DNA from: Chitinophaga pinensis
Lineage (GTDB): Bacteria; Bacteroidota; Bacteroidia; Flavobacteriales_D; Crocinitomicaceae
Reading direction: 5' to 3'
Length of the DNA: 64,000 bases
NCBI GenBank assembly: GCA_945883825.1
Contig: CAMCYF010000005.1
Coordinates: forward strand, 1-64,000
The notes under the pieces were generated by a model that was given only the letters and a program-made list of their open reading frames with translations, had not been told where the DNA came from and did not search any database. Made by a program: the position numbers and the translations under genes. Below, piece by piece: positions 1-64,000 of the stretch. Each line of letters opens with the position of its first letter. The first letter of the stretch is position 1.

Positions 1-62
1 ACTATTTCATTCAAATAAGGTGTTGTTTTAAATTTTAAATTAATTTTAACAAAATTTTTTAA

Positions 63-2021
63 ATGTCAGACTCTTCACATAAGATTTCGCTAGCAGGAAT
101 ATTAATTGCATCAGGAATTGTTTTTGGTGATATTGGAACATCACCCTTATATGTTTTCCAAGCAATAACTGGAGGTGGTACAAGAATTGCACCTGATTTT
201 ATTTTGGGTGGTTTATCTTGCGTAATTTGGACTTTAATTTTATTAGCAACTGTCAAATATGTTTTCTTTGCGCTGAATGCTGACAATAAGGGAGAGGGGG
301 GTATTTTCGCGCTCTTTGCCTTATTAAAAAATAAGAAGACTTCTTGGGTTATAATTTTGGCCTTAATTGGTTGTGCTACTTTGATGGCAGATGGCTTTAT
401 CACTCCGGCAATTTCTATTTCTTCTGCCGTAGAAGGAGTAAATATTTATTTTCCCGATACACCTGTAATTCCTATCGTAATTGGAATTGTTGTTGTTTTA
501 TTTTCTATTCAACAGTTTGGAACTGTTTTAATCGGAAAGTTTTTTGGTCCTATAATGTTGATTTGGTTTGCATTTTTGGGTTTAATAGGATTCATAAATA
601 TTGCGGAAAACACAGCTGTACTTCAAGCATTTAATCCATGGTGGGCTTATAATTTAGTAGCCAATGTAGATGGTGGATTTGCTGTCTTAGGCTCAGTATT
701 TTTATGTACTACAGGAGCTGAAGCACTTTATTCAGACTTAGGTCATTGCGGAAAGGGGAACATCCGAATTAGTTGGAGTTTTGTTTCTGTTTTATTAGTC
801 ACTAATTATTTGGGGCAAGCTGCTTTATGTCTTACTCCAGGTTTAGAATTAGGTTCTAAAACAGTTTTCTATAAAATGGTCCCTGAAATCTTACTTCCTT
901 TTGCCATAACAATTGCTACTGCAGCGACAATTATTGCATCTCAAGCATTAATAACAGGTGTTTTTACCTTGATGAATGAGGCAATAAAATTAAAACTTTG
1001 GACTAATTTGAAGATTAAATACCCCTCAGATCACAAGGGTCAAATTTATATTCCTTTTATCAATTGGTTTCTAATGGCAGGTTGCTTGTTGGTAATTGTC
1101 ATTTTTAAAAAATCAAGTGCAATGGAGCATACCTATGGTCTGGCTATTACTATCGATATGGTGATGACCTCGATTCTACTTGCTTTCTTGTTAATGCTAA
1201 AATACCCAAAAGCAAAGTATTTATATTTAGCTGTGTTTGTTGTCTTCTTGTTAATTGAAGGGGTTTTCTTACTTTCAAATCTTGGTAAAATTGTAAATGG
1301 AGGTTGGTTTACCTTAATTTTAGCAAGTTCCTTTTTTAGTATACTTTATTTGTATTATAAAGCCCGTCAACTGAGGACAAGTATCACAGAATATATTCCA
1401 ATGAGTGAGGTAATTCCACTTTTAAATTCTGTTAGAAATGATAAGGAAATTCTTTATGAGGCTTCAAATCTTGTTTTTCCAACACGCAGTGATTCCTCAG
1501 ATAAATTAGATTTATCTGTTTATTATTCATTATTTAGAAAAAAACCAAGAAAAGCAGGTGTAATTTGGTTTTTGCATGTTGATATTTTAAATGAGCCATG
1601 GGAAGTTCACTACCATGTAAAAGAAATAATTGATAAATCTTGTTATTATGTTAATTTACAATTGGGCTTTAAGGAGGAACACAGAATTGAGTTCATGATG
1701 CGAAAAATTCATGCTAACATGGTAGAGAAAGGAGAGTTAACAAATGATAGTATTTTTAACTCAGTTCGTGGAAAAATTGATTCAATTGACTTTAAGTTTG
1801 TTGTTCTAAATTCCAGAGTATCTACTGACAATGCTTTAACAGCGTTTCAAACTTTATGTGTGAAAACATATCGTTTTGTTAAGTCAACAGGCCTTAAGCC
1901 TGCAGAAGATTTTGGCTTGGATAAAACAAATGTTGTTGTAGATTTCATTCCAATTTCTGTAACAAAAATTGTATGCCAGGAATTAACCGAAGACTTTGAA
2001 GATTATTCTGACAAAAAATAA
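63..2021 (+). CDS. kup: KUP-family potassium uptake transporter
   Basis: Low-affinity K+ (probably K+/H+) uptake carrier of the inner membrane. The family signature GDIGTSPLYVFQ lies at residues 22-33, and about twelve hydrophobic segments fill residues 10-430. A soluble cytoplasmic C-terminal domain follows from about residue 440 to 652. The full length of 652 residues matches the family. The ATG start follows a very A/T-rich stretch; the window begins only 62 bases upstream, so the promoter cannot be judged. It ends 5 bases before the convergent membrane partner of the ECF sigma factor and is probably transcribed alone. The assignment is secure from motif and topology; ion specificity is taken from the family. 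Confidence 0.95.
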   Translation: MSDSSHKISLAGILIASGIVFGDIGTSPLYVFQAITGGGTRIAPDFILGGLSCVIWTLILLATVKYVFFALNADNKGEGGIFALFALLKNKKTSWVIILALIGCATLMADGFITPAISISSAVEGVNIYFPDTPVIPIVIGIVVVLFSIQQFGTVLIGKFFGPIMLIWFAFLGLIGFINIAENTAVLQAFNPWWAYNLVANVDGGFAVLGSVFLCTTGAEALYSDLGHCGKGNIRISWSFVSVLLVTNYLGQAALCLTPGLELGSKTVFYKMVPEILLPFAITIATAATIIASQALITGVFTLMNEAIKLKLWTNLKIKYPSDHKGQIYIPFINWFLMAGCLLVIVIFKKSSAMEHTYGLAITIDMVMTSILLAFLLMLKYPKAKYLYLAVFVVFLLIEGVFLLSNLGKIVNGGWFTLILASSFFSILYLYYKARQLRTSITEYIPMSEVIPLLNSVRNDKEILYEASNLVFPTRSDSSDKLDLSVYYSLFRKKPRKAGVIWFLHVDILNEPWEVHYHVKEIIDKSCYYVNLQLGFKEEHRIEFMMRKIHANMVEKGELTNDSIFNSVRGKIDSIDFKFVVLNSRVSTDNALTAFQTLCVKTYRFVKSTGLKPAEDFGLDKTNVVVDFIPISVTKIVCQELTEDFEDYSDKK

Positions 2022-2026
2022 AGGAT

Positions 2027-3298
2027 CTATATTCTTATGATAGTACCTTTATAGACAGTTTTCTCATTTTTTTCTGGAGAAGCAAGAGTCACTTTCCAAA
2101 TAAATGCTTTGTTTTTGTTTACTAGCTGCCCATTTCTTTTATCAATTCCATCCCAAGGATTTGAGGCATCTGAGCTTTCAAAAATGATTCCTCCATTGTC
2201 GGTATCAATTATAATTAATGAAAATGCACTATTTCGCTTTGTTAAAGCATAAGGCATGAATGTGTTTTTTCTGCTATCATCAGAAAGTGGGTCAAAGGCG
2301 TTAACTGCTAATAAATTGTAGTCTTTTTCAATGAAAATTCTATTTATTTCAGAAGATGAACAGCCTTTTTCATTCGTTACAATAACTTCTAAATCAAACT
2401 GTCCTTTTTCAAAGAAATAAAAAGCAGCTGTTTTTGCTTTAGAAGAGTGTGCGCTAACTATTTTATCGACCTTCCATTTTATAGATTCTTCAAAAGTTTG
2501 AACCTCTCCTTTGATAATTGGCAATCCAGTTTCATAATTTAACTCATCATCCACAAGTAAAGTTGCTCTTGGATTTTCATATACGCTAAAGAAACTGTTG
2601 TATGTTTCTTTTTGTTTTGAATTTACAAGCAGTTCATATTTTCCTTCTTCAGATAGTTTAATATTTTCAGTTGCTGACTCGGCCACACTTACTTTTTTTC
2701 CACTTGGAAAGATAAGTGTCATCCCTTCATCATTTTTATTGATAACCTTTAAATTATCTCCAAGACATTTATTTGAAAAACTTGGCACATTAGGCTCTGT
2801 TACTTTTTTTGTAATAACACTATTTCCCTTTTTTGGATTAGTTATCTCCTCATCAAGCTTCAAATCTTTAGTGATTTCTTTGGCTAAAACTTCATTTACT
2901 TTTGGTAAAATAAGGTTTGTTTTAATTTCCTTTTTAACCTCTTCTTTAACTTCTAGTTCTTCATTAGGACGAATCTTTTCATCTTGAATCCCCTTTGTTT
3001 TTTCTGACTTAGTTTTCTTAGTAGTTGTACTCTGAGAGTTTGATTTTTCAATAACATCTGTCTTTTGCTCCCCTGGTTTATCACTCTTTTCTAGTTGTTT
3101 ATTAGAAAAATAAAGGAAGGAGCTAATAGTTATGACTGCAATTATAGAACTTCCCAAAAACAAAAACTTAAAAGGTTTGATGGGTGCAATCGGATGATTT
3201 AATTTTTTATTCAATGAATTCCATGCATTGTTATCGTAAGGCATTTCATGCTCTTCGAGTGCGCTTTTAATTAATTCATCAATATTCTTATTCATCAT
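2027..3298 (-). CDS. Membrane protein with anti-sigma-like placement and CHU_C-like C-terminus
   Basis: A 423-residue single-pass membrane protein. Residues 1-43 look cytoplasmic and contain a short helical segment (IDELIKSALEEHEMPYDNNA). A hydrophobic segment spans about 44-65. Residues 66-170 are low-complexity and rich in K, E, S and T. A PKD/Ig-like section covers about 244-325. The last 95 residues resemble the gliding-motility C-terminal domain (CHU_C): NAFDPLSDDSRKNTF near 333, ending in PWDGIDKRNGQLV and FIWKV. Its start overlaps the sigma factor stop in an ATGA, so the two are translationally coupled. By position and topology it is probably the anti-sigma factor of that sigma factor, but no FecR or zinc anti-sigma motif is visible. 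The pairing is inference. Confidence 0.6.
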   Translation of the reverse strand: MMNKNIDELIKSALEEHEMPYDNNAWNSLNKKLNHPIAPIKPFKFLFLGSSIIAVITISSFLYFSNKQLEKSDKPGEQKTDVIEKSNSQSTTTKKTKSEKTKGIQDEKIRPNEELEVKEEVKKEIKTNLILPKVNEVLAKEITKDLKLDEEITNPKKGNSVITKKVTEPNVPSFSNKCLGDNLKVINKNDEGMTLIFPSGKKVSVAESATENIKLSEEGKYELLVNSKQKETYNSFFSVYENPRATLLVDDELNYETGLPIIKGEVQTFEESIKWKVDKIVSAHSSKAKTAAFYFFEKGQFDLEVIVTNEKGCSSSEINRIFIEKDYNLLAVNAFDPLSDDSRKNTFMPYALTKRNSAFSLIIIDTDNGGIIFESSDASNPWDGIDKRNGQLVNKNKAFIWKVTLASPEKNEKTVYKGTIIRI

Positions 3299-3867
3299 GA
3301 TTCGATGTATTTGAATTTTTCAGTTAATATGCGTTGCAAATTCATTTTTGCTTTTGCCAAATTGGATTTTGATGTTCCTTCATTAATCCCTAGCATTTCT
3401 GCAATTTCTCTGTGTGAGAAATCTTCTAAAACGAATAGATTAAAGACAGTTCTGTAGGCTGGAGACAATTTTGAGATTGCTTCAAGCGCTACTTCTGCTT
3501 TTAAAGTTTTTAATTCGAGCACTTCTTTTTCTACCATTTCGTCTACTGCTTCTTGTTTAAAATCAGTATCTTGATCACTTAGGAAGGGATCTTTCTTCGA
3601 TTTTCGGATTGAATCAATTGCAGTATTTACAATAATTCTTCTCACCCAACCTTCAAAAGAACCGCTAAAATCAAAAACCCCCAATTTGTCAAAGACCTTT
3701 ATGAATCCATCTTGAAGAACATCTTGAGCAGCATCTTTATCGTTAATGTACCGATAGCAAACTACTAACATTTTACCATAAAGTTGTTTAAACAGTGCCT
3801 CTTGCGATTTACGTTCTCCGCGGACACAGCCTTCGACAATTAATTTTAAATGTTCTTTATTCTCCAA
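3295..3867 (-). CDS. ECF-type RNA polymerase sigma factor
   Basis: A sigma-70 family extracytoplasmic-function factor of 190 residues. Region 2 is recognisable in the stretch containing VLQDGFIKVFDKL and WVRRIIVNTAIDSIRK. Region 4 is the helix-turn-helix around LSPAYRTVFNLFVLEDFSH and EIAEMLGINEGTSKSNLAKA. The only reasonable in-frame start I can see is TTG at 3867-3865. It is followed directly, with ATGA overlap, by the membrane protein at 2027-3298, the usual layout for a sigma/anti-sigma pair. No exact TAnnTTTG lies close upstream; TAAAATTTG, with a spacer one base too long, occurs further up. The regulon is unknown. In related bacteria an ECF factor works with PorX, and a porX homologue lies 9 kb away, but no direct link is visible. 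Confidence 0.92.
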   Translation of the reverse strand: MENKEHLKLIVEGCVRGERKSQEALFKQLYGKMLVVCYRYINDKDAAQDVLQDGFIKVFDKLGVFDFSGSFEGWVRRIIVNTAIDSIRKSKKDPFLSDQDTDFKQEAVDEMVEKEVLELKTLKAEVALEAISKLSPAYRTVFNLFVLEDFSHREIAEMLGINEGTSKSNLAKAKMNLQRILTEKFKYIES

Positions 3868-4015
3868 TTTTTCAACATTTTAAAAACGCATCTTTTCTAT
3901 AATGGTTGCCTCTAAATTAAGTGATTTATATTTTATGTCAATAAAAAAACAAATTTTACTTAAATTCACTAAATTCGCAGTCAGAATTAAGTAATTTTCA
4001 ATCTAAAATATAAAA

Positions 4016-4954
4016 ATGAAAGTAACAGTAGTAGGAGCCGGTAATGTTGGCGCAACTTGCGCAGATGTTCTAGCACAAAGAGAAATTGCCAATGAAATTG
4101 TTTTATTGGATATCAAAGAAGGTTTTGCAGAGGGTAAAGCTCTTGATATTTGGCAAACATCACCCATAAATTTGTATGATTCAAGAACAGTAGGTTCGAC
4201 AAATGATTATGAAAAAACAAAAGATTCAGATGTTGTGGTTATCACTTCTGGTCTACCCCGCAAACCTGGAATGTCACGTGACGATCTTATAGCGACCAAT
4301 GCAGGCATTGTAAAGTCAGTTACTGAAAGCATTGTAAAATATTCTCCAAATGCAATCATAATTATCGTTTCTAATCCTTTGGATGTGATGACCTATTGCG
4401 CTTATTTACACGCAAAAACAGATTCTAGAAAAGTATTTGGGATGGCAGGTGTATTAGACACAGCGCGTTATAGAGCTTTTTTAGCAGAAGAATTAAATGT
4501 TTCTCCAAAAGATATTCAGGCTGTATTGATGGGTGGACATGGAGACACAATGGTTCCATTACCGCGATATACAACCGTTGGTGGAATTCCGGTAACTGAA
4601 TTAATTGAAGAAAGTAAATTGAATGAAATTATCGAACGCGCTAAATTTGGTGGAGGCGAGATGGTTAAATTATTGGGGACTTCTGCTTGGTATGCTCCGG
4701 GAGCTGCAGCTGCACAAATGGTTGAAGCAGTAGTACGCGATCAAAAAAGAATATTTCCAGTTTGCGCTTGGTTGCAAGGTGAATATGGCATGAAAGATAT
4801 TTATCTTGGTGTTCCAGTTATTCTTGGCAAGAACGGTATCGAAAAAATTATAGAATTGAAATTAAATGCTGCAGAAAAAGCCTTGTTGGCAGAGTCAGCT
4901 GAAGCAGTTAAAGGTGTTATGGATGTTTTGGATACAATGAATGCAAATGCATAA
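4016..4954 (+). CDS. mdh: Malate dehydrogenase
   Basis: Oxidises malate to oxaloacetate with NAD+ in the citric acid cycle. It belongs to the LDH-like (type 3) group: 312 residues, an N-terminal Rossmann motif GAGNVG at 7-12, and the catalytic histidine in GGHGD at 173-177 (His175). The substrate loop reads GLPRKPGM at 79-86, where arginine rather than glutamine is typical of malate over lactate specificity. The gene is monocistronic, with a strong terminator hairpin beginning 27 bases after the stop. An imperfect promoter-like TAAATTCG lies about 40 bases upstream of the ATG. Nothing unusual is seen. Confidence 0.96.
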   Translation: MKVTVVGAGNVGATCADVLAQREIANEIVLLDIKEGFAEGKALDIWQTSPINLYDSRTVGSTNDYEKTKDSDVVVITSGLPRKPGMSRDDLIATNAGIVKSVTESIVKYSPNAIIIIVSNPLDVMTYCAYLHAKTDSRKVFGMAGVLDTARYRAFLAEELNVSPKDIQAVLMGGHGDTMVPLPRYTTVGGIPVTELIEESKLNEIIERAKFGGGEMVKLLGTSAWYAPGAAAAQMVEAVVRDQKRIFPVCAWLQGEYGMKDIYLGVPVILGKNGIEKIIELKLNAAEKALLAESAEAVKGVMDVLDTMNANA

Positions 4955-4980
4955 GAATTTGCTGTTTTATTAAATTAAGA

Positions 4981-5004
4981 AGGCGAGTTTAACTCGCCTT
5001 TTTT
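4981..5004 (+). terminator. Rho-independent terminator after mdh
   Basis: A perfect 7-bp stem, AGGCGAG pairing with CTCGCCT, encloses TTTAA and runs straight into a T tract (4999-5004). It lies between the convergent mdh and ahcY genes. The T tract sits on the plus strand, so it mainly serves mdh. The reverse strand has only a broken T run. Confidence 0.88.
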
Positions 5005-5042
5005 ATGATTAAAATCAGGAATTATTACTTCCCAATTGATTC

Positions 5043-6356
5043 TTAATATCTGTAGTGCTCTGCTTTAAATGGTCCTTCAACAGCAACTCCAATATAATCA
5101 GCTTGGTCTGTTGAAAGTGTTTCCAATTCTACACCAATTTTTGCAAGGTGCAAACGTGCTACTTTTTCATCTAAATATTTAGGAAGCATGTACACATCAT
5201 TTTTGTAATTAGCAGAATTTTGCCATAATTCTATTTGTGCCAATGTCTGGTTTGTGAATGAATTAGACATCACAAAAGAGGGATGTCCTGTAGCACAACC
5301 TAAGTTTACTAAACGACCTTCTGCTAAAACAATAATGTCTTTTCCGTTGATGTTATACAAGTCAACTTGTGGTTTAATTTCATTCTTTGTATGTCCGTGA
5401 TTTCCATTTAACCAAGCCATATCAATTTCATTGTCAAAATGACCAATGTTGCAAACAATTGCCTTATCTTTCATTTTTTCAAAGTGTCTTCCGACCACGA
5501 TATTTTTATTTCCTGTAGTTGTTACAATGATATCTCCTAAATGAACAACAGTGTCCAATCTTTTTACTTCAAAACCATCCATTGCAGCTTGAAGTGCACA
5601 AATTGGATCAATTTCAGTAACAATTACTCGAGCTCCTGCACCTTTCAAAGAAGCAGCTGAACCTTTTCCAACATCTCCGTAACCACAAACAACGGCAACT
5701 TTTCCTGCCATCATTGTATCGGTTGCTCTACGAATTGAATCTACTAAAGATTCTTTACAGCCATATTTATTATCGAACTTTGATTTCGTAACAGAATCAT
5801 TTACGTTTATAGCAGGCATTACGAGCGTACCATTTTTAACACGTTCATATAAACGGTGAACACCGGTAGTCGTTTCTTCAGAAAGTCCTTTTATTCCTGC
5901 AGTTAATTCTGGAAAACGATCAAAAACCATATTTGTTAGATCTCCACCATCATCTAAAATCATGTTCAAGGGTTGATTATCCTTAAAAGCAAAAATTGTT
6001 TGCTCTATGCACCAATCAAATTCTTCTTCTCCCATTCCTTTCCAAGCAAAAACAGGAATTCCAGCAGCAGCAATTGCAGCAGCGGCATGATCTTGCGTGG
6101 AGAAAATATTACAAGATGACCATGAAACTTCTGCTCCAAGATCAATTAAAGTTTCAATTAAAACGGCTGTTTGAATGGTCATGTGTAAGCAACCTGCAAT
6201 ACGAGCTCCAGCTAAGGGCTTAGAAGCTCCATATTCCTCACGTAAGGCCATTAAGCCGGGCATTTCTGCCTCTGCCAATCTGATTTCTTTTCTTCCCCAA
6301 GCAGAAAGACTTATGTCTTTTACCTTGTGTGCTAATTTCTCTGATGTGTTGCTCAT
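5043..6356 (-). CDS. ahcY: Adenosylhomocysteinase (SAH hydrolase)
   Basis: Splits S-adenosylhomocysteine into adenosine and homocysteine, removing the inhibitory product of methyl transfer. The 437-residue protein carries the NAD-binding motif GYGDVGKG at 225-232, the substrate-domain stretch [13 protein letters not shown] at 54-66, and the conserved C-terminal KAEHYRY. The window encodes many SAM-dependent methyltransferases (pcm, prmA, rsmD, O-methyltransferase, FkbM, PmtA-like) that would supply its substrate. An exact TAAATTTG promoter element lies 23 bases upstream of the ATG, between this gene and the end of hemH, so it has its own promoter. Confidence 0.97.
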
Positions 6357-6379
6357 TTATTTTTTGATTTTATAGAGTG

Positions 6380-6387
6380 CAAATTTA
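6380..6387 (-). promoter_or_regulatory. -7 promoter element for ahcY
   Basis: The minus strand reads TAAATTTG, an exact match to the Bacteroidota TAnnTTTG consensus. There are 23 bases between it and the ahcY ATG. No convincing -33 box was identified. Confidence 0.5.
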
Positions 6388-6401
6388 AGATATTTTTTTT
6401 A

Positions 6402-7424
6402 TTAAATCCGTTCTTTAATTAGCTGAACTAAGCCATTTATAAAAAGTGGGTGCGTATTTGAACTTGGAACTAGCTGAACTTTTTTGCCTCCATGTTTTTC
6501 AAAAATTTCTTGGTATTCTGTACCAATTTCGATGATTGTTTCAAGGCAATCTGAAACAAAAGCAGGACTAAAAACCAATAGATTCTTCGCGCCTTTTTTA
6601 CCCCATTCTTCTACTACTTTATCAGAAAATGGAGTCAGCCACTTTTTGTCTAAGCGTGATTGAAAACAAACGGTGTAGTGCGATTCGTGAATACCAAGTT
6701 TTGCAGCAATGAGTCGCGTAGTTGCAAAGGAAGTTGCTTTGTAGCAAAATTTATTTTTTTCGTTTACTTCAGTTTCACAGGGTTGATCACCACATAAATC
6801 TTTTCCTTCATATACTTTATCAACTTGTCTTTCTGGTAGACCATGATACGAGAATAGAATATGGTCAAAACTTGCTAAATTAAATTCTTTAGCCCGTTCA
6901 ACGATTGAATCAATGTATCCTTCGTTGTCCCAAAACTGGTTTATAATTTTAATTTCTGGAATTACCCACCATTTTCTAATAATTTGCATTGCTTTTTCAA
7001 TTGCAGAGCCGGAAGATGCACTAGCATACTGTGGAAAAAGAGGAAGAATTATCAATTGGTCGTAATTTGCTAAGCGCATTTTTTCAAGTACGGATTCCAT
7101 TGATGGATTTTTATAGCGCATGGCCATTTCAACTGTAATATCTTCACCCTTAAATGCTTCTTGCACTTTTTCCTGAACTGCAAGAGAGTTTTCTAAAAGA
7201 GGTGAAACACCTTTTCCATGCTCCCACAATTCTTTATAGATTTTTGCTGATTTTGGAGCTCGAAAAGGAACAATAATACCATTCACCAATATTTTTCTGA
7301 GGAGCCAAGGAATATCAATTACTCTTCTATCGTTTAAGAATTCGGACAGGTAGCTCCGAACATCTCGTGTGCTTGGACTATCCGGTGTTCCTAATTGTAA
7401 GAGTAAAACACCTGTTTTTTTCAT
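6402..7424 (-). CDS. hemH: Ferrochelatase
   Basis: Inserts Fe2+ into protoporphyrin IX, the last step of protohaem synthesis. It opens with the family N-terminus GVLLLQLGTPDSP (residues 5-17), has the conserved PLFPQYASASSGSA at about 128-141, and the metal-site histidine in SYHGLPERQ at 192-200 (His194). The length of 340 residues is typical. Cysteine clusters at CGDQPC and in the ATSFATTR region are visible; whether they hold an iron-sulphur cluster cannot be decided here. No other haem gene is nearby. A TACCTTTG element about 50 bases upstream is the likely promoter. Confidence 0.95.
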   Translation of the reverse strand: MKKTGVLLLQLGTPDSPSTRDVRSYLSEFLNDRRVIDIPWLLRKILVNGIIVPFRAPKSAKIYKELWEHGKGVSPLLENSLAVQEKVQEAFKGEDITVEMAMRYKNPSMESVLEKMRLANYDQLIILPLFPQYASASSGSAIEKAMQIIRKWWVIPEIKIINQFWDNEGYIDSIVERAKEFNLASFDHILFSYHGLPERQVDKVYEGKDLCGDQPCETEVNEKNKFCYKATSFATTRLIAAKLGIHESHYTVCFQSRLDKKWLTPFSDKVVEEWGKKGAKNLLVFSPAFVSDCLETIIEIGTEYQEIFEKHGGKKVQLVPSSNTHPLFINGLVQLIKERI

Positions 7425-7474
7425 TTTAAAATTATTTTTATCCTATTTTAGAACAAGTATGTTTGTTGAAAGTT

Positions 7475-7482
7475 CAAAGGTA
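7475..7482 (-). promoter_or_regulatory. -7 promoter element for hemH
   Basis: The minus strand reads TACCTTTG, exact for TAnnTTTG, with 50 bases to the hemH ATG. It is divergent from the promoter at 7510-7517, so the two genes share a 97-base control region. Confidence 0.42.
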
Positions 7483-7509
7483 ATTACATTCTCGAATAAT
7501 TTATTCTCC

Positions 7510-7517
7510 TAACTTTG
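7510..7517 (+). promoter_or_regulatory. -7 promoter element, leaderless LuxE-like gene
   Basis: TAACTTTG is an exact TAnnTTTG match and lies only 4 bases before the ATG at 7522. A transcript starting at the usual distance would begin at or next to the start codon. Confidence 0.5.
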
Positions 7518-7521
7518 CCAC

Positions 7522-8493
7522 ATGGTTGATTTTTCAAATTTACTAGCAATAAAATCTGATTCAGATTTCGAGAGAATTGCCTTGGAGGTCTTTCATTATC
7601 AACTAAAAAATTGCATTGTTTATAGAGATTATGTCCACCTATTAAATCGTCAAAATCTAAAGTCTTTAGAAGAAATTCCATTTTTACCGATTGAATTCTT
7701 TAAGACCAATGAAATTTATTGCGGTCAAAAAAGCGGTAAAGATATTTTGTTTTTAAGCAGTGGAACTGGAAATAGTACACGCAGTAAACACATTGTTCGC
7801 GATATTAAGTTGTATGAATCTAATTTTAGAGCGATTTATCATCAATTTTTCGGTGCTATTTCCAACCATGTTATTTTAGCTTTATTACCAAATTACCAAG
7901 AGCAGGGGAATTCAAGTTTGGTATACATGGTAGATACTTTGATAAGGGATTCAGGAAATATCTTATCTGGTTTTTTGTTATATGAACCTGAGGAAATCGA
8001 AATTCGCTATAAAAAAGCATGCGCTTCAGGTAAAAAAGTTATGATTTTTGGTGTTTCTTATGCCTTACTAGATTTAGCAGAAAAAAATATAAATTTGAGT
8101 GAAGCAGTCATAATTGAAACCGGTGGAATGAAAGGGCGCAGAAAAGAAATATCAAAAAAATCACTTCATCTTGAATTGATGAAAGGTTTAAATGTTCCTT
8201 TTGTTTCCTCAGAATATGGTATGACAGAATTGCTTTCTCAGGCTTATAGTTTCAAGGATGGTATTTTTTCATATCCTCCATGGATGAAAGTTCTTTTTAG
8301 AGAAGTACATGATCCTTTAACTTTAATTGAAGGAAGTGGGAAAGGTGCAATTAATGTTATTGATTTAGCAAATATTCACAGTTGTAGTTTTATTGCTACA
8401 CAAGATTTAGGAAGAAATGTGCCTGGCGGATTTATTTTGGAAGGCAGAATGGAACAATCAGATTTGCGTGGCTGTAATTTAATGGTAGATTAG
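7522..8493 (+). CDS. LuxE/PaaK-like acyl-activating (acyl-protein synthetase) protein
   Basis: A 323-residue member of the adenylate-forming LuxE-like group, which activates a fatty or aromatic acid as acyl-AMP. The phosphate-binding loop SSGTGNSTRSKH is at residues 79-90. A PFLPIEFFKT stretch near 53-62 and the later SSEYGMTELLSQAY also fit the family. Luciferase and reductase genes (luxAB, luxC) are absent, so this is not a lux operon. Flavobacteria commonly carry a stand-alone copy of this gene; its acyl substrate is unknown. The ATG start is supported by the promoter element just upstream. Function beyond acyl activation is inference. Confidence 0.8.
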   Translation: MVDFSNLLAIKSDSDFERIALEVFHYQLKNCIVYRDYVHLLNRQNLKSLEEIPFLPIEFFKTNEIYCGQKSGKDILFLSSGTGNSTRSKHIVRDIKLYESNFRAIYHQFFGAISNHVILALLPNYQEQGNSSLVYMVDTLIRDSGNILSGFLLYEPEEIEIRYKKACASGKKVMIFGVSYALLDLAEKNINLSEAVIIETGGMKGRRKEISKKSLHLELMKGLNVPFVSSEYGMTELLSQAYSFKDGIFSYPPWMKVLFREVHDPLTLIEGSGKGAINVIDLANIHSCSFIATQDLGRNVPGGFILEGRMEQSDLRGCNLMVD

Positions 8494-8536
8494 TTAGTAC
8501 TAATAATTGAAAAGTATAAGTTTTAAAAATCATTTA

Positions 8537-8544
8537 TATCTTTG
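8537..8544 (+). promoter_or_regulatory. -7 promoter element for TSUP/M20 operon
   Basis: TATCTTTG matches TAnnTTTG exactly, with 14 bases to the ATG at 8559. It heads the three coupled genes 8559-10565. Confidence 0.5.
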
Positions 8545-8558
8545 ATAAAATAATTCAC

Positions 8559-8954
8559 ATGACTCCACAGACAATTTTTATGCTCGTTTCAATTGGGCTT
8601 TTTGCAGGATTGCTAAGCGGCTTTGTTGGAGTGGGTGGCGGGATCATCATTGTTCCTGCACTTGTTTTTCTTTTGGGATTAACGCAGCATCAAGCACAAG
8701 GAACAAGTTTATTTGTTTTAATGCTTCCAGTTGTTTCTTTTGCAGTATTAAATTATTGGAAAAGTGGAAATGTTAAATGGGAATATGGACTAGTAATAGC
8801 AATGACATTTATCGTAGGCGCATTTTTTGGATCAAAATTATCTTTAAAAATATCTCCAGGACTTGTGCAATTAATTTTTGGAATTTTAATGGCATATATT
8901 TCTTTTCGAATGATTCTTTCAGGCTACACTTCAATTTCTTCAAATGAATCTTGA
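8559..8954 (+). CDS. Half-size TSUP (TauE/SafE) family membrane transporter
   Basis: A 131-residue inner membrane protein with four hydrophobic segments and the glycine-rich TSUP motif GLLSGFVGVGGGIIIVPAL near residues 15-33. Family members usually have two such repeats and about 250 residues; this one has one repeat and probably works as a dimer. TSUP proteins export or import small sulphur or carbon anions; the substrate is unknown. The end overlaps the start of the M20 gene by 11 bases, so translation is likely coupled. The shortness is not caused by a visible frameshift. Confidence 0.85.
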   Translation: MTPQTIFMLVSIGLFAGLLSGFVGVGGGIIIVPALVFLLGLTQHQAQGTSLFVLMLPVVSFAVLNYWKSGNVKWEYGLVIAMTFIVGAFFGSKLSLKISPGLVQLIFGILMAYISFRMILSGYTSISSNES

Positions 8955-10131
8955 GCTAAAAGAAGTAATCACTACCAAAGTTTCTACTATTTATGAAAAA
9001 ATAAAGGGTTACAGGGAGCATTTGCATCAAAATCCAGAGCTTTCCTACAAGGAATTCAATACAATGGAATATGTTGCAGCAAAGCTCAAAGACATTGGAA
9101 TTCCCTATGAAAAAGGTGTCACTGGAACTGGAATCATTGGTATTATTCGTTCTTCTAAACATTCAGAAAATCAAGCTTGCATAGGTTTGCGTGCAGATTT
9201 AGATGCTTTGCCGATTCAGGAGCAAAATACAGAGGCATATAAGTCAAAAGTTGACGGCATAATGCATGCTTGCGGTCATGATGTTCATACATCTATTTTG
9301 TTGGGGGCTGCAGAGATTCTTTTTGAATTGCGTGAGTACTTAGAACATCCTGTAAAACTAATTTTTCAACCAGGAGAAGAAAAAAATCCAGGTGGTGCAA
9401 GTTTACTAATTGAAGCAGGAGTCTTAGAAAACCCAAAAGTTAAGGAAATGTATGCTCTTCATGTATTTCCTGAGTTAGAAGTTGGCAAATTGGGAATGCG
9501 ATCTGGATTGTATATGGCATCTAGTGATGAACTTCATCTTGAAATTATTGGAGTTGGTGGTCATGGGGCTATGCCAGAGAAATGTATAAATCCAATTCTC
9601 ATTGGTTCAGAATTTATTGTTGAAGCACAAAACATCATTCATAAATCTTGCCCTAAGGAAGTTCCATGTGTAATAAGTTTTGGACATTTTGATGCACTTG
9701 GCGCTACGAATGTAATTCCTGAACGTGCAGAAATAAAAGGCACTTTTCGAACTATGAATGAAGAGTGGAGGGGAAAGGCAGCTATTCTTTTAATGGATCT
9801 CGCAAATAACTTGGAAAATAAGTACAAAGGAAATGTTAATTTGGAGATTTCAAAAGGTTATCCTTTTTTAAAGAATGATGAAGAACTTACAGAAAAATTA
9901 AAAGCAAAATTTGAATCTTTCTTTGGTCCGAAAAATATTGAGGGTTTAGCACTTCGCATGACTTCTGAAGATTTTTCATTTTACAGTCAAACTATTCCAG
10001 TATGTTTTTTCCGTTTGGGAGTTGGAAACAAGGAAAAAGGTATTATTTATAGTGTTCATCATCCAAAGTTTGATGTAGATTCAGCGTGTTTAAAAACTGG
10101 GATGTTAGCTATGATACAAGCTGCTCTATGA
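8944..10131 (+). CDS. M20 family amidohydrolase (N-acyl amino acid / hippurate type)
   Basis: A zinc-dependent M20D-type amidase of 395 residues that removes acyl groups from amino acids or related amides. Metal and catalytic residues are visible: LRADLDALP at 82-90, HACGHDVHT at 108-116, and QPGEE at 142-146. A C-terminal SVHHPKFDVD carries a further metal-ligand histidine. There is no signal peptide, so it acts in the cytoplasm. The ATG at 8944 lies inside the end of the TSUP gene, and its own stop overlaps the next gene in an ATGA. The true substrate could be N-acetyl amino acids, hippurate-like compounds or auxin-like conjugates. Confidence 0.9.
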   Translation: MNLELKEVITTKVSTIYEKIKGYREHLHQNPELSYKEFNTMEYVAAKLKDIGIPYEKGVTGTGIIGIIRSSKHSENQACIGLRADLDALPIQEQNTEAYKSKVDGIMHACGHDVHTSILLGAAEILFELREYLEHPVKLIFQPGEEKNPGGASLLIEAGVLENPKVKEMYALHVFPELEVGKLGMRSGLYMASSDELHLEIIGVGGHGAMPEKCINPILIGSEFIVEAQNIIHKSCPKEVPCVISFGHFDALGATNVIPERAEIKGTFRTMNEEWRGKAAILLMDLANNLENKYKGNVNLEISKGYPFLKNDEELTEKLKAKFESFFGPKNIEGLALRMTSEDFSFYSQTIPVCFFRLGVGNKEKGIIYSVHHPKFDVDSACLKTGMLAMIQAAL

Positions 10132-10565
10132 TTCGTGGATTTTTTCTGATTCTTATAGTCTTTTTATTCGCTTGCTCAAAAGAGAAACGAGCATATAATA
10201 AACTAGATGGCATTTGGGAAGTAACTCAGGCGAGAATTGTAGATGGACAAGGATTCACATTTTATGATGATTCCCCTTCAGGAACAATAGAATTCATAGA
10301 GAACACAAAAGTTTGTTCTGCAACATTCGCTTTTTCTTATGAAAATTTATCAGAAGTTCCATTGATAATTTATGACACTCTTGACTACAATTCAGCAACA
10401 TTTGTATTAAATAATAAAGGAGAACAATTGGAGGTATTTCAGGGTGCTTTTGGAAGTCTTTCGGATAAATTTAGAATTATGGTTTTAACTAAAGATGCTT
10501 TAGTAATCGAATATTATGATTATTTAAACTATAAACTCAAGCGATTTACCCTTAGAAAAAAGTAG
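10128..10565 (+). CDS. Lipoprotein, possibly lipocalin-like
   Basis: A 145-residue lipoprotein starting at the ATG that overlaps the M20 stop (ATGA), in place of a longer in-frame start at 10086. The signal peptide MIRGFFLILIVFLFAC ends in a lipobox with Cys16. The mature part starts with KLDGIWEVTQ and continues with alternating strands, as in small lipocalin-like lipoproteins of Bacteroidota; that fold is a guess from the LxGxW pattern. It is translationally coupled to the amidohydrolase and ends 1 base before the convergent DUF59 gene. Function is unknown. Confidence 0.75.
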   Translation: MIRGFFLILIVFLFACSKEKRAYNKLDGIWEVTQARIVDGQGFTFYDDSPSGTIEFIENTKVCSATFAFSYENLSEVPLIIYDTLDYNSATFVLNNKGEQLEVFQGAFGSLSDKFRIMVLTKDALVIEYYDYLNYKLKRFTLRKK

Positions 10566-10566
10566 C

Positions 10567-10872
10567 TTATAAAAAGCCTAATTCTAATTTTGCTTCTTCA
10601 CTCATCATGTCTTTGTCCCATGGTGGATCAAATACAATATTAACTTTTGAACTAAGAACACCCTCAACAGTTGCGACTTTATCTTCGATTTCCTTCGGCA
10701 TACTTTCAGCAACAGGGCAATTTGGAGAAGTTAGTGTCATTTCAATTGTAACATTTCCTTCTTCATCTATTTTTACCTCGTAAATCAAACCCAATTCATA
10801 TACATCAACAGGAATTTCTGGATCATAGATTGTTTTTAGCATGCTCACAATTTTATTTTCTAGGTCTTCCAT
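10567..10872 (-). CDS. DUF59/MIP18 family iron-sulphur assembly protein (SufT-like)
   Basis: A 101-residue protein of the DUF59 (MIP18, PaaD/SufT) family. The core motifs YDPEIPVDVYELGLIY at 16-31 and TSPNCPVAESMP at 68-79 are intact, with the family cysteine in PNCP. It ends with the PPWDKDMMSEEAKLELGF tail typical of SUF-linked members. It follows sufE by one base and forms an operon sufS-sufE-DUF59. Members help mature iron-sulphur proteins as accessory or carrier factors. The sufB, sufC and sufD scaffold genes are not in this window. Confidence 0.9.
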   Translation of the reverse strand: MEDLENKIVSMLKTIYDPEIPVDVYELGLIYEVKIDEEGNVTIEMTLTSPNCPVAESMPKEIEDKVATVEGVLSSKVNIVFDPPWDKDMMSEEAKLELGFL

Positions 10873-10873
10873 T

Positions 10874-11302
10874 TTAGTGTTGAATGTATTTAAGTGCTTC
10901 CATTTTCATTTTCTTTATCATGCCATTTAATCCATTAGCCCGAGTTGGAGAAAGGTGTTCTTGAAGTCCAATATCAGAAATAAATTTTAAATCAGTTTTT
11001 AGAATAGTTTCTGGATGCTCATCATTTAAAACTCGAATTAATAAACCAATAATCCCTTTCGTAATAATTGCTTCTGAATCTGCTGAAAACTGCATTTTCC
11101 CATCATTGAAGTCTGCATTAAGCCAAACACGAGATTGACAACCTTCAATTAAACGCTCCTCTGTTTTTAATTCCTCTTGAATCAATGGTAAATCTTTTCC
11201 AAGATCTATCAAGTATTCGTATTTCTCCATCCAGTCGTCAAAAACCTCAAATTCTGAAACGATTTCGTCTTGCTTTTCTTGGATAGTTAGGAGGATGGCC
11301 AT
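10874..11302 (-). CDS. sufE: SufE sulphur acceptor
   Basis: Receives persulphide sulphur from SufS and stimulates it. The 142-residue protein has the acceptor cysteine in the loop EERLIEGCQSRVW (Cys55) and later the family pattern IITKGIIGLLIRVLN. The start codon overlaps the sufS stop by one base. The length is normal, and it lies in the order sufS-sufE-DUF59 found in several Bacteroidota. Confidence 0.93.
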   Translation of the reverse strand: MAILLTIQEKQDEIVSEFEVFDDWMEKYEYLIDLGKDLPLIQEELKTEERLIEGCQSRVWLNADFNDGKMQFSADSEAIITKGIIGLLIRVLNDEHPETILKTDLKFISDIGLQEHLSPTRANGLNGMIKKMKMEALKYIQH

Positions 11303-12537
11303 TATTTCAACATGTTTATACTTTTTTCTAATGCCTCCACAAATAAGTCAATTTCTTCTTTGGTATTGTAAAAGGCAAAGGAAGCGCGTGTAGTTCCGGG
11401 AATTTTATAAAAATCCATCAGTGGTTGCGTGCAATGGTGACCGGTGCGAACAGCAATTCCCTGTTTATCAAGTAAGGTTCCAATATCAAAAGGGTGAATT
11501 CCATCTACAGTAAATGATATAACACTCGTTTTATTTTTGGCTTCACCAATAATGTGTAATCCTTCAAATGTATCTAAAAGATGTTCGGCATATTTTGTTA
11601 ATTCTGCTTCGTGTTTTTGAGCTCCATCAAGATCAATTGAGTTTAAAAAGCCAACAGAAGTTCCTAAGCAAATTCCACCAGCAATATGTGGAGTACCAGC
11701 TTCAAATTTAAAAGGCAATTCATTGTAACTTGTGTGTTCAAACGTGACTCGTGAAATCATATCTCCACCACCTTGATAAGGCGGCATTCGATCTAACAGA
11801 TCTTCTTTTCCATATAAAACTCCAATGCCAGTAGGGCCGAATAATTTATGGCTTGAAAAAACATAAAAATCACAGTCGAGGTCTTTCACATCGATTTTCA
11901 TATGTTGAATACTTTGAGCCCCGTCAAGTAGCACTTTAGCTCCAACAGCATGTGCTTTTTGTGTTAATTCTTTCACTGGATTAATTGTACCAAGTGTATT
12001 TGAAATATGGGTAATCGCCAATAATTTTGTTTTTTTCGAAAGCAACTTATCAAATTCCTCTATAATTAATTCTCCTTTAAAATTGATAGGAGCTACACGA
12101 AGTATCAGGCCTTTTCTTTGACAAAGCATTTGCCACGGAACAATATTAGAATGGTGTTCCATTGCAGTAATTAAAATTTCATCTCCGGCGGTTAGTAATT
12201 CTCCATAAGACGATGCAACAAGATTTATTCCGTCAGTTGTCCCTTTCGTAAAAATAATTTCTTCTGCTTTTCGTGCATTAATAAAGTGTTGAATTTGCTT
12301 TCGTGCTTCTTCAAATTCTGTTGTGGCTTTTTGACTCATAAAATGAACACCGCGATGAATGTTCGCATTTTCTTTCGAGTAGAATTTATTTATGGCATTT
12401 AAAACGATTTGTGGTTTTTGAGAAGTTGCCCCATTATCAAAATAGATTAAATTTTTGCCATAAATTTCTTGCCTTAAAGCAGGAAATTCTTCCCGGATTT
12501 CACGAACATTGAAAGGTTTTTTAATGATTTCTGTCAT
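11302..12537 (-). CDS. sufS: Cysteine desulphurase SufS
   Basis: A PLP-dependent group II cysteine desulphurase that converts cysteine to alanine and passes sulphur to SufE. The Schiff-base lysine is in SSHKLFGPTG (Lys231 counted from the chosen start), the cofactor aspartate in LLDGAQS, and the active cysteine in RTGHHCTQPLM. I chose the ATG at 12537, giving MTEIIKKPF and 411 residues. The in-frame TTG at 12549 falls inside the promoter element TAACTTTG (12547-12554) and would not be transcribed. It is the first gene of the suf operon here. Confidence 0.95.
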   Translation of the reverse strand: MTEIIKKPFNVREIREEFPALRQEIYGKNLIYFDNGATSQKPQIVLNAINKFYSKENANIHRGVHFMSQKATTEFEEARKQIQHFINARKAEEIIFTKGTTDGINLVASSYGELLTAGDEILITAMEHHSNIVPWQMLCQRKGLILRVAPINFKGELIIEEFDKLLSKKTKLLAITHISNTLGTINPVKELTQKAHAVGAKVLLDGAQSIQHMKIDVKDLDCDFYVFSSHKLFGPTGIGVLYGKEDLLDRMPPYQGGGDMISRVTFEHTSYNELPFKFEAGTPHIAGGICLGTSVGFLNSIDLDGAQKHEAELTKYAEHLLDTFEGLHIIGEAKNKTSVISFTVDGIHPFDIGTLLDKQGIAVRTGHHCTQPLMDFYKIPGTTRASFAFYNTKEEIDLFVEALEKSINMLK

Positions 12538-12546
12538 AGTCAAGTA

Positions 12547-12554
12547 CAAAGTTA
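12547..12554 (-). promoter_or_regulatory. -7 promoter element for the sufS operon
   Basis: The minus strand reads TAACTTTG, exact for TAnnTTTG, with 9 bases to the ATG at 12537. It fixes the sufS start and gives only a very short leader. Confidence 0.52.
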
Positions 12555-12610
12555 AGCATTCCCTTATTTTGAAACGTTCTAAACAGAAAAGAGTTTTAAA
12601 ATAATGATAC

Positions 12611-14155
12611 TTATCTTGGCTTAAGGTTGATATATGGAATTAAAATTTCTTCCATTGAAATTCCCCCATGTTGAAAAGTATTTTCGTAATAATTTACAAA
12701 ATGGTTGTAATTGTTAGGGTAAACAAAAAAGTCTTGACCTTTTGCAAAAACAAATTCAGAAGACATTTTTAGTTTTGGTAAAAAGGCTTCCTGAGGATTT
12801 TGAACAGAAAAAACTTCTTTTTTATTATAGTTTAAACCTCTTCCAACTTTATATCTCAAGTTAGAATTAGTGCTTTTTTCTCCCACAATTCGAACGGGAT
12901 TAGTTACTTTTATTGTTCCATGATCACTTGTAATCATTAGCCTTATACCAGCTTCCGCAATTTTTTTAATAATTTCTAAAAGTGGAGAATGTTCAATCCA
13001 GGAAACAGTGATAGAGCGATAAGCCGCCTCATCTTCTGCCAATTCACGGATGATTTCCATTTCGGTTCTAGCATGAGAAAGCATATCTACGAAATTATAG
13101 ACAATGAAATTAACGTCATTCTCTTTTAATAGATGAAATTGCTCGCTTAATTTTTTGCCTGCTTCAACTTTTGTAATTTTATTATAGCTCCACTTTACAT
13201 TTTTTCCCAAACGCTTTAAATGAGCCTCTAGGAAATCTTGTTCGTGCATGTTTTTTCCACCTTCATCATCTTCATTTTTCCAAAGCTGAGGAAAGCGTTT
13301 TTCAATTTCAGATGGAAGTAAACCTGCAAAAAATGCATTTCTAGCATAGTGTGTGGCGGTTGGAAGTATTGAATAAACAATTTCTTCTTCATCTTTAACA
13401 AAATACTTTGCGAAAATAGGCTCGATCATTTTCCATTGATCAAAGCGCAAATTGTCAATTAGTAGAACTGCTATTTTTTCGCTTCCAATTTTCGGGGCTA
13501 TTTTGTTTTTTATAACATTCTGAATCATTAAAGGAGCTTCTTCTGTTCCGTTCAGCCAATCAAGGTAGTTATCTTCAATAAAATCTGCAAAAAGCTTGTT
13601 GGCTTCTTTTTTTTGCATTTCTAGAATTTCACGCATTCCAGATTCCTCAATTGTATCGAGTTCTATTTCCCAAAAAACTAGTTTCGCGTATAATTCTTTC
13701 CATTCTTCGGCATCCAATCTCCCGTTTAAAAGCATTCCTAGCTGGCGAAATTCTTGCTGATAATTAGAATTTGTTTTTTGTGAAACCAATTTACTCTTAT
13801 CAAGAATTTTTTTGATGCTCAATAAAATTTGATTTGGATTTACAGGTTTGATGAGGTAATCTGCAATTTTACTTCCAATTGCTTCTTCCATGATATGTTC
13901 CTCCTCACTTTTTGTAATCATAACAACCGGCACGAGTGGAAAAGCTTCTTTTATCTGAGATAAGGTTTCAAGCCCAGAAAGTCCAGGCATATTTTCGTCT
14001 AGGAAGACAATATCGTAGCTCTTTTCATGGCATTTATCTACTGCATCAGAACCATTTGTTACTCCGTCAACTGAGTAACCTTTATTCTCTAAAAAAAGAA
14101 TATGCGGCTTTAATAATTCTATTTCATCATCTGCCCAAAGAATTTTACCTTGCAT
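12611..14155 (-). CDS. porX: PorX-type response regulator with PglZ domain
   Basis: The 514-residue protein joins an N-terminal receiver domain to a PglZ (alkaline-phosphatase-like) domain, the architecture of PorX, which controls type IX secretion genes in Porphyromonas and Flavobacterium. The acidic pocket is ADDE at 8-11 and the phosphoacceptor is Asp53 in FLDENMPG; the conserved lysine follows in MITKS. The PglZ part, from about 155 to 510, has LLIDNLRFDQW and ITSDHGTIKV, which carry metal-site aspartates and histidine. The partner kinase gene porY is not in the window, so this regulator is an orphan locally. Only an imperfect TAACTTTA occurs upstream (14190-14197). It is divergent from the HD gene. 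Confidence 0.92.
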   Translation of the reverse strand: MQGKILWADDEIELLKPHILFLENKGYSVDGVTNGSDAVDKCHEKSYDIVFLDENMPGLSGLETLSQIKEAFPLVPVVMITKSEEEHIMEEAIGSKIADYLIKPVNPNQILLSIKKILDKSKLVSQKTNSNYQQEFRQLGMLLNGRLDAEEWKELYAKLVFWEIELDTIEESGMREILEMQKKEANKLFADFIEDNYLDWLNGTEEAPLMIQNVIKNKIAPKIGSEKIAVLLIDNLRFDQWKMIEPIFAKYFVKDEEEIVYSILPTATHYARNAFFAGLLPSEIEKRFPQLWKNEDDEGGKNMHEQDFLEAHLKRLGKNVKWSYNKITKVEAGKKLSEQFHLLKENDVNFIVYNFVDMLSHARTEMEIIRELAEDEAAYRSITVSWIEHSPLLEIIKKIAEAGIRLMITSDHGTIKVTNPVRIVGEKSTNSNLRYKVGRGLNYNKKEVFSVQNPQEAFLPKLKMSSEFVFAKGQDFFVYPNNYNHFVNYYENTFQHGGISMEEILIPYINLKPR

Positions 14156-14170
14156 TTGCCTTATTTTTAA

Positions 14171-14178
14171 TAGCTTTG
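14171..14178 (+). promoter_or_regulatory. -7 promoter element for HD-domain gene
   Basis: TAGCTTTG is exact for TAnnTTTG. A TTG at 14150-14152, 18 bases upstream, is a plausible -33 box. The inferred start of transcription near 14184 excludes all upstream in-frame starts and points to the TTG at 14203. Confidence 0.5.
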
Positions 14179-14202
14179 AATAATTATTCTAAAGTTAATC
14201 AA

Positions 14203-15444
14203 TTGCGACCGAACTTAAATCGAAATAACAAGAAGAAAATAGTTAACGACCCAGTCTATGGTTTTATTTCCATACCTGACGAAATTATTTTTGATGTCAT
14301 AGAACATCCCTTTATGCAACGACTCCGTCGAATTATGCAATTAGGCTTAAGTCATCTTGTTTATCCAGGTGCAATTCACACACGTTTTCATCATGTTTTG
14401 GGAGCGATGCATTTAATGACTCAGGCAGTTTCAACAATTCGTAGAAAAGGAAATGCTATTTCCTCGGAGGAGGAACGTGCTGTTTATTTAGCAATTTTAC
14501 TTCACGATATCGGCCACGGACCGTTTAGCCATGCATTAGAATACGATATTGTTTGTGGAGTTAGTCACGAGAAAATATCTGGTTTTTTTATTGATCGCTT
14601 AAGTTCAGAATTTGGAGAAGATTTAAATAGAGCACTTTTAATTTTTCAAAACAAGTATGAAAAGCCCTATTTACACCAGTTGGTTTCTAGTCAATTGGAT
14701 ATGGATCGCTTGGATTATTTAAATCGTGATAGTTTTTATTCTGGCGTAAGTGAGGGAATTATTGGCAGCGAGCGCTTAATTGAAATGCTAAATGTGCATG
14801 AAGGAAATTTGGTACTTGAAGAAAAAGGAATTTATTCAATTGAAAAGTTTATTGTTGCAAGGCGCTTGATGTATTGGCAGGTTTATCTTCATAAGACGGT
14901 TGTTGCTGCAGAATACATGCTTATTTATACTTTGCGAAGGGCAAAAGAGTTGGTTAAAAACGGAGAAGTAATTTTTGCAAGTTCTGCCTTAAAGTTTTTC
15001 CTTGAAAATGATATAAAACAAGAAGATTTCGAGCAAAACCCAAAAGTTTTAGATTTTTTCGCTCAGCTCGATGATTATGATATTTTGGGAGCAATCAAAG
15101 AGTGGCAGAATAATTCAGATCAGGTTTTATCGATTCTTTCTAAGGCACTTGTGAACCGCAAACTTTTTAAAATTGAAATTTCAAAAGAGCCATTTAGTAA
15201 AGCTAGAATTGAAAATGAAAAAAAGAGTATACAATCATTATATAATTTGACACCTGAAGCTCTTGATTATTTTGTGTATTCAGATATCCTTACTAATAAA
15301 GCGTATAATCAAGACAAAGAAAATATTAATATTTTAATGAAGACTGGAGAAATAATTGATCTCACAAAAGCTTCTGATAATTTAAATATTTCAGCATTGG
15401 CTCAGCCTGTTGAAAAGTATTTTTTATGTTATCCAGTAGCTTAA
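14203..15444 (+). CDS. HD-domain phosphohydrolase
   Basis: A metal-dependent HD-superfamily phosphohydrolase related to dGTPase-like proteins of Bacteroidota. The signature is THFHH-like (TRFHHVLGAMHL) followed by LLHDIGHGPFSHALE and later DMDRLDYLNRD, supplying the H...HD...D metal ligands. A much longer reading frame begins at 13936 but would overlap porX by 220 bases and translate its antisense; conservation seems to begin at KKKIVNDPVYGF. There is no ATG between, so TTG at 14203 is the best start, giving 413 residues. The substrate, probably a nucleotide, is unknown. Confidence 0.85.
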   Translation: MRPNLNRNNKKKIVNDPVYGFISIPDEIIFDVIEHPFMQRLRRIMQLGLSHLVYPGAIHTRFHHVLGAMHLMTQAVSTIRRKGNAISSEEERAVYLAILLHDIGHGPFSHALEYDIVCGVSHEKISGFFIDRLSSEFGEDLNRALLIFQNKYEKPYLHQLVSSQLDMDRLDYLNRDSFYSGVSEGIIGSERLIEMLNVHEGNLVLEEKGIYSIEKFIVARRLMYWQVYLHKTVVAAEYMLIYTLRRAKELVKNGEVIFASSALKFFLENDIKQEDFEQNPKVLDFFAQLDDYDILGAIKEWQNNSDQVLSILSKALVNRKLFKIEISKEPFSKARIENEKKSIQSLYNLTPEALDYFVYSDILTNKAYNQDKENINILMKTGEIIDLTKASDNLNISALAQPVEKYFLCYPVA

Positions 15445-15445
15445 A

Positions 15446-15952
15446 TTATTTCTTTTTCACTTCTTCTTTAGTTACCATTGTTTTTTGCAAAGCTACAGAA
15501 GTCGGAATTGTAATTAAATAGCCTTCTGCATTTCGAATGTACATAAAGAAAAAGGAAATATCTACGAGTTTACCTTCCACATCATATTCTTTGTCTAATA
15601 CACGAATGGTTTGCCCAATTTTTAGGGGATGATTAAAAAACAAGATTAAACTTGATGTAATATTTGCAAGTATTGACCATTGTGCAAAAAATGCAATCCC
15701 TAAAACAGTTACCACAGAAGTAAGAAATACTATTAAATCTTTTTTGTCAATATTCCATATAGAAATAAGGGTTACAGTAATAAAAATAAATAGAAAAAGA
15801 TTAATTATTCTATGTGCAATTCGTTTTCTTTTCGCGTCAAAGTCAAAATGATTTAAAAAGCGATTAACAGATTTTCGGCTCACTAGTTTTATAATCACTG
15901 TTACAATTAAGAGCCCAAATGTTAGCAGTAACTGATTTTCAATTATGTTCAT
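15446..15952 (-). CDS. Small MscS-family mechanosensitive channel-like protein
   Basis: A 168-residue membrane protein with hydrophobic segments at about 7-24, 45-65 and 72-105, followed by the beta domain of MscS (HPLKIGQTIRVLDKEYDVEGK and YLITIPTSVALQKTM). This is a minimal form; the C-terminal alpha/beta vestibule of MscS is missing. It is probably a pressure-relief channel or a relative with another conductance. The start overlaps the end of mazG by 4 bases, so they form an operon. It ends 1 base after the convergent HD gene. Confidence 0.83.
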   Translation of the reverse strand: MNIIENQLLLTFGLLIVTVIIKLVSRKSVNRFLNHFDFDAKRKRIAHRIINLFLFIFITVTLISIWNIDKKDLIVFLTSVVTVLGIAFFAQWSILANITSSLILFFNHPLKIGQTIRVLDKEYDVEGKLVDISFFFMYIRNAEGYLITIPTSVALQKTMVTKEEVKKK

Positions 15953-16725
15953 TTTTTATTTTTTAAGTGAATTTTTGCTTTTTCCCAATATACATCCATT
16001 TCATCAAGATTCATATCTTCAATTTTTTTATTGTCTTCGCGAATTGTTTCCTCCATAAATTGAAAGCGCCGAATAAATTTTTGATTTGTTTTAGCCAGGG
16101 CATTTTCTGGAGAAATATCAATGAATCGAGCATAGTTTACTAAAGAAAATAATAAATCGCCAAATTCTTCTTCAATATGTTCTGAATTTGCTGCAATTTC
16201 AACTTGGAACTCCTCCAACTCCTCTTTCACTTTATCCCAAACATCTTCCTTTTTTTTCCATTCAAACCCAATTCCTTTAACTTTTTCTTGAATTCGAATT
16301 GCTTTTACTAGTGCAGGTAGCGAAGAAGGCACCCCTTCCAAAATTGATTTTTTCCCTTCTTTTAATTTTAATTTTTCCCAGTTGGCCTTTACTTCTGTTT
16401 CATCAGCTACAATAGTATCGCTGTAAATATGAGGGTGTCGGTAAACTAATTTATCGCAAATCCCATCTAAAACAGCTGTTAAAGTAAATGCTTTTTGTTC
16501 TTCAGCTATTTTTGAATAGAATACAAGATGCAAGAATAAATCGCCTAATTCGCCTTTTATGGAGTTTAAATCATTGGCGGTTATTGCATCTGCTAATTCA
16601 TATGTTTCTTCAATTGTTAACTCGCGAAGGCTTTCAATGGTCTGTTTTTTATCCCAAGGACATTTTTCACGGAGCTCGTCCATGATTGTCAATAATCTTT
16701 CAAATGCTTGTAGTCGTGAATCCAT
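15949..16725 (-). CDS. mazG: Nucleoside triphosphate pyrophosphohydrolase MazG
   Basis: Hydrolyses NTPs and dNTPs to monophosphates plus pyrophosphate, a house-cleaning function. The 258-residue protein has the full-length two-repeat form: CPWDKKQTIESLREL near 22-36, EELGDLFLH-type acidic motif GELGDLFLHLVFYSKIA, and a second EEFGDLLFSLVNYARF. Both metal-binding E-x2-x-D patterns are present. It is coupled to the MscS-like gene downstream. A near-consensus TATTTTTA upstream may be the promoter. Confidence 0.93.
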   Translation of the reverse strand: MDSRLQAFERLLTIMDELREKCPWDKKQTIESLRELTIEETYELADAITANDLNSIKGELGDLFLHLVFYSKIAEEQKAFTLTAVLDGICDKLVYRHPHIYSDTIVADETEVKANWEKLKLKEGKKSILEGVPSSLPALVKAIRIQEKVKGIGFEWKKKEDVWDKVKEELEEFQVEIAANSEHIEEEFGDLLFSLVNYARFIDISPENALAKTNQKFIRRFQFMEETIREDNKKIEDMNLDEMDVYWEKAKIHLKNKK

Positions 16726-16766
16726 TTTTTTTGTAAAAATATAGATTATACTCGTTCACCTTTGTT

Positions 16767-16774
16767 TATCTTTG
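16767..16774 (+). promoter_or_regulatory. -7 promoter element, near-leaderless PagL-like gene
   Basis: TATCTTTG is exact for TAnnTTTG with only 6 bases to the ATG at 16781. It overlaps the in-frame TTG at 16772, ruling that out as the start. Confidence 0.52.
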
Positions 16775-16780
16775 ATAAAT

Positions 16781-17857
16781 ATGTCTGTGAAACCTCATTT
16801 TTTTTTAATTATAAGCTTCTTGCCTTTTTTATTCTTTGGACAAGGAACTAATGAAAAAGGTTTTGAAATAAAATCAAAAATAGGATTTTTAGTTGTCCAA
16901 CACCAAACAATGTCACATCTCCCAAAAGAAACAGCTAAAGCGCTTGAAATTAGTTATTTTAACCATACACGCGGGTCTAAGCTTTGGCATAAAGCTTATC
17001 GTTATCCAACAATTGGCGCAACACTTTTTATCGGTTCAGTTGGAAATACAAAAGTGCTCGGAACGTATACAGGATTGTATGGATTTGCCGAACTTCCACT
17101 TTTAAAATATCGAAAATTTGAAATGAATTTCAAATTTGCTACTGGTTTAGCTTATTCCAACTCCTCTTATTTCAAAAATCCGAAAAATGTTGCAATTGGA
17201 ACAAACTTTAACACCATGATGTGCTTTGGCATTAAAAGTATTCAACGCTTTAAGAATAGTTCAATAAGTCTTGGAATGGATATGACACATTTTAGTAATG
17301 GAGGATTTAAAATGCCTAACTACGGGATCAATATCCCTTATATTTCTGTTGGCTATGGAAGAAGACTTGGAAAAAAAATTGAATATACTGAAAATACTAC
17401 TTCTGATTTCCCATTAAATAAGTGGCTTTACAATGTTTTTGGAATGTATTCCCGGAATTCAGTAATGCCTATTGGCGGAAAAAGTTATCCTGTTTATGGC
17501 ACTGGTTTTTCTGTCCGCAGGTATTTTGGACAGAAAGCAGGTATAGAATTTGAATTAGATTTTATCTCAAAGCAAGTTATTTTTTCATACGAACCGTCTA
17601 TCCCAAAAACACAAATGGATATTTTACAAATCGGTTTCTATACTGCGTATTTGGTTCCTTTGAATAACTTTAATTTTGTCTTAGGAATGGGTGTTTATTT
17701 AAAGGATAAATTCCGAACAGCTTCTCAATTATACAATCGAATAGGGTGTAGGTATCAATTTTCTAATGGCTTAACAAGTTCCATAAATCTTAAAACACAT
17801 TTAGCTCGTGCGGATTATTTAGAATTTGTTGTAGGTTATACTTTTAATTATAAATAA
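16781..17857 (+). CDS. PagL-like lipid A deacylase (acyloxyacyl hydrolase)
   Basis: An exported outer-membrane beta-barrel enzyme that trims acyl chains of lipid A. From the chosen ATG it has 358 residues, with a signal peptide at about 1-20 (SFLPFLFFGQG). The catalytic motif is THFSNGGFKMPN at 169-180, with His170 and Ser172 matching the PagL His-x-Ser arrangement. Alternating hydrophobic strands fill the rest and the protein ends in an aromatic strand (YTFNYK). The downstream lipoprotein begins 2 bases after the stop. Family assignment rests on the HFSNGG motif and barrel pattern; activity is inferred. Confidence 0.85.
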   Translation: MSVKPHFFLIISFLPFLFFGQGTNEKGFEIKSKIGFLVVQHQTMSHLPKETAKALEISYFNHTRGSKLWHKAYRYPTIGATLFIGSVGNTKVLGTYTGLYGFAELPLLKYRKFEMNFKFATGLAYSNSSYFKNPKNVAIGTNFNTMMCFGIKSIQRFKNSSISLGMDMTHFSNGGFKMPNYGINIPYISVGYGRRLGKKIEYTENTTSDFPLNKWLYNVFGMYSRNSVMPIGGKSYPVYGTGFSVRRYFGQKAGIEFELDFISKQVIFSYEPSIPKTQMDILQIGFYTAYLVPLNNFNFVLGMGVYLKDKFRTASQLYNRIGCRYQFSNGLTSSINLKTHLARADYLEFVVGYTFNYK

Positions 17858-17859
17858 TT

Positions 17860-18609
17860 ATGCTACTACGAACCTTTAATTTTTTTTTGGTTTTGCTTTT
17901 TTTTAGTTCTTGTAAAAAACAAGCCGATCGTTCTTGTTTCAAAACTACAGGAAGCATAATTGATAAAATTATTCCACTTGGAAGTTTTACTCAATTAGAC
18001 TTAGGCCCTAATATTCACTATGAATTAATAAAAGATACTGCAAATTTTATAGAAATTAGTGCAGGTGAGAATTTAGTCAATTTTATTTCGAGTGATATTG
18101 AAGCGGGAAAGCTTATTATCAAAAACAATAATAAGTGCCGATTTTTACGCTACAAAACAGAAAAAATAGTTGTTGAAATTCATTTTTCTGTATTAGATTT
18201 TATTTTTTATCATGGTTCAGAACTTTTATTTTCTAAGGACACGTTAGATTTCTCTTCATCGGATTTAACTATTGATGCAAATGAAAGCTCAGGTTCTATT
18301 AATTTGAAATTAAAGGCAAAAACAATCTATTTAAACAATAGTTATGGCACTCCAGATATTGAACTTGCAGGTACCTGCGATTTCTTTACAATTGACATCT
18401 CTGCTAATGGAACATTTTCAGCTAAAAATCTATTTGTAAAAGATTCTATTTATTTGCGTTCTGCATCTTCTTTGTACTCTGAATTACAAAGTACTAATTG
18501 TAAACTTAAGGCAGAATTATCAGGAATAGGAGATGTGGGGTATTTTGGAATTCCATCAGGTATTTTGACGAATTATTATAATTCTGGCCGACTTATCGAT
18601 AAAAACTAA
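17860..18609 (+). CDS. Lipoprotein with DUF2807 (GIN) domain
   Basis: A 249-residue lipoprotein. The signal peptide ends in FFSSC (Cys18), a lipobox. The mature part fits the head GIN domain (DUF2807): a leading FTQLDLGPNIHYELI segment followed by many short strands forming a beta-helix, with Asn/Ser/Asp-rich turns, ending in the GIGDVGYFGIP motif. Such proteins sit on the periplasmic or outer face of the outer membrane; their role is unclear, although some are stress induced. It follows the PagL-like gene by 2 bases and is probably co-transcribed. Confidence 0.82.
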   Translation: MLLRTFNFFLVLLFFSSCKKQADRSCFKTTGSIIDKIIPLGSFTQLDLGPNIHYELIKDTANFIEISAGENLVNFISSDIEAGKLIIKNNNKCRFLRYKTEKIVVEIHFSVLDFIFYHGSELLFSKDTLDFSSSDLTIDANESSGSINLKLKAKTIYLNNSYGTPDIELAGTCDFFTIDISANGTFSAKNLFVKDSIYLRSASSLYSELQSTNCKLKAELSGIGDVGYFGIPSGILTNYYNSGRLIDKN

Positions 18610-18619
18610 TATAGTTTCC

Positions 18620-18627
18620 TATTTTTG
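18620..18627 (+). promoter_or_regulatory. -7 promoter element for small membrane protein
   Basis: TATTTTTG is exact for TAnnTTTG, with 16 bases to the ATG at 18644. T-rich DNA makes chance matches to this form more likely. Confidence 0.38.
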
Positions 18628-18643
18628 TTAAAATTTTTGTAGA

Positions 18644-18832
18644 ATGCTAGCTGTAGTATTATTAACCATTGGTTTGTTAGGAATTGGAGTTGCTGGAATT
18701 TCAATCAAACTCTTGCTCAAAAAAGACGGAAAATTTGCTGGCACTTGTGCATCTAATAATCCACTTTTAAACAAAGAAGGTGAATCCTGTGGTTTGTGTG
18801 GCGCTCGTCCTGAAGAAAAGTGTCAAGGATAA
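18644..18832 (+). CDS. Small membrane protein with C-terminal cysteine motif
   Basis: A 62-residue protein with one N-terminal membrane segment (residues 2-26) followed by a short polar tail. The tail holds five cysteines in the pattern C-x18-C-x2-C-x8-C (main part ESCGLCGARPEEKCQG), suggesting metal or haem contact or disulphides. I recall similar short 'membrane or secreted' proteins in Bacteroidota, with no known function. It sits 49 bases upstream of xth and might share its transcript. It is probably a real gene because it has the membrane-plus-Cys pattern and its own promoter element. Confidence 0.68.
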   Translation: MLAVVLLTIGLLGIGVAGISIKLLLKKDGKFAGTCASNNPLLNKEGESCGLCGARPEEKCQG

Positions 18833-18881
18833 TTTTTCTTAGTACTTTTATTTTTTCAAAATTTATAAGCATTTCTTTTTT

Positions 18882-19652
18882 ATGAAAATTATTTCTTTTA
18901 ACGTTAATGGCATTCGTGCAATTGTAGGAAAGTCCTTTGTTCAAGACATGGAAGAAGTTGCTGCAGATATAATTTGTCTTCAAGAAACTAAAGCTACACC
19001 AGAACAAGTGAATGAAGCTATCGCTATGCTAACTAATTATCATGTTTATGCTAATAGTGCTGAGCGGAAAGGATACTCAGGAACTGCGATTTTTTCAAAA
19101 AAAAAACCGCTTTCAGTCACCTATGATATGGGTCTTGAAGAACACGATCAGGAGGGGCGAATAACATGCGCAGAATACGATAAATTTTTTCTCGTTTGTG
19201 TTTACGTTCCAAATTCTGGCAGTGAGCTTGCACGTTTGTCCTATCGACAAAAATGGGATTCAGATTTCTTGATTTATTTAAAGAAACTAGAAAAACAGAA
19301 GCCTGTAGTTGTTTGTGGCGATTTTAATGTTGCCCATCAAGCCATAGATTTGGCGCGACCTAAAGAAAATTACAATAAAGCAGCTGGTTATATGCAAGCA
19401 GAAATTGACGGCATGTCAAATTTTTTAAAAAATGGCTTTGTTGATACATTTAGATGGAAATATCCAGAAATACTAAAGTATTCTTGGTGGAGTTATCGTG
19501 CAGGAGCCCGACCAAAAAATATCGGTTGGAGAATAGACTATTTTTTATGTTCTGATTCTTTTAAAGAAAACATATCAGAAGCTACGATTTACAATGATGT
19601 TTTTGGGTCAGATCATTGTCCCGTTGGGATAGAATTAAAAGAAGTTAAATAA
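18882..19652 (+). CDS. xth: Exodeoxyribonuclease III (AP endonuclease)
   Basis: Base-excision repair nuclease of the endonuclease/exonuclease/phosphatase fold: cuts at abasic sites and degrades 3' ends. The 256-residue protein shows NVNGIRA near 6-12, LQETKA (metal Glu), GDFNVAH (Asp/Asn site), and the terminal GSDHCPVG with catalytic Asp and His. The length is typical. Its stop overlaps the pcm start codon by one base (TAATG), so the pair is co-translated; together they look like a damage-repair unit for DNA and protein. Confidence 0.95.
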   Translation: MKIISFNVNGIRAIVGKSFVQDMEEVAADIICLQETKATPEQVNEAIAMLTNYHVYANSAERKGYSGTAIFSKKKPLSVTYDMGLEEHDQEGRITCAEYDKFFLVCVYVPNSGSELARLSYRQKWDSDFLIYLKKLEKQKPVVVCGDFNVAHQAIDLARPKENYNKAAGYMQAEIDGMSNFLKNGFVDTFRWKYPEILKYSWWSYRAGARPKNIGWRIDYFLCSDSFKENISEATIYNDVFGSDHCPVGIELKEVK

Positions 19653-20305
19653 TGCAACATCTAAAAGATACTTTTAAACATCAAGGAAAAAGAAATATTC
19701 TTATTGCAGAATTAGTTGATATGGGCATTAAGAACAAGGATATCTTGGAAGCGTTTAATGCCATTCCCCGCCATTTTTTTTTAGACTTAGCATTTGATGA
19801 ACAAGCTTATACGAATATGGCTTTTCAAATTGGTTCCGGGCAAACAATTTCTCACCCTTATACCGTTGCATTTCAAACTGATTTATTGGAACTAAAGAAA
19901 GGGGAGAAAGTATTGGAAATTGGTTCAGGTTCAGGTTTTCAAACCTGTATTCTTTGCCAATTAGGAGCCAAGGTATTTTCAATTGAGCGCCATCGAGAAC
20001 TTTTTATGAAAGCAAAACAGATGGTTGGGTTCTTTAATTTTAGTGCAAAAATGTATTTTGGTGATGGCTACAAAGGGAATTTATCGTATGCTCCCTATGA
20101 CAAGATTTTGGTAACCTGTGGAGCTCCAGAAATTCCGAATGAGTTGATAAAACAATTGAAAATTGGTGGAATTATGATTATTCCTGTTGGAGAAGGAAAA
20201 GAACAAAAAATGTTGAAAATAATTAAAACCCAAGAAACTGAATATTCAATTCAAGAATTTGGGACTTTTAAGTTTGTTCCAATGCTTGAACGAACTGTAA
20301 AATAA
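19652..20305 (+). CDS. pcm: Protein-L-isoaspartate O-methyltransferase
   Basis: Methylates isoaspartyl residues in aged proteins using SAM so that they can revert to aspartate. The 217-residue protein has the family N-terminus VDMGIKNKDILEAFNAIPR, the active-site stretch GSGQTISHPYTVA, and the SAM motif LEIGSGSGFQTCIL. It overlaps xth by a single base. The length is usual. S-adenosylhomocysteine produced by it is handled by AhcY in the same window. Confidence 0.94.
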   Translation: MQHLKDTFKHQGKRNILIAELVDMGIKNKDILEAFNAIPRHFFLDLAFDEQAYTNMAFQIGSGQTISHPYTVAFQTDLLELKKGEKVLEIGSGSGFQTCILCQLGAKVFSIERHRELFMKAKQMVGFFNFSAKMYFGDGYKGNLSYAPYDKILVTCGAPEIPNELIKQLKIGGIMIIPVGEGKEQKMLKIIKTQETEYSIQEFGTFKFVPMLERTVK

Positions 20306-20413
20306 TTTTCATCAAGTTTTTATGTGAATAATCAATTTTTTCTCATTAAATCATATACAAACTGAATCAATAATTAGGAGATTCTTATTACTTTCACAAA
20401 AAAAATAATACTC

Positions 20414-23164
20414 ATGAAAGCATTATTAAAAAACCTTTTACCACATTTTATTGCTGTTGTTATTTTTATTGGTTTAGCTTCTGCTTACTTTTCTCCACTT
20501 TACAGCGATTATTCTTTAAAGCAAAATGATGTAAAGCAATTTCAAGGAATGGCAAAGGAAATTGTGGATTGTCGTTTGCAAAATGATATCGATCCACTTT
20601 GGACAAATTCCATGTTTGGTGGAATGCCAGCCTATCAAATTTCTGTTGAACACTCTTCAAATTTCTTGATTATAGTAGATTCTATTCTCAAGTTAGGATT
20701 GCCTCGACCAATTGGAATTTTATTTATGGCGATGTTAGGGTTTTATATTTTTGCGCTTTGCATGAGAATAAATCCATGGCTCGGAATACTAGGTGCTATT
20801 ACCTTTGGATTTTCAACAATTAATATCTTGTACTTAGCTGGCGGACATATGACAAAAGTCAATGCCATTGTTTATATGGCTCCCGCACTTGGAGGAATGC
20901 TCTTGGCTTTTCGTGGGAAGTGGCTGTTAGGAAGCATCATTTTTGCCATGTTTTTCGGTTTGAATTTAACGGCAAACCATCTTCAGATGACCTATTATTT
21001 GGTGTTCCTATTAACTGCAGTAGCTATAGGAGAAGGTATCCGATTACTTATACAAAAAGAATTTATTTCGTTGGGAAAAGTTATTGCAGCTTTGTCAGTA
21101 GGGGCAATTCTAGCTGTTTTACCATCTGCAAGCAACCTTATGACAACTTTGGAATACAGCAAGCATACCACACGCGGAGCAACAGATTTGACAATTAAAC
21201 CAAAAACTCCTGGTAATTCTCAAGCCCAGGAAGGCTTGAATAAAAATTATATTTTAGAATACAACTTTGGACCTGGAGAGTTCCTTTCAATCTTGTCGCC
21301 AAATGCGAAAGGAGAAAAAGGTGATTATCTTGGAAATGATGAAGTTGCTATGGAAAATGTAGACAGCCAGTATTCTGAACAAATTGCTCAGATGAATCGC
21401 TATTGGGGTGGACAGTCGAGTAGTGGTGGTGCTTTTTATTTCGGTGTAGTGATGCTCACATTTTTTATTTTAGGATTGATGTTAATAAAGGATAGTTTGA
21501 AGTGGTCATTCTTAGCGATGAGTATTTTGGCGATTTTATTGGCATCGAATGATCCCGGAGGAATTAATGATTTTTTCATAAATAAATTTCCCCTTTATAA
21601 TAAATTTAGAGATTCAAAGATGATTTTATCTTTGCTTCAAGTGATGATTCCAGCTTTGGGAATACTTTTTCTAGATCGTCTTTTTAAGAAAAGTGAACTG
21701 ATTGAAAACAAGAAAGTTTACCTATACGTTACAGGTGGTGTCGTATTCAGTGTGATCTTACTTTATGTTTTTCCTTCCCTATCAGGCTCATTTTTACGTG
21801 TAGATGAAGTAAAACAATTCAACGATGCAATGAAAGGTAGCCAGGATGTTTCTCAATTAAATGGTTTAAAACAAGCTTTAATTGACACTAGAATTTCGCT
21901 TTACAAAAGTGATCTCGCTCGTTCAATCTTTTTGGTTATTCTGGCTTGTGGAATTGTTTTGGCAGCAGTTTATGCAAAGCTTTCAAACAAGATATTGATT
22001 GGTATTGCAATTGCACTTGTTGCTTTTGATAATATTTCTGTCTGTAGTCGCTATTTAAACAGTGATGAGGAAGATGGAGTATACAAGAGTTATGAGGAAA
22101 ATTCTCTTGCTGCAACACCAAATCCTGTGCAAGTTGCAGATTTCTCAATTTTGGAGAATGAAAAGTCTACAATTCCAAATTTTAAAGAGAAAGTAAATTC
22201 TTTGGAAACTAAAATGCTACCTTCTATTCACTATAAAAATATAGATTCTGAAAACATAAAATCATTAGCGGCTTTTGGTGTTTTAAATTTAAACACCAAT
22301 TTCCGTGTGTTATCGTTTTCAAATCCATTTGCCGAGACCAATACAAGTTATTTTCATAAAAGTATTGGCGGATATCACGGAGCTAAGTTAAAACGTTATC
22401 AGGAGCTTGTTGATTTTTACATCAATGATGAAATGATGAAAGTTCGACAGGAATTTATCAATAAAGAGATTGTAAAGCGCCCTGAAATTATGGCGCAGTA
22501 TCAGGAAACAAAAGATCCGCAAGCTCAAATGCAAATTATTGAGGGTTTTTTCCAAGCAACAAATTTTGATTCTGTTGTCTTACAAGAGAATTTTACGCCA
22601 GTTTTGAATATGTTAAATACCAAGTATTTTATTTCTGGAAAAGGGGTTAAGGCAACTTCCAATCCAAATGCAAATGGAGCAGCTTGGTTTGTATCTGCTG
22701 TAAAACAAGTTAAAAATAGCAATGAAGAAATGGAAGCTTTGGGAAAAAATAACCTCAGCAATACTGCAATTGTAAACAAGGAATTCTCAAAGGATTTAGC
22801 TACTCTCAATAAATTTGATTCAACAGCGACAATTTCTCTCAGTAAATACGGTGTGAATGAATTGGCATATACTTCAAATTCTACAATCCCAATGAACGCC
22901 ATTTTTAGTGAAATATATTATTCAGACGGTTGGAATTGTTACATTGATGGTAAGAAAACAGAGAAGATTTTTAGAGCGAATTACATTCTACGAGGAGCTA
23001 TGATTCCAGCTGGAAAACATAAAATTACTTGGAAATTTGAACCTATTTCATTTAAAAAAGCGAGCGGTTATTCTATGATTGGGTCGCTGCTGCTTTTATT
23101 TGGTTTTATCGGAATTGTGTTTATGGAAATAAAAAGTAACAGTTCAAACAAATCAAATGCATAG
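20414..23164 (+). CDS. YfhO-family polytopic membrane protein
   Basis: A 916-residue inner membrane protein with about 12-14 hydrophobic segments, spaced across residues 10-560 and again at the end (about 888-908), and a long extracytoplasmic part between. It resembles YfhO, a GT-C fold glycosyltransferase of lipoteichoic-acid and lipid glycosylation. Consistent with that, an early loop has PLWTNSMFGGMPAY near 61-74. The C-terminal region before the last segment has a beta-sandwich pattern (YYSDGWNCYIDGKKTEKIFR). It is followed with an 8-base overlap by an FkbM methyltransferase, placing it in the surface glycan region. The donor and acceptor are unknown. Confidence 0.82.
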   Translation: MKALLKNLLPHFIAVVIFIGLASAYFSPLYSDYSLKQNDVKQFQGMAKEIVDCRLQNDIDPLWTNSMFGGMPAYQISVEHSSNFLIIVDSILKLGLPRPIGILFMAMLGFYIFALCMRINPWLGILGAITFGFSTINILYLAGGHMTKVNAIVYMAPALGGMLLAFRGKWLLGSIIFAMFFGLNLTANHLQMTYYLVFLLTAVAIGEGIRLLIQKEFISLGKVIAALSVGAILAVLPSASNLMTTLEYSKHTTRGATDLTIKPKTPGNSQAQEGLNKNYILEYNFGPGEFLSILSPNAKGEKGDYLGNDEVAMENVDSQYSEQIAQMNRYWGGQSSSGGAFYFGVVMLTFFILGLMLIKDSLKWSFLAMSILAILLASNDPGGINDFFINKFPLYNKFRDSKMILSLLQVMIPALGILFLDRLFKKSELIENKKVYLYVTGGVVFSVILLYVFPSLSGSFLRVDEVKQFNDAMKGSQDVSQLNGLKQALIDTRISLYKSDLARSIFLVILACGIVLAAVYAKLSNKILIGIAIALVAFDNISVCSRYLNSDEEDGVYKSYEENSLAATPNPVQVADFSILENEKSTIPNFKEKVNSLETKMLPSIHYKNIDSENIKSLAAFGVLNLNTNFRVLSFSNPFAETNTSYFHKSIGGYHGAKLKRYQELVDFYINDEMMKVRQEFINKEIVKRPEIMAQYQETKDPQAQMQIIEGFFQATNFDSVVLQENFTPVLNMLNTKYFISGKGVKATSNPNANGAAWFVSAVKQVKNSNEEMEALGKNNLSNTAIVNKEFSKDLATLNKFDSTATISLSKYGVNELAYTSNSTIPMNAIFSEIYYSDGWNCYIDGKKTEKIFRANYILRGAMIPAGKHKITWKFEPISFKKASGYSMIGSLLLLFGFIGIVFMEIKSNSSNKSNA

Positions 23165-24047
23165 AATTTATCGTTTTATTACAACTAAGCTCATTCTGAA
23201 TCCAATAACTTATCTATTTGGAATGGTGTTGGTTCGTCTTTCTAGAAAATTAAAAAAGAAATTCATCTCCTATCAAAAAGAGTTTGTTGTCATTGATAAT
23301 TTTATGGGAAACATTCAAATGCGAGTTGATAAAAACAGTTATATGGGTGGAAGCATTTATTGGAATGGATTTCACCATATCAATGAATTACTTTTTCTAA
23401 AGGGATTTTTAAAAAGTGATATGACTTTTATTGATGTTGGTGCTAATCAAGGTGAATTTTCTCTTTATGCAGCTTCATTATTAAAAAACGGAAAAGTTAT
23501 TGCATTTGAACCAACTAGTTTTCAACTAGGTCTTTTAAAAGATAATGTTGAATTAAATAATTTCAGTAATGTTGAAATTAATAATTATGGATTATTTGAT
23601 AAATCTTGTCAATTAAAGGTATATACTTCAACTGATATAAAGCCTCATTCAGGAATTCATGAAGGATTATCTTCATTATATCAAAGTGAAGCAAGAAATG
23701 AATTGGAGGAGGTAATAGATTTGAAAGTTTTTGACGATATCTATTTAAATAAATTAGAAAGAATTGATTTTGTTAAAATAGATATTGAAGGTGCAGAATT
23801 ATCTGCTCTGCAAGGGATGACAAAATCGATACAAAAATTTAAGCCTATTGTTTTAGTTGAATTAAATAAAGAAACATTTAACAACGCTGGATATGATGTG
23901 AAGGATGTAATGTGCTTTTTTGATGAAATTAATTATTGTTCTTTTAGTTTATTCAGAGGAAGAAAATTACCAAATAACAATCTCAAAGAAGATATTCTAT
24001 ATGGCAATTATCTTTTTTTTCCTGCTGAAAGATCAAATGATGCCTAA
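23157..24047 (+). CDS. FkbM-family SAM-dependent methyltransferase
   Basis: A 296-residue methyltransferase of the FkbM type (Methyltransf_21), which usually O-methylates sugars in glycans or glycolipids. The SAM-binding motif DVGANQGEFSLYAA is at 93-106. The FkbM pattern continues with VIAFEPTSFQLGLL and the Asp-rich VKIDIEGAELSAL. An amphipathic or hydrophobic N-terminus (17-30) might tether it to the membrane. The ATG lies inside the end of the YfhO gene, so translation is coupled. The next gene starts 9 bases later. Confidence 0.85.
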   Translation: MHRIYRFITTKLILNPITYLFGMVLVRLSRKLKKKFISYQKEFVVIDNFMGNIQMRVDKNSYMGGSIYWNGFHHINELLFLKGFLKSDMTFIDVGANQGEFSLYAASLLKNGKVIAFEPTSFQLGLLKDNVELNNFSNVEINNYGLFDKSCQLKVYTSTDIKPHSGIHEGLSSLYQSEARNELEEVIDLKVFDDIYLNKLERIDFVKIDIEGAELSALQGMTKSIQKFKPIVLVELNKETFNNAGYDVKDVMCFFDEINYCSFSLFRGRKLPNNNLKEDILYGNYLFFPAERSNDA

Positions 24048-24056
24048 TTTTATAGT

Positions 24057-25172
24057 TTGAGAAAAAAAAATATACTGTTTCTGACCAATTGGTATCCAAC
24101 GAGAGAAAATCAAAGTTTTGGAATTTTTGTAAAGAGACACGCTGAGTGTTTAGATCAGAATTATAAGGTTACAGTTTATCATCTGTTATTTGAGAATGGA
24201 GCTTTACCGCTGAAAATAACTGCGCAAGTTTCAGATATAAATGAAAATACTTATGTAATAAGATTTTCAGGAATTCTATATAAATTCCTTTACTACATGC
24301 CGAGGTTTGTTTCTTTAGTAGTTCAAAAAAAAATTAGGGCTTTTCAACCCGAAATCAAGTTTGATATAATTGTTTCCAATGTACTATTCAATGCAGGGAT
24401 AGTTGGGTATTTTCTTTCAAAAAAAATGAAATTGAAACAAGTTCATATTGAGCATTGGTCTGGAATTGAAAAATTTATTCGTAGAAATTTCTTGCGGAAA
24501 AAAGGAATGAAAGCGCTAAATAATTCTTCTGAAATTATCGTAGTTTCAAATCAATTGAAGGAAACTTTAAATTTTTTAGAAGTTTCAACTAATAGTTCTG
24601 TCGTTCCAAATGTCATTTCAAGTTATTTTAAATATAAGCAAGTAGCTAGAAAAAATGAGCAAATTATTTTTCTTGCCGTTGCAAACTGGAGATATCCAAA
24701 GCGTCTTGATTTAATTATTGAAAGTTTAAATATGCTCAAGCTTAAAAATATTACAATAGAATTTAAATTAATACTTATTGGATCAGGGCCATCGCTTACA
24801 AAAGATATTGAAAATCAAATTAAGTTTGAGACAGAAAGAATCGAAACCGTAGATAATTTAAATCTCCCTGAATTTTATAATAAAGCCGATTTTTTACTAC
24901 ATTTTTCAGATTTTGAGACATTTTCAATTGTTCCTCTGGAAGCTCTGGCTTGTGGTTGCCCAGTTATTGCGAGTAGAGTAGGTGTATTACCAGAATATAT
25001 AAATGATTCAAATGGAAAAATTGTTGAAAATGATACTCTTGAAATTGTAGCTTCTCTTGAAAAATCAATTCAAATAAAATATTCTAGAATGAATATTTCT
25101 GATCAGATCACTAATAAATTCTCTAATGATTATATTTCTAAATTATTTAAGGAAATTATAGATGAGATTTAA
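24057..25172 (+). CDS. GT4-family glycosyltransferase
   Basis: A 371-residue retaining GT-B glycosyltransferase, acting on a nucleotide-sugar donor at the cytoplasmic face. It begins RKKNILFLTNWYPTREN and has the family E-x7-E motif in FSIVPLEALACGCPVIAS near 305-322, preceded by an ADFLLHFSDFE segment. The only in-frame start consistent with the conserved N-terminus is TTG at 24057, 9 bases after the FkbM stop. It closes the YfhO-FkbM-GT run. Sugar specificity cannot be read from the sequence. Confidence 0.87.
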   Translation: MRKKNILFLTNWYPTRENQSFGIFVKRHAECLDQNYKVTVYHLLFENGALPLKITAQVSDINENTYVIRFSGILYKFLYYMPRFVSLVVQKKIRAFQPEIKFDIIVSNVLFNAGIVGYFLSKKMKLKQVHIEHWSGIEKFIRRNFLRKKGMKALNNSSEIIVVSNQLKETLNFLEVSTNSSVVPNVISSYFKYKQVARKNEQIIFLAVANWRYPKRLDLIIESLNMLKLKNITIEFKLILIGSGPSLTKDIENQIKFETERIETVDNLNLPEFYNKADFLLHFSDFETFSIVPLEALACGCPVIASRVGVLPEYINDSNGKIVENDTLEIVASLEKSIQIKYSRMNISDQITNKFSNDYISKLFKEIIDEI

Positions 25173-25307
25173 AAAAAAAATAATCACAAAGCATCTATTT
25201 TTTTTGAAAAATCAGTTCAGTGATTTTCGTCTTGGTTTTATTTGAATGGAAAAATCTATGAATACCGAACATATTAATTGATTTTTAACCGATTAATTTA
25301 TAAACCT

Positions 25308-26207
25308 TTATTTTGAGAAGTTTCGGATTGACTTTGCAGGATTTCCAACAACAACATCACCGTCGGGCACATCTCTTATCACTACTGCACCCATCCCGAT
25401 TGTAACATTATCACCAATAACATTTTTATTTAGTATTGATACTGAAGGTGCTATCCAACAATTTTTGCCAATTTTAGCACTTCCACCTATCATTGAATTT
25501 GCAATCAGTAATGAGTTTTCTCCTACTGTCACTCCATGTGCAATATGCACCAAGTTATCGATTTTTACATTTTTACAAATCAAGGTGCTTCCTAATACAG
25601 CTCTATCAATGCAGTTGTTATTCCCAATTTCTACGTTATCTTGAATTTCTACATTACCTACATGATGAATGAAGGAATACGAATCATCTTTTTCTTTTAC
25701 GTATCCAAAACCAACACCACCTATGGTATTATTAGAACCTATCTTGACATTATTTCCGATTACTGTTCCTTTGTGAATAATAGTATTGTGACTAATAAAA
25801 CATTCATCTCCAATTACAACTTTATCCTCAATTATACAGTTTTCGCCGATATACACATTTTTTGAAATTTGTGCAGAAGAAGAAATCTTACAACTTGATG
25901 ATATTGAATATTTTATTTTTTCATCAATAAAGAAAAGTTCTAGTACAGTTTTAAATGCCCTTCTTGGATCTTCGCATAAAATGTAATTCATTTCTGGTTT
26001 GAAATAACTATCAAAAGTATTTACTGAGCAGATTACAGTTCCATAATTTAATGTCAATAATTTTTCTATATTAGTTTCTGAACACCAAGCTAACTCGTTG
26101 CCATTTTTCAATTCATCAATCTGAACCAATTTAATAATTTTGATCTGATCATTTCCTTTGTATGTGACATCACCCAATACTGATAGTATATCCAGAATAG
26201 AAATCAT
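25308..26207 (-). CDS. LpxD-like N-acyltransferase (hexapeptide repeat)
   Basis: A 299-residue protein with the LpxD layout: an N-terminal uridine-nucleotide binding-like domain (1-100, with ELAWCSE and ILCEDPRRAFKTVLELFF) and then a left-handed beta-helix of hexapeptide repeats (about 105-290). The catalytic histidine region IDNLVHIAHGVTVG is present. The C-terminal helices used by LpxD to bind acyl-ACP are missing: it ends in the acetyltransferase-like VVVGNPAKSIRNF. So it probably N-acylates a UDP-amino sugar with a short acyl group, not lipid A. It follows PIG-L by 6 bases and is the last gene of the three-gene operon. Confidence 0.8.
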   Translation of the reverse strand: MISILDILSVLGDVTYKGNDQIKIIKLVQIDELKNGNELAWCSETNIEKLLTLNYGTVICSVNTFDSYFKPEMNYILCEDPRRAFKTVLELFFIDEKIKYSISSSCKISSSAQISKNVYIGENCIIEDKVVIGDECFISHNTIIHKGTVIGNNVKIGSNNTIGGVGFGYVKEKDDSYSFIHHVGNVEIQDNVEIGNNNCIDRAVLGSTLICKNVKIDNLVHIAHGVTVGENSLLIANSMIGGSAKIGKNCWIAPSVSILNKNVIGDNVTIGMGAVVIRDVPDGDVVVGNPAKSIRNFSK

Positions 26208-26213
26208 CTTAAT

Positions 26214-26855
26214 CTATTTTATAATCCATCTAACTACTTCAAATGTCTCAGCATAACGTGTTCCAATTTGCACTCCTCTAATTCTAGCTAATGAACGCAC
26301 AAATTCTTCATTAGCATAAGAACGATGTGCTTGTGATTTGTATTCATTTAAAGCTTCAACCTTTGTAATTACATGTCGTTCTTCCAAATGAATGAATGTT
26401 GAGGTTTGAAAAGAAAAATTATTCCACGGCATTTCGTAGCAAAATATACTACAAAATTTAAATGCTCTTATTCCTTCATTTGCAATTGTTTGATGATCTT
26501 GATGGATGTCATTTAAGGATGGCATGAAAACTAAATCCGGATTTATTTTCTCTCTTAAATTTATTAAATCATCAAGTATTTCTTGTCTTCGAAAATTGAA
26601 TGTTCGAACATCATAATCAAATAGTATAAGGTTTTCAGGTTTTATTCCTAATTTACTTGTCGCTGCTTTTACTTCTGTGATTAAAATATCAGATGGAAAT
26701 TCTTTAAGTACCGATTGTTGACATGCAGAAAATGCAACATAATACAATTCAATGCCTTCTTCAATAAATTTTGAAATAGTGCCTCCACACCCAAATTCTC
26801 CATCATCTGTATGAGGTGCTAAAATAAGTACTTTTTTTGTGGTAAATTTATTCAT
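26214..26855 (-). CDS. PIG-L family N-acetylglucosamine deacetylase
   Basis: A zinc-dependent LmbE/PIG-L deacetylase of 213 residues. The metal site is APHTDDGEFGCGG at 13-25 (His15, Asp17, Asp18) and the later DIHQDHQTIANEG (HxDH) supplies the rest. It removes the acetyl group of a GlcNAc-like sugar in glycan, lipid or thiol precursors. Its start overlaps the preceding glycosyltransferase stop (ATGA), and the LpxD-like acyltransferase follows. The three would form an add sugar, deacetylate and re-acylate set. Bacillithiol enzymes BshA/BshB have similar chemistry but the neighbouring acyltransferase argues for glycan editing. Confidence 0.87.
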   Translation of the reverse strand: MNKFTTKKVLILAPHTDDGEFGCGGTISKFIEEGIELYYVAFSACQQSVLKEFPSDILITEVKAATSKLGIKPENLILFDYDVRTFNFRRQEILDDLINLREKINPDLVFMPSLNDIHQDHQTIANEGIRAFKFCSIFCYEMPWNNFSFQTSTFIHLEERHVITKVEALNEYKSQAHRSYANEEFVRSLARIRGVQIGTRYAETFEVVRWIIK

Positions 26856-28156
26856 GATTTTTCAGCCTTTCTTGAATTTAAAAGTTTAACAAGTTCTTTT
26901 GTAGTTTCTGTTCTGCTATAACGCAAATTATCTAGTCGTATTGTTTCATTATAAGGGTATTCCTTTATTAGTTTTAACATACAATCCATTAAAGGTTTTA
27001 TTTCGTCAGGAGAAACTACAAAGCTATTTTCAATTTCTTTCAACAATTGAGCAGCGTCTCCATTTTTATTTCCAATTAGTACAATTGGATTTCCACTTGC
27101 GATATATTCCATTAATTTTCCAGAGATCAAAAGTTTCGAATTATCCATTAAAGCATGACAATTTAAAAGTAAATCCGCATTTTTCATTTCTTGCAATGCA
27201 GCTTTATGGTTTAAATTTCCTTTAACTTCTAAAATTAGATTTGGTATTTCACTTAGTCTTTTTTGAATAATTTCATTTACTTTTCCAACCAACACAAACT
27301 TAATCTTTAAGTTACTCTGAGTAGATAAAATTTGAGTCAATGCTTCTATTATCTCATTGTGAGCTTGTTGCAATGTCCAAATACCAATATGTGCAATTGT
27401 AAATATATCACTTTGCTTTTTACTTAGAATTTCAAATGCTTTCTCATCATAGCCATTATAGATAAAAAAACATTTTTTCTCTAATTCATTCGATTTTGAA
27501 ATAAGTAATGATTTCATTGAAGGACCTACTGTTAATATTGTATCTGCATTTGTTAATACTTTTGATTCAAGTATTAAATCTTTATTATCAGCTTTTTTAG
27601 ATCGTTTGAACAGTTTATTGTAGTAGATATCATGCCAAGGATCCCTGAAATCAGCTACCCAATGAATTGCAAATAGTTTTTTCAATTCTAATCCAATTAA
27701 ATGACTAGAGTGTGGAGGCCCAGTTGTGATTATCCAATCAATATTTTCTTCAGAAAGTATTTTTTTTGCAATTGAAATAGCTTGTTTATTCCAACCAATT
27801 CTTGCATCTGGTATAAAAAAATTTGCTCTTACAAAACTTGAAAATTTATCTAAGAAGTTTTTATCATTACCCCCTATATCGCCTGAGATAACAATCTTTT
27901 TTGATCTACCAGACTTTAAAAAAGAGTAAAACCCAAATAAGTTAAATCCTGGATTCGTAGAATAAGTTATTACATGTTTAACATGTTCTAACAATGAATT
28001 ATCAAATGAGGGATAAACTGCTTTTTTCGGATCGACAGTTACGACAATAGGTATAATACCATTCTCTTCTAAATATTTTGCGAAATATAGCCAGCGTTGT
28101 ACACCACTTCCGCCACTTGGAGGCCAATAATACGTTATAATTAGGACTTTATTCAC
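26852..28156 (-). CDS. GT4-like glycosyltransferase
   Basis: A 434-residue GT-B glycosyltransferase. The N-terminus NKVLIITYYWPPSGGSGVQR is typical of surface-glycan transferases of Bacteroidota, and ISGKLMEYIASGNPIVLIG near 345-363 carries the donor-binding region. The start codon is GTG at 28156-28154; the promoter element TACTTTTG lies 15 bases upstream. It is the first gene of the operon with PIG-L and the LpxD-like gene. The donor is unknown. Confidence 0.86.
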   Translation of the reverse strand: MNKVLIITYYWPPSGGSGVQRWLYFAKYLEENGIIPIVVTVDPKKAVYPSFDNSLLEHVKHVITYSTNPGFNLFGFYSFLKSGRSKKIVISGDIGGNDKNFLDKFSSFVRANFFIPDARIGWNKQAISIAKKILSEENIDWIITTGPPHSSHLIGLELKKLFAIHWVADFRDPWHDIYYNKLFKRSKKADNKDLILESKVLTNADTILTVGPSMKSLLISKSNELEKKCFFIYNGYDEKAFEILSKKQSDIFTIAHIGIWTLQQAHNEIIEALTQILSTQSNLKIKFVLVGKVNEIIQKRLSEIPNLILEVKGNLNHKAALQEMKNADLLLNCHALMDNSKLLISGKLMEYIASGNPIVLIGNKNGDAAQLLKEIENSFVVSPDEIKPLMDCMLKLIKEYPYNETIRLDNLRYSRTETTKELVKLLNSRKAEKS

Positions 28157-28171
28157 ACGATTTAATTACAA

Positions 28172-28179
28172 CAAAAGTA
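28172..28179 (-). promoter_or_regulatory. -7 promoter element for glycan-editing operon
   Basis: The minus strand reads TACTTTTG, exact for TAnnTTTG, with 15 bases to the GTG start of the glycosyltransferase. It is divergent to the element at 28219, so the operon and the flippase share an 82-base control region. Confidence 0.48.
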
Positions 28180-28218
28180 ACAATAATTAAAGACTCTAAT
28201 TTATTGGCCGTTAACACT

Positions 28219-28226
28219 TATCTTTG
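28219..28226 (+). promoter_or_regulatory. -7 promoter element for flippase gene
   Basis: TATCTTTG is exact for TAnnTTTG, with 12 bases to the ATG at 28239. It contains the in-frame TTG at 28224, ruling that out as the start. Confidence 0.5.
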
Positions 28227-28238
28227 TTCAAATCAATT

Positions 28239-29738
28239 ATGGGAATAGTTCAAAAAGATTCTTTGCGCACAATGCTCATTTCCTATTTGGGATTGTTTCT
28301 GGGTTATATTAACAAGGCTTTTTTATTCTTGTTGATTTTATCAACCGAACAAATTGGCGTAGTCAATCTTATTTTTTCCTTGGGAATTTTATTCGCTCAA
28401 CTTTCAAATTTAGGAATGGTCTATTCTGTTTGGAAATTCTTCCCATTTTTTAATAACAAAGAAAAAAAGAACCACGGTTTTTTGCCTTTTAGTATTTCCA
28501 TAGTATTAATTGGAGTAATTCTTATGACTTTTATTGCTTTGTGGTTTCGCTCTGATATTGAATCCATTTATCTTGAAAAATCTCAGCTCTTTACGAACTA
28601 TTATTTTTGGTTAATCCCACTTGGAATTGCCTATGTTTTTTACATGGTTTTAGAGATTTATTTGAGAAGTTTTCTGAAAAACATAGTTTCTGTTTTTGCC
28701 ATGGAGCTCGTCTTAAGGTTAGCAGTTACGGGTATTCTATTCTTGCAATGGTTTAAATATATCACTTTTGACGATTTTGTCGTGCTTCACAGCTTGGTGT
28801 ATTTCATTCCTGTCATTATTTTACTTGTTTACATGTATCGTATAGATGAATTGCATTTGGGACTTTCTAATTTTAATATTTCCAAGAAATTTCGCAAGAT
28901 AATTTTCCAGTTTTCGGCTTTTAATTATATAAATACCTTGGGAAGTACTTTGGTTATTTCACTGGATGTAATAATGATAGCTTCCTATTTAGGACTTCAA
29001 GCAACAGGTGTTTATACCACCGTTGTTTTTTTAACAAGCGCCCTGCAAGTTCCTTATAAAGCAATTGTAAGAATTAGTTCTCCGCTAATTGCTGATCATT
29101 GGAAAAAACGCGAAATGGAGAAAATGAAAGAATTATACACTCAAGTTAGTTCTGTAGCATTGGTTATTGGTTTAGGTTCTTTTCTTTTAATTTGGTCCAA
29201 TATTGACTTCTTATTTTCTTTTTTAAAGCCAGAATTTAAAGCGGGAATTTGGGTGTTTTTCTTCCTAATGATAGGGCGATTGACGGACATGTATTTTGGC
29301 TTGAATGGTGCAATTTTCACCACATCAAAGAAGTATAAATACGACATGATTTTCACCCTGTTTTTAATTGGAACTGTTTATGGGCTAAACCTACTTTTTA
29401 TTCCTGCTTATGGTATTTCTGGTGCCGCAATTTCAACTTCAATTGCATTAGTTTGCTACAATTTAGGCCGTCTGCTTTTTGTGTATAAGGTGTATAAAAT
29501 CCATCCATTTACAAAAGGTCAATTTCTAATTATAATACTTGGCTTACTAACCTTTTTCTTGAGTCATTATCTCCAAAATATATTTCAAGATTTATGGATT
29601 CAAATGCTTTTTATCTCAAGTTTTGTAGCCCTATTATTTTTTGGTAGTATCTATTTCTTTAAGCTAGAAAAAGAAACCGTAAATTATGTGAATAATTCTA
29701 TGGATTTTCTGATCAAAAAAATTAGAGGGAAAAATTAA
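28239..29738 (+). CDS. Polysaccharide flippase (MOP/Wzx-like)
   Basis: A 499-residue inner membrane protein with about 14 hydrophobic segments and no large soluble domain, the pattern of MOP-superfamily flippases that move lipid-linked glycans outward. I start it at the ATG at 28239 because the TTG at 28224 is inside the promoter element. It lies next to the glycan-editing operon and shares its intergenic region. Its stop codon overlaps that of the convergent alaS in a shared TTAA. The substrate is probably a lipid-linked sugar built by the neighbouring transferases, but that is inference. Confidence 0.83.
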   Translation: MGIVQKDSLRTMLISYLGLFLGYINKAFLFLLILSTEQIGVVNLIFSLGILFAQLSNLGMVYSVWKFFPFFNNKEKKNHGFLPFSISIVLIGVILMTFIALWFRSDIESIYLEKSQLFTNYYFWLIPLGIAYVFYMVLEIYLRSFLKNIVSVFAMELVLRLAVTGILFLQWFKYITFDDFVVLHSLVYFIPVIILLVYMYRIDELHLGLSNFNISKKFRKIIFQFSAFNYINTLGSTLVISLDVIMIASYLGLQATGVYTTVVFLTSALQVPYKAIVRISSPLIADHWKKREMEKMKELYTQVSSVALVIGLGSFLLIWSNIDFLFSFLKPEFKAGIWVFFFLMIGRLTDMYFGLNGAIFTTSKKYKYDMIFTLFLIGTVYGLNLLFIPAYGISGAAISTSIALVCYNLGRLLFVYKVYKIHPFTKGQFLIIILGLLTFFLSHYLQNIFQDLWIQMLFISSFVALLFFGSIYFFKLEKETVNYVNNSMDFLIKKIRGKN

Positions 29739-32347
29739 AAAAGGGATTTTATTTCTTGAATGGCAGCTAGCAAACCTTCCTTTCTTTTTCCTCCAGAAGT
29801 TGCAAAAAATGCTTGTCCGCCGCCGCCGCCTTCAATATGTTTTGAAACTTGACGAATTATTTGCGAGGCATTTAAATTTTTCTCTGCCACTAAGTTATCA
29901 GAAACAATTAAACTCAAGAAACATTTATCACCTTCTGTGTTGCCAATTACCCCAATAAAATTAGGATTTTCTTCTTTCAACTGAAATAAAATATCTTTTA
30001 TCGAATGCATTTTCAAATCGAGAATTTCTCCAAGAAAATGAATTCCATTAATTGCGGTAATTTTTGTTTTGAGTTCAAGTTTGATGTTTTTTGCATTCTC
30101 TCTCTGCTGCACTTCGATCTCCTTCGTTAATTGTTGATTCTTTTTAAGAAGCTCATCAATAAATTTCAGTACATCAGGTGGATTTTTTAAAAGAGAACTA
30201 ATAGCATCAAATTTCTCGGTTTTTTCTTTGAAATACTTTTCAGCACTTGGTCCTGTGATAGCTTCTATTCTTCTTATCCCGGCGGCAACTGCGGCTTCTG
30301 AGATGATTTTAAACAAGCCAATTTTTCCAGTTGCTGGCACATGTATTCCACCACATAATTCAACGGAATCACCGAATTTAATAACGCGAACAGCATCCCC
30401 GTATTTTTCTCCAAATAATGCCATTGCGCCCATTGCTTTTGCTTCATCAATCGGAACTGCACGGCGTTCTTCCAAGGAAATATTTTGGTGAATTGCCTTC
30501 GTCACCATCGTTTCAATCTGCTCCATTTCTTCATCTGTGACTTTAGCAAAATGTGAAAAGTCGAAGCGCAAATAAGCAGGATTAACAAGCGATCCTTTTT
30601 GCTCAACATGCTTACCGAGAACTTGGCGCAAAGCGTGATGCAGTAAATGCGTTGCTGAATGATTTTCTGCACTTAATTGGCGTTTTTCGACATCTATTTC
30701 AGCTGTAAAGCTCCCGCTTAAATCACTAGGAATTTTTACTGTTAAATGGATGATTAAATTATTTTCTTTTTTGGTGTCAAAAATTACGATGCTCGCTGTT
30801 TCATTTCGCAGAATTCCTTTGTCGCCAACTTGCCCTCCGCCCTCAGGATAAAAAGGTGTTTGATTTAATACTAATTGAAAAAATTCTTTTTGCTTTTGAG
30901 AAACCTTTCGGTACTTTATAACTCGGACTTCAGCACTTGTGTTATCGTAGCCAATAAATGCTGTTGTTACATCCGGATTTACTTGTACCCAATCATCTGT
31001 TTCTACTGCCGTTGCTGCGCGTGATCTGTCTTTTTGAATTTGAAGTTCTTTATCAAAACCTTGTTCATCGATGCTTAAGCCATTTTCTCGTGCAATTAAC
31101 GAAGTTAAATCAACAGGAAAACCATAGGTGTCATACAATTCAAAAACTGAATTTCCAGCAATTACGGTGATGTTTTGTGTCTTGCATTCATGCATTAGCA
31201 AATCCATTCTTCGAATGCCTAGCTCTAGCGTTCTGAAAAAACTATTTTCTTCTTCGCGAATAACTTTGGAAATAATGTCTTTTTGTGAGATTAATTCACT
31301 GTAAGGATCTCCCATTAATTTACATAATACGAGCGATAAGTCACTCAAAAAAGATTCTTTCAATCCCAATGTTTGGTAGCCGTAACGCACCGCTCTGCGT
31401 AAAATTCTCCGGATTACGTAACCAGCACCATTATTTGCTGGAATTTGACCATCAGCTATTGAAAAAGCAATCGTTCGCACGTGATCAGCAATAACGCGCA
31501 AGGCAATATCAGTTTCTTCCGATTTTCCATAGGAAATCCCAGAGACCTTAACCATGTGTTGAATTAAGGTTTGAAATAAGTCAGTATCGTAGTTGGATTG
31601 CTTTCCCTGTAATGCCATTGCTAAGCGCTCCAAACCCATTCCTGTATCAACGTGAGTAGCTGGAAGATTTTCTAGAGAGCTATCGGTTTTCCGATTAAAT
31701 TGCATGAAAACATTGTTCCAAATCTCAATCACTTGTGGATGGTCGTTGTTTACTAAATCGCGGCCAGGTATTTTCTTTTTATCAGCCTCATCTCTCAAAT
31801 CCACGTGAATTTCAGTACACGGACCACAAGGACCAGTATCGCCCATTTCCCAAAAATTATCTTTTTTAGAAGCCAAAATAATTCGGTCTTCCGAAATGAA
31901 TTTTTTCCAAATAGAATAGCTTTCTTCATCGCGAGGAACATTGTCTGAGGCATCTCCTTCGAAAACGGTAACGTAAAGATTTTCCTTAGGAATTTTATAT
32001 ACTTCCGTTAACAATTCCCAAGCCCAAGAAATCGCATCATCTTTGAAATAATCTCCAAAAGACCAATTCCCCAACATTTCAAACATCGTATGGTGATAGG
32101 TATCAACCCCAACTTCTTCTAAGTCGTTGTGTTTTCCGGATACGCGTAAACATTTTTGTGAATTAGCAACACGTTTATCACTTGGAACCTGATACCCCAA
32201 GAAAAAATCCTTGAATTGATTCATTCCTGCATTGGTAAACATTAAGGTTGGGTCATTTTTCACAACCATGGGCGCTGATGGAACAATTTTATGTCCCTTA
32301 CTTTCAAAAAAATCAAAAAATTGCTGCCTTATTTCAGAAACCGTCAT
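29735..32347 (-). CDS. alaS: Alanyl-tRNA synthetase
   Basis: Charges tRNA-Ala and edits mischarged serine. The 870-residue protein has the class II aminoacylation core (motif 1-3 regions such as TFxNAGMNQFKDFFLG near 32-46 and the MFEMLGNWSFGDYF near 88-101), the editing-domain zinc motif HSATHLLHHAL and CGGIHVPATGKIG, and the C-terminal glycine-rich GGGGGQ of the C-Ala domain. The length is normal. A TAAATTTG element lies 19 bases upstream of the ATG. It overlaps the flippase gene tail to tail by four bases. Confidence 0.97.
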   Translation of the reverse strand: MTVSEIRQQFFDFFESKGHKIVPSAPMVVKNDPTLMFTNAGMNQFKDFFLGYQVPSDKRVANSQKCLRVSGKHNDLEEVGVDTYHHTMFEMLGNWSFGDYFKDDAISWAWELLTEVYKIPKENLYVTVFEGDASDNVPRDEESYSIWKKFISEDRIILASKKDNFWEMGDTGPCGPCTEIHVDLRDEADKKKIPGRDLVNNDHPQVIEIWNNVFMQFNRKTDSSLENLPATHVDTGMGLERLAMALQGKQSNYDTDLFQTLIQHMVKVSGISYGKSEETDIALRVIADHVRTIAFSIADGQIPANNGAGYVIRRILRRAVRYGYQTLGLKESFLSDLSLVLCKLMGDPYSELISQKDIISKVIREEENSFFRTLELGIRRMDLLMHECKTQNITVIAGNSVFELYDTYGFPVDLTSLIARENGLSIDEQGFDKELQIQKDRSRAATAVETDDWVQVNPDVTTAFIGYDNTSAEVRVIKYRKVSQKQKEFFQLVLNQTPFYPEGGGQVGDKGILRNETASIVIFDTKKENNLIIHLTVKIPSDLSGSFTAEIDVEKRQLSAENHSATHLLHHALRQVLGKHVEQKGSLVNPAYLRFDFSHFAKVTDEEMEQIETMVTKAIHQNISLEERRAVPIDEAKAMGAMALFGEKYGDAVRVIKFGDSVELCGGIHVPATGKIGLFKIISEAAVAAGIRRIEAITGPSAEKYFKEKTEKFDAISSLLKNPPDVLKFIDELLKKNQQLTKEIEVQQRENAKNIKLELKTKITAINGIHFLGEILDLKMHSIKDILFQLKEENPNFIGVIGNTEGDKCFLSLIVSDNLVAEKNLNASQIIRQVSKHIEGGGGGQAFFATSGGKRKEGLLAAIQEIKSLF

Positions 32348-32366
32348 TTTATATTCTACTTTAAAG

Positions 32367-32374
32367 CAAATTTA
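32367..32374 (-). promoter_or_regulatory. -7 promoter element for alaS
   Basis: The minus strand reads TAAATTTG, exact for TAnnTTTG, with 19 bases to the alaS ATG. Confidence 0.48.
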
Positions 32375-32509
32375 TGAAAAGCTACGCACGTGGCGATATA
32401 TTTATCAGTTTTTAGATAACTCATTTTAAATATCTTTTATCAGATTCTTTCCTTAAAATCAATAATCAAATGATTTTTTTTTGATATATTTAGAATAAAG
32501 AGTAAAATT

Positions 32510-32794
32510 TTGGTAATATTGGGATTAGAAATTATAGAAGAAAAATTAATAAAAATTAGAAATAAAAAAGTTTTATTAGATTGTGATGTAGCTCATTTAT
32601 ATGGAATAGAAACCAAACCTGTAAATGAAGCTGTAAAGAATAATCCTGAAAAATTTCCTGAAGGATATGTGTTCTATTTAGATGAGGAAGAAACTGATTT
32701 CTTAAGGTCTAGCAATTCGATTGTAGAAATAGGAGATGAACCGGTCGAAAATTTCGACCGGTTCAAAAATATCAAACATTCTAATAGAACTTAA
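32510..32794 (+). pseudogene. Truncated ORF6N-domain (phage-type) remnant
   Basis: The 94-residue reading frame begins like an ORF6N domain, the DNA-binding or antirepressor-like domain of phages and plasmids: IEEKLIKIRNKKVLLDCDVA, then LYGIETKPVNEAVKNNPEKF, FPEGYVFYLDEEE. It stops after FDRFKNIKHSNRT, where homologues continue with an LPKAFTE-like section and a second half of about 80-100 residues. No continuation is found in either other frame downstream. It has no ATG, only TTG starts at 32510 or 32519. It is therefore most likely a decayed remnant of a mobile or defence-associated gene. A near-perfect palindrome lies at its end. Confidence 0.6.
32737..32765. repeat. 14-bp inverted repeat inside ORF6N remnant
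   Basis: Perfect arms TGAACCGGTCGAAA and TTTCGACCGGTTCA are separated by one base. The arms are G+C-rich compared with the surroundings. In frame it encodes the EPVENFDRF segment. It could cruciform, bind a dimeric protein, or stall transcription, but no T tract follows. Confidence 0.7.
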
Positions 32795-32859
32795 TTTTGC
32801 ATTATTAAAATTGAAACACATTGTAAAACGAAAAAAGTGATGTTAATTCCTACTTATAT

Positions 32860-32867
32860 TACATTTG
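32860..32867 (+). promoter_or_regulatory. -7 promoter element for O-methyltransferase
   Basis: TACATTTG is exact for TAnnTTTG, with 16 bases to the ATG at 32884. Confidence 0.47.
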
Positions 32868-32883
32868 TATAAATTAATTAAAA

Positions 32884-33528
32884 ATGGAATTCATAGATCC
32901 CCTTTTAGAAAAATACGTTTGCGACCACAGTGAAAATGAAAGTGACTTGTTAAAGAAAATTAATCGAGAAACGCATTTGGAAGTGCTGCAACCGCGGATG
33001 TTGAGTGGTCATTTTCAAGGACGTGTATTGAGTATGTTTTCAAAAATGATTCGGCCTGAAAGAATATTAGAAATTGGCACCTACACCGGTTATTCCGCAC
33101 TTTGTTTAGCGGAAGGATTGACACCTAATGGAAAATTAGTCACTATTGATATAAACGAAGAATTAGCCCCACGCGTGCGTTCTTATTTTTCTGCTTCAGA
33201 ATTTTCAGAACAAATAGACTACAAGATTGGAGCTGCGATGGAACTAATTCCTACTTTAAATGAAAAGTGGGACATCGTATTTATCGATGCAGACAAGCAC
33301 AATTACATTAATTATTATCATTTGGTATTTCCAATGGTAAATATTGGGGGCTACATCATTGCTGATAATGTACTGTGGTCTGGAAAAGTAATCGATTCCT
33401 CACATAACGATAAAGACACACAATTGCTTCGTGACTATAATCTCTTAAATCACGAGGATGATCGGGTAGAGGAAGTGTTATTTCCAATTCGAGATGGACT
33501 TATGATTTCGAGAAAAATTAAAGAGTGA
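32884..33528 (+). CDS. Class I O-methyltransferase (CCoAOMT-like)
   Basis: A 214-residue SAM-dependent O-methyltransferase of family 3 (caffeoyl-CoA/catechol type). The SAM motif is LEIGTYTGYSALCLA at 62-76 and the metal-site motif FIDADKHNY at 133-141; the later DNVLWSGKV completes the divalent-metal set. The length matches small bacterial members. The natural substrate is unknown; catechol-like or tRNA-associated substrates are possible. It has its own promoter and is followed by the DUF2130 gene with a separate one. Confidence 0.9.
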   Translation: MEFIDPLLEKYVCDHSENESDLLKKINRETHLEVLQPRMLSGHFQGRVLSMFSKMIRPERILEIGTYTGYSALCLAEGLTPNGKLVTIDINEELAPRVRSYFSASEFSEQIDYKIGAAMELIPTLNEKWDIVFIDADKHNYINYYHLVFPMVNIGGYIIADNVLWSGKVIDSSHNDKDTQLLRDYNLLNHEDDRVEEVLFPIRDGLMISRKIKE

Positions 33529-33563
33529 AAACACACGGAATAATTTTATATAACTTATTAAAT

Positions 33564-33571
33564 TAACTTTG
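33564..33571 (+). promoter_or_regulatory. -7 promoter element, leaderless DUF2130 gene
   Basis: TAACTTTG is exact for TAnnTTTG, with 5 bases to the ATG at 33577, so transcription should begin at or one base from the start codon. Confidence 0.5.
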
Positions 33572-33576
33572 AATTT

Positions 33577-34785
33577 ATGAAAGAAATTATTTGTCCTAGT
33601 TGTAAAAAAACATTTGAAATTGATCAAGCTGGCTTTTCTGATATTGTAAAACAAGTGCGAGACGATCAATTTGATAAAGAATTAAAGATTCTTGTTGGTC
33701 AAGCAGAAAAGGAAAAAGAAAATGCTGTAAAGATAGCAGAGGCAGATCTTAGAAAGATCACACAAGATGAGATTGCAAAAAAGGATAGAGAAATAATAGA
33801 ATTGCAAGCTAAAAGTAATAATACTGAATTAGAAAAAAAAATAAGTATTTCAGAAGCCATTAAAAGTATTGAAAAAGAAAGAGATGATTTGGCGAATAAT
33901 GTAAAAATTGCAGCTTTAGAAAAGCAAAATCTTGAAAATTCATTAAGGCAACAATTTTCTACTGAGTTAAAAACTAGAGATGAAATCATTCAATATAAGG
34001 ATGATGAAATTGCTCGTGTTAAAGATATGAAACTTAAACTCTCAACGAAAATGTTAGGCGAATCTCTTGAGCAATATTGTGAGATTGAGTTTAATAAAAT
34101 TCGTTCAACAGCATTCCAAAATGCTTATTTTGAAAAAGACAATGATTCAAGCTCGGGTAGCAAGGGCGATTTTATTTATCGAGAATTTGATGACGCTGAC
34201 AACGAAATTATTTCCATTATGTTCGAAATGAAAAATGAAGCAGACCAAACTGCAGCAAAAAAAAAGAACGAAGATTTTTTTAAAGAGTTGGACAAAGATC
34301 GGACAGAAAAAAAATGTGAATTTGCCGTGCTTGTTTCAGTATTAGAAGATGAAAGTGACCTTTACAATGGAATTACAGATGTTTCATATAAATACCCAAA
34401 AATGTATGTAGTACGTCCTCAATTTTTTATTCCCATAATCACCCTTCTTAGAAATGCTGCAATGTCTTCACTCAAATACAAATCAGAACTTGCTTTAGTA
34501 AAAAATCAAAGCATTGATATTACCAATTTTGAAAATAGTATTAACGAATTTAAAGCAGGATTTGCAAAAAATTATGATTTAGCTAGCCGTCAATTTAATA
34601 CTGCAATTAATGAAATTGACAAAACAATAGATCATCTTCAAAAAACAAAAGAAGCACTTCTCTCATCTGTTAATAATTTAAGGCTTGCAAATAATAAGTC
34701 TGATGATTTAACGATTAAAAAATTAACGAAGGGAAATCCAACAATGACAGCAAAATTTGATGACCTATCAAATAAATCTGAATAA
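33577..34785 (+). CDS. DUF2130 coiled-coil protein with PD-(D/E)xK-like residues
   Basis: A 402-residue protein. An N-terminal CPSCKK (6-11) looks like half of a zinc knuckle. A long charged coiled coil runs from about 25 to 155. The C-terminal DUF2130 part (about 158-360) has [24 protein letters not shown] with Asp198, and [12 protein letters not shown] with Glu217 and Lys219. The spacing of Asp, Glu-x-Lys fits a PD-(D/E)xK nuclease active site. A second coiled segment lies at 330-365. The function of DUF2130 proteins is not known to me. The leaderless-type promoter is 5 bases upstream. It sits beside the ORF6N remnant, but nothing else supports a defence island. Confidence 0.75.
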
Positions 34786-34816
34786 ATATTGAACTTAGCA
34801 GAATTATAAAGATGTA

Positions 34817-35437
34817 TTAATCTTTTAAAATAATTTTTAATTCGTTGAGCATTAATGCCGTTGCACCCCAAACAATTTTTTCTTGAATGTCATAACAAGG
34901 CATGTTTTTTATCTGCATATTTTCAGAAATTTTAATGTTTCTGTTACTATGATCTTTTTCTAAGAATTCGGATAGTTTAACTTTTAGAATAGCTGCTACT
35001 TCTCTTTGGTTAATATGAATCTCAGGTTCTTTTTCATGAAAAAATACGAAAGGAGAAACAATAAATTTTGATACTGAAACAATAACAGCACTTAGTTCTG
35101 TTAAAAGTTCTCCAGAATTGACAGGAATCCCGATTTCTTCTTGACTTTCTCTTCTTGCAGTGTATTCTAATTCCCTATCATCTTCATCAAATTTCCCTCC
35201 AGGAAATGCAATCTGCTGACTGTGCAAGCCATCGTATTTTGAGCGTTCAATTAGTATAAAATAGGTGCTCTGTTCTTTGTTGTAAATATGAATTCCTACT
35301 GCAGCTTTTCGTAATTCTTCATTTGTGTAATTCCCAAATTCTCGTTCAGGATAAAATACCTTCTGGGCATTACTTCCTGGCTTTACTTTTTGTAGTAATG
35401 TAAAAATTTCTTCCTTAGACCATTCTTTTTTTATCAT
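34817..35437 (-). CDS. Nudix hydrolase, CoA pyrophosphatase-like
   Basis: A 206-residue Nudix protein. The box GGKFDEDDRELEYTARRE followed by SQEEIGI at about 78-102 fits Gx5Ex7REUxEExGU, although one acidic position is shifted. The upstream region RSKYDGLHSQQIAFPGGK and the C-terminal WGATALMLNEL match the CoA pyrophosphatase (NUDT7/8-like) group. The predicted reaction splits CoA-type dinucleotides to 4'-phosphopantetheine and 3',5'-ADP. It has a TAGTTTTG promoter 19 bases upstream. Substrate is inferred from family pattern only. Confidence 0.82.
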   Translation of the reverse strand: MIKKEWSKEEIFTLLQKVKPGSNAQKVFYPEREFGNYTNEELRKAAVGIHIYNKEQSTYFILIERSKYDGLHSQQIAFPGGKFDEDDRELEYTARRESQEEIGIPVNSGELLTELSAVIVSVSKFIVSPFVFFHEKEPEIHINQREVAAILKVKLSEFLEKDHSNRNIKISENMQIKNMPCYDIQEKIVWGATALMLNELKIILKD

Positions 35438-35456
35438 TCCTGCTAAAGTATTTATT

Positions 35457-35464
35457 CAAAACTA
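35457..35464 (-). promoter_or_regulatory. -7 promoter element for Nudix gene
   Basis: The minus strand reads TAGTTTTG, exact for TAnnTTTG, with 19 bases to the ATG at 35437. Confidence 0.44.
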
Positions 35465-35509
35465 TAAATTTTTCACGATTTCTGACAAAAAACTATTTTT
35501 TTTCATTTG

Positions 35510-35526
35510 CCCCTTAAAAATAGGGG
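35510..35526 (+). promoter_or_regulatory. Small G+C hairpin upstream of glnN
   Basis: CCCCT and AGGGG pair around a 7-base A-rich loop, an isolated G+C-rich spot in the A/T-rich 163-base control region between the Nudix and glnN promoters. It could be an operator or an attenuation structure. There is no T tract, so it is not a typical terminator. Confidence 0.3.
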
Positions 35527-35577
35527 GTATTGTTGAAAAAAGATTATAATTTTTAAAAATTGATGTAAAAAAGAGGT

Positions 35578-35585
35578 TATTTTTG
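35578..35585 (+). promoter_or_regulatory. -7 promoter element for glnN
   Basis: TATTTTTG is exact for TAnnTTTG, with 15 bases to the ATG at 35601. The T-rich setting weakens the match. Confidence 0.42.
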
Positions 35586-35600
35586 TAAAAAAATTAAAAA

Positions 35601-37787
35601 ATGGCCACTAAAAGACAAAAAGCGTATCAAGATGTTCTTCACCGCGAACCAAAACACGTAGAGTATGATGGAAAATTATCAGATCTTTTTGGTCAAAATG
35701 TTTTTCATGTAGATGTAATGCGGGAATATTTACCATCAGAAACCTATAAATACATGATGGAATCTATTCAAAATGGTTCTCAATTGGATCGTAAAAATGC
35801 CGATCAGGTTGCGTCTGCAATGAAAGATTGGTCAATTTCTAAAGGAGCTACACATTATACGCATTGGTTTCAGCCTTTAACTGGTGCAACAGCTGAAAAG
35901 CACGATGCATTTTTAAAGCCAATAGGACCTGGAAAAGCAATTGAACGCTTTGATGGTGATATGCTTGTGCAACAAGAACCGGATGCCTCTTCTTTTCCAA
36001 ATGGTGGAATTCGAAATACCTTTGAAGCACGCGGATATACAGCTTGGGATCCTTCATCACCTGCATTTGTCATAGGTAAAACACTGTGTATACCTACTAT
36101 TTTTATATCCTATACAGGAGAATCATTGGATTATAAAATGCCCTTATTAAGAGCATTAAATGCAGTAGATATTGCTGCAAGTGATGTTTGTCAATATTTT
36201 GATAAAAATGTAACGAAGGTTATTGCAACATTGGGTTGGGAACAAGAATATTTTTTAATTGATCAAGCCTTGTTTAATGCACGCCCAGATTTAATGCTAA
36301 CTGGAAGAGCACTTTTCGGTCATGCTCCCGCTAAAGGTCAGCAGTTGGAGGATCATTATTTTGGCTCGATTCCAGAGCGTGTAAATGCTTTTATGCGAGA
36401 ATTTGAAATCGAATCTTTGAAATTAGGAATCCCGGTAACAACAAGACACAATGAGGTTGCACCAAATCAATTTGAGTGCGCGCCTATTTTTGAGGAGTGT
36501 AATTTAGCAAATGATCATAATTTACTTTTAATGGACGTGATGGAGAAAACTGCTCGAAAGCACAATTTCCGTGTCTTATTACACGAAAAACCCTTTGCAG
36601 GTGTCAATGGTTCAGGAAAACATAATAATTGGTCTTTGAGCACAAATACTGGAGTAAATCTTTTAGCTCCAGGAAAGAATCCAAAATCAAATTTACAATT
36701 CTTGACATTTTTTGTGAATACGATCAAAGCGATTCATGATAATGCAGATTTACTAAGGGCGGCAATCGCCTCTGCAGGAAATGATCATCGCTTGGGTGCA
36801 AACGAAGCTCCACCTGCGATAATTTCAGCATTTATTGGATCTCAATTATCTGGCCTATTAGATGATTTAGAAGTCAATGTAAAAGCTGGAAAAATGACGC
36901 CAGAAGCAAAAACAGAATTAAAATTAAATATTGGTAAAATTCCACAGATATTATTGGATAATACAGATAGAAATAGAACTTCTCCATTTGCATTTACAGG
37001 AAATAAATTTGAGTTTAGAGCTGTTGGTTCTTCAGCAAATTGTGGATCAGCAATGATTGTTTTGAATACGATTATGGCAAAACAACTGAAAGAATTTAAG
37101 AAAACAGTGGATGCAAGAATTGAAAAAGGAGATGGTAAAGATGAAGCTATATTAAAAGAATTACAGGTCTTAATAAAGCAATCCAAAAAAATTCGTTTTG
37201 AAGGAAATGGTTATGGAGAAGAGTGGGTAAGGGAAGCTGAAAAACGCGGCTTGTCAAATTTTAAAGATACTCCACGAGCTTTGCAAGTTTGGCACGATAA
37301 AAAGGTTGCCCAATTATTTGAGGAAATGGGCGTGCTTTTACCGCGAGAATTAGAAGCAAGACGTGAAATAGAATTTGAAAATTATGTTCTTAAAATTCAA
37401 ATTGAATCGCGATTAATGGGAGACATTATCCAAAATTATTTTATTCCTGCCTCTGTAGAATACCAAAATAAATTAATTCTAAATGTTCAAGGTTTAATTA
37501 GTGTTCTGGGGGATAAAGCTGGAAGAGAAGCTTCAAAAGCACAATTAACATTAATAGAACGGATTTCTCTTCACATAAATAAAATGAAATCTTCTTCTGA
37601 CGCAATGTTAGAGCAACGAAAATTGGCGAATAAAATGGAAGACACAGAACATAAAGCCTTTGCTTATTGTGATAATGTGAAGTCGCATTTTGATGAAATT
37701 CGCTATCATGCTGATAAATTAGAACTTCTCGTAGATGATGAATTATGGCCTTTACCAAAATTTAGAGAATTGTTGTTTACGCGCTAA
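35601..37787 (+). CDS. glnN: Glutamine synthetase type III
   Basis: Joins ammonia and glutamate to glutamine using ATP. The 728-residue length and sequence are those of GSIII, the large form of Bacteroidota and cyanobacteria. Characteristic blocks are present: ATHYTHWFQPLTG near 80-92, GWEQEYFLID, TTRHNEVAPNQFECAP, the nucleotide-binding NGSGKHNNWSLSTN, and NRTSPFAFTGNKFEFRAVGS. It stands alone with its own promoter. No amt, glnK or glutamate synthase lies nearby. Regulation through the upstream hairpin is possible but unproven. Confidence 0.96.
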   Translation: MATKRQKAYQDVLHREPKHVEYDGKLSDLFGQNVFHVDVMREYLPSETYKYMMESIQNGSQLDRKNADQVASAMKDWSISKGATHYTHWFQPLTGATAEKHDAFLKPIGPGKAIERFDGDMLVQQEPDASSFPNGGIRNTFEARGYTAWDPSSPAFVIGKTLCIPTIFISYTGESLDYKMPLLRALNAVDIAASDVCQYFDKNVTKVIATLGWEQEYFLIDQALFNARPDLMLTGRALFGHAPAKGQQLEDHYFGSIPERVNAFMREFEIESLKLGIPVTTRHNEVAPNQFECAPIFEECNLANDHNLLLMDVMEKTARKHNFRVLLHEKPFAGVNGSGKHNNWSLSTNTGVNLLAPGKNPKSNLQFLTFFVNTIKAIHDNADLLRAAIASAGNDHRLGANEAPPAIISAFIGSQLSGLLDDLEVNVKAGKMTPEAKTELKLNIGKIPQILLDNTDRNRTSPFAFTGNKFEFRAVGSSANCGSAMIVLNTIMAKQLKEFKKTVDARIEKGDGKDEAILKELQVLIKQSKKIRFEGNGYGEEWVREAEKRGLSNFKDTPRALQVWHDKKVAQLFEEMGVLLPRELEARREIEFENYVLKIQIESRLMGDIIQNYFIPASVEYQNKLILNVQGLISVLGDKAGREASKAQLTLIERISLHINKMKSSSDAMLEQRKLANKMEDTEHKAFAYCDNVKSHFDEIRYHADKLELLVDDELWPLPKFRELLFTR

Positions 37788-37795
37788 GATTTTTT

Positions 37796-39052
37796 TTACT
37801 CGACCGTAAGGAGAAGAAATAATTTTATAAAGGAATGGTAGACATTTTCTTCCTTTTTAAATTTTAACTGAATTTCTGTTGTATTATCTGTAATTCTTTT
37901 CATATTTAAATGATCAGTAGCTTCAAATAAATTTTTGCTCGCTTGGTAACCTGGAATAAGGTCTAAGACCAAGCTAGACCATCCTGAATTATCAATTTTT
38001 GTAAACATTTTTAGATCTCCTTCAAATTGAAAGGGTTCATAAGAATTAGTAAATAATGCTTGTTTCTTTTCAGTGCTGAGGTAAATAATTTTATCAGATA
38101 TTTGTTGTATAAATATCTTCTTTGAAGCAATCGAATAGCCATTTTCATTTTTTAGTATTGGAAGATTGTATTTATTTTGAATTTTATTTATAAAATCTTC
38201 AACATTTTGCTGCTTTTTGAATGTTAATAGCACATCAAATTTTGGTACTCCAAGAATGTCTCCTTCATCTTGAAGCTCAAAACCGCGATAGTTGATAGAA
38301 ACAAATTCAATTTTTTTTAGGAGGGCTAAATTTTTAAGATAGTCCCTTGGAATTTCAGAAACTAATTTTTGAAGTGAAAAGGAACTGTGAATTCCTGAGG
38401 GTTTTAATCTTTGACTTTCTTGTTTATTTTTTTTAATGCCTCTTATTTTGGCGATAATTTCTTTGGATTTTATGATTAATTTTTGATCTTGGATTAAATG
38501 ATTGCCTTCAAATTGTGACCAAATGATATCCTCCCGTTTTCGACTAGTTGAAAATTTAAAGAGATTATTTTTTATGTCAGACTTTAAATTTTGCGTGTTT
38601 ATATCACCTTTTAAAACAATATAACATTCGTTATTTAAAACAAAATTTTTAAGACCTAATTTGTGAGAATTCTTCTCGAATTTTTCTTTTGATGCGAGAT
38701 TTGCACGCACTAGTATAATATTTTCTGTTTTGAACGACATTCCAATAATTTCTATTGGTGAAAAGAAGTCAATGCCAATAGTCGTAAATTTTGTTTTTGA
38801 ATTAGTTTGAGCTTTTTTTAAAAAATCGATTGTTTCTTTAACAACTTGAGCATCTTTCATAACAAATAGTTCATCAAAAACACTGTTTGTAATAATTGAA
38901 AATGCATCGATATAAAAATGATTGCTAGTGTTGTTTGGAAGAGAAAAAGTTAAATGTGTATTCAGTCCCCCTTTTTTTTCAGGAATAGAAATCATAGCAA
39001 GCAGCAAAAAAGCTAAAACTATACAACTTAATATTTCTTTAATTTTTAACAT
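37796..39052 (-). CDS. Exported or membrane-anchored protein of unknown function
   Basis: A 418-residue protein with an N-terminal hydrophobic segment (8-23) that is either a membrane anchor or a signal peptide with no clear lipobox. The rest is soluble, with alternating strand and helix pattern, few cysteines, and no motif I recognise. It resembles no family I can name. It ends 8 bases after the convergent glnN stop. Its start is 45 bases upstream of and divergent from the PlsC-like gene; an imperfect TAACTTTA lies near. The position beside PlsC may hint at the envelope, but that is weak. Confidence 0.6.
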   Translation of the reverse strand: MLKIKEILSCIVLAFLLLAMISIPEKKGGLNTHLTFSLPNNTSNHFYIDAFSIITNSVFDELFVMKDAQVVKETIDFLKKAQTNSKTKFTTIGIDFFSPIEIIGMSFKTENIILVRANLASKEKFEKNSHKLGLKNFVLNNECYIVLKGDINTQNLKSDIKNNLFKFSTSRKREDIIWSQFEGNHLIQDQKLIIKSKEIIAKIRGIKKNKQESQRLKPSGIHSSFSLQKLVSEIPRDYLKNLALLKKIEFVSINYRGFELQDEGDILGVPKFDVLLTFKKQQNVEDFINKIQNKYNLPILKNENGYSIASKKIFIQQISDKIIYLSTEKKQALFTNSYEPFQFEGDLKMFTKIDNSGWSSLVLDLIPGYQASKNLFEATDHLNMKRITDNTTEIQLKFKKEENVYHSFIKLFLLLTVE

Positions 39053-39085
39053 TCTTTTGTAAAGTTACATGAAAGATGTTTTGAT

Positions 39086-39093
39086 TAACTTTG
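39086..39093 (+). promoter_or_regulatory. -7 promoter element, leaderless GTG start
   Basis: TAACTTTG is exact for TAnnTTTG, with only 3 bases to the GTG at 39097. The in-frame TTG at 39091 lies inside the element. Confidence 0.48.
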
Positions 39094-39096
39094 AAT

Positions 39097-39639
39097 GTGA
39101 AAAAAATTGCAGGTTTTATTTTTTGGCTAATAGGATGGAAAATTGATCAAACAACTCCTTTAGGAATAAAGAAATGTGTTATTGTTGTCGGTCCTCATAC
39201 ATCTAATTGGGATTTTGTACTTGGAAGATTGGCTTTTGTGATGTACGGAGTGAATGCTAAGTTTCTCATAAAAAAAGAGTTGTTTTTTCCTCCACTTTCT
39301 TGGTTATTAAAAGCTCTTGGCGGACTTCCAGTTGATCGCAGTAAACGGAATAACCTAACTGAAACAGCCTTAAAGTATTTTAAGGAAACGGATACAATGT
39401 TTATTGTATTTTCCCCAGAAGGAACTAGAAGTTACAATCCTAATTGGAAAAAAGGATTCTATTACATTGCTCAAAAAGCAGAAGTCCCAATTTGTATTTG
39501 CTATGTTGATTATTTCAAAAAAATTGGTGGTTTTCACAGTGTATTTTATCCAACTGGAGATGTGAATGAAGACATACTTTATATAAAAAATATTTTGAAG
39601 CAATACAAAGGAAGATTTCCAGAGAAAGGAATTGATTAA
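39097..39639 (+). CDS. PlsC-like lysophospholipid acyltransferase
   Basis: A 180-residue acyltransferase of the PlsC/LPLAT family, which transfers fatty acyl groups to a lysophospholipid or similar acceptor at the inner membrane. The catalytic HX4D motif is HTSNWD at 34-39, and the acceptor motif SPEGTRS near 110-116 is present. A short hydrophobic N-terminus (4-13) fits membrane attachment. The GTG at 39097 is chosen because the ATG in the other frame stops at once and the TTG at 39091 is inside the promoter. It ends in a shared TTAA with the convergent DUF5522 gene. Confidence 0.88.
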   Translation: MKKIAGFIFWLIGWKIDQTTPLGIKKCVIVVGPHTSNWDFVLGRLAFVMYGVNAKFLIKKELFFPPLSWLLKALGGLPVDRSKRNNLTETALKYFKETDTMFIVFSPEGTRSYNPNWKKGFYYIAQKAEVPICICYVDYFKKIGGFHSVFYPTGDVNEDILYIKNILKQYKGRFPEKGID

Positions 39640-39827
39640 TCTTTTTTCTCTATTTTATCACTTTTTTGATCATAACCAAATGGACAATGCAAACAAGCAC
39701 TTTTGCAACAATAACCTCTTTTAGAATGGTACTTTTCTGTAAAAATTATGTATCCATCTTTTCCAATATAATAATCATCACTGTCTAAACTCGAACGCTT
39801 GGAAAAAGAAGAAAAATCTTCAGACAT
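39636..39827 (-). CDS. DUF5522 small cysteine-motif protein
   Basis: A 63-residue soluble protein. It has YYIGKDGYIIFTEKYHSKRG followed by GYCCKSACLHCPFGY, a four-cysteine motif (C-C-x3-C-x2-C) typical of DUF5522, suggesting a metal or Fe-S site. I recall the family as conserved in Bacteroidota without a known function. Its stop shares TTAA with the PlsC-like gene, and its first 29 bases overlap the reading frame of the divergent PLP gene. No promoter element was recognised. Confidence 0.75.
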   Translation of the reverse strand: MSEDFSSFSKRSSLDSDDYYIGKDGYIIFTEKYHSKRGYCCKSACLHCPFGYDQKSDKIEKKD

Positions 39828-40722
39828 ACATACTTTTTTTAAAAACTTTATTCAATTGTCTAGAATTGAAAAGTTTAGTTTCCGTAAAAGTAACAACAAA
39901 GATTTGGAATTGTTTGTCAAAAGAGACGATTTAATTCACAATTATATATCTGGAAATAAAATTAGAAAGCTGAATCAAAATATTTTTTCCTTTTACAAAA
40001 ATAAATGTAAGAAACTAGTAACTTTTGGAGGTGCTTTTTCAAATCATTTGTTAGCCACAGCAGCCTTATGTAATGAGCTTTCTATTGACTGTGTTGGCAT
40101 TGTTCGTGGAGAAGAATTGAATGAAAATTCTAATGGTATTTTAAAAAAATGTTCTTCTTTGGGCATGCAATTAAATTTTGTGTCTCGTAGTAGCTTTTCA
40201 GAGCAAAAAAAAATGAGTGGTTTATTAGTTAAAGATGGAATTCCAACTTGGTTTGTTCCCGAAGGTGGAGCAAATTTAGAGGGGATTGAAGGGTGTAAAG
40301 AAATTGTTTCTGAGAATGAAGAAATTTTCGATTACTATGTTGTAGCTCAAGGGACAACAACTACAAGTATAGGAATTGCATTGGCTTTACCGCCTTCTGC
40401 TAAAATAATTGTAGTACCTGTTCTTAAAGGATTTAATTCAAAATCTGAAATGAAATCAGTACTTAATAATGTCGATTTATGGAATGTCATTAAAGATAAA
40501 ATTATTGTGCTGGATGACTTTCATTTTGGAGGTTATGCAAAATCAACAAATGAGCTTAGGGAATTTATAAGTGAGATAAATCAAATAAATGAGATGCAGA
40601 TTGAGGAAGTTTATACCGGAAAAGCTCTTTATGCTTTAAAGAATTATCTGGAAAATAATTTTGTTAAGAATAAAAAAGTCCTCTTTATTCACACTGGAGG
40701 TATTTTTACAGACAAGAATTAA
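39799..40722 (+). CDS. PLP-dependent ACC deaminase/D-cysteine desulphydrase family enzyme
   Basis: A 307-residue fold-type II PLP enzyme of the ACC deaminase/D-cysteine desulphydrase group. The lysine lies in YISGNKIRKLNQNI (GNKxRKL) and the cofactor phosphate loop in TFGGAFSNHLLATAALC. The C-terminal FIHTGGIF also fits. Substrate (ACC, D-cysteine or another amino acid) cannot be decided. The start is uncertain: TTG at 39799 overlaps DUF5522, while TTG at 39856 would drop about 19 residues and leave a 288-residue enzyme. Its end overlaps convergent folP by 17 bases. Confidence 0.82.
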   Translation: MEKEEKSSDIHTFFKNFIQLSRIEKFSFRKSNNKDLELFVKRDDLIHNYISGNKIRKLNQNIFSFYKNKCKKLVTFGGAFSNHLLATAALCNELSIDCVGIVRGEELNENSNGILKKCSSLGMQLNFVSRSSFSEQKKMSGLLVKDGIPTWFVPEGGANLEGIEGCKEIVSENEEIFDYYVVAQGTTTTSIGIALALPPSAKIIVVPVLKGFNSKSEMKSVLNNVDLWNVIKDKIIVLDDFHFGGYAKSTNELREFISEINQINEMQIEEVYTGKALYALKNYLENNFVKNKKVLFIHTGGIFTDKN

Positions 40723-41557
40723 TCAGAGTTCGAATTTCATTCATTTCTTGTACATCATGAACTCTAAAAATAGCAGGTTTTTTTGAAAATAGGAAGGTGT
40801 TTAAAACTGTTGTCCCATTTAGAGCTTGATCAGCTTCTAGCTTAAGTTTAGTATAAATCATTGATTTTCTTGAAACACCAACCATGATAGGTTTTTCAAG
40901 TAAGTGTAGCATTTCAAAATTGCGAATTATTTCGTAGTTTTCTTCAAGTGTTTTTGCAAAACCAAATCCAGGATCGATAATGATATCCTTAACACCTTGT
41001 AAATGCAAAAACGCAATTTTTTCTGAAAAAAAATGAAGTAATCTTGACATTATAGAATCTTTAGATTCCCCTACAATTTTGTTTACTTCAAGACCATTGC
41101 TGTGCGTTAAGACATAAGGAGTCTGATTTCTTGCAACTACTTCTACAATTTTTGGATCTATTCCAAAGCCACTTATATCATTAATAATCGTAATACCGTT
41201 GTCTATTCCTAATTGTGCAACTTCGCTTCGATATGTATCCAAAGACAAGATTAATTCTGGAAATTCTCTTCGGATTTCAATTATATGCTTAAGTATTCTA
41301 TCAATTTCTTCTTCTTTAGTTGGCGGAATACCTCCAGGTCTTGATGAAACTCCTCCAATATCTATACTATTTACGCCCTGATCAATCATCTTAGCAACTT
41401 CTTTCAAAATAGTATTTTTATCCTGCTTTCTGCTTTTTGCATAGAAAGAATCTGGCGTTACATTGATTATTCCCATTATATGAGGCACTTGAAAATCATG
41501 TAAAATTCCATTGAAGGAAAGAAACTTACTTTGATTAAAATGCTGTATTTTTGTCAT
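40706..41557 (-). CDS. folP: Dihydropteroate synthase
   Basis: Condenses p-aminobenzoate with dihydropterin pyrophosphate in folate synthesis. Both signatures are present: MGIINVTPDSFYAKSR near 28-43 and the GVNSIDIGGVSSRPGG stretch near 59-74; the later IIDPGFGFAKT and VGVSRKSMI close the pocket. The length of 283 residues is typical. The start codon overlaps the promoter of the divergent DUF1599 gene, so the two start regions are tightly packed. In other Bacteroidota folP also neighbours DUF1599 and tpiA. Confidence 0.95.
   Translation of the reverse strand: MTKIQHFNQSKFLSFNGILHDFQVPHIMGIINVTPDSFYAKSRKQDKNTILKEVAKMIDQGVNSIDIGGVSSRPGGIPPTKEEEIDRILKHIIEIRREFPELILSLDTYRSEVAQLGIDNGITIINDISGFGIDPKIVEVVARNQTPYVLTHSNGLEVNKIVGESKDSIMSRLLHFFSEKIAFLHLQGVKDIIIDPGFGFAKTLEENYEIIRNFEMLHLLEKPIMVGVSRKSMIYTKLKLEADQALNGTTVLNTFLFSKKPAIFRVHDVQEMNEIRTLINSCL
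41546..41553 (+). promoter_or_regulatory. -7 promoter element for DUF1599 operon
   Basis: TATTTTTG is exact for TAnnTTTG, with 8 bases to the ATG at 41562. It lies directly upstream of the folP start codon on the other strand (41555-41557). Confidence 0.42.
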
Positions 41558-41561
41558 AATA

Positions 41562-42104
41562 ATGGAAAAAACTACAAAAGAGTATACAAATGTAATGAAT
41601 CTTTGTCGAGAGATTTTTGAAAAAAAATCAATTGATTATGGAACCTCATGGAGAATTTTAAGGTCAAGTTCATTGACAGATCAAATTTTTATTAAAGCAC
41701 AACGAATTCGAACCATTCAAGAGACTGGAGAAAATAAGGTTGGCGAATCATTTGAAGATGCTTTTATGGCGATTGTTAATTATTGCATCATGTCAATTAT
41801 TCAACTAAGGAATGCTCCAACTATTGAGGAAGAAATTTCTTCACAGGAGGCAATTCAACTTTATTCCTTAATTGAAAAGGAGGCTTTTGAATTAATGTGT
41901 AAAAAAAATCATGATTATGGCGAAGCTTGGCGAGATATGCGTGTTAGTTCTTTGACTGATTTAATTTTAACCAAAGTTTTACGCATCAAGCAAATTGAAG
42001 ATAACAAAGGTATGACTTTGGTAAGCGAGGGAATTGAAGGAAACTATTTCGATATGCTAAATTATTCAGTTTTTGCTCTTATTCATTTGGATCATAAGTG
42101 TTAA
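41562..42104 (+). CDS. DUF1599 tandem-repeat protein
   Basis: A 180-residue protein made of two DUF1599 repeats. Both contain DYG-[TE]-[AS]W near the start (KSIDYGTSWRILRSSSLTD and KNHDYGEAWRDMRVSSLTD) followed by an I-x-R/LRI-K-x-I helix, and end in a [YF]xxxxNYxxx[AS][IL]IxL helix. The helices and E/D positions resemble all-alpha NTP pyrophosphatases (MazG-like), which suggests nucleotide hydrolysis, but this is not established. It lies in a conserved folP-DUF1599-DoxX-tpiA-prmA neighbourhood. Confidence 0.85.
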   Translation: MEKTTKEYTNVMNLCREIFEKKSIDYGTSWRILRSSSLTDQIFIKAQRIRTIQETGENKVGESFEDAFMAIVNYCIMSIIQLRNAPTIEEEISSQEAIQLYSLIEKEAFELMCKKNHDYGEAWRDMRVSSLTDLILTKVLRIKQIEDNKGMTLVSEGIEGNYFDMLNYSVFALIHLDHKC

Positions 42105-42165
42105 AGCTCTGTTAAAGTTTCCGTTTGAAATTACTATTTGCTTACTTTTAATTAAAAATATTAAT

Positions 42166-43242
42166 ATGGAAAACGTAAAAAAATATTTCCCTTGGTTTGT
42201 AAGGATATTAATTTCAGGTCTTTTCTTACTTTCTGCTTTTGCTAAAATTTATCCGGATCCCTCCTTTTATTTTAGCATTACAGCATTTGAATTTAAGCAA
42301 TTGGTTCCTATGGGATTCAGCATGGAAACAGCTGTATATTTTTCACGAATAATCATTGGTATTGAATTCGCAATTGGTATTCTATTACTATTCCCTTACA
42401 ACATTAAGAAAATTATAATTCCAGCTACAATTTTAATGCTAGCTGTATTTTCTGTCCATTTAATAATTGAGATTTTAACAGGTGGAAATCAAGGAAATTG
42501 CGGTTGTTTTGGAGCGCTACTTCCTATGACACCACTCCAAGCATTGATTAAAAATTTATTATCCATAGGTTTGTTAGTGTTTATTCTTATTAAGTTCTCA
42601 GATTCTATAAATGAAAAAAGAAATATTTCATATTGCTTAATTATTACAAACGTAATTACTATTTGTATTCTTGCTTTATTTATGTTGATACCGATTCAGA
42701 AGAAAACAACTGTTTTACCCTCTCCGACAGGCTATTCAGAAGATACAACCATAGTTAAGGATTCAATTATTGTTAAGCCGATAAATGATTCAACAAAAAA
42801 AGATGATATCGTAGTCAAGGATACAACGAAGAAAATAATTGTAATAGCAGGCCCAAAAAAAGTAAAGTCAATTTACTCAAAATACTTTCCAAAAATAGAT
42901 GAAGGAAAAAAGATACTCTGTTTTTTTGCTCCAACTTGTGACCATTGCATGGCTACTGCAAAAGAGTTAACTGAACTGAAAAAAGCAGATCCAAATTTTC
43001 CTGATATACAGATGATTTTTATGGATGAAGCTGCCGAGGAAATACCTAAATTCTTCAAATTTGCTGGAGCTGAATATCCTAATTTAGTACTTGATATAAT
43101 TGCTTTTTGGGGTGCTCTTGGAAAGACGAATGATACTCCTGGTGTTGTCTATTTATGGAACGGCAATGTTCAGAAATTTTACAATGGAACTGAAAAAGAT
43201 AAGTTCAATAAAGTCGAGTTTAAAAAAATCGTAAAGAAATAA
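42166..43242 (+). CDS. DoxX-like membrane domain fused to thioredoxin-fold domain
   Basis: A 358-residue protein. Residues 1-180 have four or more hydrophobic segments of the DoxX/MauE type, with the conserved GNQGNCGCFGALLP. A polar linker with many D/K/T repeats covers about 185-235. The C-terminal part has a thioredoxin-like fold with CFFAPTCDHCMATAKEL (CxxC). It probably passes electrons across the inner membrane to a periplasmic thiol. I start at the ATG at 42166; the longer frame adds 31 residues with no match. I recall the BT_3928-type family in this genomic place. No exact promoter is seen; it is probably in the DUF1599 transcript. Confidence 0.85.
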   Translation: MENVKKYFPWFVRILISGLFLLSAFAKIYPDPSFYFSITAFEFKQLVPMGFSMETAVYFSRIIIGIEFAIGILLLFPYNIKKIIIPATILMLAVFSVHLIIEILTGGNQGNCGCFGALLPMTPLQALIKNLLSIGLLVFILIKFSDSINEKRNISYCLIITNVITICILALFMLIPIQKKTTVLPSPTGYSEDTTIVKDSIIVKPINDSTKKDDIVVKDTTKKIIVIAGPKKVKSIYSKYFPKIDEGKKILCFFAPTCDHCMATAKELTELKKADPNFPDIQMIFMDEAAEEIPKFFKFAGAEYPNLVLDIIAFWGALGKTNDTPGVVYLWNGNVQKFYNGTEKDKFNKVEFKKIVKK

Positions 43243-43262
43243 ATTTAGTCACCAAAAAAGAC

Positions 43263-43270
43263 TATTTTTG
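43263..43270 (+). promoter_or_regulatory. -7 promoter element, leaderless tpiA
   Basis: TATTTTTG is exact for TAnnTTTG, with 5 bases to the ATG at 43276, so a leaderless tpiA transcript is expected in addition to read-through from DUF1599. Confidence 0.45.
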
Positions 43271-43275
43271 AGTCT

Positions 43276-44022
43276 ATGCGAAAAAAAGTACTTGCAGCAA
43301 ATTGGAAAATGAATTTGTTAAGGAATGAAGCTTTAGACTTGTATAGTAATTTAGATTTAGCTCTACTTAATTTTCAAGAAATTGAAACAGTGCTATTTCC
43401 TCCCTCAATTTACATAAGTGAATTGCAAACTAAAGGAAATCTTTCTTTAGGAATTCAAAATATTTATTTTGAAAACAAAGGAGCTTATACAGGCGAAATA
43501 GCAGCAGCGCAAGCAAAAAGTATTGGTTGCACTTATGTTTTAATTGGTCATAGTGAAAGAAGAGAACTTTTTTTAGAAAGTGATGATTTATTAAAAAAGA
43601 AAGTGAATTCTGCTCTAGCTGAAAATTTAAAAATCATTTTTTCTTGCGGAGAATCTTTGGAAGTCCGAACAAAAAAAGATCATCTCTCTTTTGTCAAAAA
43701 ACAACTTGAAAACTCATTGTTTCATTTATCAGAAAAAGAAATTTTAAATTGTATCATCGCTTATGAGCCAATCTGGGCTATAGGATCAGGATTAAATGCA
43801 TCTGAACAGCAAGCAGAAGAAATGCATTCTGAAATTCGTTATTTACTCGCTGAAAATTATTCAAATAAAATTTCTGAACAAATCTCAATTATATACGGAG
43901 GAAGTTGCAATACATCCAATGCAGCTCAGTTATTCGCTTGCCCAAATGTAGATGGAGCACTAGTTGGAGGCGCATCTCTTGATAAATTTTCCTTTATAGA
44001 ATTAGCAGCTAGGTTGAAATGA
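43276..44022 (+). CDS. tpiA: Triosephosphate isomerase
   Basis: Interconverts glyceraldehyde-3-phosphate and dihydroxyacetone phosphate in glycolysis. The 248-residue barrel has Lys11 in ANWKMN, catalytic His92 in GHSERRE, and Glu164 in YEPIWAIGSG; the phosphate loop VDGALVGGASL is near the end. The stop overlaps the prmA start in an ATGA. The short distance from the promoter makes it a candidate leaderless mRNA. Confidence 0.97.
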   Translation: MRKKVLAANWKMNLLRNEALDLYSNLDLALLNFQEIETVLFPPSIYISELQTKGNLSLGIQNIYFENKGAYTGEIAAAQAKSIGCTYVLIGHSERRELFLESDDLLKKKVNSALAENLKIIFSCGESLEVRTKKDHLSFVKKQLENSLFHLSEKEILNCIIAYEPIWAIGSGLNASEQQAEEMHSEIRYLLAENYSNKISEQISIIYGGSCNTSNAAQLFACPNVDGALVGGASLDKFSFIELAARLK

Positions 44023-44864
44023 AGTATGTTGAAGTTTCTTTTTCTATAATGCCATTTGAACCATGGAATGAAATTATTATTGCCAATCTTTCAATTTTAC
44101 CATACGAAAGTTTTATGGAGGAAGGCGAATATCTAAAAGCATACATCCAAGAACAAGATTTTGATTCTTTAGATTTAAAAGATTTAGTTTTAAAACTTAA
44201 AACAAATAAGGGAGTAATTATAAATTATGAATATAAAAACATCGAACATCAAAATTGGAATCATGTCTGGGAATCACATTTTGAACCTGTAAGTATTAAT
44301 GATCAATTGCATATACTTGCACCATTTCATCCAAAAGATAAATGCCAGGGATTAATTATTGAAATTGAACCAAAAATGTCTTTTGGTACAGGGCATCATC
44401 AAACGACTTTCTTGATGTGCGAAGAAATTACCTCACTCTCGTTAGATGGAAAAAAGGTACTTGATATGGGGTCTGGAACAGGAGTCTTGGCAATTTTAGC
44501 TGAGAAGTGTGGTGCAAAAGAAATACTTGCTATTGATATTGAATCTTGGTCTGTGGAAAACTGTGAAGAAAACACAAAGCGTAATAAGTGCAGTAAAATA
44601 ATTTCTAAGTTGGGAGATATCATTGACATTAATGGCCAATACTTCGATGTAATTATAGCAAATATCAATAAAAATGTTCTTTTGGCACACTTACCAAGTT
44701 ATTCTAAATGTTTAAATACTAATGGAATTTTATTGCTTAGTGGCTTTTTTGAAACTGATGCTGAGGATTTAATTTCTGCAGCATTTGAGGAAAATTTGGT
44801 TTTACACTCAAAAAAAATAAAAGATGGATGGGCAATGTTGTATTTTTTAAGTCAGGAATCATGA
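44019..44864 (+). CDS. prmA: Ribosomal protein L11 methyltransferase
   Basis: Tri-methylates lysines of L11 with SAM. The 281-residue protein has the substrate-side motif SFGTGHHQTT at 121-130 and the SAM motif DMGSGTGVLAIL at 149-160; a central NINKNVLL follows. It overlaps tpiA by four bases and the giant exported protein by four bases (ATGA at both ends), so translation of all three is coupled. Confidence 0.95.
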   Translation: MKYVEVSFSIMPFEPWNEIIIANLSILPYESFMEEGEYLKAYIQEQDFDSLDLKDLVLKLKTNKGVIINYEYKNIEHQNWNHVWESHFEPVSINDQLHILAPFHPKDKCQGLIIEIEPKMSFGTGHHQTTFLMCEEITSLSLDGKKVLDMGSGTGVLAILAEKCGAKEILAIDIESWSVENCEENTKRNKCSKIISKLGDIIDINGQYFDVIIANINKNVLLAHLPSYSKCLNTNGILLLSGFFETDAEDLISAAFEENLVLHSKKIKDGWAMLYFLSQES

Positions 44865-47800
44865 AGCCAAATAAATTGTTGTTTTTTTCATTTACCTTTC
44901 TTTTTATCAATTTCTTTTTTAGTCAAAATTTTAGTAAGGACCGCGATAAATTTGCAAAAGAGTGGATGAAATTTGCCTTAACAGAAAGCGAAAAGGATTT
45001 TTGCAAGGACCAGTTAACTGATTTTTTAGAAAAATCAAAACTGAGCGATTTTAAATTTAACAAACTCGTTGATGATTGTAATTTGTTAGTTTCTAATCAG
45101 TTCGTAATTAATTCTGATTGTTTTAATTTCTTAGCCTCAAGTGTTTATCAAGAATTGAATTCGTTTAAACCAAGTTTTAATTCAGAGTGGCATGAAATTT
45201 TATTTGAGACACTTGCTAATAATCGTGAAAAACAAATAGATTTTCTGAATTTTTCCCATTATTTTTTTAAATCCAAGAAGTTATTTTCGGAGGAAACTTT
45301 TAGTTGGTATTTTAATTCATTTGCATTTAGTTGGGAAACAGAAAAAAGAATAACCTTAAGATGTATTCAAGGTAATTTAGTTTGCCGTGTTTTTTTAGAT
45401 GGAAAAATTGCAAGTGATAGTATTAAGATTTATCAAACTGATGGTGTTTTTGATATTTTTAATAATAAATGGGAAGGTAAAGGTGGAGAAATTACCTGGG
45501 AGAAGGTAAAAATAAATAAAGATGAAACCTTTGCTAAACTTAGGAATTATAAGTGCAATCTAACTTCTCAAAGTGTTTTAATTGATACTGTAGAACTTAC
45601 TACTCCCTATTTTAATGTTCCAATTTTAGGAAGGTTAAAAGATAAGACAATCTCAGAATTGTCTGAAGGTGAAAGTTCACCACAATTTAGTTCTTATGAA
45701 AAAAGGTTAAAGATTAAAGATTTAAGAGAGGGTATTGATTACGATGGTGAATTTACATTATTGGGTGATGAATTTATTGGGAGTGGAAGTAATGAAAAAC
45801 CTGCAAAACTTATCTTAAAATATAATAATCAAGCCCTTTTTGAAGTATTATCAACTAATTTTAAAATGAATCAAAATGAGATTATTATCAGAAAAGCTCG
45901 CATTAAAATGAATTATTCCAATGGAGATTCACTAACAATAGATGATGCTTTTTTTTATTTCGACGAATCAAAACGTGAAATATCGTTATCTGCACCTACT
46001 AAAGCAAATATTTACTCACCATTTATTGATTCGTATTTTAAATTATATGTGTATGCTCCAAAGTTAATTTGGAATCTAGATACTCCAACACCATACTATA
46101 CATATGAAGTAGCAACAAGTCAGGAACAAAAAGTTGCATCAATTCAATCTATTAATTATTTTGATGCTAAACTTTTTGATAAATTTAAAGGTGTTAGTGG
46201 TATTCATCCATTTTCAATAATTTCTAAGAAGTGTCGTGAAATACAGAGTTTGACATTTACTGAAGCTAGTTTTGCTTCTTTGTTAAGGAAATCTATTGAA
46301 CAAGTTTTACCTGAAATAGTTGATATGGCAGCTGATGGATTTCTTCGCTATGATTCTAATTTAAAATTAATTTTTGTTAGTCAAAAATTAATTGATTTTT
46401 CTGATGCAAGTATTGGTAAAATTGATTTTGATAACATTTTAATTTCTTCAGACTTTAGAATAATTAATAGCGATGAATCTAAGCTAAGCGAGATGAATGA
46501 TAAGACAAAATCAACTATTCTAACTGAAATATCTGCCACTAATTTGCGTAAGCAAAATTCATTTATTTATGCTAGTATTAATTTAGACGAAAATTATTTG
46601 CGAATTAATGAAGTTAATCAAGTAGTATTATCAAAAGCTCAAAAAACTATCATTTATCCAGACTCATCTTTTATTATAATGGAAAAAAATAGAGATATAC
46701 GTTTTAGTGGTTGGTTAAATGCTGGAAAATTAGAATTTCATACGATTGAATCAAAATTTATTTATGAAGATTTTAAAGTTAAGATTATTAATTCTGATGA
46801 AGCATTTTTAAGGGTAAAACCTCTTCGCAAAGAGGATGGAGAAGATAATATTCAAATGCTTAGTTCAATAAGTAATTTACAAGGAGATTTATTTATTGAT
46901 GATCCCTTGTTAAAATCAGGAAAACAAACAAGTAATTCAAAGTTTCCTTATTTACAAACATCAACTGATTGTTTTGTTTTCTATGATGCCAAATATATTG
47001 AAAAAGGTGCATATGACAGAGAAAGGTTTTATTACAGAATAGGATTATTTGAAATGGACAGTTTAGATAATTTTAATGAGAAATCATTTAATTTATCAGG
47101 GGAGTTGGTTTCTGGTGGAATTTTTCCAAATCTAAGTGAAAAATTAGGAATCATGAATGATTATTCTTTTGGATTTATTGCAGATACACCTACAGAAGGT
47201 TATGATTTCTATGGCACAAAAACAAAATATACAAATAAGATTGCTCTTTCTAGTAATGGATTACAAGGTTCTGGAACTATTAAGTTTTTTAATTCAACAT
47301 CGATCTCTAAAAAACTTACTTTTTTACCAGATTCTACAATTGGTCTCGCACAATTCGTAAATGAGGAGTCAACTCTATTTCCTAATATAGAATCTGAATT
47401 AGCTCGAATAACATATCAACCTAAGAAACAAATTCTACAGGTTAATTCTTATCTATCATATCCTTTAAGTATGTTTCATGGAGAAGTAAATATGCAAGGA
47501 TTACTTAAGCTCGAAGAGAAATCTGTAACTGGAATAGGCACAATCTTATTTGAGGATGCTGTAATGACTTCGCTTGATTTTAGTTTTAAGCAAAATGATA
47601 TTCTTTCTAATAATACATCTTTTAGTCTGATTAATCGTTTAACAAATAATGATGAGTTCCCTTATGCATTTGAATCTAAAAGCTTTTCTGCTTCTATTTC
47701 TTTAATCAATAGGATTGGAGAATTTAATTCAAATATTACAAATAGGATTAAATTTCCAGTAAATAAATTTTATTGTCAGATGGATAAGTTTAAATGGTAT

Positions 47801-49447
47801 ATGAATGATGAAAATATTGAATTAACTAATGTTAATGATGTTTTTGAAAATATCAATTCTGAATCTGTTGTTAACAATTTTTTTTCATTGGATGAAAAGC
47901 AAGATTCACTTCAATTTAATTCCATTAGCGCAAAATTTTACTTAAATCAACAGACTATATTGTGTGATAAAGTGAAATTTGTCAGAGTAGCTGACGCACT
48001 TCTTTATCCTGAAAAAACAACTTTGAATATCCGAGCTTATGGAGTGATTGACTCCTTATATAATTCTACTATTGTTGCAAATTATAATACAAAATTCCAT
48101 AAATTTATAAATGCATCGATTTATATAAAATCTAGAAATTTCTATCAAGGTTATGCTACCTATCCATATTATGACAGGGATAGTAGTTTAACATTAGTTT
48201 CTATGTCTAAAATAAGTGGCGAAAATTTAATTACTGTTGCAAATGGAGAAATTCCTGAAAAATCTCAATTTAAGTTATCTAAAGAATTTGATTATTTTGG
48301 AAAAATAGCAATTTTATCTTCAAATGAAGGAATTATTTTAAACGGTTCAGCCAGACTTAAGCATAATTGTGATTACGATAAATCATGGCTTCAATTTCAA
48401 GATACAGTCATAGCAAAAAACATTCAACTCCCCATTTCAGAACAACCAATAAATTCTATTGGGCAAAAAATGGCAATTGGGTTTTTATGGCATGACAATG
48501 AAAATATTGATAGCTTAAGTATTTATCCTGCATTTATCTCTAAAAAGCTTGGTACAGACGATATAAAATTATTTTCAATAAGTGGATATATAGAATATAA
48601 CCAACTAGCTAATGAGTTTCAAATTGCAACAAAATCACGTTTGGCAAAATCGGATTCATTATCTAATTTATTTTCTCTAAATATAAAAACTTGTCAAGTT
48701 AATGCATACGGAGATATTGATTTAGGTATTAATTTAGGAGATCTTAAAATAGAATCTTATGGTAAAATTGAATTCAATCAAGAACTGAAAAAAACTAAAT
48801 TTTTTCTAAATGCTAAGATTACAATACCGCTTCCAAATAGTTTAATGGATAACTTGGCTAATAAAATTAAGCTAAATGACCAATTATTAAATTTAGATTT
48901 TAATACCTATAGTTGGAATATGAGAAATGCCTTTGCAAAATGGAGTCCAAAATATTATGATAAATTTTTTAATGATTATCAAGAAGATGATATTCGAAAG
49001 ATGCCAAATTTATTAGAAAATTCTCTAGTTTTATCTGGTATTGTTTTAGAATCTTATGGAGGTATTTCATCTTCAAATAAAAATACATACAAAGGTATTA
49101 TCTCTTCGAATAATTCTGTTGGAATTGTTGGGATGAATGGTATTTCTGTCTTTAAGGTTGTTCCCTTTCAAATGTTTTATAATCAAACGTTTTCTCGTTC
49201 TCATAATCAAGGTTTATCTTGGAAAATTGTTTTAGATGATCAGTTTAATTATTTTTTTAATTACAATATGGAAGATAAAAGAAATGGGGAATTTTTGATT
49301 CATAGTTCTGATGAAACATTTAAAAAAATAATTTCTGATATAAAACCGAATAAACGTAATGAGAAAAACTTTAAATTTGATCTTATGAATGATAAAATAA
49401 GAGATGATTCTATGACTGTTTTTAGATCTTTATTTTTATATAAATAG
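44861..49447 (+). CDS. Giant exported protein of unknown function
   Basis: A 1528-residue protein beginning with a signal peptide (MKPNKLLFFSFTFLFINFFF then SQNF). Its ATG overlaps the prmA stop. The mature part is rich in N, K, S, I and D with long runs of alternating short strands, typical of beta-helix or beta-sandwich chains; no repeat unit, catalytic motif, CHU_C tail or lipobox is recognised. Cysteines are few. The hydrophobic stretches are short, so it is periplasmic or outer-membrane associated rather than integral. I do not recognise the family. The codon and base use look like the neighbours. plsY follows by 5 bases. Its function is unknown. Confidence 0.72.
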   Translation: MKPNKLLFFSFTFLFINFFFSQNFSKDRDKFAKEWMKFALTESEKDFCKDQLTDFLEKSKLSDFKFNKLVDDCNLLVSNQFVINSDCFNFLASSVYQELNSFKPSFNSEWHEILFETLANNREKQIDFLNFSHYFFKSKKLFSEETFSWYFNSFAFSWETEKRITLRCIQGNLVCRVFLDGKIASDSIKIYQTDGVFDIFNNKWEGKGGEITWEKVKINKDETFAKLRNYKCNLTSQSVLIDTVELTTPYFNVPILGRLKDKTISELSEGESSPQFSSYEKRLKIKDLREGIDYDGEFTLLGDEFIGSGSNEKPAKLILKYNNQALFEVLSTNFKMNQNEIIIRKARIKMNYSNGDSLTIDDAFFYFDESKREISLSAPTKANIYSPFIDSYFKLYVYAPKLIWNLDTPTPYYTYEVATSQEQKVASIQSINYFDAKLFDKFKGVSGIHPFSIISKKCREIQSLTFTEASFASLLRKSIEQVLPEIVDMAADGFLRYDSNLKLIFVSQKLIDFSDASIGKIDFDNILISSDFRIINSDESKLSEMNDKTKSTILTEISATNLRKQNSFIYASINLDENYLRINEVNQVVLSKAQKTIIYPDSSFIIMEKNRDIRFSGWLNAGKLEFHTIESKFIYEDFKVKIINSDEAFLRVKPLRKEDGEDNIQMLSSISNLQGDLFIDDPLLKSGKQTSNSKFPYLQTSTDCFVFYDAKYIEKGAYDRERFYYRIGLFEMDSLDNFNEKSFNLSGELVSGGIFPNLSEKLGIMNDYSFGFIADTPTEGYDFYGTKTKYTNKIALSSNGLQGSGTIKFFNSTSISKKLTFLPDSTIGLAQFVNEESTLFPNIESELARITYQPKKQILQVNSYLSYPLSMFHGEVNMQGLLKLEEKSVTGIGTILFEDAVMTSLDFSFKQNDILSNNTSFSLINRLTNNDEFPYAFESKSFSASISLINRIGEFNSNITNRIKFPVNKFYCQMDKFKWYMNDENIELTNVNDVFENINSESVVNNFFSLDEKQDSLQFNSISAKFYLNQQTILCDKVKFVRVADALLYPEKTTLNIRAYGVIDSLYNSTIVANYNTKFHKFINASIYIKSRNFYQGYATYPYYDRDSSLTLVSMSKISGENLITVANGEIPEKSQFKLSKEFDYFGKIAILSSNEGIILNGSARLKHNCDYDKSWLQFQDTVIAKNIQLPISEQPINSIGQKMAIGFLWHDNENIDSLSIYPAFISKKLGTDDIKLFSISGYIEYNQLANEFQIATKSRLAKSDSLSNLFSLNIKTCQVNAYGDIDLGINLGDLKIESYGKIEFNQELKKTKFFLNAKITIPLPNSLMDNLANKIKLNDQLLNLDFNTYSWNMRNAFAKWSPKYYDKFFNDYQEDDIRKMPNLLENSLVLSGIVLESYGGISSSNKNTYKGIISSNNSVGIVGMNGISVFKVVPFQMFYNQTFSRSHNQGLSWKIVLDDQFNYFFNYNMEDKRNGEFLIHSSDETFKKIISDIKPNKRNEKNFKFDLMNDKIRDDSMTVFRSLFLYK

Positions 49448-49452
49448 ATTCT

Positions 49453-50082
49453 ATGTTAATTGTCATAATAATCTTCATTGCATATTTAATTGGTTCAATT
49501 CCCTCCGCAGTTTGGCTAGGAATGTATTTTCATAAAATTGATATTCGTGATTTTGGTAGTGGAAATGCAGGTGCAACTAATACTTTTCGAGTTCTTGGGA
49601 AGAGATTAGGTTGGATTGTTTTGATCTGTGATATTTCAAAAGGAATTATTGCTTCTACTTTACCTTATTTATTTTCATCATTTTATTTAGGTTTCAAGGA
49701 TGAAGTTTTAATTCTTCAACTTTGTGCTTCTTTTACTGCGGTTATTGGTCACGTTTTTCCAATTTTTGCAAATTTTAGAGGCGGAAAAGGTGTAGCAACT
49801 GCCTTGGGATTGCTTTTTGGAGTTAATCCACTTGCAGCAGGAATTTGCTTGTGTATATTTTTAATTGTTTTTATTTCTTTCCGCTTTGTTTCATTGGGAG
49901 CAATTACTGCTGCACTAGCTTTTCCGTTCATAAGTTATTTTGCATTAAATGAGGATGCACGTATTATGATAATTTTTACGATTGTTCTTTCTGCACTAGT
50001 TATAATTGCACACAGAAATAATTTTGCTCGTTTAATAAACGGAAATGAAAATAAAATTGACATTCGCAAGAAAAAGATTTAG
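49453..50082 (+). CDS. plsY: Glycerol-3-phosphate acyltransferase PlsY
   Basis: Acylates glycerol-3-phosphate from acyl-phosphate, the first step of phospholipid synthesis. The 209-residue protein has five hydrophobic segments and the signature AYLIGSIPSAVWLG near 9-22, SGNAGATNTFRVLG near 36-49, and GHVFPIFANFRGGKGVAT near 99-116. It follows the giant gene by 5 bases and is likely co-transcribed with it. The matching plsX gene is not in the window. Confidence 0.95.
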   Translation: MLIVIIIFIAYLIGSIPSAVWLGMYFHKIDIRDFGSGNAGATNTFRVLGKRLGWIVLICDISKGIIASTLPYLFSSFYLGFKDEVLILQLCASFTAVIGHVFPIFANFRGGKGVATALGLLFGVNPLAAGICLCIFLIVFISFRFVSLGAITAALAFPFISYFALNEDARIMIIFTIVLSALVIIAHRNNFARLINGNENKIDIRKKKI

Positions 50083-50152
50083 TCGATTTTATAATAGGGG
50101 ATAAAAACAATTTTTAGATTTTCTCAAGATTTACTAATTTTAATAAAAAAAG

Positions 50153-50425
50153 ATGCATAATCCTGATTCGAAAGAACTTTTAGACTTATTAGAAGAAAAA
50201 GTTACAACACATTCAATTATTCTTTATAATGATGATTTTAATACTTTTGATCATGTGATTTCTTGTTTAATTCAGATTTGCAATCATGAGTTAATTCAAG
50301 CAGAACAATGCGCATGGATTGTCCATACAAATGGAAAATGTATTGTTAAAACAGGTGAATATAAACAACTAGAGCCTTTATGTACTTTGTTGCTTGAGAA
50401 AGGTCTTTCAGCAATTATTGAATAA
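50153..50425 (+). CDS. clpS: ClpS protease adaptor
   Basis: Delivers N-degron substrates to ClpAP. The 90-residue protein has LYNDDFNTFDHVISCL near 23-38, the canonical ClpS pattern, and ends with CTLLLEKGLSAIIE, typical for the C-terminal helix. The start is the ATG at 50153, which follows a 70-base A/T-rich gap. The rhomboid gene begins 1 base after its stop. No exact promoter is seen. Confidence 0.93.
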   Translation: MHNPDSKELLDLLEEKVTTHSIILYNDDFNTFDHVISCLIQICNHELIQAEQCAWIVHTNGKCIVKTGEYKQLEPLCTLLLEKGLSAIIE

Positions 50426-50426
50426 G

Positions 50427-50966
50427 ATGAAAATTAGTTTTGTTTCTCGTGGAACCTTATTGATTTCTTTATTTTCTTTAATTGGAATGATTGCTCTAAA
50501 AGTTTTTCCAAGTAGCAGTCAATTCTTTATCTTGGATGGTAATTGTCATTTTACATCTTGGAAATGGTACCTTTCAAATTTCACGTATATTTTTGGACAT
50601 ATCGACACAATTCATTTAGTAGGAAATTTGTCTATTATTTTATTGTTGGGGCCACTAATTGAACTAAAATATGGAACTAAAAGGATGTTGATTATGACGA
50701 TGGTTACGGCTGGGTTTACGGCATTACTTCACACTTTATTGTGGGATAATGGATTATTAGGCGCTAGTGGAATTGCATTTATGTATATAATTCTATCATC
50801 TTTGCTTAATTCCAGTGGAAGAGAAATACCATTTACTTTTATTTTAATCGTTTTATTGTACTTGGGTCAAGAAATATATTCCTCATTTCAAAAAGATAAT
50901 ATCTCTCATTTTGCACATTTATTTGGTGGAGCAATGGGAGCATTTTGGGGTTTATTTCGAAAATAA
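50427..50966 (+). CDS. Rhomboid-family intramembrane serine protease
   Basis: A 179-residue polytopic membrane protein. The catalytic serine lies in GASG at 112-115 (Ser114) and the histidine in HFAHLFGG at 161-168 (His164). The upstream HLVGN (63-67) matches the conserved His/Asn pair of the oxyanion region. About six hydrophobic segments are seen. I start at the ATG at 50427, one base after clpS; the longer frame adds only antisense of clpS. The substrate is unknown. It abuts the convergent thioredoxin-fold gene. Confidence 0.9.
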   Translation: MKISFVSRGTLLISLFSLIGMIALKVFPSSSQFFILDGNCHFTSWKWYLSNFTYIFGHIDTIHLVGNLSIILLLGPLIELKYGTKRMLIMTMVTAGFTALLHTLLWDNGLLGASGIAFMYIILSSLLNSSGREIPFTFILIVLLYLGQEIYSSFQKDNISHFAHLFGGAMGAFWGLFRK

Positions 50967-52361
50967 TTATTCTCCAATTTGTTCTATTTTCCTTTTAATA
51001 TCATAAAAGATCCTTTCGATTGTTTCATATGAACCATTAGGTGATGGTGAAAGTGCTGGTGAGGCAAGTAAAACTAAGTCTTTATCTAGAAATAAATAAT
51101 AAGGAAAAGAAGGTATGTTTAATATTTTCCATGATTTTTCGCTTGGTTCAAGTTCAAATTTTCTCCACTTTATTAAATCGAGATTTCTTTGTTCTGAAAT
51201 TGAAAAATATTCCTTCGGTTTGGAGTAAACACTTATGATATTTATGTATTTTTCATATTTCTCATTGAGTTTTAAAAGTGCTGAAATCTCACTTATAGAT
51301 TTTTGATTCTTAGGATCAAAACAATGAATATAAATTGGTTTTCCCTTCAACATTTGAAGTGTGTATTTATTTTTTTTGTCTAATTCTATATTTGGAAAGA
51401 TGTCGCCAATCTTTATTTCATCTTTTTTTTGTAACGAATTTTTTGCGATAATTGAATGGATTGGGTAATTACTTTTTTCATTAATTATATTTAATAGATT
51501 GTTGGAAATTTTAGAGGAAAAAATACCTTGATTAATAAAAATTAGTAAAATTAATTCTGAAAGCTCTTCTGATTGTATATAGGGATCTTTATTTAAAGTT
51601 TTTATACAATTAACGTGATCATAATTTATAATATAATTATTTAACTGAGTCCTTAGGTTTTGATCTAGTTTATAATAATAGTTTTCATAAAATGAGTAAA
51701 GGTATTCTATGTACTTATCATTATTAATCAATATAGGTGAATCCTTTATATAAAATTCAAATTTATCTTCTTCACTTGGAGCACTTATAAAATTGATATT
51801 GTCAATTGAAAGTCCAATTGAATATTTTAAATACGAGCGAAAAAAGAGTGAGGTATCTTTTGAATAAACACTATTGACTTCTTTCTTAAATGCTGCAATT
51901 TTTTGTACGAATTCTCCTGGTTGCTTATCTTTTAGTATATAAATATCTGACAAATAATTATCCATCCAGGCTTCAAATCCTAAAATCTTATAATTAATAT
52001 CATTGGTATCCAATTTAAAAAATACCATTTCAATTTCATTATTAGTAATGAACTGAGTAATTTGTCCGTCTTGAGGTATATCTATAAAATAAGTACTATT
52101 TGGTTGGATATACATCCATGAGAAGTTAGAATTTACGCGAAGAATAATTTTTTTAATACTATTACTCGAGAAGATTAATCTAAAATTACCTTTGTCGTCA
52201 ACTTTTGTCTCACTAATTTTTATTTCTTTTTTTGTTATGTAATCTTCAATTTCAAATAAAGAAACAGTTGCTTTTGGAAAATCGCAGTAGCCATTAATTA
52301 TAACTTCTGCAAAAACTGTATGTGAGAACAAAGTAAAAAGAACAAAAATTGTATTTTTCAT
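50967..52361 (-). CDS. TlpA-like thioredoxin-fold protein lacking CxxC
   Basis: A 464-residue exported protein with a signal peptide at 1-18 (FTLFSHTVFAE). An N-terminal beta-rich part (20-110) resembles DUF4369 of TlpA-type lipoproteins. A central helical stretch follows. The C-terminal half (about 325-460) has the thioredoxin layout of TlpA: KIGDIFPNIELD, then LKGKPIYIHCFDPKNQ where a CxxC should be, and a later SFPYYLFLDKDLVL with the cis-proline region. With one cysteine only it cannot be a dithiol oxidoreductase. It is the last gene of the 55 kb operon, 19 bases after coaD. A binding or chaperone role is possible but unknown. Confidence 0.68.
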   Translation of the reverse strand: MKNTIFVLFTLFSHTVFAEVIINGYCDFPKATVSLFEIEDYITKKEIKISETKVDDKGNFRLIFSSNSIKKIILRVNSNFSWMYIQPNSTYFIDIPQDGQITQFITNNEIEMVFFKLDTNDINYKILGFEAWMDNYLSDIYILKDKQPGEFVQKIAAFKKEVNSVYSKDTSLFFRSYLKYSIGLSIDNINFISAPSEEDKFEFYIKDSPILINNDKYIEYLYSFYENYYYKLDQNLRTQLNNYIINYDHVNCIKTLNKDPYIQSEELSELILLIFINQGIFSSKISNNLLNIINEKSNYPIHSIIAKNSLQKKDEIKIGDIFPNIELDKKNKYTLQMLKGKPIYIHCFDPKNQKSISEISALLKLNEKYEKYINIISVYSKPKEYFSISEQRNLDLIKWRKFELEPSEKSWKILNIPSFPYYLFLDKDLVLLASPALSPSPNGSYETIERIFYDIKRKIEQIGE

Positions 52362-52380
52362 AGTTTTTCTTATAAACTAA

Positions 52381-52845
52381 TTAATTTTTAGCAAGCAAGT
52401 TTGGAAAACTAACAAAAGGTGAAATATCAGCTTTATTGGTATACATTTCTCGGATAATGGATGAATTTAATGCGCTGTGTTTTTCATCACTTAGAAAAAA
52501 AATGGTTTCTATTCCTGAAGAAATAGCATTATTCATATTTGCTATTGACTTTTCATATTCAAAATCAGAAGAGTTTCTAAGCCCTCTTATTATATGACTA
52601 GCTTTAATTTCTTTGCAATATTCTACCGTCAATTTTTGGTATGTTCCAACTTTAACGTTTGGGTATTTTTTAAATAATTCTTTAATATGTTTAATTCTAT
52701 TCTCAGTATCAAAAAGATATTTTTTGGTGCTATTAATTCCTATCCCAATATAGATTTCATCAAAAAGATTAAGGGCTTTAAAAACGATTGCTTCATGACC
52801 CTTTGTGAATGGATCGAATGATCCGGGAAAAAGTCCTTTTTTCAT
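52381..52845 (-). CDS. coaD: Phosphopantetheine adenylyltransferase
   Basis: Transfers AMP to 4'-phosphopantetheine in coenzyme A synthesis. The 154-residue protein begins with the nucleotidyl motif GSFDPFTKGHEAI at 8-20 and ends with the LNSSIIREM region. The length is typical. It follows rsmD by 6 bases in the operon DUF3822-rsmD-coaD, an arrangement I recall from many Bacteroidota. Confidence 0.95.
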   Translation of the reverse strand: MKKGLFPGSFDPFTKGHEAIVFKALNLFDEIYIGIGINSTKKYLFDTENRIKHIKELFKKYPNVKVGTYQKLTVEYCKEIKASHIIRGLRNSSDFEYEKSIANMNNAISSGIETIFFLSDEKHSALNSSIIREMYTNKADISPFVSFPNLLAKN

Positions 52846-52851
52846 ATTTAT

Positions 52852-53388
52852 TTAGGATTTAAAAAAACTAAAATAGACATTCCCAAAGTTTCTGCAAAAT
52901 TCAAAGTTATCCATAGTAGATAGATTTGTTTGTTTTCCGTGTTCAACTATTAGGTATCCATCAGGCTTTAGCAGTGATTTTTGGAATATCACAGTAATCA
53001 ATTCTTCGTGAAATTTTAGATGAAAGGGAGGGTCTGCATATATTAAATCAAATTTTTCTTTTGAGTTGCGGCAGTAAATAATGCAGTCAGTTTTATATGA
53101 ATTCATTGTTTCTTCAATTCCTAAATTTCGACTATTTGTTTTAAGGGATTGCACACATCTTGGGTTACTGTCAATTGAAAGGACTGATTTTGCACCTCTC
53201 GAAACAAATTCAAAAGAGATATTTCCAGTTCCAGCACATAGATCTAAAATAGCTTTATCCTCAATAGAAAAATAATTTTCAAGAATATTAAAGCATCCTT
53301 CTTTAGCATAGTCTGTTGTTGGCCTTGATGGAAAATTTGGTGGTGTTACAAATCTTTTTCCTTTTAAGAAACCTCTAATTATTCGCAC
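52852..53388 (-). CDS. rsmD: 16S rRNA (guanine966-N2)-methyltransferase
   Basis: Methylates G966 of 16S rRNA with SAM. The 178-residue protein begins MRIIRGFLKGKRF, has the SAM motif LDLCAGTGNISFEF near 48-61, and the catalytic ADPPF at 118-122. The start overlaps DUF3822 by 10 bases and coaD follows closely. All motifs are intact. Confidence 0.95.
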   Translation of the reverse strand: MRIIRGFLKGKRFVTPPNFPSRPTTDYAKEGCFNILENYFSIEDKAILDLCAGTGNISFEFVSRGAKSVLSIDSNPRCVQSLKTNSRNLGIEETMNSYKTDCIIYCRNSKEKFDLIYADPPFHLKFHEELITVIFQKSLLKPDGYLIVEHGKQTNLSTMDNFEFCRNFGNVYFSFFKS

Positions 53389-54119
53389 GTTAGGGTAGAA
53401 TTATATTCTAATTTATTCAAAAAATGAACAGAATAGTTACATAGTTCCTTGAAGTGAGCAATTAAACCTATAATTTTTTCTGAATTCAGATTTTCCATAT
53501 AACTCATAAGTTTTAAAGTGTTGTTTTCAGTAAGGCCTAGTTGTTTATGGTGCGACAAAATAAAATAAATTAAGTCTTCCTCATCTTGATAGTCGAAAGA
53601 ATTACAAACCAAAAGTTTACCATCTTTTTTAATGTACATAATGAAAGATTTCCCTTCAAATAGAATAGAAATCAAATTTTTATGTTGTTCCTTGAAACAA
53701 TTTTTAATTAAACAGGAAGCATGATGTTTTAATTCGCCATTAAAAAAGTAATTTCGTTTAAAATCGCGAAACCAATTTGGGATTGAGTAAACTAAAGATA
53801 GATTTTCCTCATAAATTGAATCGTAAAAAAGGGATTCACTTGGATTTAATTCACCAAAGTTTAGTCGGTAATAATTTTCTAGTTGACTTGGAAGGAAAAG
53901 GGCATTAGGAATTAAGGTGAATTGGCTAGAAAACCATGTAAAATGTGGTTTAGTTTCTGAATTTGAAAAGGGTCTAATGGCTTCTATTAATTCTTCATTA
54001 TGAAAGGGTTGCTTTGCTTCTATTCTATTTTCATGAGCTATTGTTACTGAACTATCACTATTTTTTTTCAGAATAGTAAGTTTAGATGGATGAAAATCAA
54101 AAAAATATTTTTCTGACAT
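53379..54119 (-). CDS. DUF3822 family protein
   Basis: A 246-residue soluble protein of the DUF3822 family. Hallmarks are a short lead KYFFDFHPSKLTIL, then SLVYSIPNWFRDF and NLISILFEGKSFIMYI, and a C-terminal helical part. It has an actin/ASKHA-like strand pattern but no clear ATP site. It sits upstream of rsmD and coaD, a conserved order in Bacteroidota. No function is known to me. Confidence 0.82.
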   Translation of the reverse strand: MSEKYFFDFHPSKLTILKKNSDSSVTIAHENRIEAKQPFHNEELIEAIRPFSNSETKPHFTWFSSQFTLIPNALFLPSQLENYYRLNFGELNPSESLFYDSIYEENLSLVYSIPNWFRDFKRNYFFNGELKHHASCLIKNCFKEQHKNLISILFEGKSFIMYIKKDGKLLVCNSFDYQDEEDLIYFILSHHKQLGLTENNTLKLMSYMENLNSEKIIGLIAHFKELCNYSVHFLNKLEYNSTLTCE

Positions 54120-54125
54120 TTATAT

Positions 54126-55019
54126 TTATTCTTCCTCCCACGAACCAGAGAGATCACTCATTTCTAATTTACCGAAATAAATAAGTTCTTTTGTTTTTTG
54201 TCCTTTGATTTTAGTGAAAGGGATAAAACCTTCTACACGAATTGTAGCAATAGAATCTATTCCAATTACTATTTTGTCTGATTTTATTGTCCATTCCTTT
54301 TTATTCTGAGTAAAAGGTATATAACGTAATGCTTTAGCATCAAATGCACCTAATTCATTATCTATTCGTTCCTTTAGGTAACTTCTATTTTCTGTAAAAG
54401 TTGTTTTTATAAAAGATACTTTAACGGTATCTCTTTTAAAATCTTTTAAATCAACAGGGCAAATTTTTGATTTCGAAAGTTTATATGCCTCGAATTCATT
54501 CATATTATTATCAATTGGACGATTATCGCGGTATATATAATTTCTTTCTGCCTCTGTAATTTTTCTACCTGGCACACTTCCTTCTGATACAACTGTATTT
54601 ACGCTGTCTGTTTCGATAAAATTAATGATGGTTTCCCAATCTTGGGCATAAGAATTGTATCGTTCGAAGTAGGCTTTTTGTGCAGTTCTTAAATCACTTA
54701 AATTAAGACGTGACAATTCTTTACACAGTTCATAATTTTTTTGGTCGTTCATAGTATCAGAAACACTGTAAAAAGAAAGATATAAGACAATTATTGCAAT
54801 TATTAAAGAACCTAAACCGATAATTCGAGTCATTAATGTTGACAATTTTCCTGAAACATTCAAAAAAGAAATTATTGCTGTAATTAGGATTAAAAAGGAA
54901 GAAGCGTTGAAAGTCAAACTTTGCTCAGAGCTATAACCAGTTATTAGCAATGCTAATCCAAGAATCAAGAATAAAGTTGGAACAGAATATTTTTTTAGAA
55001 GTAGACCAATGTTTAGCAT
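54126..55019 (-). CDS. Membrane protein of unknown function
   Basis: A 297-residue protein with three or four hydrophobic segments in the first 90 residues (about 13-30, 40-56, 66-86). A soluble part follows with a helical region around DLRTAQKAYFERYNSYAQDW, a pattern also found near pilin-like membrane proteins, and later beta-rich segments. I do not recognise a family. It heads the operon with DUF3822, rsmD, coaD and the TlpA-like gene. The promoter TAAATTTG is 25 bases upstream. Its function is unknown; an envelope role is a guess. Confidence 0.65.
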   Translation of the reverse strand: MLNIGLLLKKYSVPTLFLILGLALLITGYSSEQSLTFNASSFLILITAIISFLNVSGKLSTLMTRIIGLGSLIIAIIVLYLSFYSVSDTMNDQKNYELCKELSRLNLSDLRTAQKAYFERYNSYAQDWETIINFIETDSVNTVVSEGSVPGRKITEAERNYIYRDNRPIDNNMNEFEAYKLSKSKICPVDLKDFKRDTVKVSFIKTTFTENRSYLKERIDNELGAFDAKALRYIPFTQNKKEWTIKSDKIVIGIDSIATIRVEGFIPFTKIKGQKTKELIYFGKLEMSDLSGSWEEE

Positions 55020-55044
55020 AGTTTAAAAATTAATTATATGATGT

Positions 55045-55052
55045 CAAATTTA
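55045..55052 (-). promoter_or_regulatory. -7 promoter element for DUF3822-rsmD-coaD operon
   Basis: The minus strand reads TAAATTTG, exact for TAnnTTTG, 25 bases upstream of the ATG at 55019. A GTTG 16 bases further upstream may be a -33 box. Confidence 0.5.
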
Positions 55053-55114
55053 GCATTTTTAATTTTATCAACGTATTTTGTCTATTAAATTTTTGTAATC
55101 TTTGGATTATTTAA

Positions 55115-56533
55115 ATGCCAAACACAAGCCATAATAATTTCGAGCAACTAGTAGAAAGTTATTTTCTGCATTCTTTCACTGAAGATCAGAAAAATGCCAT
55201 GGATGTATTTATGCGTTTTTTTAATTCGGAAAAGCAATTTTGTCTTTATATTTTACAAGGTTTTGCAGGAACGGGCAAGTCATCATTAGTAGCAGCAATT
55301 GTAAAATCATTACAGGAAATTAAAATAAAAACTCGCTTGCTTGCTCCCACAGGTCGTGCAGCAAAAGTTCTTTCAAATTTTGCGAAAATACCAGCATATA
55401 CTATTCACAAACAGATTTATTTTTCTGGAAATGAATTAAGCATACAAAAGCCAACATTGGCTAAAAATTTATTTGAAAACACCTTGTTTTTTGTGGATGA
55501 GGCTTCTATGATTGGGATTAGTGACAAAAACAATGAGACTAATTTATTGGAGGATCTTTTGAATTATGTTTATCAAGGTAAAAATTGTAAGTTGATTTTT
55601 ATGGGCGATTCCGGTCAGTTGCCACCGGTTGGACAAATAGATTCTCCAGCTCTTAGCAGTTCGTTTTTTTCTGAAAATTTTCCTAAAATATCAGTCTTTA
55701 AAGCAGAATTAAAAAATGTTGTGAGAACAACTGAGAATTCCTCCATTTTGACAAATGCAACCTTTATTCGGGATAAATCTATTTTTGCTGCGCCATTTTT
55801 CAGGATTATCAACAACAAGGAAACTTTTCGCATTGCAGGTGGCGATTTACAAGATTATTTAGAAACTTCTTATAATGAGGTTGGAATGGACCAAACTATT
55901 TTAGTCACCTTGTCTAACAAAAGAGCAAATCTATGGAATCAAGAAATTAGAGGTAGAATATTATTGCGAGAGGAAATCATGGAGCGTGGTGATATTTTAA
56001 TGGTTGTAAAAAATAATTATTTTTGGTTGGATCCTCAATCTGAAATAGGTTTTATTGCAAATGGAGAACTCATAAAAGTTAAACGTATTATTCGATTCGA
56101 AGATCTATACGGCTTTCATTTTGTGCACCTTGAGATTCTCTTTTTGGATTATCCTGATGAAACTGAAAAAACAGTAATTGTAATGACTGAAGCAATTCTT
56201 GAAGAAACTCCAAATTTAAAAAGAGAGAAATTGAAGGAATTATTTTATGCAATTGAACAAGATTATTTATATGAAAAGAACAAGCAGAAAAGATTTCAAT
56301 TGGTGCTTAAGAATCCTTATTTTTCTGCATTACAAGTAAAATACGCTTATGCTGTAACAGTTCATAAAGCACAAGGCGGACAATGGAAACATATATTTTT
56401 GGATTACGGTTTTGTTCCGGATGAATTGAAAAATGAAAATTATATTCCTTGGTTGTACACTGCTTTGACAAGGGCCTCAGAAAAGCTATTTTTATTAAAT
56501 TTCCCTGCTGAATTTTTTTCAGCGGAAGAATAA
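55115..56533 (+). CDS. RecD/Pif1-like DNA helicase (SF1B)
   Basis: A 472-residue superfamily 1 helicase. Walker A is GFAGTGKSS at 49-57, Walker B is FFVDEASM near 127-134, and motif III is MGDSGQLPPVG. The C-terminal helicase motif is AVTVHKAQGGQW, followed by YTALTRASEKLFLL. It lacks the N-terminal extensions of RecD2 and is like the short RecD-type helicases of Bacteroidota. The role is probably DNA unwinding in repair. The start is ATG at 55115. A TAATCTTTG element with one extra spacer base lies just upstream. It is alone on this strand. Confidence 0.88.
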   Translation: MPNTSHNNFEQLVESYFLHSFTEDQKNAMDVFMRFFNSEKQFCLYILQGFAGTGKSSLVAAIVKSLQEIKIKTRLLAPTGRAAKVLSNFAKIPAYTIHKQIYFSGNELSIQKPTLAKNLFENTLFFVDEASMIGISDKNNETNLLEDLLNYVYQGKNCKLIFMGDSGQLPPVGQIDSPALSSSFFSENFPKISVFKAELKNVVRTTENSSILTNATFIRDKSIFAAPFFRIINNKETFRIAGGDLQDYLETSYNEVGMDQTILVTLSNKRANLWNQEIRGRILLREEIMERGDILMVVKNNYFWLDPQSEIGFIANGELIKVKRIIRFEDLYGFHFVHLEILFLDYPDETEKTVIVMTEAILEETPNLKREKLKELFYAIEQDYLYEKNKQKRFQLVLKNPYFSALQVKYAYAVTVHKAQGGQWKHIFLDYGFVPDELKNENYIPWLYTALTRASEKLFLLNFPAEFFSAEE

Positions 56534-56546
56534 TTTATAATTACTG

Positions 56547-57785
56547 CTAGATAAATGGATTCATTCGTTCAGAAAGAATTTCAATTTCATTTTTTTCACA
56601 AGAAAACCCAATTACTTTTGGAATTGTTCTAGAGCAATGCCGCGACCACAATCCTAAAGTATTTGCTCCCGTTCCTAAAATCCCAAGCCAATCATTTTCC
56701 TTTAGTATTGGGAGTTTAACGCCTTTGAGAACGTAATCACCTGCAAAACAAAGTGGACCTGCAATATCGTGAAGATATTTTTCATCTGAATTGTTTTCTT
56801 CTCCTTTATTATTTAGTGCAATTATGTCAAAATCTCGTGCTAATGTGTAAGCATCACGCATAAAATAATCAGCACCAAGATGAATAAATGCAATCTGTTT
56901 TTCTCCACGCTTAAAAGTGTATTCTATTTCTGAAAAAATAAATCCTGAATTTGTATGACACCACTGTCCAAATTCTGTTATTAGTTCAAAATCCCAAAGT
57001 TCTGGGCATGTTTCTTTTAATTTTTTTGCATATTCCGACATCTTTCCGACAATACCGTATTTTTCTGCAATTAGTCCACCACCAATATCCAATGTTAAAA
57101 TTCTTCTTTCAATTCCTTTTTTCTCTAATAAACTATTTGCTTCAATTGCTAAATCAAGAAGTTCTCTAACAGCAAAAACTGCTTTTGTCAAATCTTTCAT
57201 TTGACTTCCCGCATGTATGTGAAGTTGTTGAATCGGATGAGATAGAATGGCATTTAACAATGCTTCTTTTTCTAAAATAGGAACACCAAATTTCGATTCG
57301 TTATTACTAACACTATAAATTTCAGGGGAGTCCATTTGCATAGAGGGATTAATTCGAATCCCAAGAGTGAAATTTGGATTATCCGGCATTCTTTTTAATT
57401 CCTCTAAACTATTTGCATTTAGAATTAGTCCGTGCAATTCATTATTGCATTTTTCAATTTCACTTTGTCTTTTAACAGGTGAATCGAATACAATCTTATT
57501 GGGACTTGCTCCTGCCTTTATTGCCATTTCAACTTCTTCCATTGAAGCTGCTTCTAAGCTAAATCCCCAAGAAATAATTTTAGCCAATACACTTGGATGT
57601 GGGTTTGTTTTAATTGCAATTGCATGCGTAGCATTTGGATGATCAAAAATTGCGCTTAATTGCTCTAAATTAAATTTTAAATCATCCCATGATTGAAAAA
57701 TAAGTGCAGAATCATCATTAGAAATCAAAGAATTTGCGGACGCATTCCGAAAAGCCCAAAGTGCATTTTCCTTTATGTTTTTCAC
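56547..57785 (-). CDS. Fold-type III PLP-dependent decarboxylase-like enzyme
   Basis: A 412-residue enzyme of the alanine-racemase/ornithine-DAP decarboxylase fold. The Schiff-base lysine is Lys59 in AIKTN, the PLP-facing histidine is His191 in LHIHAGSQ, the phosphate-binding glycine loop is DIGGGL at 233-238, and the second-site cysteine is in GPLCFAGD (Cys346). The last motif resembles carboxynorspermidine/LysA-type decarboxylases, but the surrounding residues differ from both. It is coupled to the preceding PLP gene by a 4-base overlap. No lysine pathway gene is near, so it is probably not lysA. Substrate is unknown; a Y4yA-like or biosynthetic decarboxylase is possible. Confidence 0.82.
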   Translation of the reverse strand: MKNIKENALWAFRNASANSLISNDDSALIFQSWDDLKFNLEQLSAIFDHPNATHAIAIKTNPHPSVLAKIISWGFSLEAASMEEVEMAIKAGASPNKIVFDSPVKRQSEIEKCNNELHGLILNANSLEELKRMPDNPNFTLGIRINPSMQMDSPEIYSVSNNESKFGVPILEKEALLNAILSHPIQQLHIHAGSQMKDLTKAVFAVRELLDLAIEANSLLEKKGIERRILTLDIGGGLIAEKYGIVGKMSEYAKKLKETCPELWDFELITEFGQWCHTNSGFIFSEIEYTFKRGEKQIAFIHLGADYFMRDAYTLARDFDIIALNNKGEENNSDEKYLHDIAGPLCFAGDYVLKGVKLPILKENDWLGILGTGANTLGLWSRHCSRTIPKVIGFSCEKNEIEILSERMNPFI

Positions 57786-59182
57786 GGAAATAATTTTTTT
57801 ACAGCATTTTCAATAACTTGAATAAAAGCAATATCACTTTTTGGATTAAATTGATTATTCATAAGTTGCTTTCGAATAGAGTAGGAGCCAATTGCTAGAC
57901 GAATAAATGATTTCTCACCATATTGAACAGGTTGACCTAAAAACACGCGATTAAAATTTTCGATTCCCTCGTGTTCATTTAAAACAAGATAATCGAATAA
58001 TATTTTTAGTTCTTTATTATTTAAAGCAACACCATTTTTTATAACCATAAAAGAAATAATACTGTCGTTTGTCAATTCAATATCAGGCATTAAGCGAAAC
58101 AGATCACTTTGAGCTAAGCGTCCAATTACAACTTGATTCCATCTACGAATTAGGGCATTTGATTTTTCTTGAGGGAATGCTAAAAATGATTCCATTTCAC
58201 ACAATGCAATTTCCCACCTTAACCTTAATCCGATATTTTTGAATTTTGGTAAGTTTTCTCGCATTTTTTCAAATTCTAGTGGATAATCATAGGATGTAAA
58301 AAGTGAATTATATGTCTCCAATATGCTTGCATCTTTATCTTTGATTTTTTCAGACCAATATTTTGGCACCAAAAGAGCTCCGCAAAATGGCGGCGCCTGA
58401 TAAAATTTTGATCCGGTAATGCTTATCATTGCCCCTTTACATATTAAATCATGAATTAATTTTCTATCAGTACGAAATTGGCACATATCAACAACCCACA
58501 TGATCCCGTCCCTAAATTCATCAATTATTGCCAAATCGTCTTTAATTCCTGATTTACTACCAAAAACAAGATTACCAATAATCAATTGCTCAGGAAATTG
58601 ATTAATAAGATCTCTTATGGCTTGGTTGCGATCAACAATATTTCCATTTTCATCTCTTGCAGGAAGGTAAAAAACCTCTGATTTTACTTTTTCGCTGACA
58701 TTTTTCCCAATAGGCAAGGGTTTTCCGTATTGGCTCCATTCAGAAAAATACAGTCCTTCAGCTGCAGCTTTAGATCCAGACCCTAATTCTTCAGGACATG
58801 AGACTATGTTAATTATTTTCTTATTCGGATCAATTATGCATTGAAATAAAAGTGGTAAATACATTAAATCACTTCCGCTTGGCCCATAGAAAACATCAAA
58901 ATCCATCGACTTATAAATCAACATTGCTTTTAATCTTAGCGTTTGATTTTTAAGGATGCTTTCATATTTAGAGTCTCCGTAATTTTTTAAAAACTCTTGA
59001 CCTACTTTGTAGGCATCAGTAGTTAATGTCCCACAAGTACAAGATCCTCTGTGGAGCAATTTTTCAAATTTTATAGGATTTAGATGGTATTTATTGGCAT
59101 TTGTTGTTTCACTAATAAAAACACGTTCATCACAACCGGAAGTTAGTATTTCTAATAATAAGTCATCGTTTACATTTTCCAT
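57782..59182 (-). CDS. Fold-type I PLP-dependent enzyme of unknown substrate
   Basis: A 466-residue protein with a class V aminotransferase-like layout. Phosphate site: YGPSGSDLMYL at 99-109; cofactor Asp232 and Gln235 in VVDMCQF; Schiff-base lysine Lys259 in ITGSKFYQAPPFCGALLVP. An N-terminal RGSCTCGTLTTDAY near 45-58 has two cysteines close together, perhaps a metal or redox site. It could be a decarboxylase, lyase or transaminase. No close family name comes to mind. It overlaps the previous gene by 13 bases and the next by 4, so translation is coupled. Substrate is unknown. Confidence 0.75.
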   Translation of the reverse strand: MENVNDDLLLEILTSGCDERVFISETTNANKYHLNPIKFEKLLHRGSCTCGTLTTDAYKVGQEFLKNYGDSKYESILKNQTLRLKAMLIYKSMDFDVFYGPSGSDLMYLPLLFQCIIDPNKKIINIVSCPEELGSGSKAAAEGLYFSEWSQYGKPLPIGKNVSEKVKSEVFYLPARDENGNIVDRNQAIRDLINQFPEQLIIGNLVFGSKSGIKDDLAIIDEFRDGIMWVVDMCQFRTDRKLIHDLICKGAMISITGSKFYQAPPFCGALLVPKYWSEKIKDKDASILETYNSLFTSYDYPLEFEKMRENLPKFKNIGLRLRWEIALCEMESFLAFPQEKSNALIRRWNQVVIGRLAQSDLFRLMPDIELTNDSIISFMVIKNGVALNNKELKILFDYLVLNEHEGIENFNRVFLGQPVQYGEKSFIRLAIGSYSIRKQLMNNQFNPKSDIAFIQVIENAVKKLFP

Positions 59183-60243
59183 TCTTCAGGACAATTTACG
59201 GCAAAAAATCTCGATTTCTCTTTAGTTTTTTTATTCATCAAAGTTATCCATAAATTATGGGAGTCATGAACGAGTTCAGCTGAATTTGTTTTTAAATAAT
59301 TCACCCAAGTTGAATTTATAATGTAGTTATTAGTAAATTCAAAGGTGCCATCGTAGAAATAGCGATTTAGACGTACTTCGTTTTCGGAAATATGAATTAG
59401 TTCGTGCCATGCTCCTTCTCCAATACCTCCTATATAGATAAAATCTTCTTTTATATTTTCTGGAATAGTACTTGGCTTTTCTAATTGTCCAACAATTGAG
59501 TCAGTGGGAAGAAATTTTGCTTTTTTAGTAAAAAAAGACTCTAATCCTTTTCGAAATAAATCAGATAAAGCGTCACTAATTACTGCTTTCTCCCATTTCT
59601 CACTTCCATTTTCCCAAATTACGAAATCTCCAGAACTAGAAGCAGCCAACACATTGAAATAAGGAGTTTGAGAATAGGTATTTGGATTATTGAGTTTTTT
59701 ATATGTTATTGAATTTTCATCTAATCCCTCTAATATTGCTTTTGCTACAAATTTCCCGCAATTTGTTTTTTTTTTTTTTAGAGCACCATATTTTTGAAAC
59801 CCTTCTTTTTGAAGTGCTTTTGAATAACAGAGAATTTTCTCAATATTTACATCATAAGTTATGGATGCGTATAACGCTCCATCTCCATGTGTCCCTTTTT
59901 TCATCTCCTCTAATTCTTGAAAAATAGTAGAGGTGTTTTCTATTTCTCCATTCTCATTCCAAACAGGTATTGTTTTAATTTCAAGTTTTGGATCTGTTTC
60001 TTTGCTTCTGCATCTACTGTATCCAAGAGGTGATAGATAGCGACCTAAATCATAATAAAATAATTCATCGTTTTTTGCTATTAACATTGCGGCATGCCCG
60101 ATTCTAAAATTAAGATTTTTCATTATCCCAATTTTTTTCAAAAAAATCCATAATTTTTCTGGTCCACGTGCAATGACAAATGGCCATGCTAGGGAAATAA
60201 TCGCAGTATTTTTATTATCTAATGGAGAATTCATTTCGTTCAA
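59170..60243 (-). CDS. Papain/NlpC-fold-like protein of unknown function
   Basis: A 357-residue soluble protein. It has RIGHAAMLI (His50), then FYYDLGRY, and later KTNCGKFVAKAIL (Cys162). A histidine before the cysteine is the order of circularly permuted NlpC/P60 (YiiX-like) hydrolases. The rest is of mixed strand and helix; the C-terminal part (about 265-350) is beta-rich. The catalytic assignment is inference from two short motifs and needs structure prediction. No signal peptide is seen, so it is cytoplasmic unless exported otherwise. It follows the M61 gene by 3 bases and overlaps the PLP gene by 13. Function is unknown. Confidence 0.62.
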   Translation of the reverse strand: MNEMNSPLDNKNTAIISLAWPFVIARGPEKLWIFLKKIGIMKNLNFRIGHAAMLIAKNDELFYYDLGRYLSPLGYSRCRSKETDPKLEIKTIPVWNENGEIENTSTIFQELEEMKKGTHGDGALYASITYDVNIEKILCYSKALQKEGFQKYGALKKKKTNCGKFVAKAILEGLDENSITYKKLNNPNTYSQTPYFNVLAASSSGDFVIWENGSEKWEKAVISDALSDLFRKGLESFFTKKAKFLPTDSIVGQLEKPSTIPENIKEDFIYIGGIGEGAWHELIHISENEVRLNRYFYDGTFEFTNNYIINSTWVNYLKTNSAELVHDSHNLWITLMNKKTKEKSRFFAVNCPEEWKM

Positions 60244-60246
60244 AGA

Positions 60247-62004
60247 TCAAGAGATTTTAGAATTATTTTCACTCCATGCAAAGATTGCTTTCTCCTGATT
60301 AGGAGTTAATTTGACTTTTTTATTGATTTTATGATTTAAATAAAAAAATCGATTTACTTCAGGCAATGTTAGCTGCAATAGTTTTCCATTTCTAAAAAAG
60401 GAAAGTGTTTTTGAGCTTGCATCAAAGTAGTTTAGACATGCATCAAGATCATTGTTCAATTTTATTTTGTTCACTGCAATTAGTTCGTCCCCTAACGATA
60501 AGCCAGCCATTTCTGCAGGACTTCCTGGGTAAATAGCACTAATTAATAGGTGATTTGATTGATTAACAATTTTCATTCCCAAATTTGCTTCGGAATAAGA
60601 ATTAGAAGGAGTTTGAATAAGTTCAAGACCAATAAAGTCCAATGCTTCTAAAAGAATTGTTTCATACGGAGTTGTTCCATGAACATAATCGTTAAAGAAA
60701 TCTTGGAATGAATAGCCACATTTATTTTCAAGTTGATCAATGAAATCTTTTTCTGTATATCCTTTGTTATTTTGAGCAAAATTATAGTACAAGCGCTTCA
60801 TAACTTCTTCAATTCCTCGCTTATTATTTGTCGCCTTTCGAATTTTTGCATCCATTACAAATGCCAACAGACAGCCTTCTGTGTAGATTGAAACTTTTCT
60901 ACCAGGAACTCCAGGAACATATCCATCTAACCAAGTATCATAAGATGATTGTGCAACAGAGTAGGCAAATCTTCCAGGGTTATCAAAATGTTTTTGAAAT
61001 TGCTTACTTAATTCTCTCAAATAAGTTTCAAGTGAAAAAACACCACTCTTTAACAAATAAAGATCACCTAAATAAGTAGTAATACCTTCGTAGATATAAC
61101 CCAATTCAGAATAGTTTTCTTTTTTGAAATTATAAGGAAGAAGTTCTTTTGGTCGGATACTTTTTACATTCCAAACATGATAGAGTTCATGTGAGCAAAC
61201 ACCAAGTAATTCCTCATAGCGATTTTCAAACAAATCATATGAAGGACCAAGAGTGATTACAGTACTTTTAAGGTGTTCAACTCCGTGATAAGCAAGATAC
61301 GGAAGGGATTGAATGAGGAAATGATATTCGCTAACAGGAAACTCTCCAAAATCTTCGATTTGTTTAACTGTAAAGTTTCTGAAATCATTAATAACTCTTT
61401 CCCATGGAATATTTAATTGATTATTAAACCAAATATGGAAATTAGTATCTGCAACGATATAAGTTTGTTTCTCTAAGTTTTCAGAGCAAATAAAAGGCGA
61501 ATCTGCTAATTCATCAAAATTTTCTGCAAGCAAAAAGTTGTTTTCTTGAACTAAGGAACTTGCAATTGTATAATTTTCTGGAATATTCAATTCAAGGGAA
61601 ATAGGAAATAGTTCTTTTCCCTCTGCATATAGAAAGCAATTTACTGGATTTACATATAATTGCTTTTCGTCAAAGTAGCTTGCGCCAGCATTGAGTTCAT
61701 TTGCATAGTATTGGTATTCAATTTTAATATACTTTGTTTCGTTCGAACTTATCTCCCAGGAATCTTTATTGATTTTTTGAAAATTAACTGCTTTATTTTG
61801 ATCATTAAAAACTTTAAAATTTTTTATGTTTTTGGCAAAATCCCCAAGTTCATAACGCCCTGGTCGCCAAGAAGGAAGATGAATGATTGTTTTGTTTTTA
61901 TCTACGGGAAATTGCACTTTAATTTTTATAAAGTGTTGCTGTGCATTGTCACAATCGATGATATAGAATATTCTTTCTTGCAAATTATTATGCGTATAAT
62001 TCAA
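60247..62004 (-). CDS. M61 family glycyl aminopeptidase-like metallopeptidase
   Basis: A 585-residue zinc peptidase of family M61. The zinc motif is HELYHVWN at 272-279 (HExxH) with the third ligand in YEGITTY (Glu306), typical of glycyl aminopeptidases. An N-terminal beta domain covers about 1-165 and a PDZ domain about 465-550. No signal peptide is seen, although some relatives are exported. The ATG overlaps the end of the ABC-F gene by 17 bases. It is followed by the papain-like and two PLP genes, so the peptidase may be part of that pathway. Confidence 0.88.
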   Translation of the reverse strand: MNYTHNNLQERIFYIIDCDNAQQHFIKIKVQFPVDKNKTIIHLPSWRPGRYELGDFAKNIKNFKVFNDQNKAVNFQKINKDSWEISSNETKYIKIEYQYYANELNAGASYFDEKQLYVNPVNCFLYAEGKELFPISLELNIPENYTIASSLVQENNFLLAENFDELADSPFICSENLEKQTYIVADTNFHIWFNNQLNIPWERVINDFRNFTVKQIEDFGEFPVSEYHFLIQSLPYLAYHGVEHLKSTVITLGPSYDLFENRYEELLGVCSHELYHVWNVKSIRPKELLPYNFKKENYSELGYIYEGITTYLGDLYLLKSGVFSLETYLRELSKQFQKHFDNPGRFAYSVAQSSYDTWLDGYVPGVPGRKVSIYTEGCLLAFVMDAKIRKATNNKRGIEEVMKRLYYNFAQNNKGYTEKDFIDQLENKCGYSFQDFFNDYVHGTTPYETILLEALDFIGLELIQTPSNSYSEANLGMKIVNQSNHLLISAIYPGSPAEMAGLSLGDELIAVNKIKLNNDLDACLNYFDASSKTLSFFRNGKLLQLTLPEVNRFFYLNHKINKKVKLTPNQEKAIFAWSENNSKIS

Positions 62005-63610
62005 CTTGAAGCTGAGAAATTTTTGAATCTGCTAGGTATTCATCATAACTCATCATTTTATCAATAATGCCATTTGGAGTAATTTCCACGATGCGATTTG
62101 CAACTGTATTTACTAATTCATGATCATGTGATGTAAAAAGCAAGGTTCCTTGGAAATCCCTCATGGCATTGTTTAATGCAGTTATCGATTCAAGATCCAA
62201 GTGATTTGTTGGTTCATCCATCAGCAATAAATTTGCTTTCGCCAACATCATTTTTGAAAGCATACAGCGCACTTTTTCTCCTCCAGATAAAACAGATGAT
62301 TGTTTCATTGCCTCTTCTCCAGTAAATAACATACGACCTAAAAAAGTTCGTAAATAAACATCTTCACGTTCTTCATCAGTTTGAGCATACTGGCGTAACC
62401 AATCTATTAATGAAATTTTTCCAGAAAAATACGTGTGATTATCGTTTGGAAGATAGGCAGTTGAAATCGTAGTTCCTACTATGACATCTCCCTTATCTGC
62501 TTTTGCATTCGCGCTTAAAACTTCAAAGAAAGCAGTCAAAGCAACTGAATTTTTTGATATAAAAGCAATTTTATCACCCTTATTAACTATTAGGTTGATA
62601 TTACTAAAAAGATTTTTTCCATCAGATTTTTTGTTTAAGCTATCTAATGTTAGAACTTGGTTTCCAGCATCTCTTTCTTGATGAAAGGTAATGCCAGGAT
62701 ATTTTCTTGAAGAAGGTTTAATTTCTTCTAAATCTAAGTTGCTTAGCATTTTTCTACGACTAGTTGCTTGTTTAGATTTTGCAGCATTTGCAGAAAAACG
62801 GGAAATAAAATCCATTAATTCCTTCTTTTTCTCCTCTGATTTCTTGTTTTTGTCAGAGCGTTGTCTTAATGCTAATTGTGAAGATTGATACCAAAAACTA
62901 TAATTTCCTGTGAAAATATTTAATTTACTGAAATCAATATCGCATATATGCGTACAAACAGTATCTAAAAAATGTCTATCGTGTGAAACAACAATTACAG
63001 TATTTTTAAAATCTAATAAAAAGTCCTCTAGCCACGAAATAGTTTTTAAATCTAAGTCATTTGTTGGCTCATCTAAAATTAATACATCAGGATTTCCAAA
63101 TATTGCTTGAGCTAATAATACACGAACCTTTAAATCATTTGACAGTTCTTCCATCAAGAGGTAGTGTTTTGATTCTTCAATTCCTAGATTACTTAAAAGT
63201 GTTGCTGCATCTGTTTCGGCATTCCAACCTTCAAGATCTGCAAATTCTCCTTCTAATTCTGCAGTTTTCATTCCATCAGCATCTGAAAAATCAGACTTTG
63301 CATAAAGCGCATCTTTTTCAACCATTATTTCAAAGAGTCTTTTGTGACCCATGATTACAGTTTGAAGTACTTGGTTTTTATCAAATTCAAAATGATTTTG
63401 GTGAAGAACTGCCATTCTTTTTCCAGGTTCAAGTTCAACTCTACCTGTAGTTGGATCTTGATCTCCCGTTAGTATTTTTAAAAAAGTTGACTTTCCAGCA
63501 CCGTTTGCACCGATAATGCCGTAGCAGTTGCCATTTACAAATTTTACATTGACCTCATCAAAAAGCACGCGTTTTCCAAATTGAAGAGAAAGATTATTTA
63601 CACTAAGCAT
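61988..63610 (-). CDS. ABC-F family ATPase, YbiT-like, with a degenerate second site
   Basis: A 540-residue soluble protein with two ABC domains and no membrane segments, an ABC-F translation factor. Domain 1: Walker A GANGAGKST at 34-42, signature replaced by LSNDL (156-160), Walker B VLILDEPTNDLD. Domain 2: residues 352-360, where a P-loop is expected, read SKNSVALTA without GKS/T, but signature LSGGE at 441-445 and LLLMDEPTNHLD at 461-472 are intact. The linker at 247-305 is highly charged. Only one composite ATP site is therefore canonical. Its TATCTTTG promoter is 15 bases upstream. Confidence 0.9.
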   Translation of the reverse strand: MLSVNNLSLQFGKRVLFDEVNVKFVNGNCYGIIGANGAGKSTFLKILTGDQDPTTGRVELEPGKRMAVLHQNHFEFDKNQVLQTVIMGHKRLFEIMVEKDALYAKSDFSDADGMKTAELEGEFADLEGWNAETDAATLLSNLGIEESKHYLLMEELSNDLKVRVLLAQAIFGNPDVLILDEPTNDLDLKTISWLEDFLLDFKNTVIVVSHDRHFLDTVCTHICDIDFSKLNIFTGNYSFWYQSSQLALRQRSDKNKKSEEKKKELMDFISRFSANAAKSKQATSRRKMLSNLDLEEIKPSSRKYPGITFHQERDAGNQVLTLDSLNKKSDGKNLFSNINLIVNKGDKIAFISKNSVALTAFFEVLSANAKADKGDVIVGTTISTAYLPNDNHTYFSGKISLIDWLRQYAQTDEEREDVYLRTFLGRMLFTGEEAMKQSSVLSGGEKVRCMLSKMMLAKANLLLMDEPTNHLDLESITALNNAMRDFQGTLLFTSHDHELVNTVANRIVEITPNGIIDKMMSYDEYLADSKISQLQVELYA

Positions 63611-63625
63611 TTACTATTTTTATTG

Positions 63626-63633
63626 CAAAGATA
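63626..63633 (-). promoter_or_regulatory. -7 promoter element for ABC-F gene and following run
   Basis: The minus strand reads TATCTTTG, exact for TAnnTTTG, with 15 bases to the ATG at 63610. As M61 overlaps the ABC-F gene, this may drive all five genes down to 56547. Confidence 0.5.
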
Positions 63634-63644
63634 AGGAAAAGAAA

Positions 63645-64000
63645 TCACCTTTTAGAACAAGTATAAACAAAGGCTGGAGGGAAATTTAACGCTGTAAAAT
63701 TTAATTTCACAACGGGGAATAATTTCTTTAAATTTTTGTATGCATTTAATGAATATTGGAATTGAATAAAACTGCCATTCTCATTTAAGGATTCATTAAC
63801 AACCTCAAGTATTGAATTACGAAGTTCTACAGAAAAATTTGCCAAGGGGAGAGAGGAGATTATAATATCAGCTTTTTCAAAGCCAAATTCTTTGATAATT
63901 TCACCTATTTTATCAGCAGAGGCTTCTTTAATATGAACATTTGGAAGAATTATTTTAGCTTTCAAGTCCTTACATAATTCTGGATTTAGTTCCAAAACTA
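63645..64000 (-). CDS. PmtA-like phospholipid/SAM methyltransferase (C-terminal part)
   Basis: The reading frame is open to the window edge, so only about the last 118 residues are seen. They show the Rossmann motif IV-like DIIISSLPLANFS and the C-terminal ALNFPPAFVYTCSKR, typical of PmtA-like phospholipid N-methyltransferases (rRNA-adenine-methylase-like group); a preceding ELNPELC fits the acidic loop of the SAM site. The start and N-terminus lie outside the window. It is followed by the ABC-F gene after 34 bases. A role in phosphatidylethanolamine methylation is inferred. Confidence 0.8.
   Translation of the reverse strand, partial: VLELNPELCKDLKAKIILPNVHIKEASADKIGEIIKEFGFEKADIIISSLPLANFSVELRNSILEVVNESLNENGSFIQFQYSLNAYKNLKKLFPVVKLNFTALNFPPAFVYTCSKR

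Follow-up and report, generated by a model that had tools for sequence, protein, structure and literature searches.

The conserved unit at this locus is a pair of adjacent genes encoding a fold-type I PLP enzyme and a fold-type III PLP decarboxylase, which together probably make an amine. This unit is smaller than the four-gene set put forward in an earlier, sequence-only reading, where the pair was joined to a papain-like protein and an M61 peptidase.

A conserved pair of PLP enzyme genes in a packed run

The fold-type III gene lies directly behind the fold-type I gene, on the same strand, in 20 of the 28 mapped Bacteroidota loci. These 20 loci span eight genera and eight families, and the two genes overlap in 17 of them, by 1 to 23 bases (gene starts in the survey being the first ATG, GTG or TTG of the open frame, the overlaps may shift). 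The adjacency of the two genes is more than chance. The survey genomes are a sample representing part of the phylum: fold-type I matches were found in 31 genomes, 28 of which were mapped (G555, G565 and G735 were left out of the mapping); the fold-type I sequence of L034 is shortened by the first-start rule, and the fold-type III sequence of L042, cut by the contig end, stands outside the residue counts given below. In three of the 28 loci (L069, L070 and L073, from one further family), the fold-type I enzyme has an unrelated PLP decarboxylase, of group II, as its partner: (i) in L069, the two are fused into a protein of 1214 aa (PF00282, 1.9e-50); (ii) in L070, the two genes overlap (PF00282, 4e-52); (iii) in L073, they also overlap, the decarboxylase being placed by NCBIfam. 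Another decarboxylase fold occupies the partner's place in these loci, and the fusion links the PLP enzyme and decarboxylase functions in another family. The remaining five of the 28 loci (L045–L047, L071 and L072) and four rhizobial plasmid loci carry the fold-type I gene without a fold-III partner, and no group II decarboxylase was found among the few neighbors scanned at these loci; the fold-type I enzyme can thus serve other pathways. Note that the trees of the two enzymes of the pair agree (r = 0.71, n = 20; 0 of 10000 permutations as high), as would also be expected from a common species history.

In the window, i.e. the whole stretch of 64,000 nucleotides analyzed, the pair belongs to a packed run on the minus strand, which comprises (i) an ABC-F type ATPase, the first gene of the run (61988..63610; ABC_tran, 3.5e-36, in two stretches, and ABC_tran_Xtn); (ii) an M61-family peptidase with a PDZ domain (60247..62004; Pfam M61 N, 7.6e-45, and M61, 2.7e-37); (iii) the papain-like protein, a TseH-like/DUF6695 permuted NlpC/P60 protein (59170..60243; Pfam TseH, 1.8e-38, and DUF6695 C-terminal, 2.1e-7); (iv) core gene 1, coding for the PLP enzyme of fold type I, with a predicted class V fold (57782..59182); (v) core gene 2, coding for the fold-type III PLP decarboxylase (56547..57785; Pfam Orn_Arg_deC_N, 1.9e-29, and Orn_DAP_Arg_deC, 2e-8). 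The coordinates, strand and spacing previously given for the last four genes are correct, with a 3-base gap between the M61 and TseH-like genes, a 13-base overlap between the TseH-like and fold-type I genes and a 4-base overlap between the two core genes. The ABC-F gene, absent from that description, overlaps the M61 gene by 17 bases, so that the packed run consists of five genes rather than four. The start codons are TTG for the M61 and papain-like genes, ATG for the fold-type I gene and GTG for the fold-type III gene; the true start of the papain-like gene may be an in-frame ATG three codons downstream, since Met4 is invariant in 17 aligned homologs.

A scan of genome contigs for the locus recovered a sole near relative, the MAG 'Flavobacteriia bacterium isolate WB4_2_0139' (L007), where the ABC-F, M61 and TseH-like genes and the start of the fold-type I gene have identical spacing. 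The identities to the window proteins are 99% (ABC-F), 91% (M61), 91% (TseH-like) and 86% (fold type I, of which the contig covers just the first 37 residues). The M61 protein contains both the M61 N and catalytic domains and a visible HELYH motif, which we take to be its zinc site. Its gene lies beside the pair only in the window's genome and in this very near relative; the genus has three further pair loci, and no M61 homolog was found in their stretches. We therefore rejected a four-gene pathway, the M61 adjacency not being conserved: the M61 and ABC-F genes are local neighbors without a common role, outside the conserved unit. The comparison of fold-type I gene neighborhoods called for by the sequence-only reading thus had a mixed outcome, the decarboxylase being kept behind the fold-type I gene in most loci and the full quartet rarely co-occurring. 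The idea that two unrelated PLP enzymes form the center of a dedicated pathway for a small molecule is borne out insofar as the pair is kept in several Bacteroidota families, and a limited literature search found no named cluster with this set, in line with what had been stated.

The two PLP enzymes and the TseH-like protein

The residues singled out earlier (Lys259 in the fold-type I protein, Lys59 and Cys346 in the fold-type III protein, His50 and Cys162 in the papain-like protein) all proved to be conserved. In the fold-type I protein, Lys259 shows no variation across 21 sequences, the window's own among them, and Asp232, Gln235, Arg176, Arg237, Arg322 and Arg428 are likewise invariant; we take the Asp, Gln and Lys residues to play PLP-site roles. 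No Pfam or NCBIfam family matched this protein at E ≤ 1, Aminotran_5 matched none of the 18 family members at the same threshold, and a PDB sequence search with the fold-I profile returned nothing better than E 0.17 and 0.73. Judging from its sequence, the protein belongs to a putative PLP enzyme family that has no Pfam or NCBIfam model among those searched. Its AlphaFold2 model (pLDDT 90.3, pTM 0.90) predicts a class V (NifS/AGT/PhnW) PLP fold: upon realignment of Foldseek candidates (VIA), it matches NifS-like 4ixo with a Z of 25.7 and an rmsd of 3.3 (332 aligned), and it also matches AGT and PhnW.

The fold-type III protein contains the N- and C-terminal Pfam domains of its superfamily and retains the PLP Lys and the other catalytic residues (Lys59, His191, Glu271 and Cys346), Lys59 and Cys346 being invariant in 14 sequences. 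Its closest solved relatives are DAP decarboxylases. It scores 142.6 bits against TIGR01048 lysA, below the cut-off of 297.9, and falls far under the cut-offs of the polyamine enzyme models. A subfamily signature, GPLCFxGD plus W[ST]xHCSR, is found in 19/19 full-length pair members versus 0/12 LysA proteins; CF and HC are present in all 19 whereas the 12 LysA proteins of relatives all display CE and YN, and N stands for Y in 18 of the 19 pair decarboxylases as compared with LysA. Phe347 occupies the position of a LysA Glu, which is replaced in 19/19 members. This Glu is presumably tied to the distal amine of the substrate; Phe in its place speaks against a distal amine on the substrate of the pair enzyme.

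The TseH-like protein combines a Pfam TseH match, the corresponding predicted fold and a His preceding the Cys; His50, His119 and Cys162 are invariant in 17 homologs. Its predicted model (pLDDT 87.7) matches TseH (6v98) by VIA with a Z of 17.1 over 171 residues; Foldseek with the same model gave no match at E ≤ 0.001, and the best hit of a PDB sequence search had an E of 0.042. According to excerpts of PMC12994826, the TseH clade (Pfam DUF6695) is linked to acyl chemistry on lipids, and TseH acted as a phospholipase in one assay out of two, the protein being inactive on PG and PE in the other. The fold match, together with this lipid evidence, makes it doubtful that the papain-like gene encodes an amidase, and hence that the locus encodes two amide-handling hydrolases, as had been suggested; the analysis lent no support to the idea that a peptide is the source of the amino acid.

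The TseH-like gene directly precedes the pair in 4/4 loci of this genus, which are the only ones among the 20 pair loci where it adjoins the pair (18 of these loci were inspected directly; L067 and L068 were judged from their genomes, G717 and G736, which are without any TseH-like match). Ten of the 20 pair genomes contain TseH-like genes, which outside this genus do not adjoin the pair in the mapped loci; in G271, such a gene lies about 10 kb from the pair on one contig. Counted by genus, TseH-like genes occur in 4/8 pair genera versus 11/132 other sampled genera (p = 0.005; one pair genus lacking a TseH-like gene may remain among the 132), and in 3/7 pair genera when the window's own genus is set aside (p = 0.02). 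A TseH-like match of 7.8e-4 in G037 was left out of these counts.

Proposed role of the pair and alternatives

Building on the observed coupling of the two genes, their catalytic residues and the predicted folds, we consider it rather likely that the pair acts as a two-enzyme PLP relay leading to a special amine, with an acyl step performed by the TseH-like protein in this genus; its substrate and product, as well as the sequence of the steps, are conjectural. Core gene 1 would make or remodel an alpha-amino acid, by amino transfer or by side-chain replacement or elimination, and core gene 2, as a dedicated alpha-decarboxylase, would take off the carboxylate of this amino acid, although the two reactions might also occur in the reverse order. 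In this genus, where the TseH-like gene is joined to the packed run, its product would most likely act on an acyl group, either by putting one on the amine or by taking one from a lipid (predicted activities). This acyl step is proposed from the TseH fold and the lipid activity of the clade, as described in excerpts of PMC12994826, and would yield an amine that is N-acylated or attached to a lipid. Elsewhere in the Bacteroidota, surface glycans or other conjugates may be the destination of the amine. The neighbors at two loci also speak for the proposal: KAS III-like, MacB/FtsX and LolA-like genes are found upstream in L070, and genes for a His phosphatase, an ATP-grasp protein, a Polysacc_synt protein and ComA stand divergently beside the pair in L037. 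Conversely, the few neighbors scanned at L008, L039 and L040 are housekeeping-like or unnamed, and none of them is a pathway partner. The significance lies in a PLP family without a matching Pfam or NCBIfam model being brought together with a partner decarboxylase, and the metabolite is directly accessible to testing with two small proteins.

It is possible but doubtful that the pair makes a surface-glycan building block, the TseH-like gene being there by coincidence. Genes for glycosyltransferases or for flippase-like, capsule or ATP-grasp proteins lie near the pair in L012, L033, L034 and L037, and the fold-type I gene that stands alone in L045 also has genes of this kind nearby. However, the scanned neighbors in the window (helicase, ABC-F, M61) and at L008, L039 and L040 are not glycan genes, and glycan clusters vary and collect unrelated genes. 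A coenzyme M route via the lyase encoded behind the pair in L012 was rejected, the XcbD score being 439 bits, under the cut-off of 600; the same lyase scored 473 bits against 3-carboxymuconate cycloisomerase (cut-off 595).

An unexpected observation concerned comA, the gene for phosphosulfolactate synthase. It is absent from 4/4 pair genomes of the genus versus 3/33 other genus genomes (Fisher p = 5e-4, kinship ignored) and, among 80 chosen Bacteroidota, present in 5/20 pair genomes versus 47/54 genomes without a fold-type I match (p = 8e-7, kinship ignored). The comA site of the window's genome otherwise resembles its counterpart in G015 (L125): comA is flanked by TPR and WD40 genes in G015, and these two genes are 20 bases apart in the window's genome. 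A SpeA tree covering 20 of the 37 genus genomes (G030 excluded) does not place G000 as sister to G009 and G014 (node support 0.907). These data, and the position of the ComA gene in L037, speak for a compound that stands in for a product of ComA, for instance a sulfonate resembling cysteate or taurine, or a compound that takes over its function in the envelope; were the exchange real, it would suggest a role linked to the envelope or to sulfonates. Such a replacement is nevertheless unlikely: five pair genomes do have ComA, the genomes are related while the p values ignore kinship, and the non-pair members searched in families f24 and f74 (G070 and G199) also lack ComA, so that common ancestry explains part of the pattern. 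Less probable still is a portable two-enzyme amine route that would replace the ComA-sulfonate role in some lineages, its product being acylated by the TseH-like protein into a new membrane lipid in this genus.

We regard as very unlikely that the TseH-like protein is a secreted antibacterial effector with which the PLP genes are merely transcribed. TseH is a type VI effector whose clade shows conflict-type contexts, according to excerpts of PMC12994826, but none of the five genes in the packed run is a secretion gene by Pfam, and 4/4 genus loci keep the TseH-like gene before the pair though their flanks differ (L008/L009, L010 and the window's genome). Finally, an ordinary role of the fold-type III gene in lysine or polyamine biosynthesis (as LysA, SpeA, ornithine or carboxyspermidine decarboxylase), an outcome that the sequence-only reading had named as fatal to its proposal, is almost certainly wrong and was rejected: despite the distant homology apparent from the lysA score and the solved relatives, and the lack of a LysA above the cut-off in the window's genome, the score is less than half of the lysA cut-off, the LysA residues are replaced in 19/19 members, the window's genome has a separate SpeA-like gene, G038 carries both LysA (399.5 bits) and the pair, and LysA reaches the cut-off in 3/37 genus genomes while 30/37 have neither LysA nor the pair (some genomes being incomplete), so that the pair does not serve as a general stand-in for LysA.

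Comparison with known systems

The relay proposed here shares its enzyme types with the fungal loline pathway, which has more genes and where LolT, a class V-type PLP enzyme, and LolD, a fold III decarboxylase, belong to one cluster; this analogy was not retained, the literature found for it, with work on grass endophyte fungi at its head, giving no sequence link. The fold-type I model resembles the class V PLP aminotransferases NifS/IscS, alanine-glyoxylate aminotransferase and PhnW (Z 23.8–25.7 over 332–364 residues among the best 50 matches), with which the protein shares the PLP-site Asp, Gln and Lys, but it differs from them by an identity of 8–14%, the absence of an Aminotran_5 match and invariant residues of its own. 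The pair decarboxylase has its fold family and its catalytic Lys, His, Glu and Cys in common with LysA and BtrK-type fold III decarboxylases; it departs from LysA in scoring under the lysA cut-off and in having F for E and HC for YN. Similarly, the TseH-like protein shares with TseH (VCA0285) and DUF6695, a permuted NlpC/P60 group, the fold of the N-terminal domain (Z 17.1) and the His before the Cys; it differs from TseH in its region from about 265 to 356, where the best solved match has a Z of 4.1 and is not a strong one, and in that its gene here precedes metabolic genes.

A coupled pair within a longer packed run

The four minus-strand genes singled out by the sequence-only reading lie where it placed them, with junctions that are, in order, a 3-base gap, a 13-base overlap and a 4-base overlap: they encode an M61 protein (60247–62004; Pfam M61 domains, 7.6e-45 and 2.7e-37), a papain-like, TseH-like protein (59170–60243; Pfam TseH, 1.8e-38, and a DUF6695 C-terminal domain, 2.1e-7), a fold-type I PLP enzyme (57782–59182) and a fold-type III decarboxylase (56547–57785; Pfam Orn/DAP/Arg decarboxylase domains, 1.9e-29 and 2e-8). 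The packed run starts one gene before this quartet, with a minus-strand ABC-F ATPase gene (61988–63610) that overlaps the M61 gene by 17 bases. The same overlap (window 61988–62004) is also present in L007, a contig of a near relative (MAG 'Flavobacteriia bacterium isolate WB4_2_0139').

The conserved unit is the pair of fold-type I and fold-type III genes, not the quartet. A search with the fold-type I protein matched 6 of 60 relatives and 16 genomes in a class sample of 395, and a profile matched 15 genomes in a phylum sample of 395; these samples overlap, include the window's own genome (G000) and amount to 31 genomes, 28 of which were mapped (all except G555, G565 and G735). The fold-type III gene directly follows the fold-type I gene on the same strand in 20 of the 28 mapped loci (window counted), which span 8 genera and 8 families, and the junction is an overlap of 1 to 23 bases in 17 of them, with gaps of 11, 48 and 87 bases in the rest. 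The two protein trees are correlated (r = 0.71, a value reached by 0 of 10000 permutations), which shared species history could also yield. All four loci of the window's genus carry the TseH-like gene immediately before the pair, an arrangement seen at none of the other 14 pair loci examined, and an M61 gene is present at the locus only in the window's genome and L007. The proposal of a dedicated pathway thus stands for the two coupled PLP genes and falls for the quartet.

Predicted folds and decarboxylase partners

Pfam and NCBIfam give the window's fold-type I protein no match at E ≤ 1; a few of 18 aligned members have weak, scattered Pfam matches, the best at 0.013 and all outside PLP families, and a profile of the family found no solved relative by sequence. 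Its AlphaFold2 model (pLDDT 90.3) retrieves class V aminotransferases in Foldseek, the top match being the AEP-transaminase fusion protein PntC-AEPT (1.5e-13), and VIA realignment of the Foldseek candidates gives a Z of 25.7 with a NifS-like protein and similar values with AGT and PhnW. Residues invariant in 21 sequences include Asp232, Gln235, Lys259, Arg176, Arg237, Arg322 and Arg428; several invariant arginines would suit an acidic substrate. Judged by its sequence motif, Arg428 probably sits in the C-terminal stretch where class V enzymes bind the alpha-carboxylate.

Three mapped loci, all of family f94, join the fold-type I homologue to a group II PLP decarboxylase, by fusion into one protein in L069 (6655–10299, 1214 aa) and by overlap of the two genes in L070 (8416–12082) and L073 (7050–10719). 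The fold of this decarboxylase differs from fold type III; its nearest curated models, the L-2,4-diaminobutyrate and aspartate decarboxylases, both score far below cut-off, and the best solved match of the L070 protein is the decarboxylase 4obu. This association with another decarboxylase fold supports a link between the fold-type I enzyme and decarboxylases, the simplest reading being that it partners an amino-acid decarboxylase of whichever fold. Upstream in L070 lie KAS III-like, MacB/FtsX and LolA-like genes.

The f94 loci are three of the eight without a fold-type III partner. In the other five (L045, L046, L047, L071 and L072), no decarboxylase was found among the few neighbours scanned, and no fold-type III gene was seen at four rhizobial plasmid loci; these nine loci count against the reading that the enzyme partners a decarboxylase of whichever fold. 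In L046 (8629–10701), L047 (8252–10324), L071 (9620–11716) and L072 (8714–10786), the fold-type I protein is longer, at 690–698 aa, and has an N-terminal extension. In three of the rhizobial loci (L029, L030 and L032; near 7953–9488), a distant homologue begins 4 bases before a giant frame ends; this frame is annotated as an NRPS in L029 and L032. A ParB N-terminal-domain gene comes next in all three, with SagB and phosphopantetheinyl transferase genes further on in L029 and L032.

The TseH-like model (pLDDT 87.7) has no significant match in Foldseek's own ranking; upon VIA realignment, residues 9–219 match the TseH crystal structure with a Z of 17.1 (next match, 5.2). Seventeen sequences all keep His50, His119 and Cys162. 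In PMC12994826, TseH (DUF6695) is grouped with lipid enzymes of the permuted NlpC/P60 type; TseH reportedly showed phospholipase activity in a fluorescence assay (pH 8.9) and none by mass spectrometry. A putative acyl step fits the protein better than an amide step.

Frequent absence of comA in pair genomes

Phosphosulfolactate synthase (ComA) is a common enzyme of these bacteria. Among 80 chosen genomes, it is found in 47 of the 54 that lack a fold-type I match, in 5 of 20 pair genomes and in one of six in which the fold-type I gene stands alone or is linked to a group II decarboxylase. Within the genus, comA is absent from all four pair genomes vs 3 of 33 others (74, 94 and 81% complete). 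Across a 17-kb stretch of G000, 13 of the 14 frames are collinear with the comA region of relatives; there, outside the window (G000:C1 L158, 6211–6232), the TPR and WD40 genes, which enclose comA in relatives, lie 20 bases apart without it, and tblastn of the stretch found no comA remnant. The TPR, comA and WD40 genes were not found in an 18-kb stretch of G009, and just one gene of the region was found in each of G014 and G030. Since a SpeA tree (20 of 37 genomes; node support, 0.907) does not place G000 as the sister of G009 and G014, more than one event likely produced the absence. The gene is also missing from G070 (f24) and G199 (f74), neither of which has the pair, so relatedness explains part of the pattern. 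In L037, a ComA gene adjoins the pair. We regard the link between the pair and comA as a lead, not a function.

Role of the pair and comparison with LysA

Most likely, the pair serves the making of a special amine, toward which the fold-type I enzyme would contribute a class V PLP step and the fold-type III enzyme a decarboxylation, with a putative acyl step by the TseH-like protein added in the window's genus. The analysis establishes that the genes are coupled, which folds are predicted, which catalytic residues are present, how the decarboxylase departs from LysA and, in f94, a fusion to a second type of decarboxylase; we infer the substrate, order and product, like the acyl step.

The pair is not a general substitute for diaminopimelate decarboxylase (LysA), because 30 of 37 genomes of the genus have neither LysA nor the pair. 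LysA exceeds the NCBIfam cut-off in only 3 of the 37 (none of the four pair genomes), so most members of the genus may import lysine or rely on a different enzyme. Another pair genome, G038, carries LysA as well, and the window's genome has a SpeA-like gene elsewhere, separate from the fold-type III gene. Against the LysA model, the fold-type III protein scores 142.6 bits (cut-off, 297.9). Compared with 12 LysA proteins of relatives, all 19 full-length pair members have Phe347 in place of the LysA glutamate and His-Cys at 383–384 in place of Tyr-Asn, and 18 of the 19 have Asn375 in place of a LysA tyrosine.
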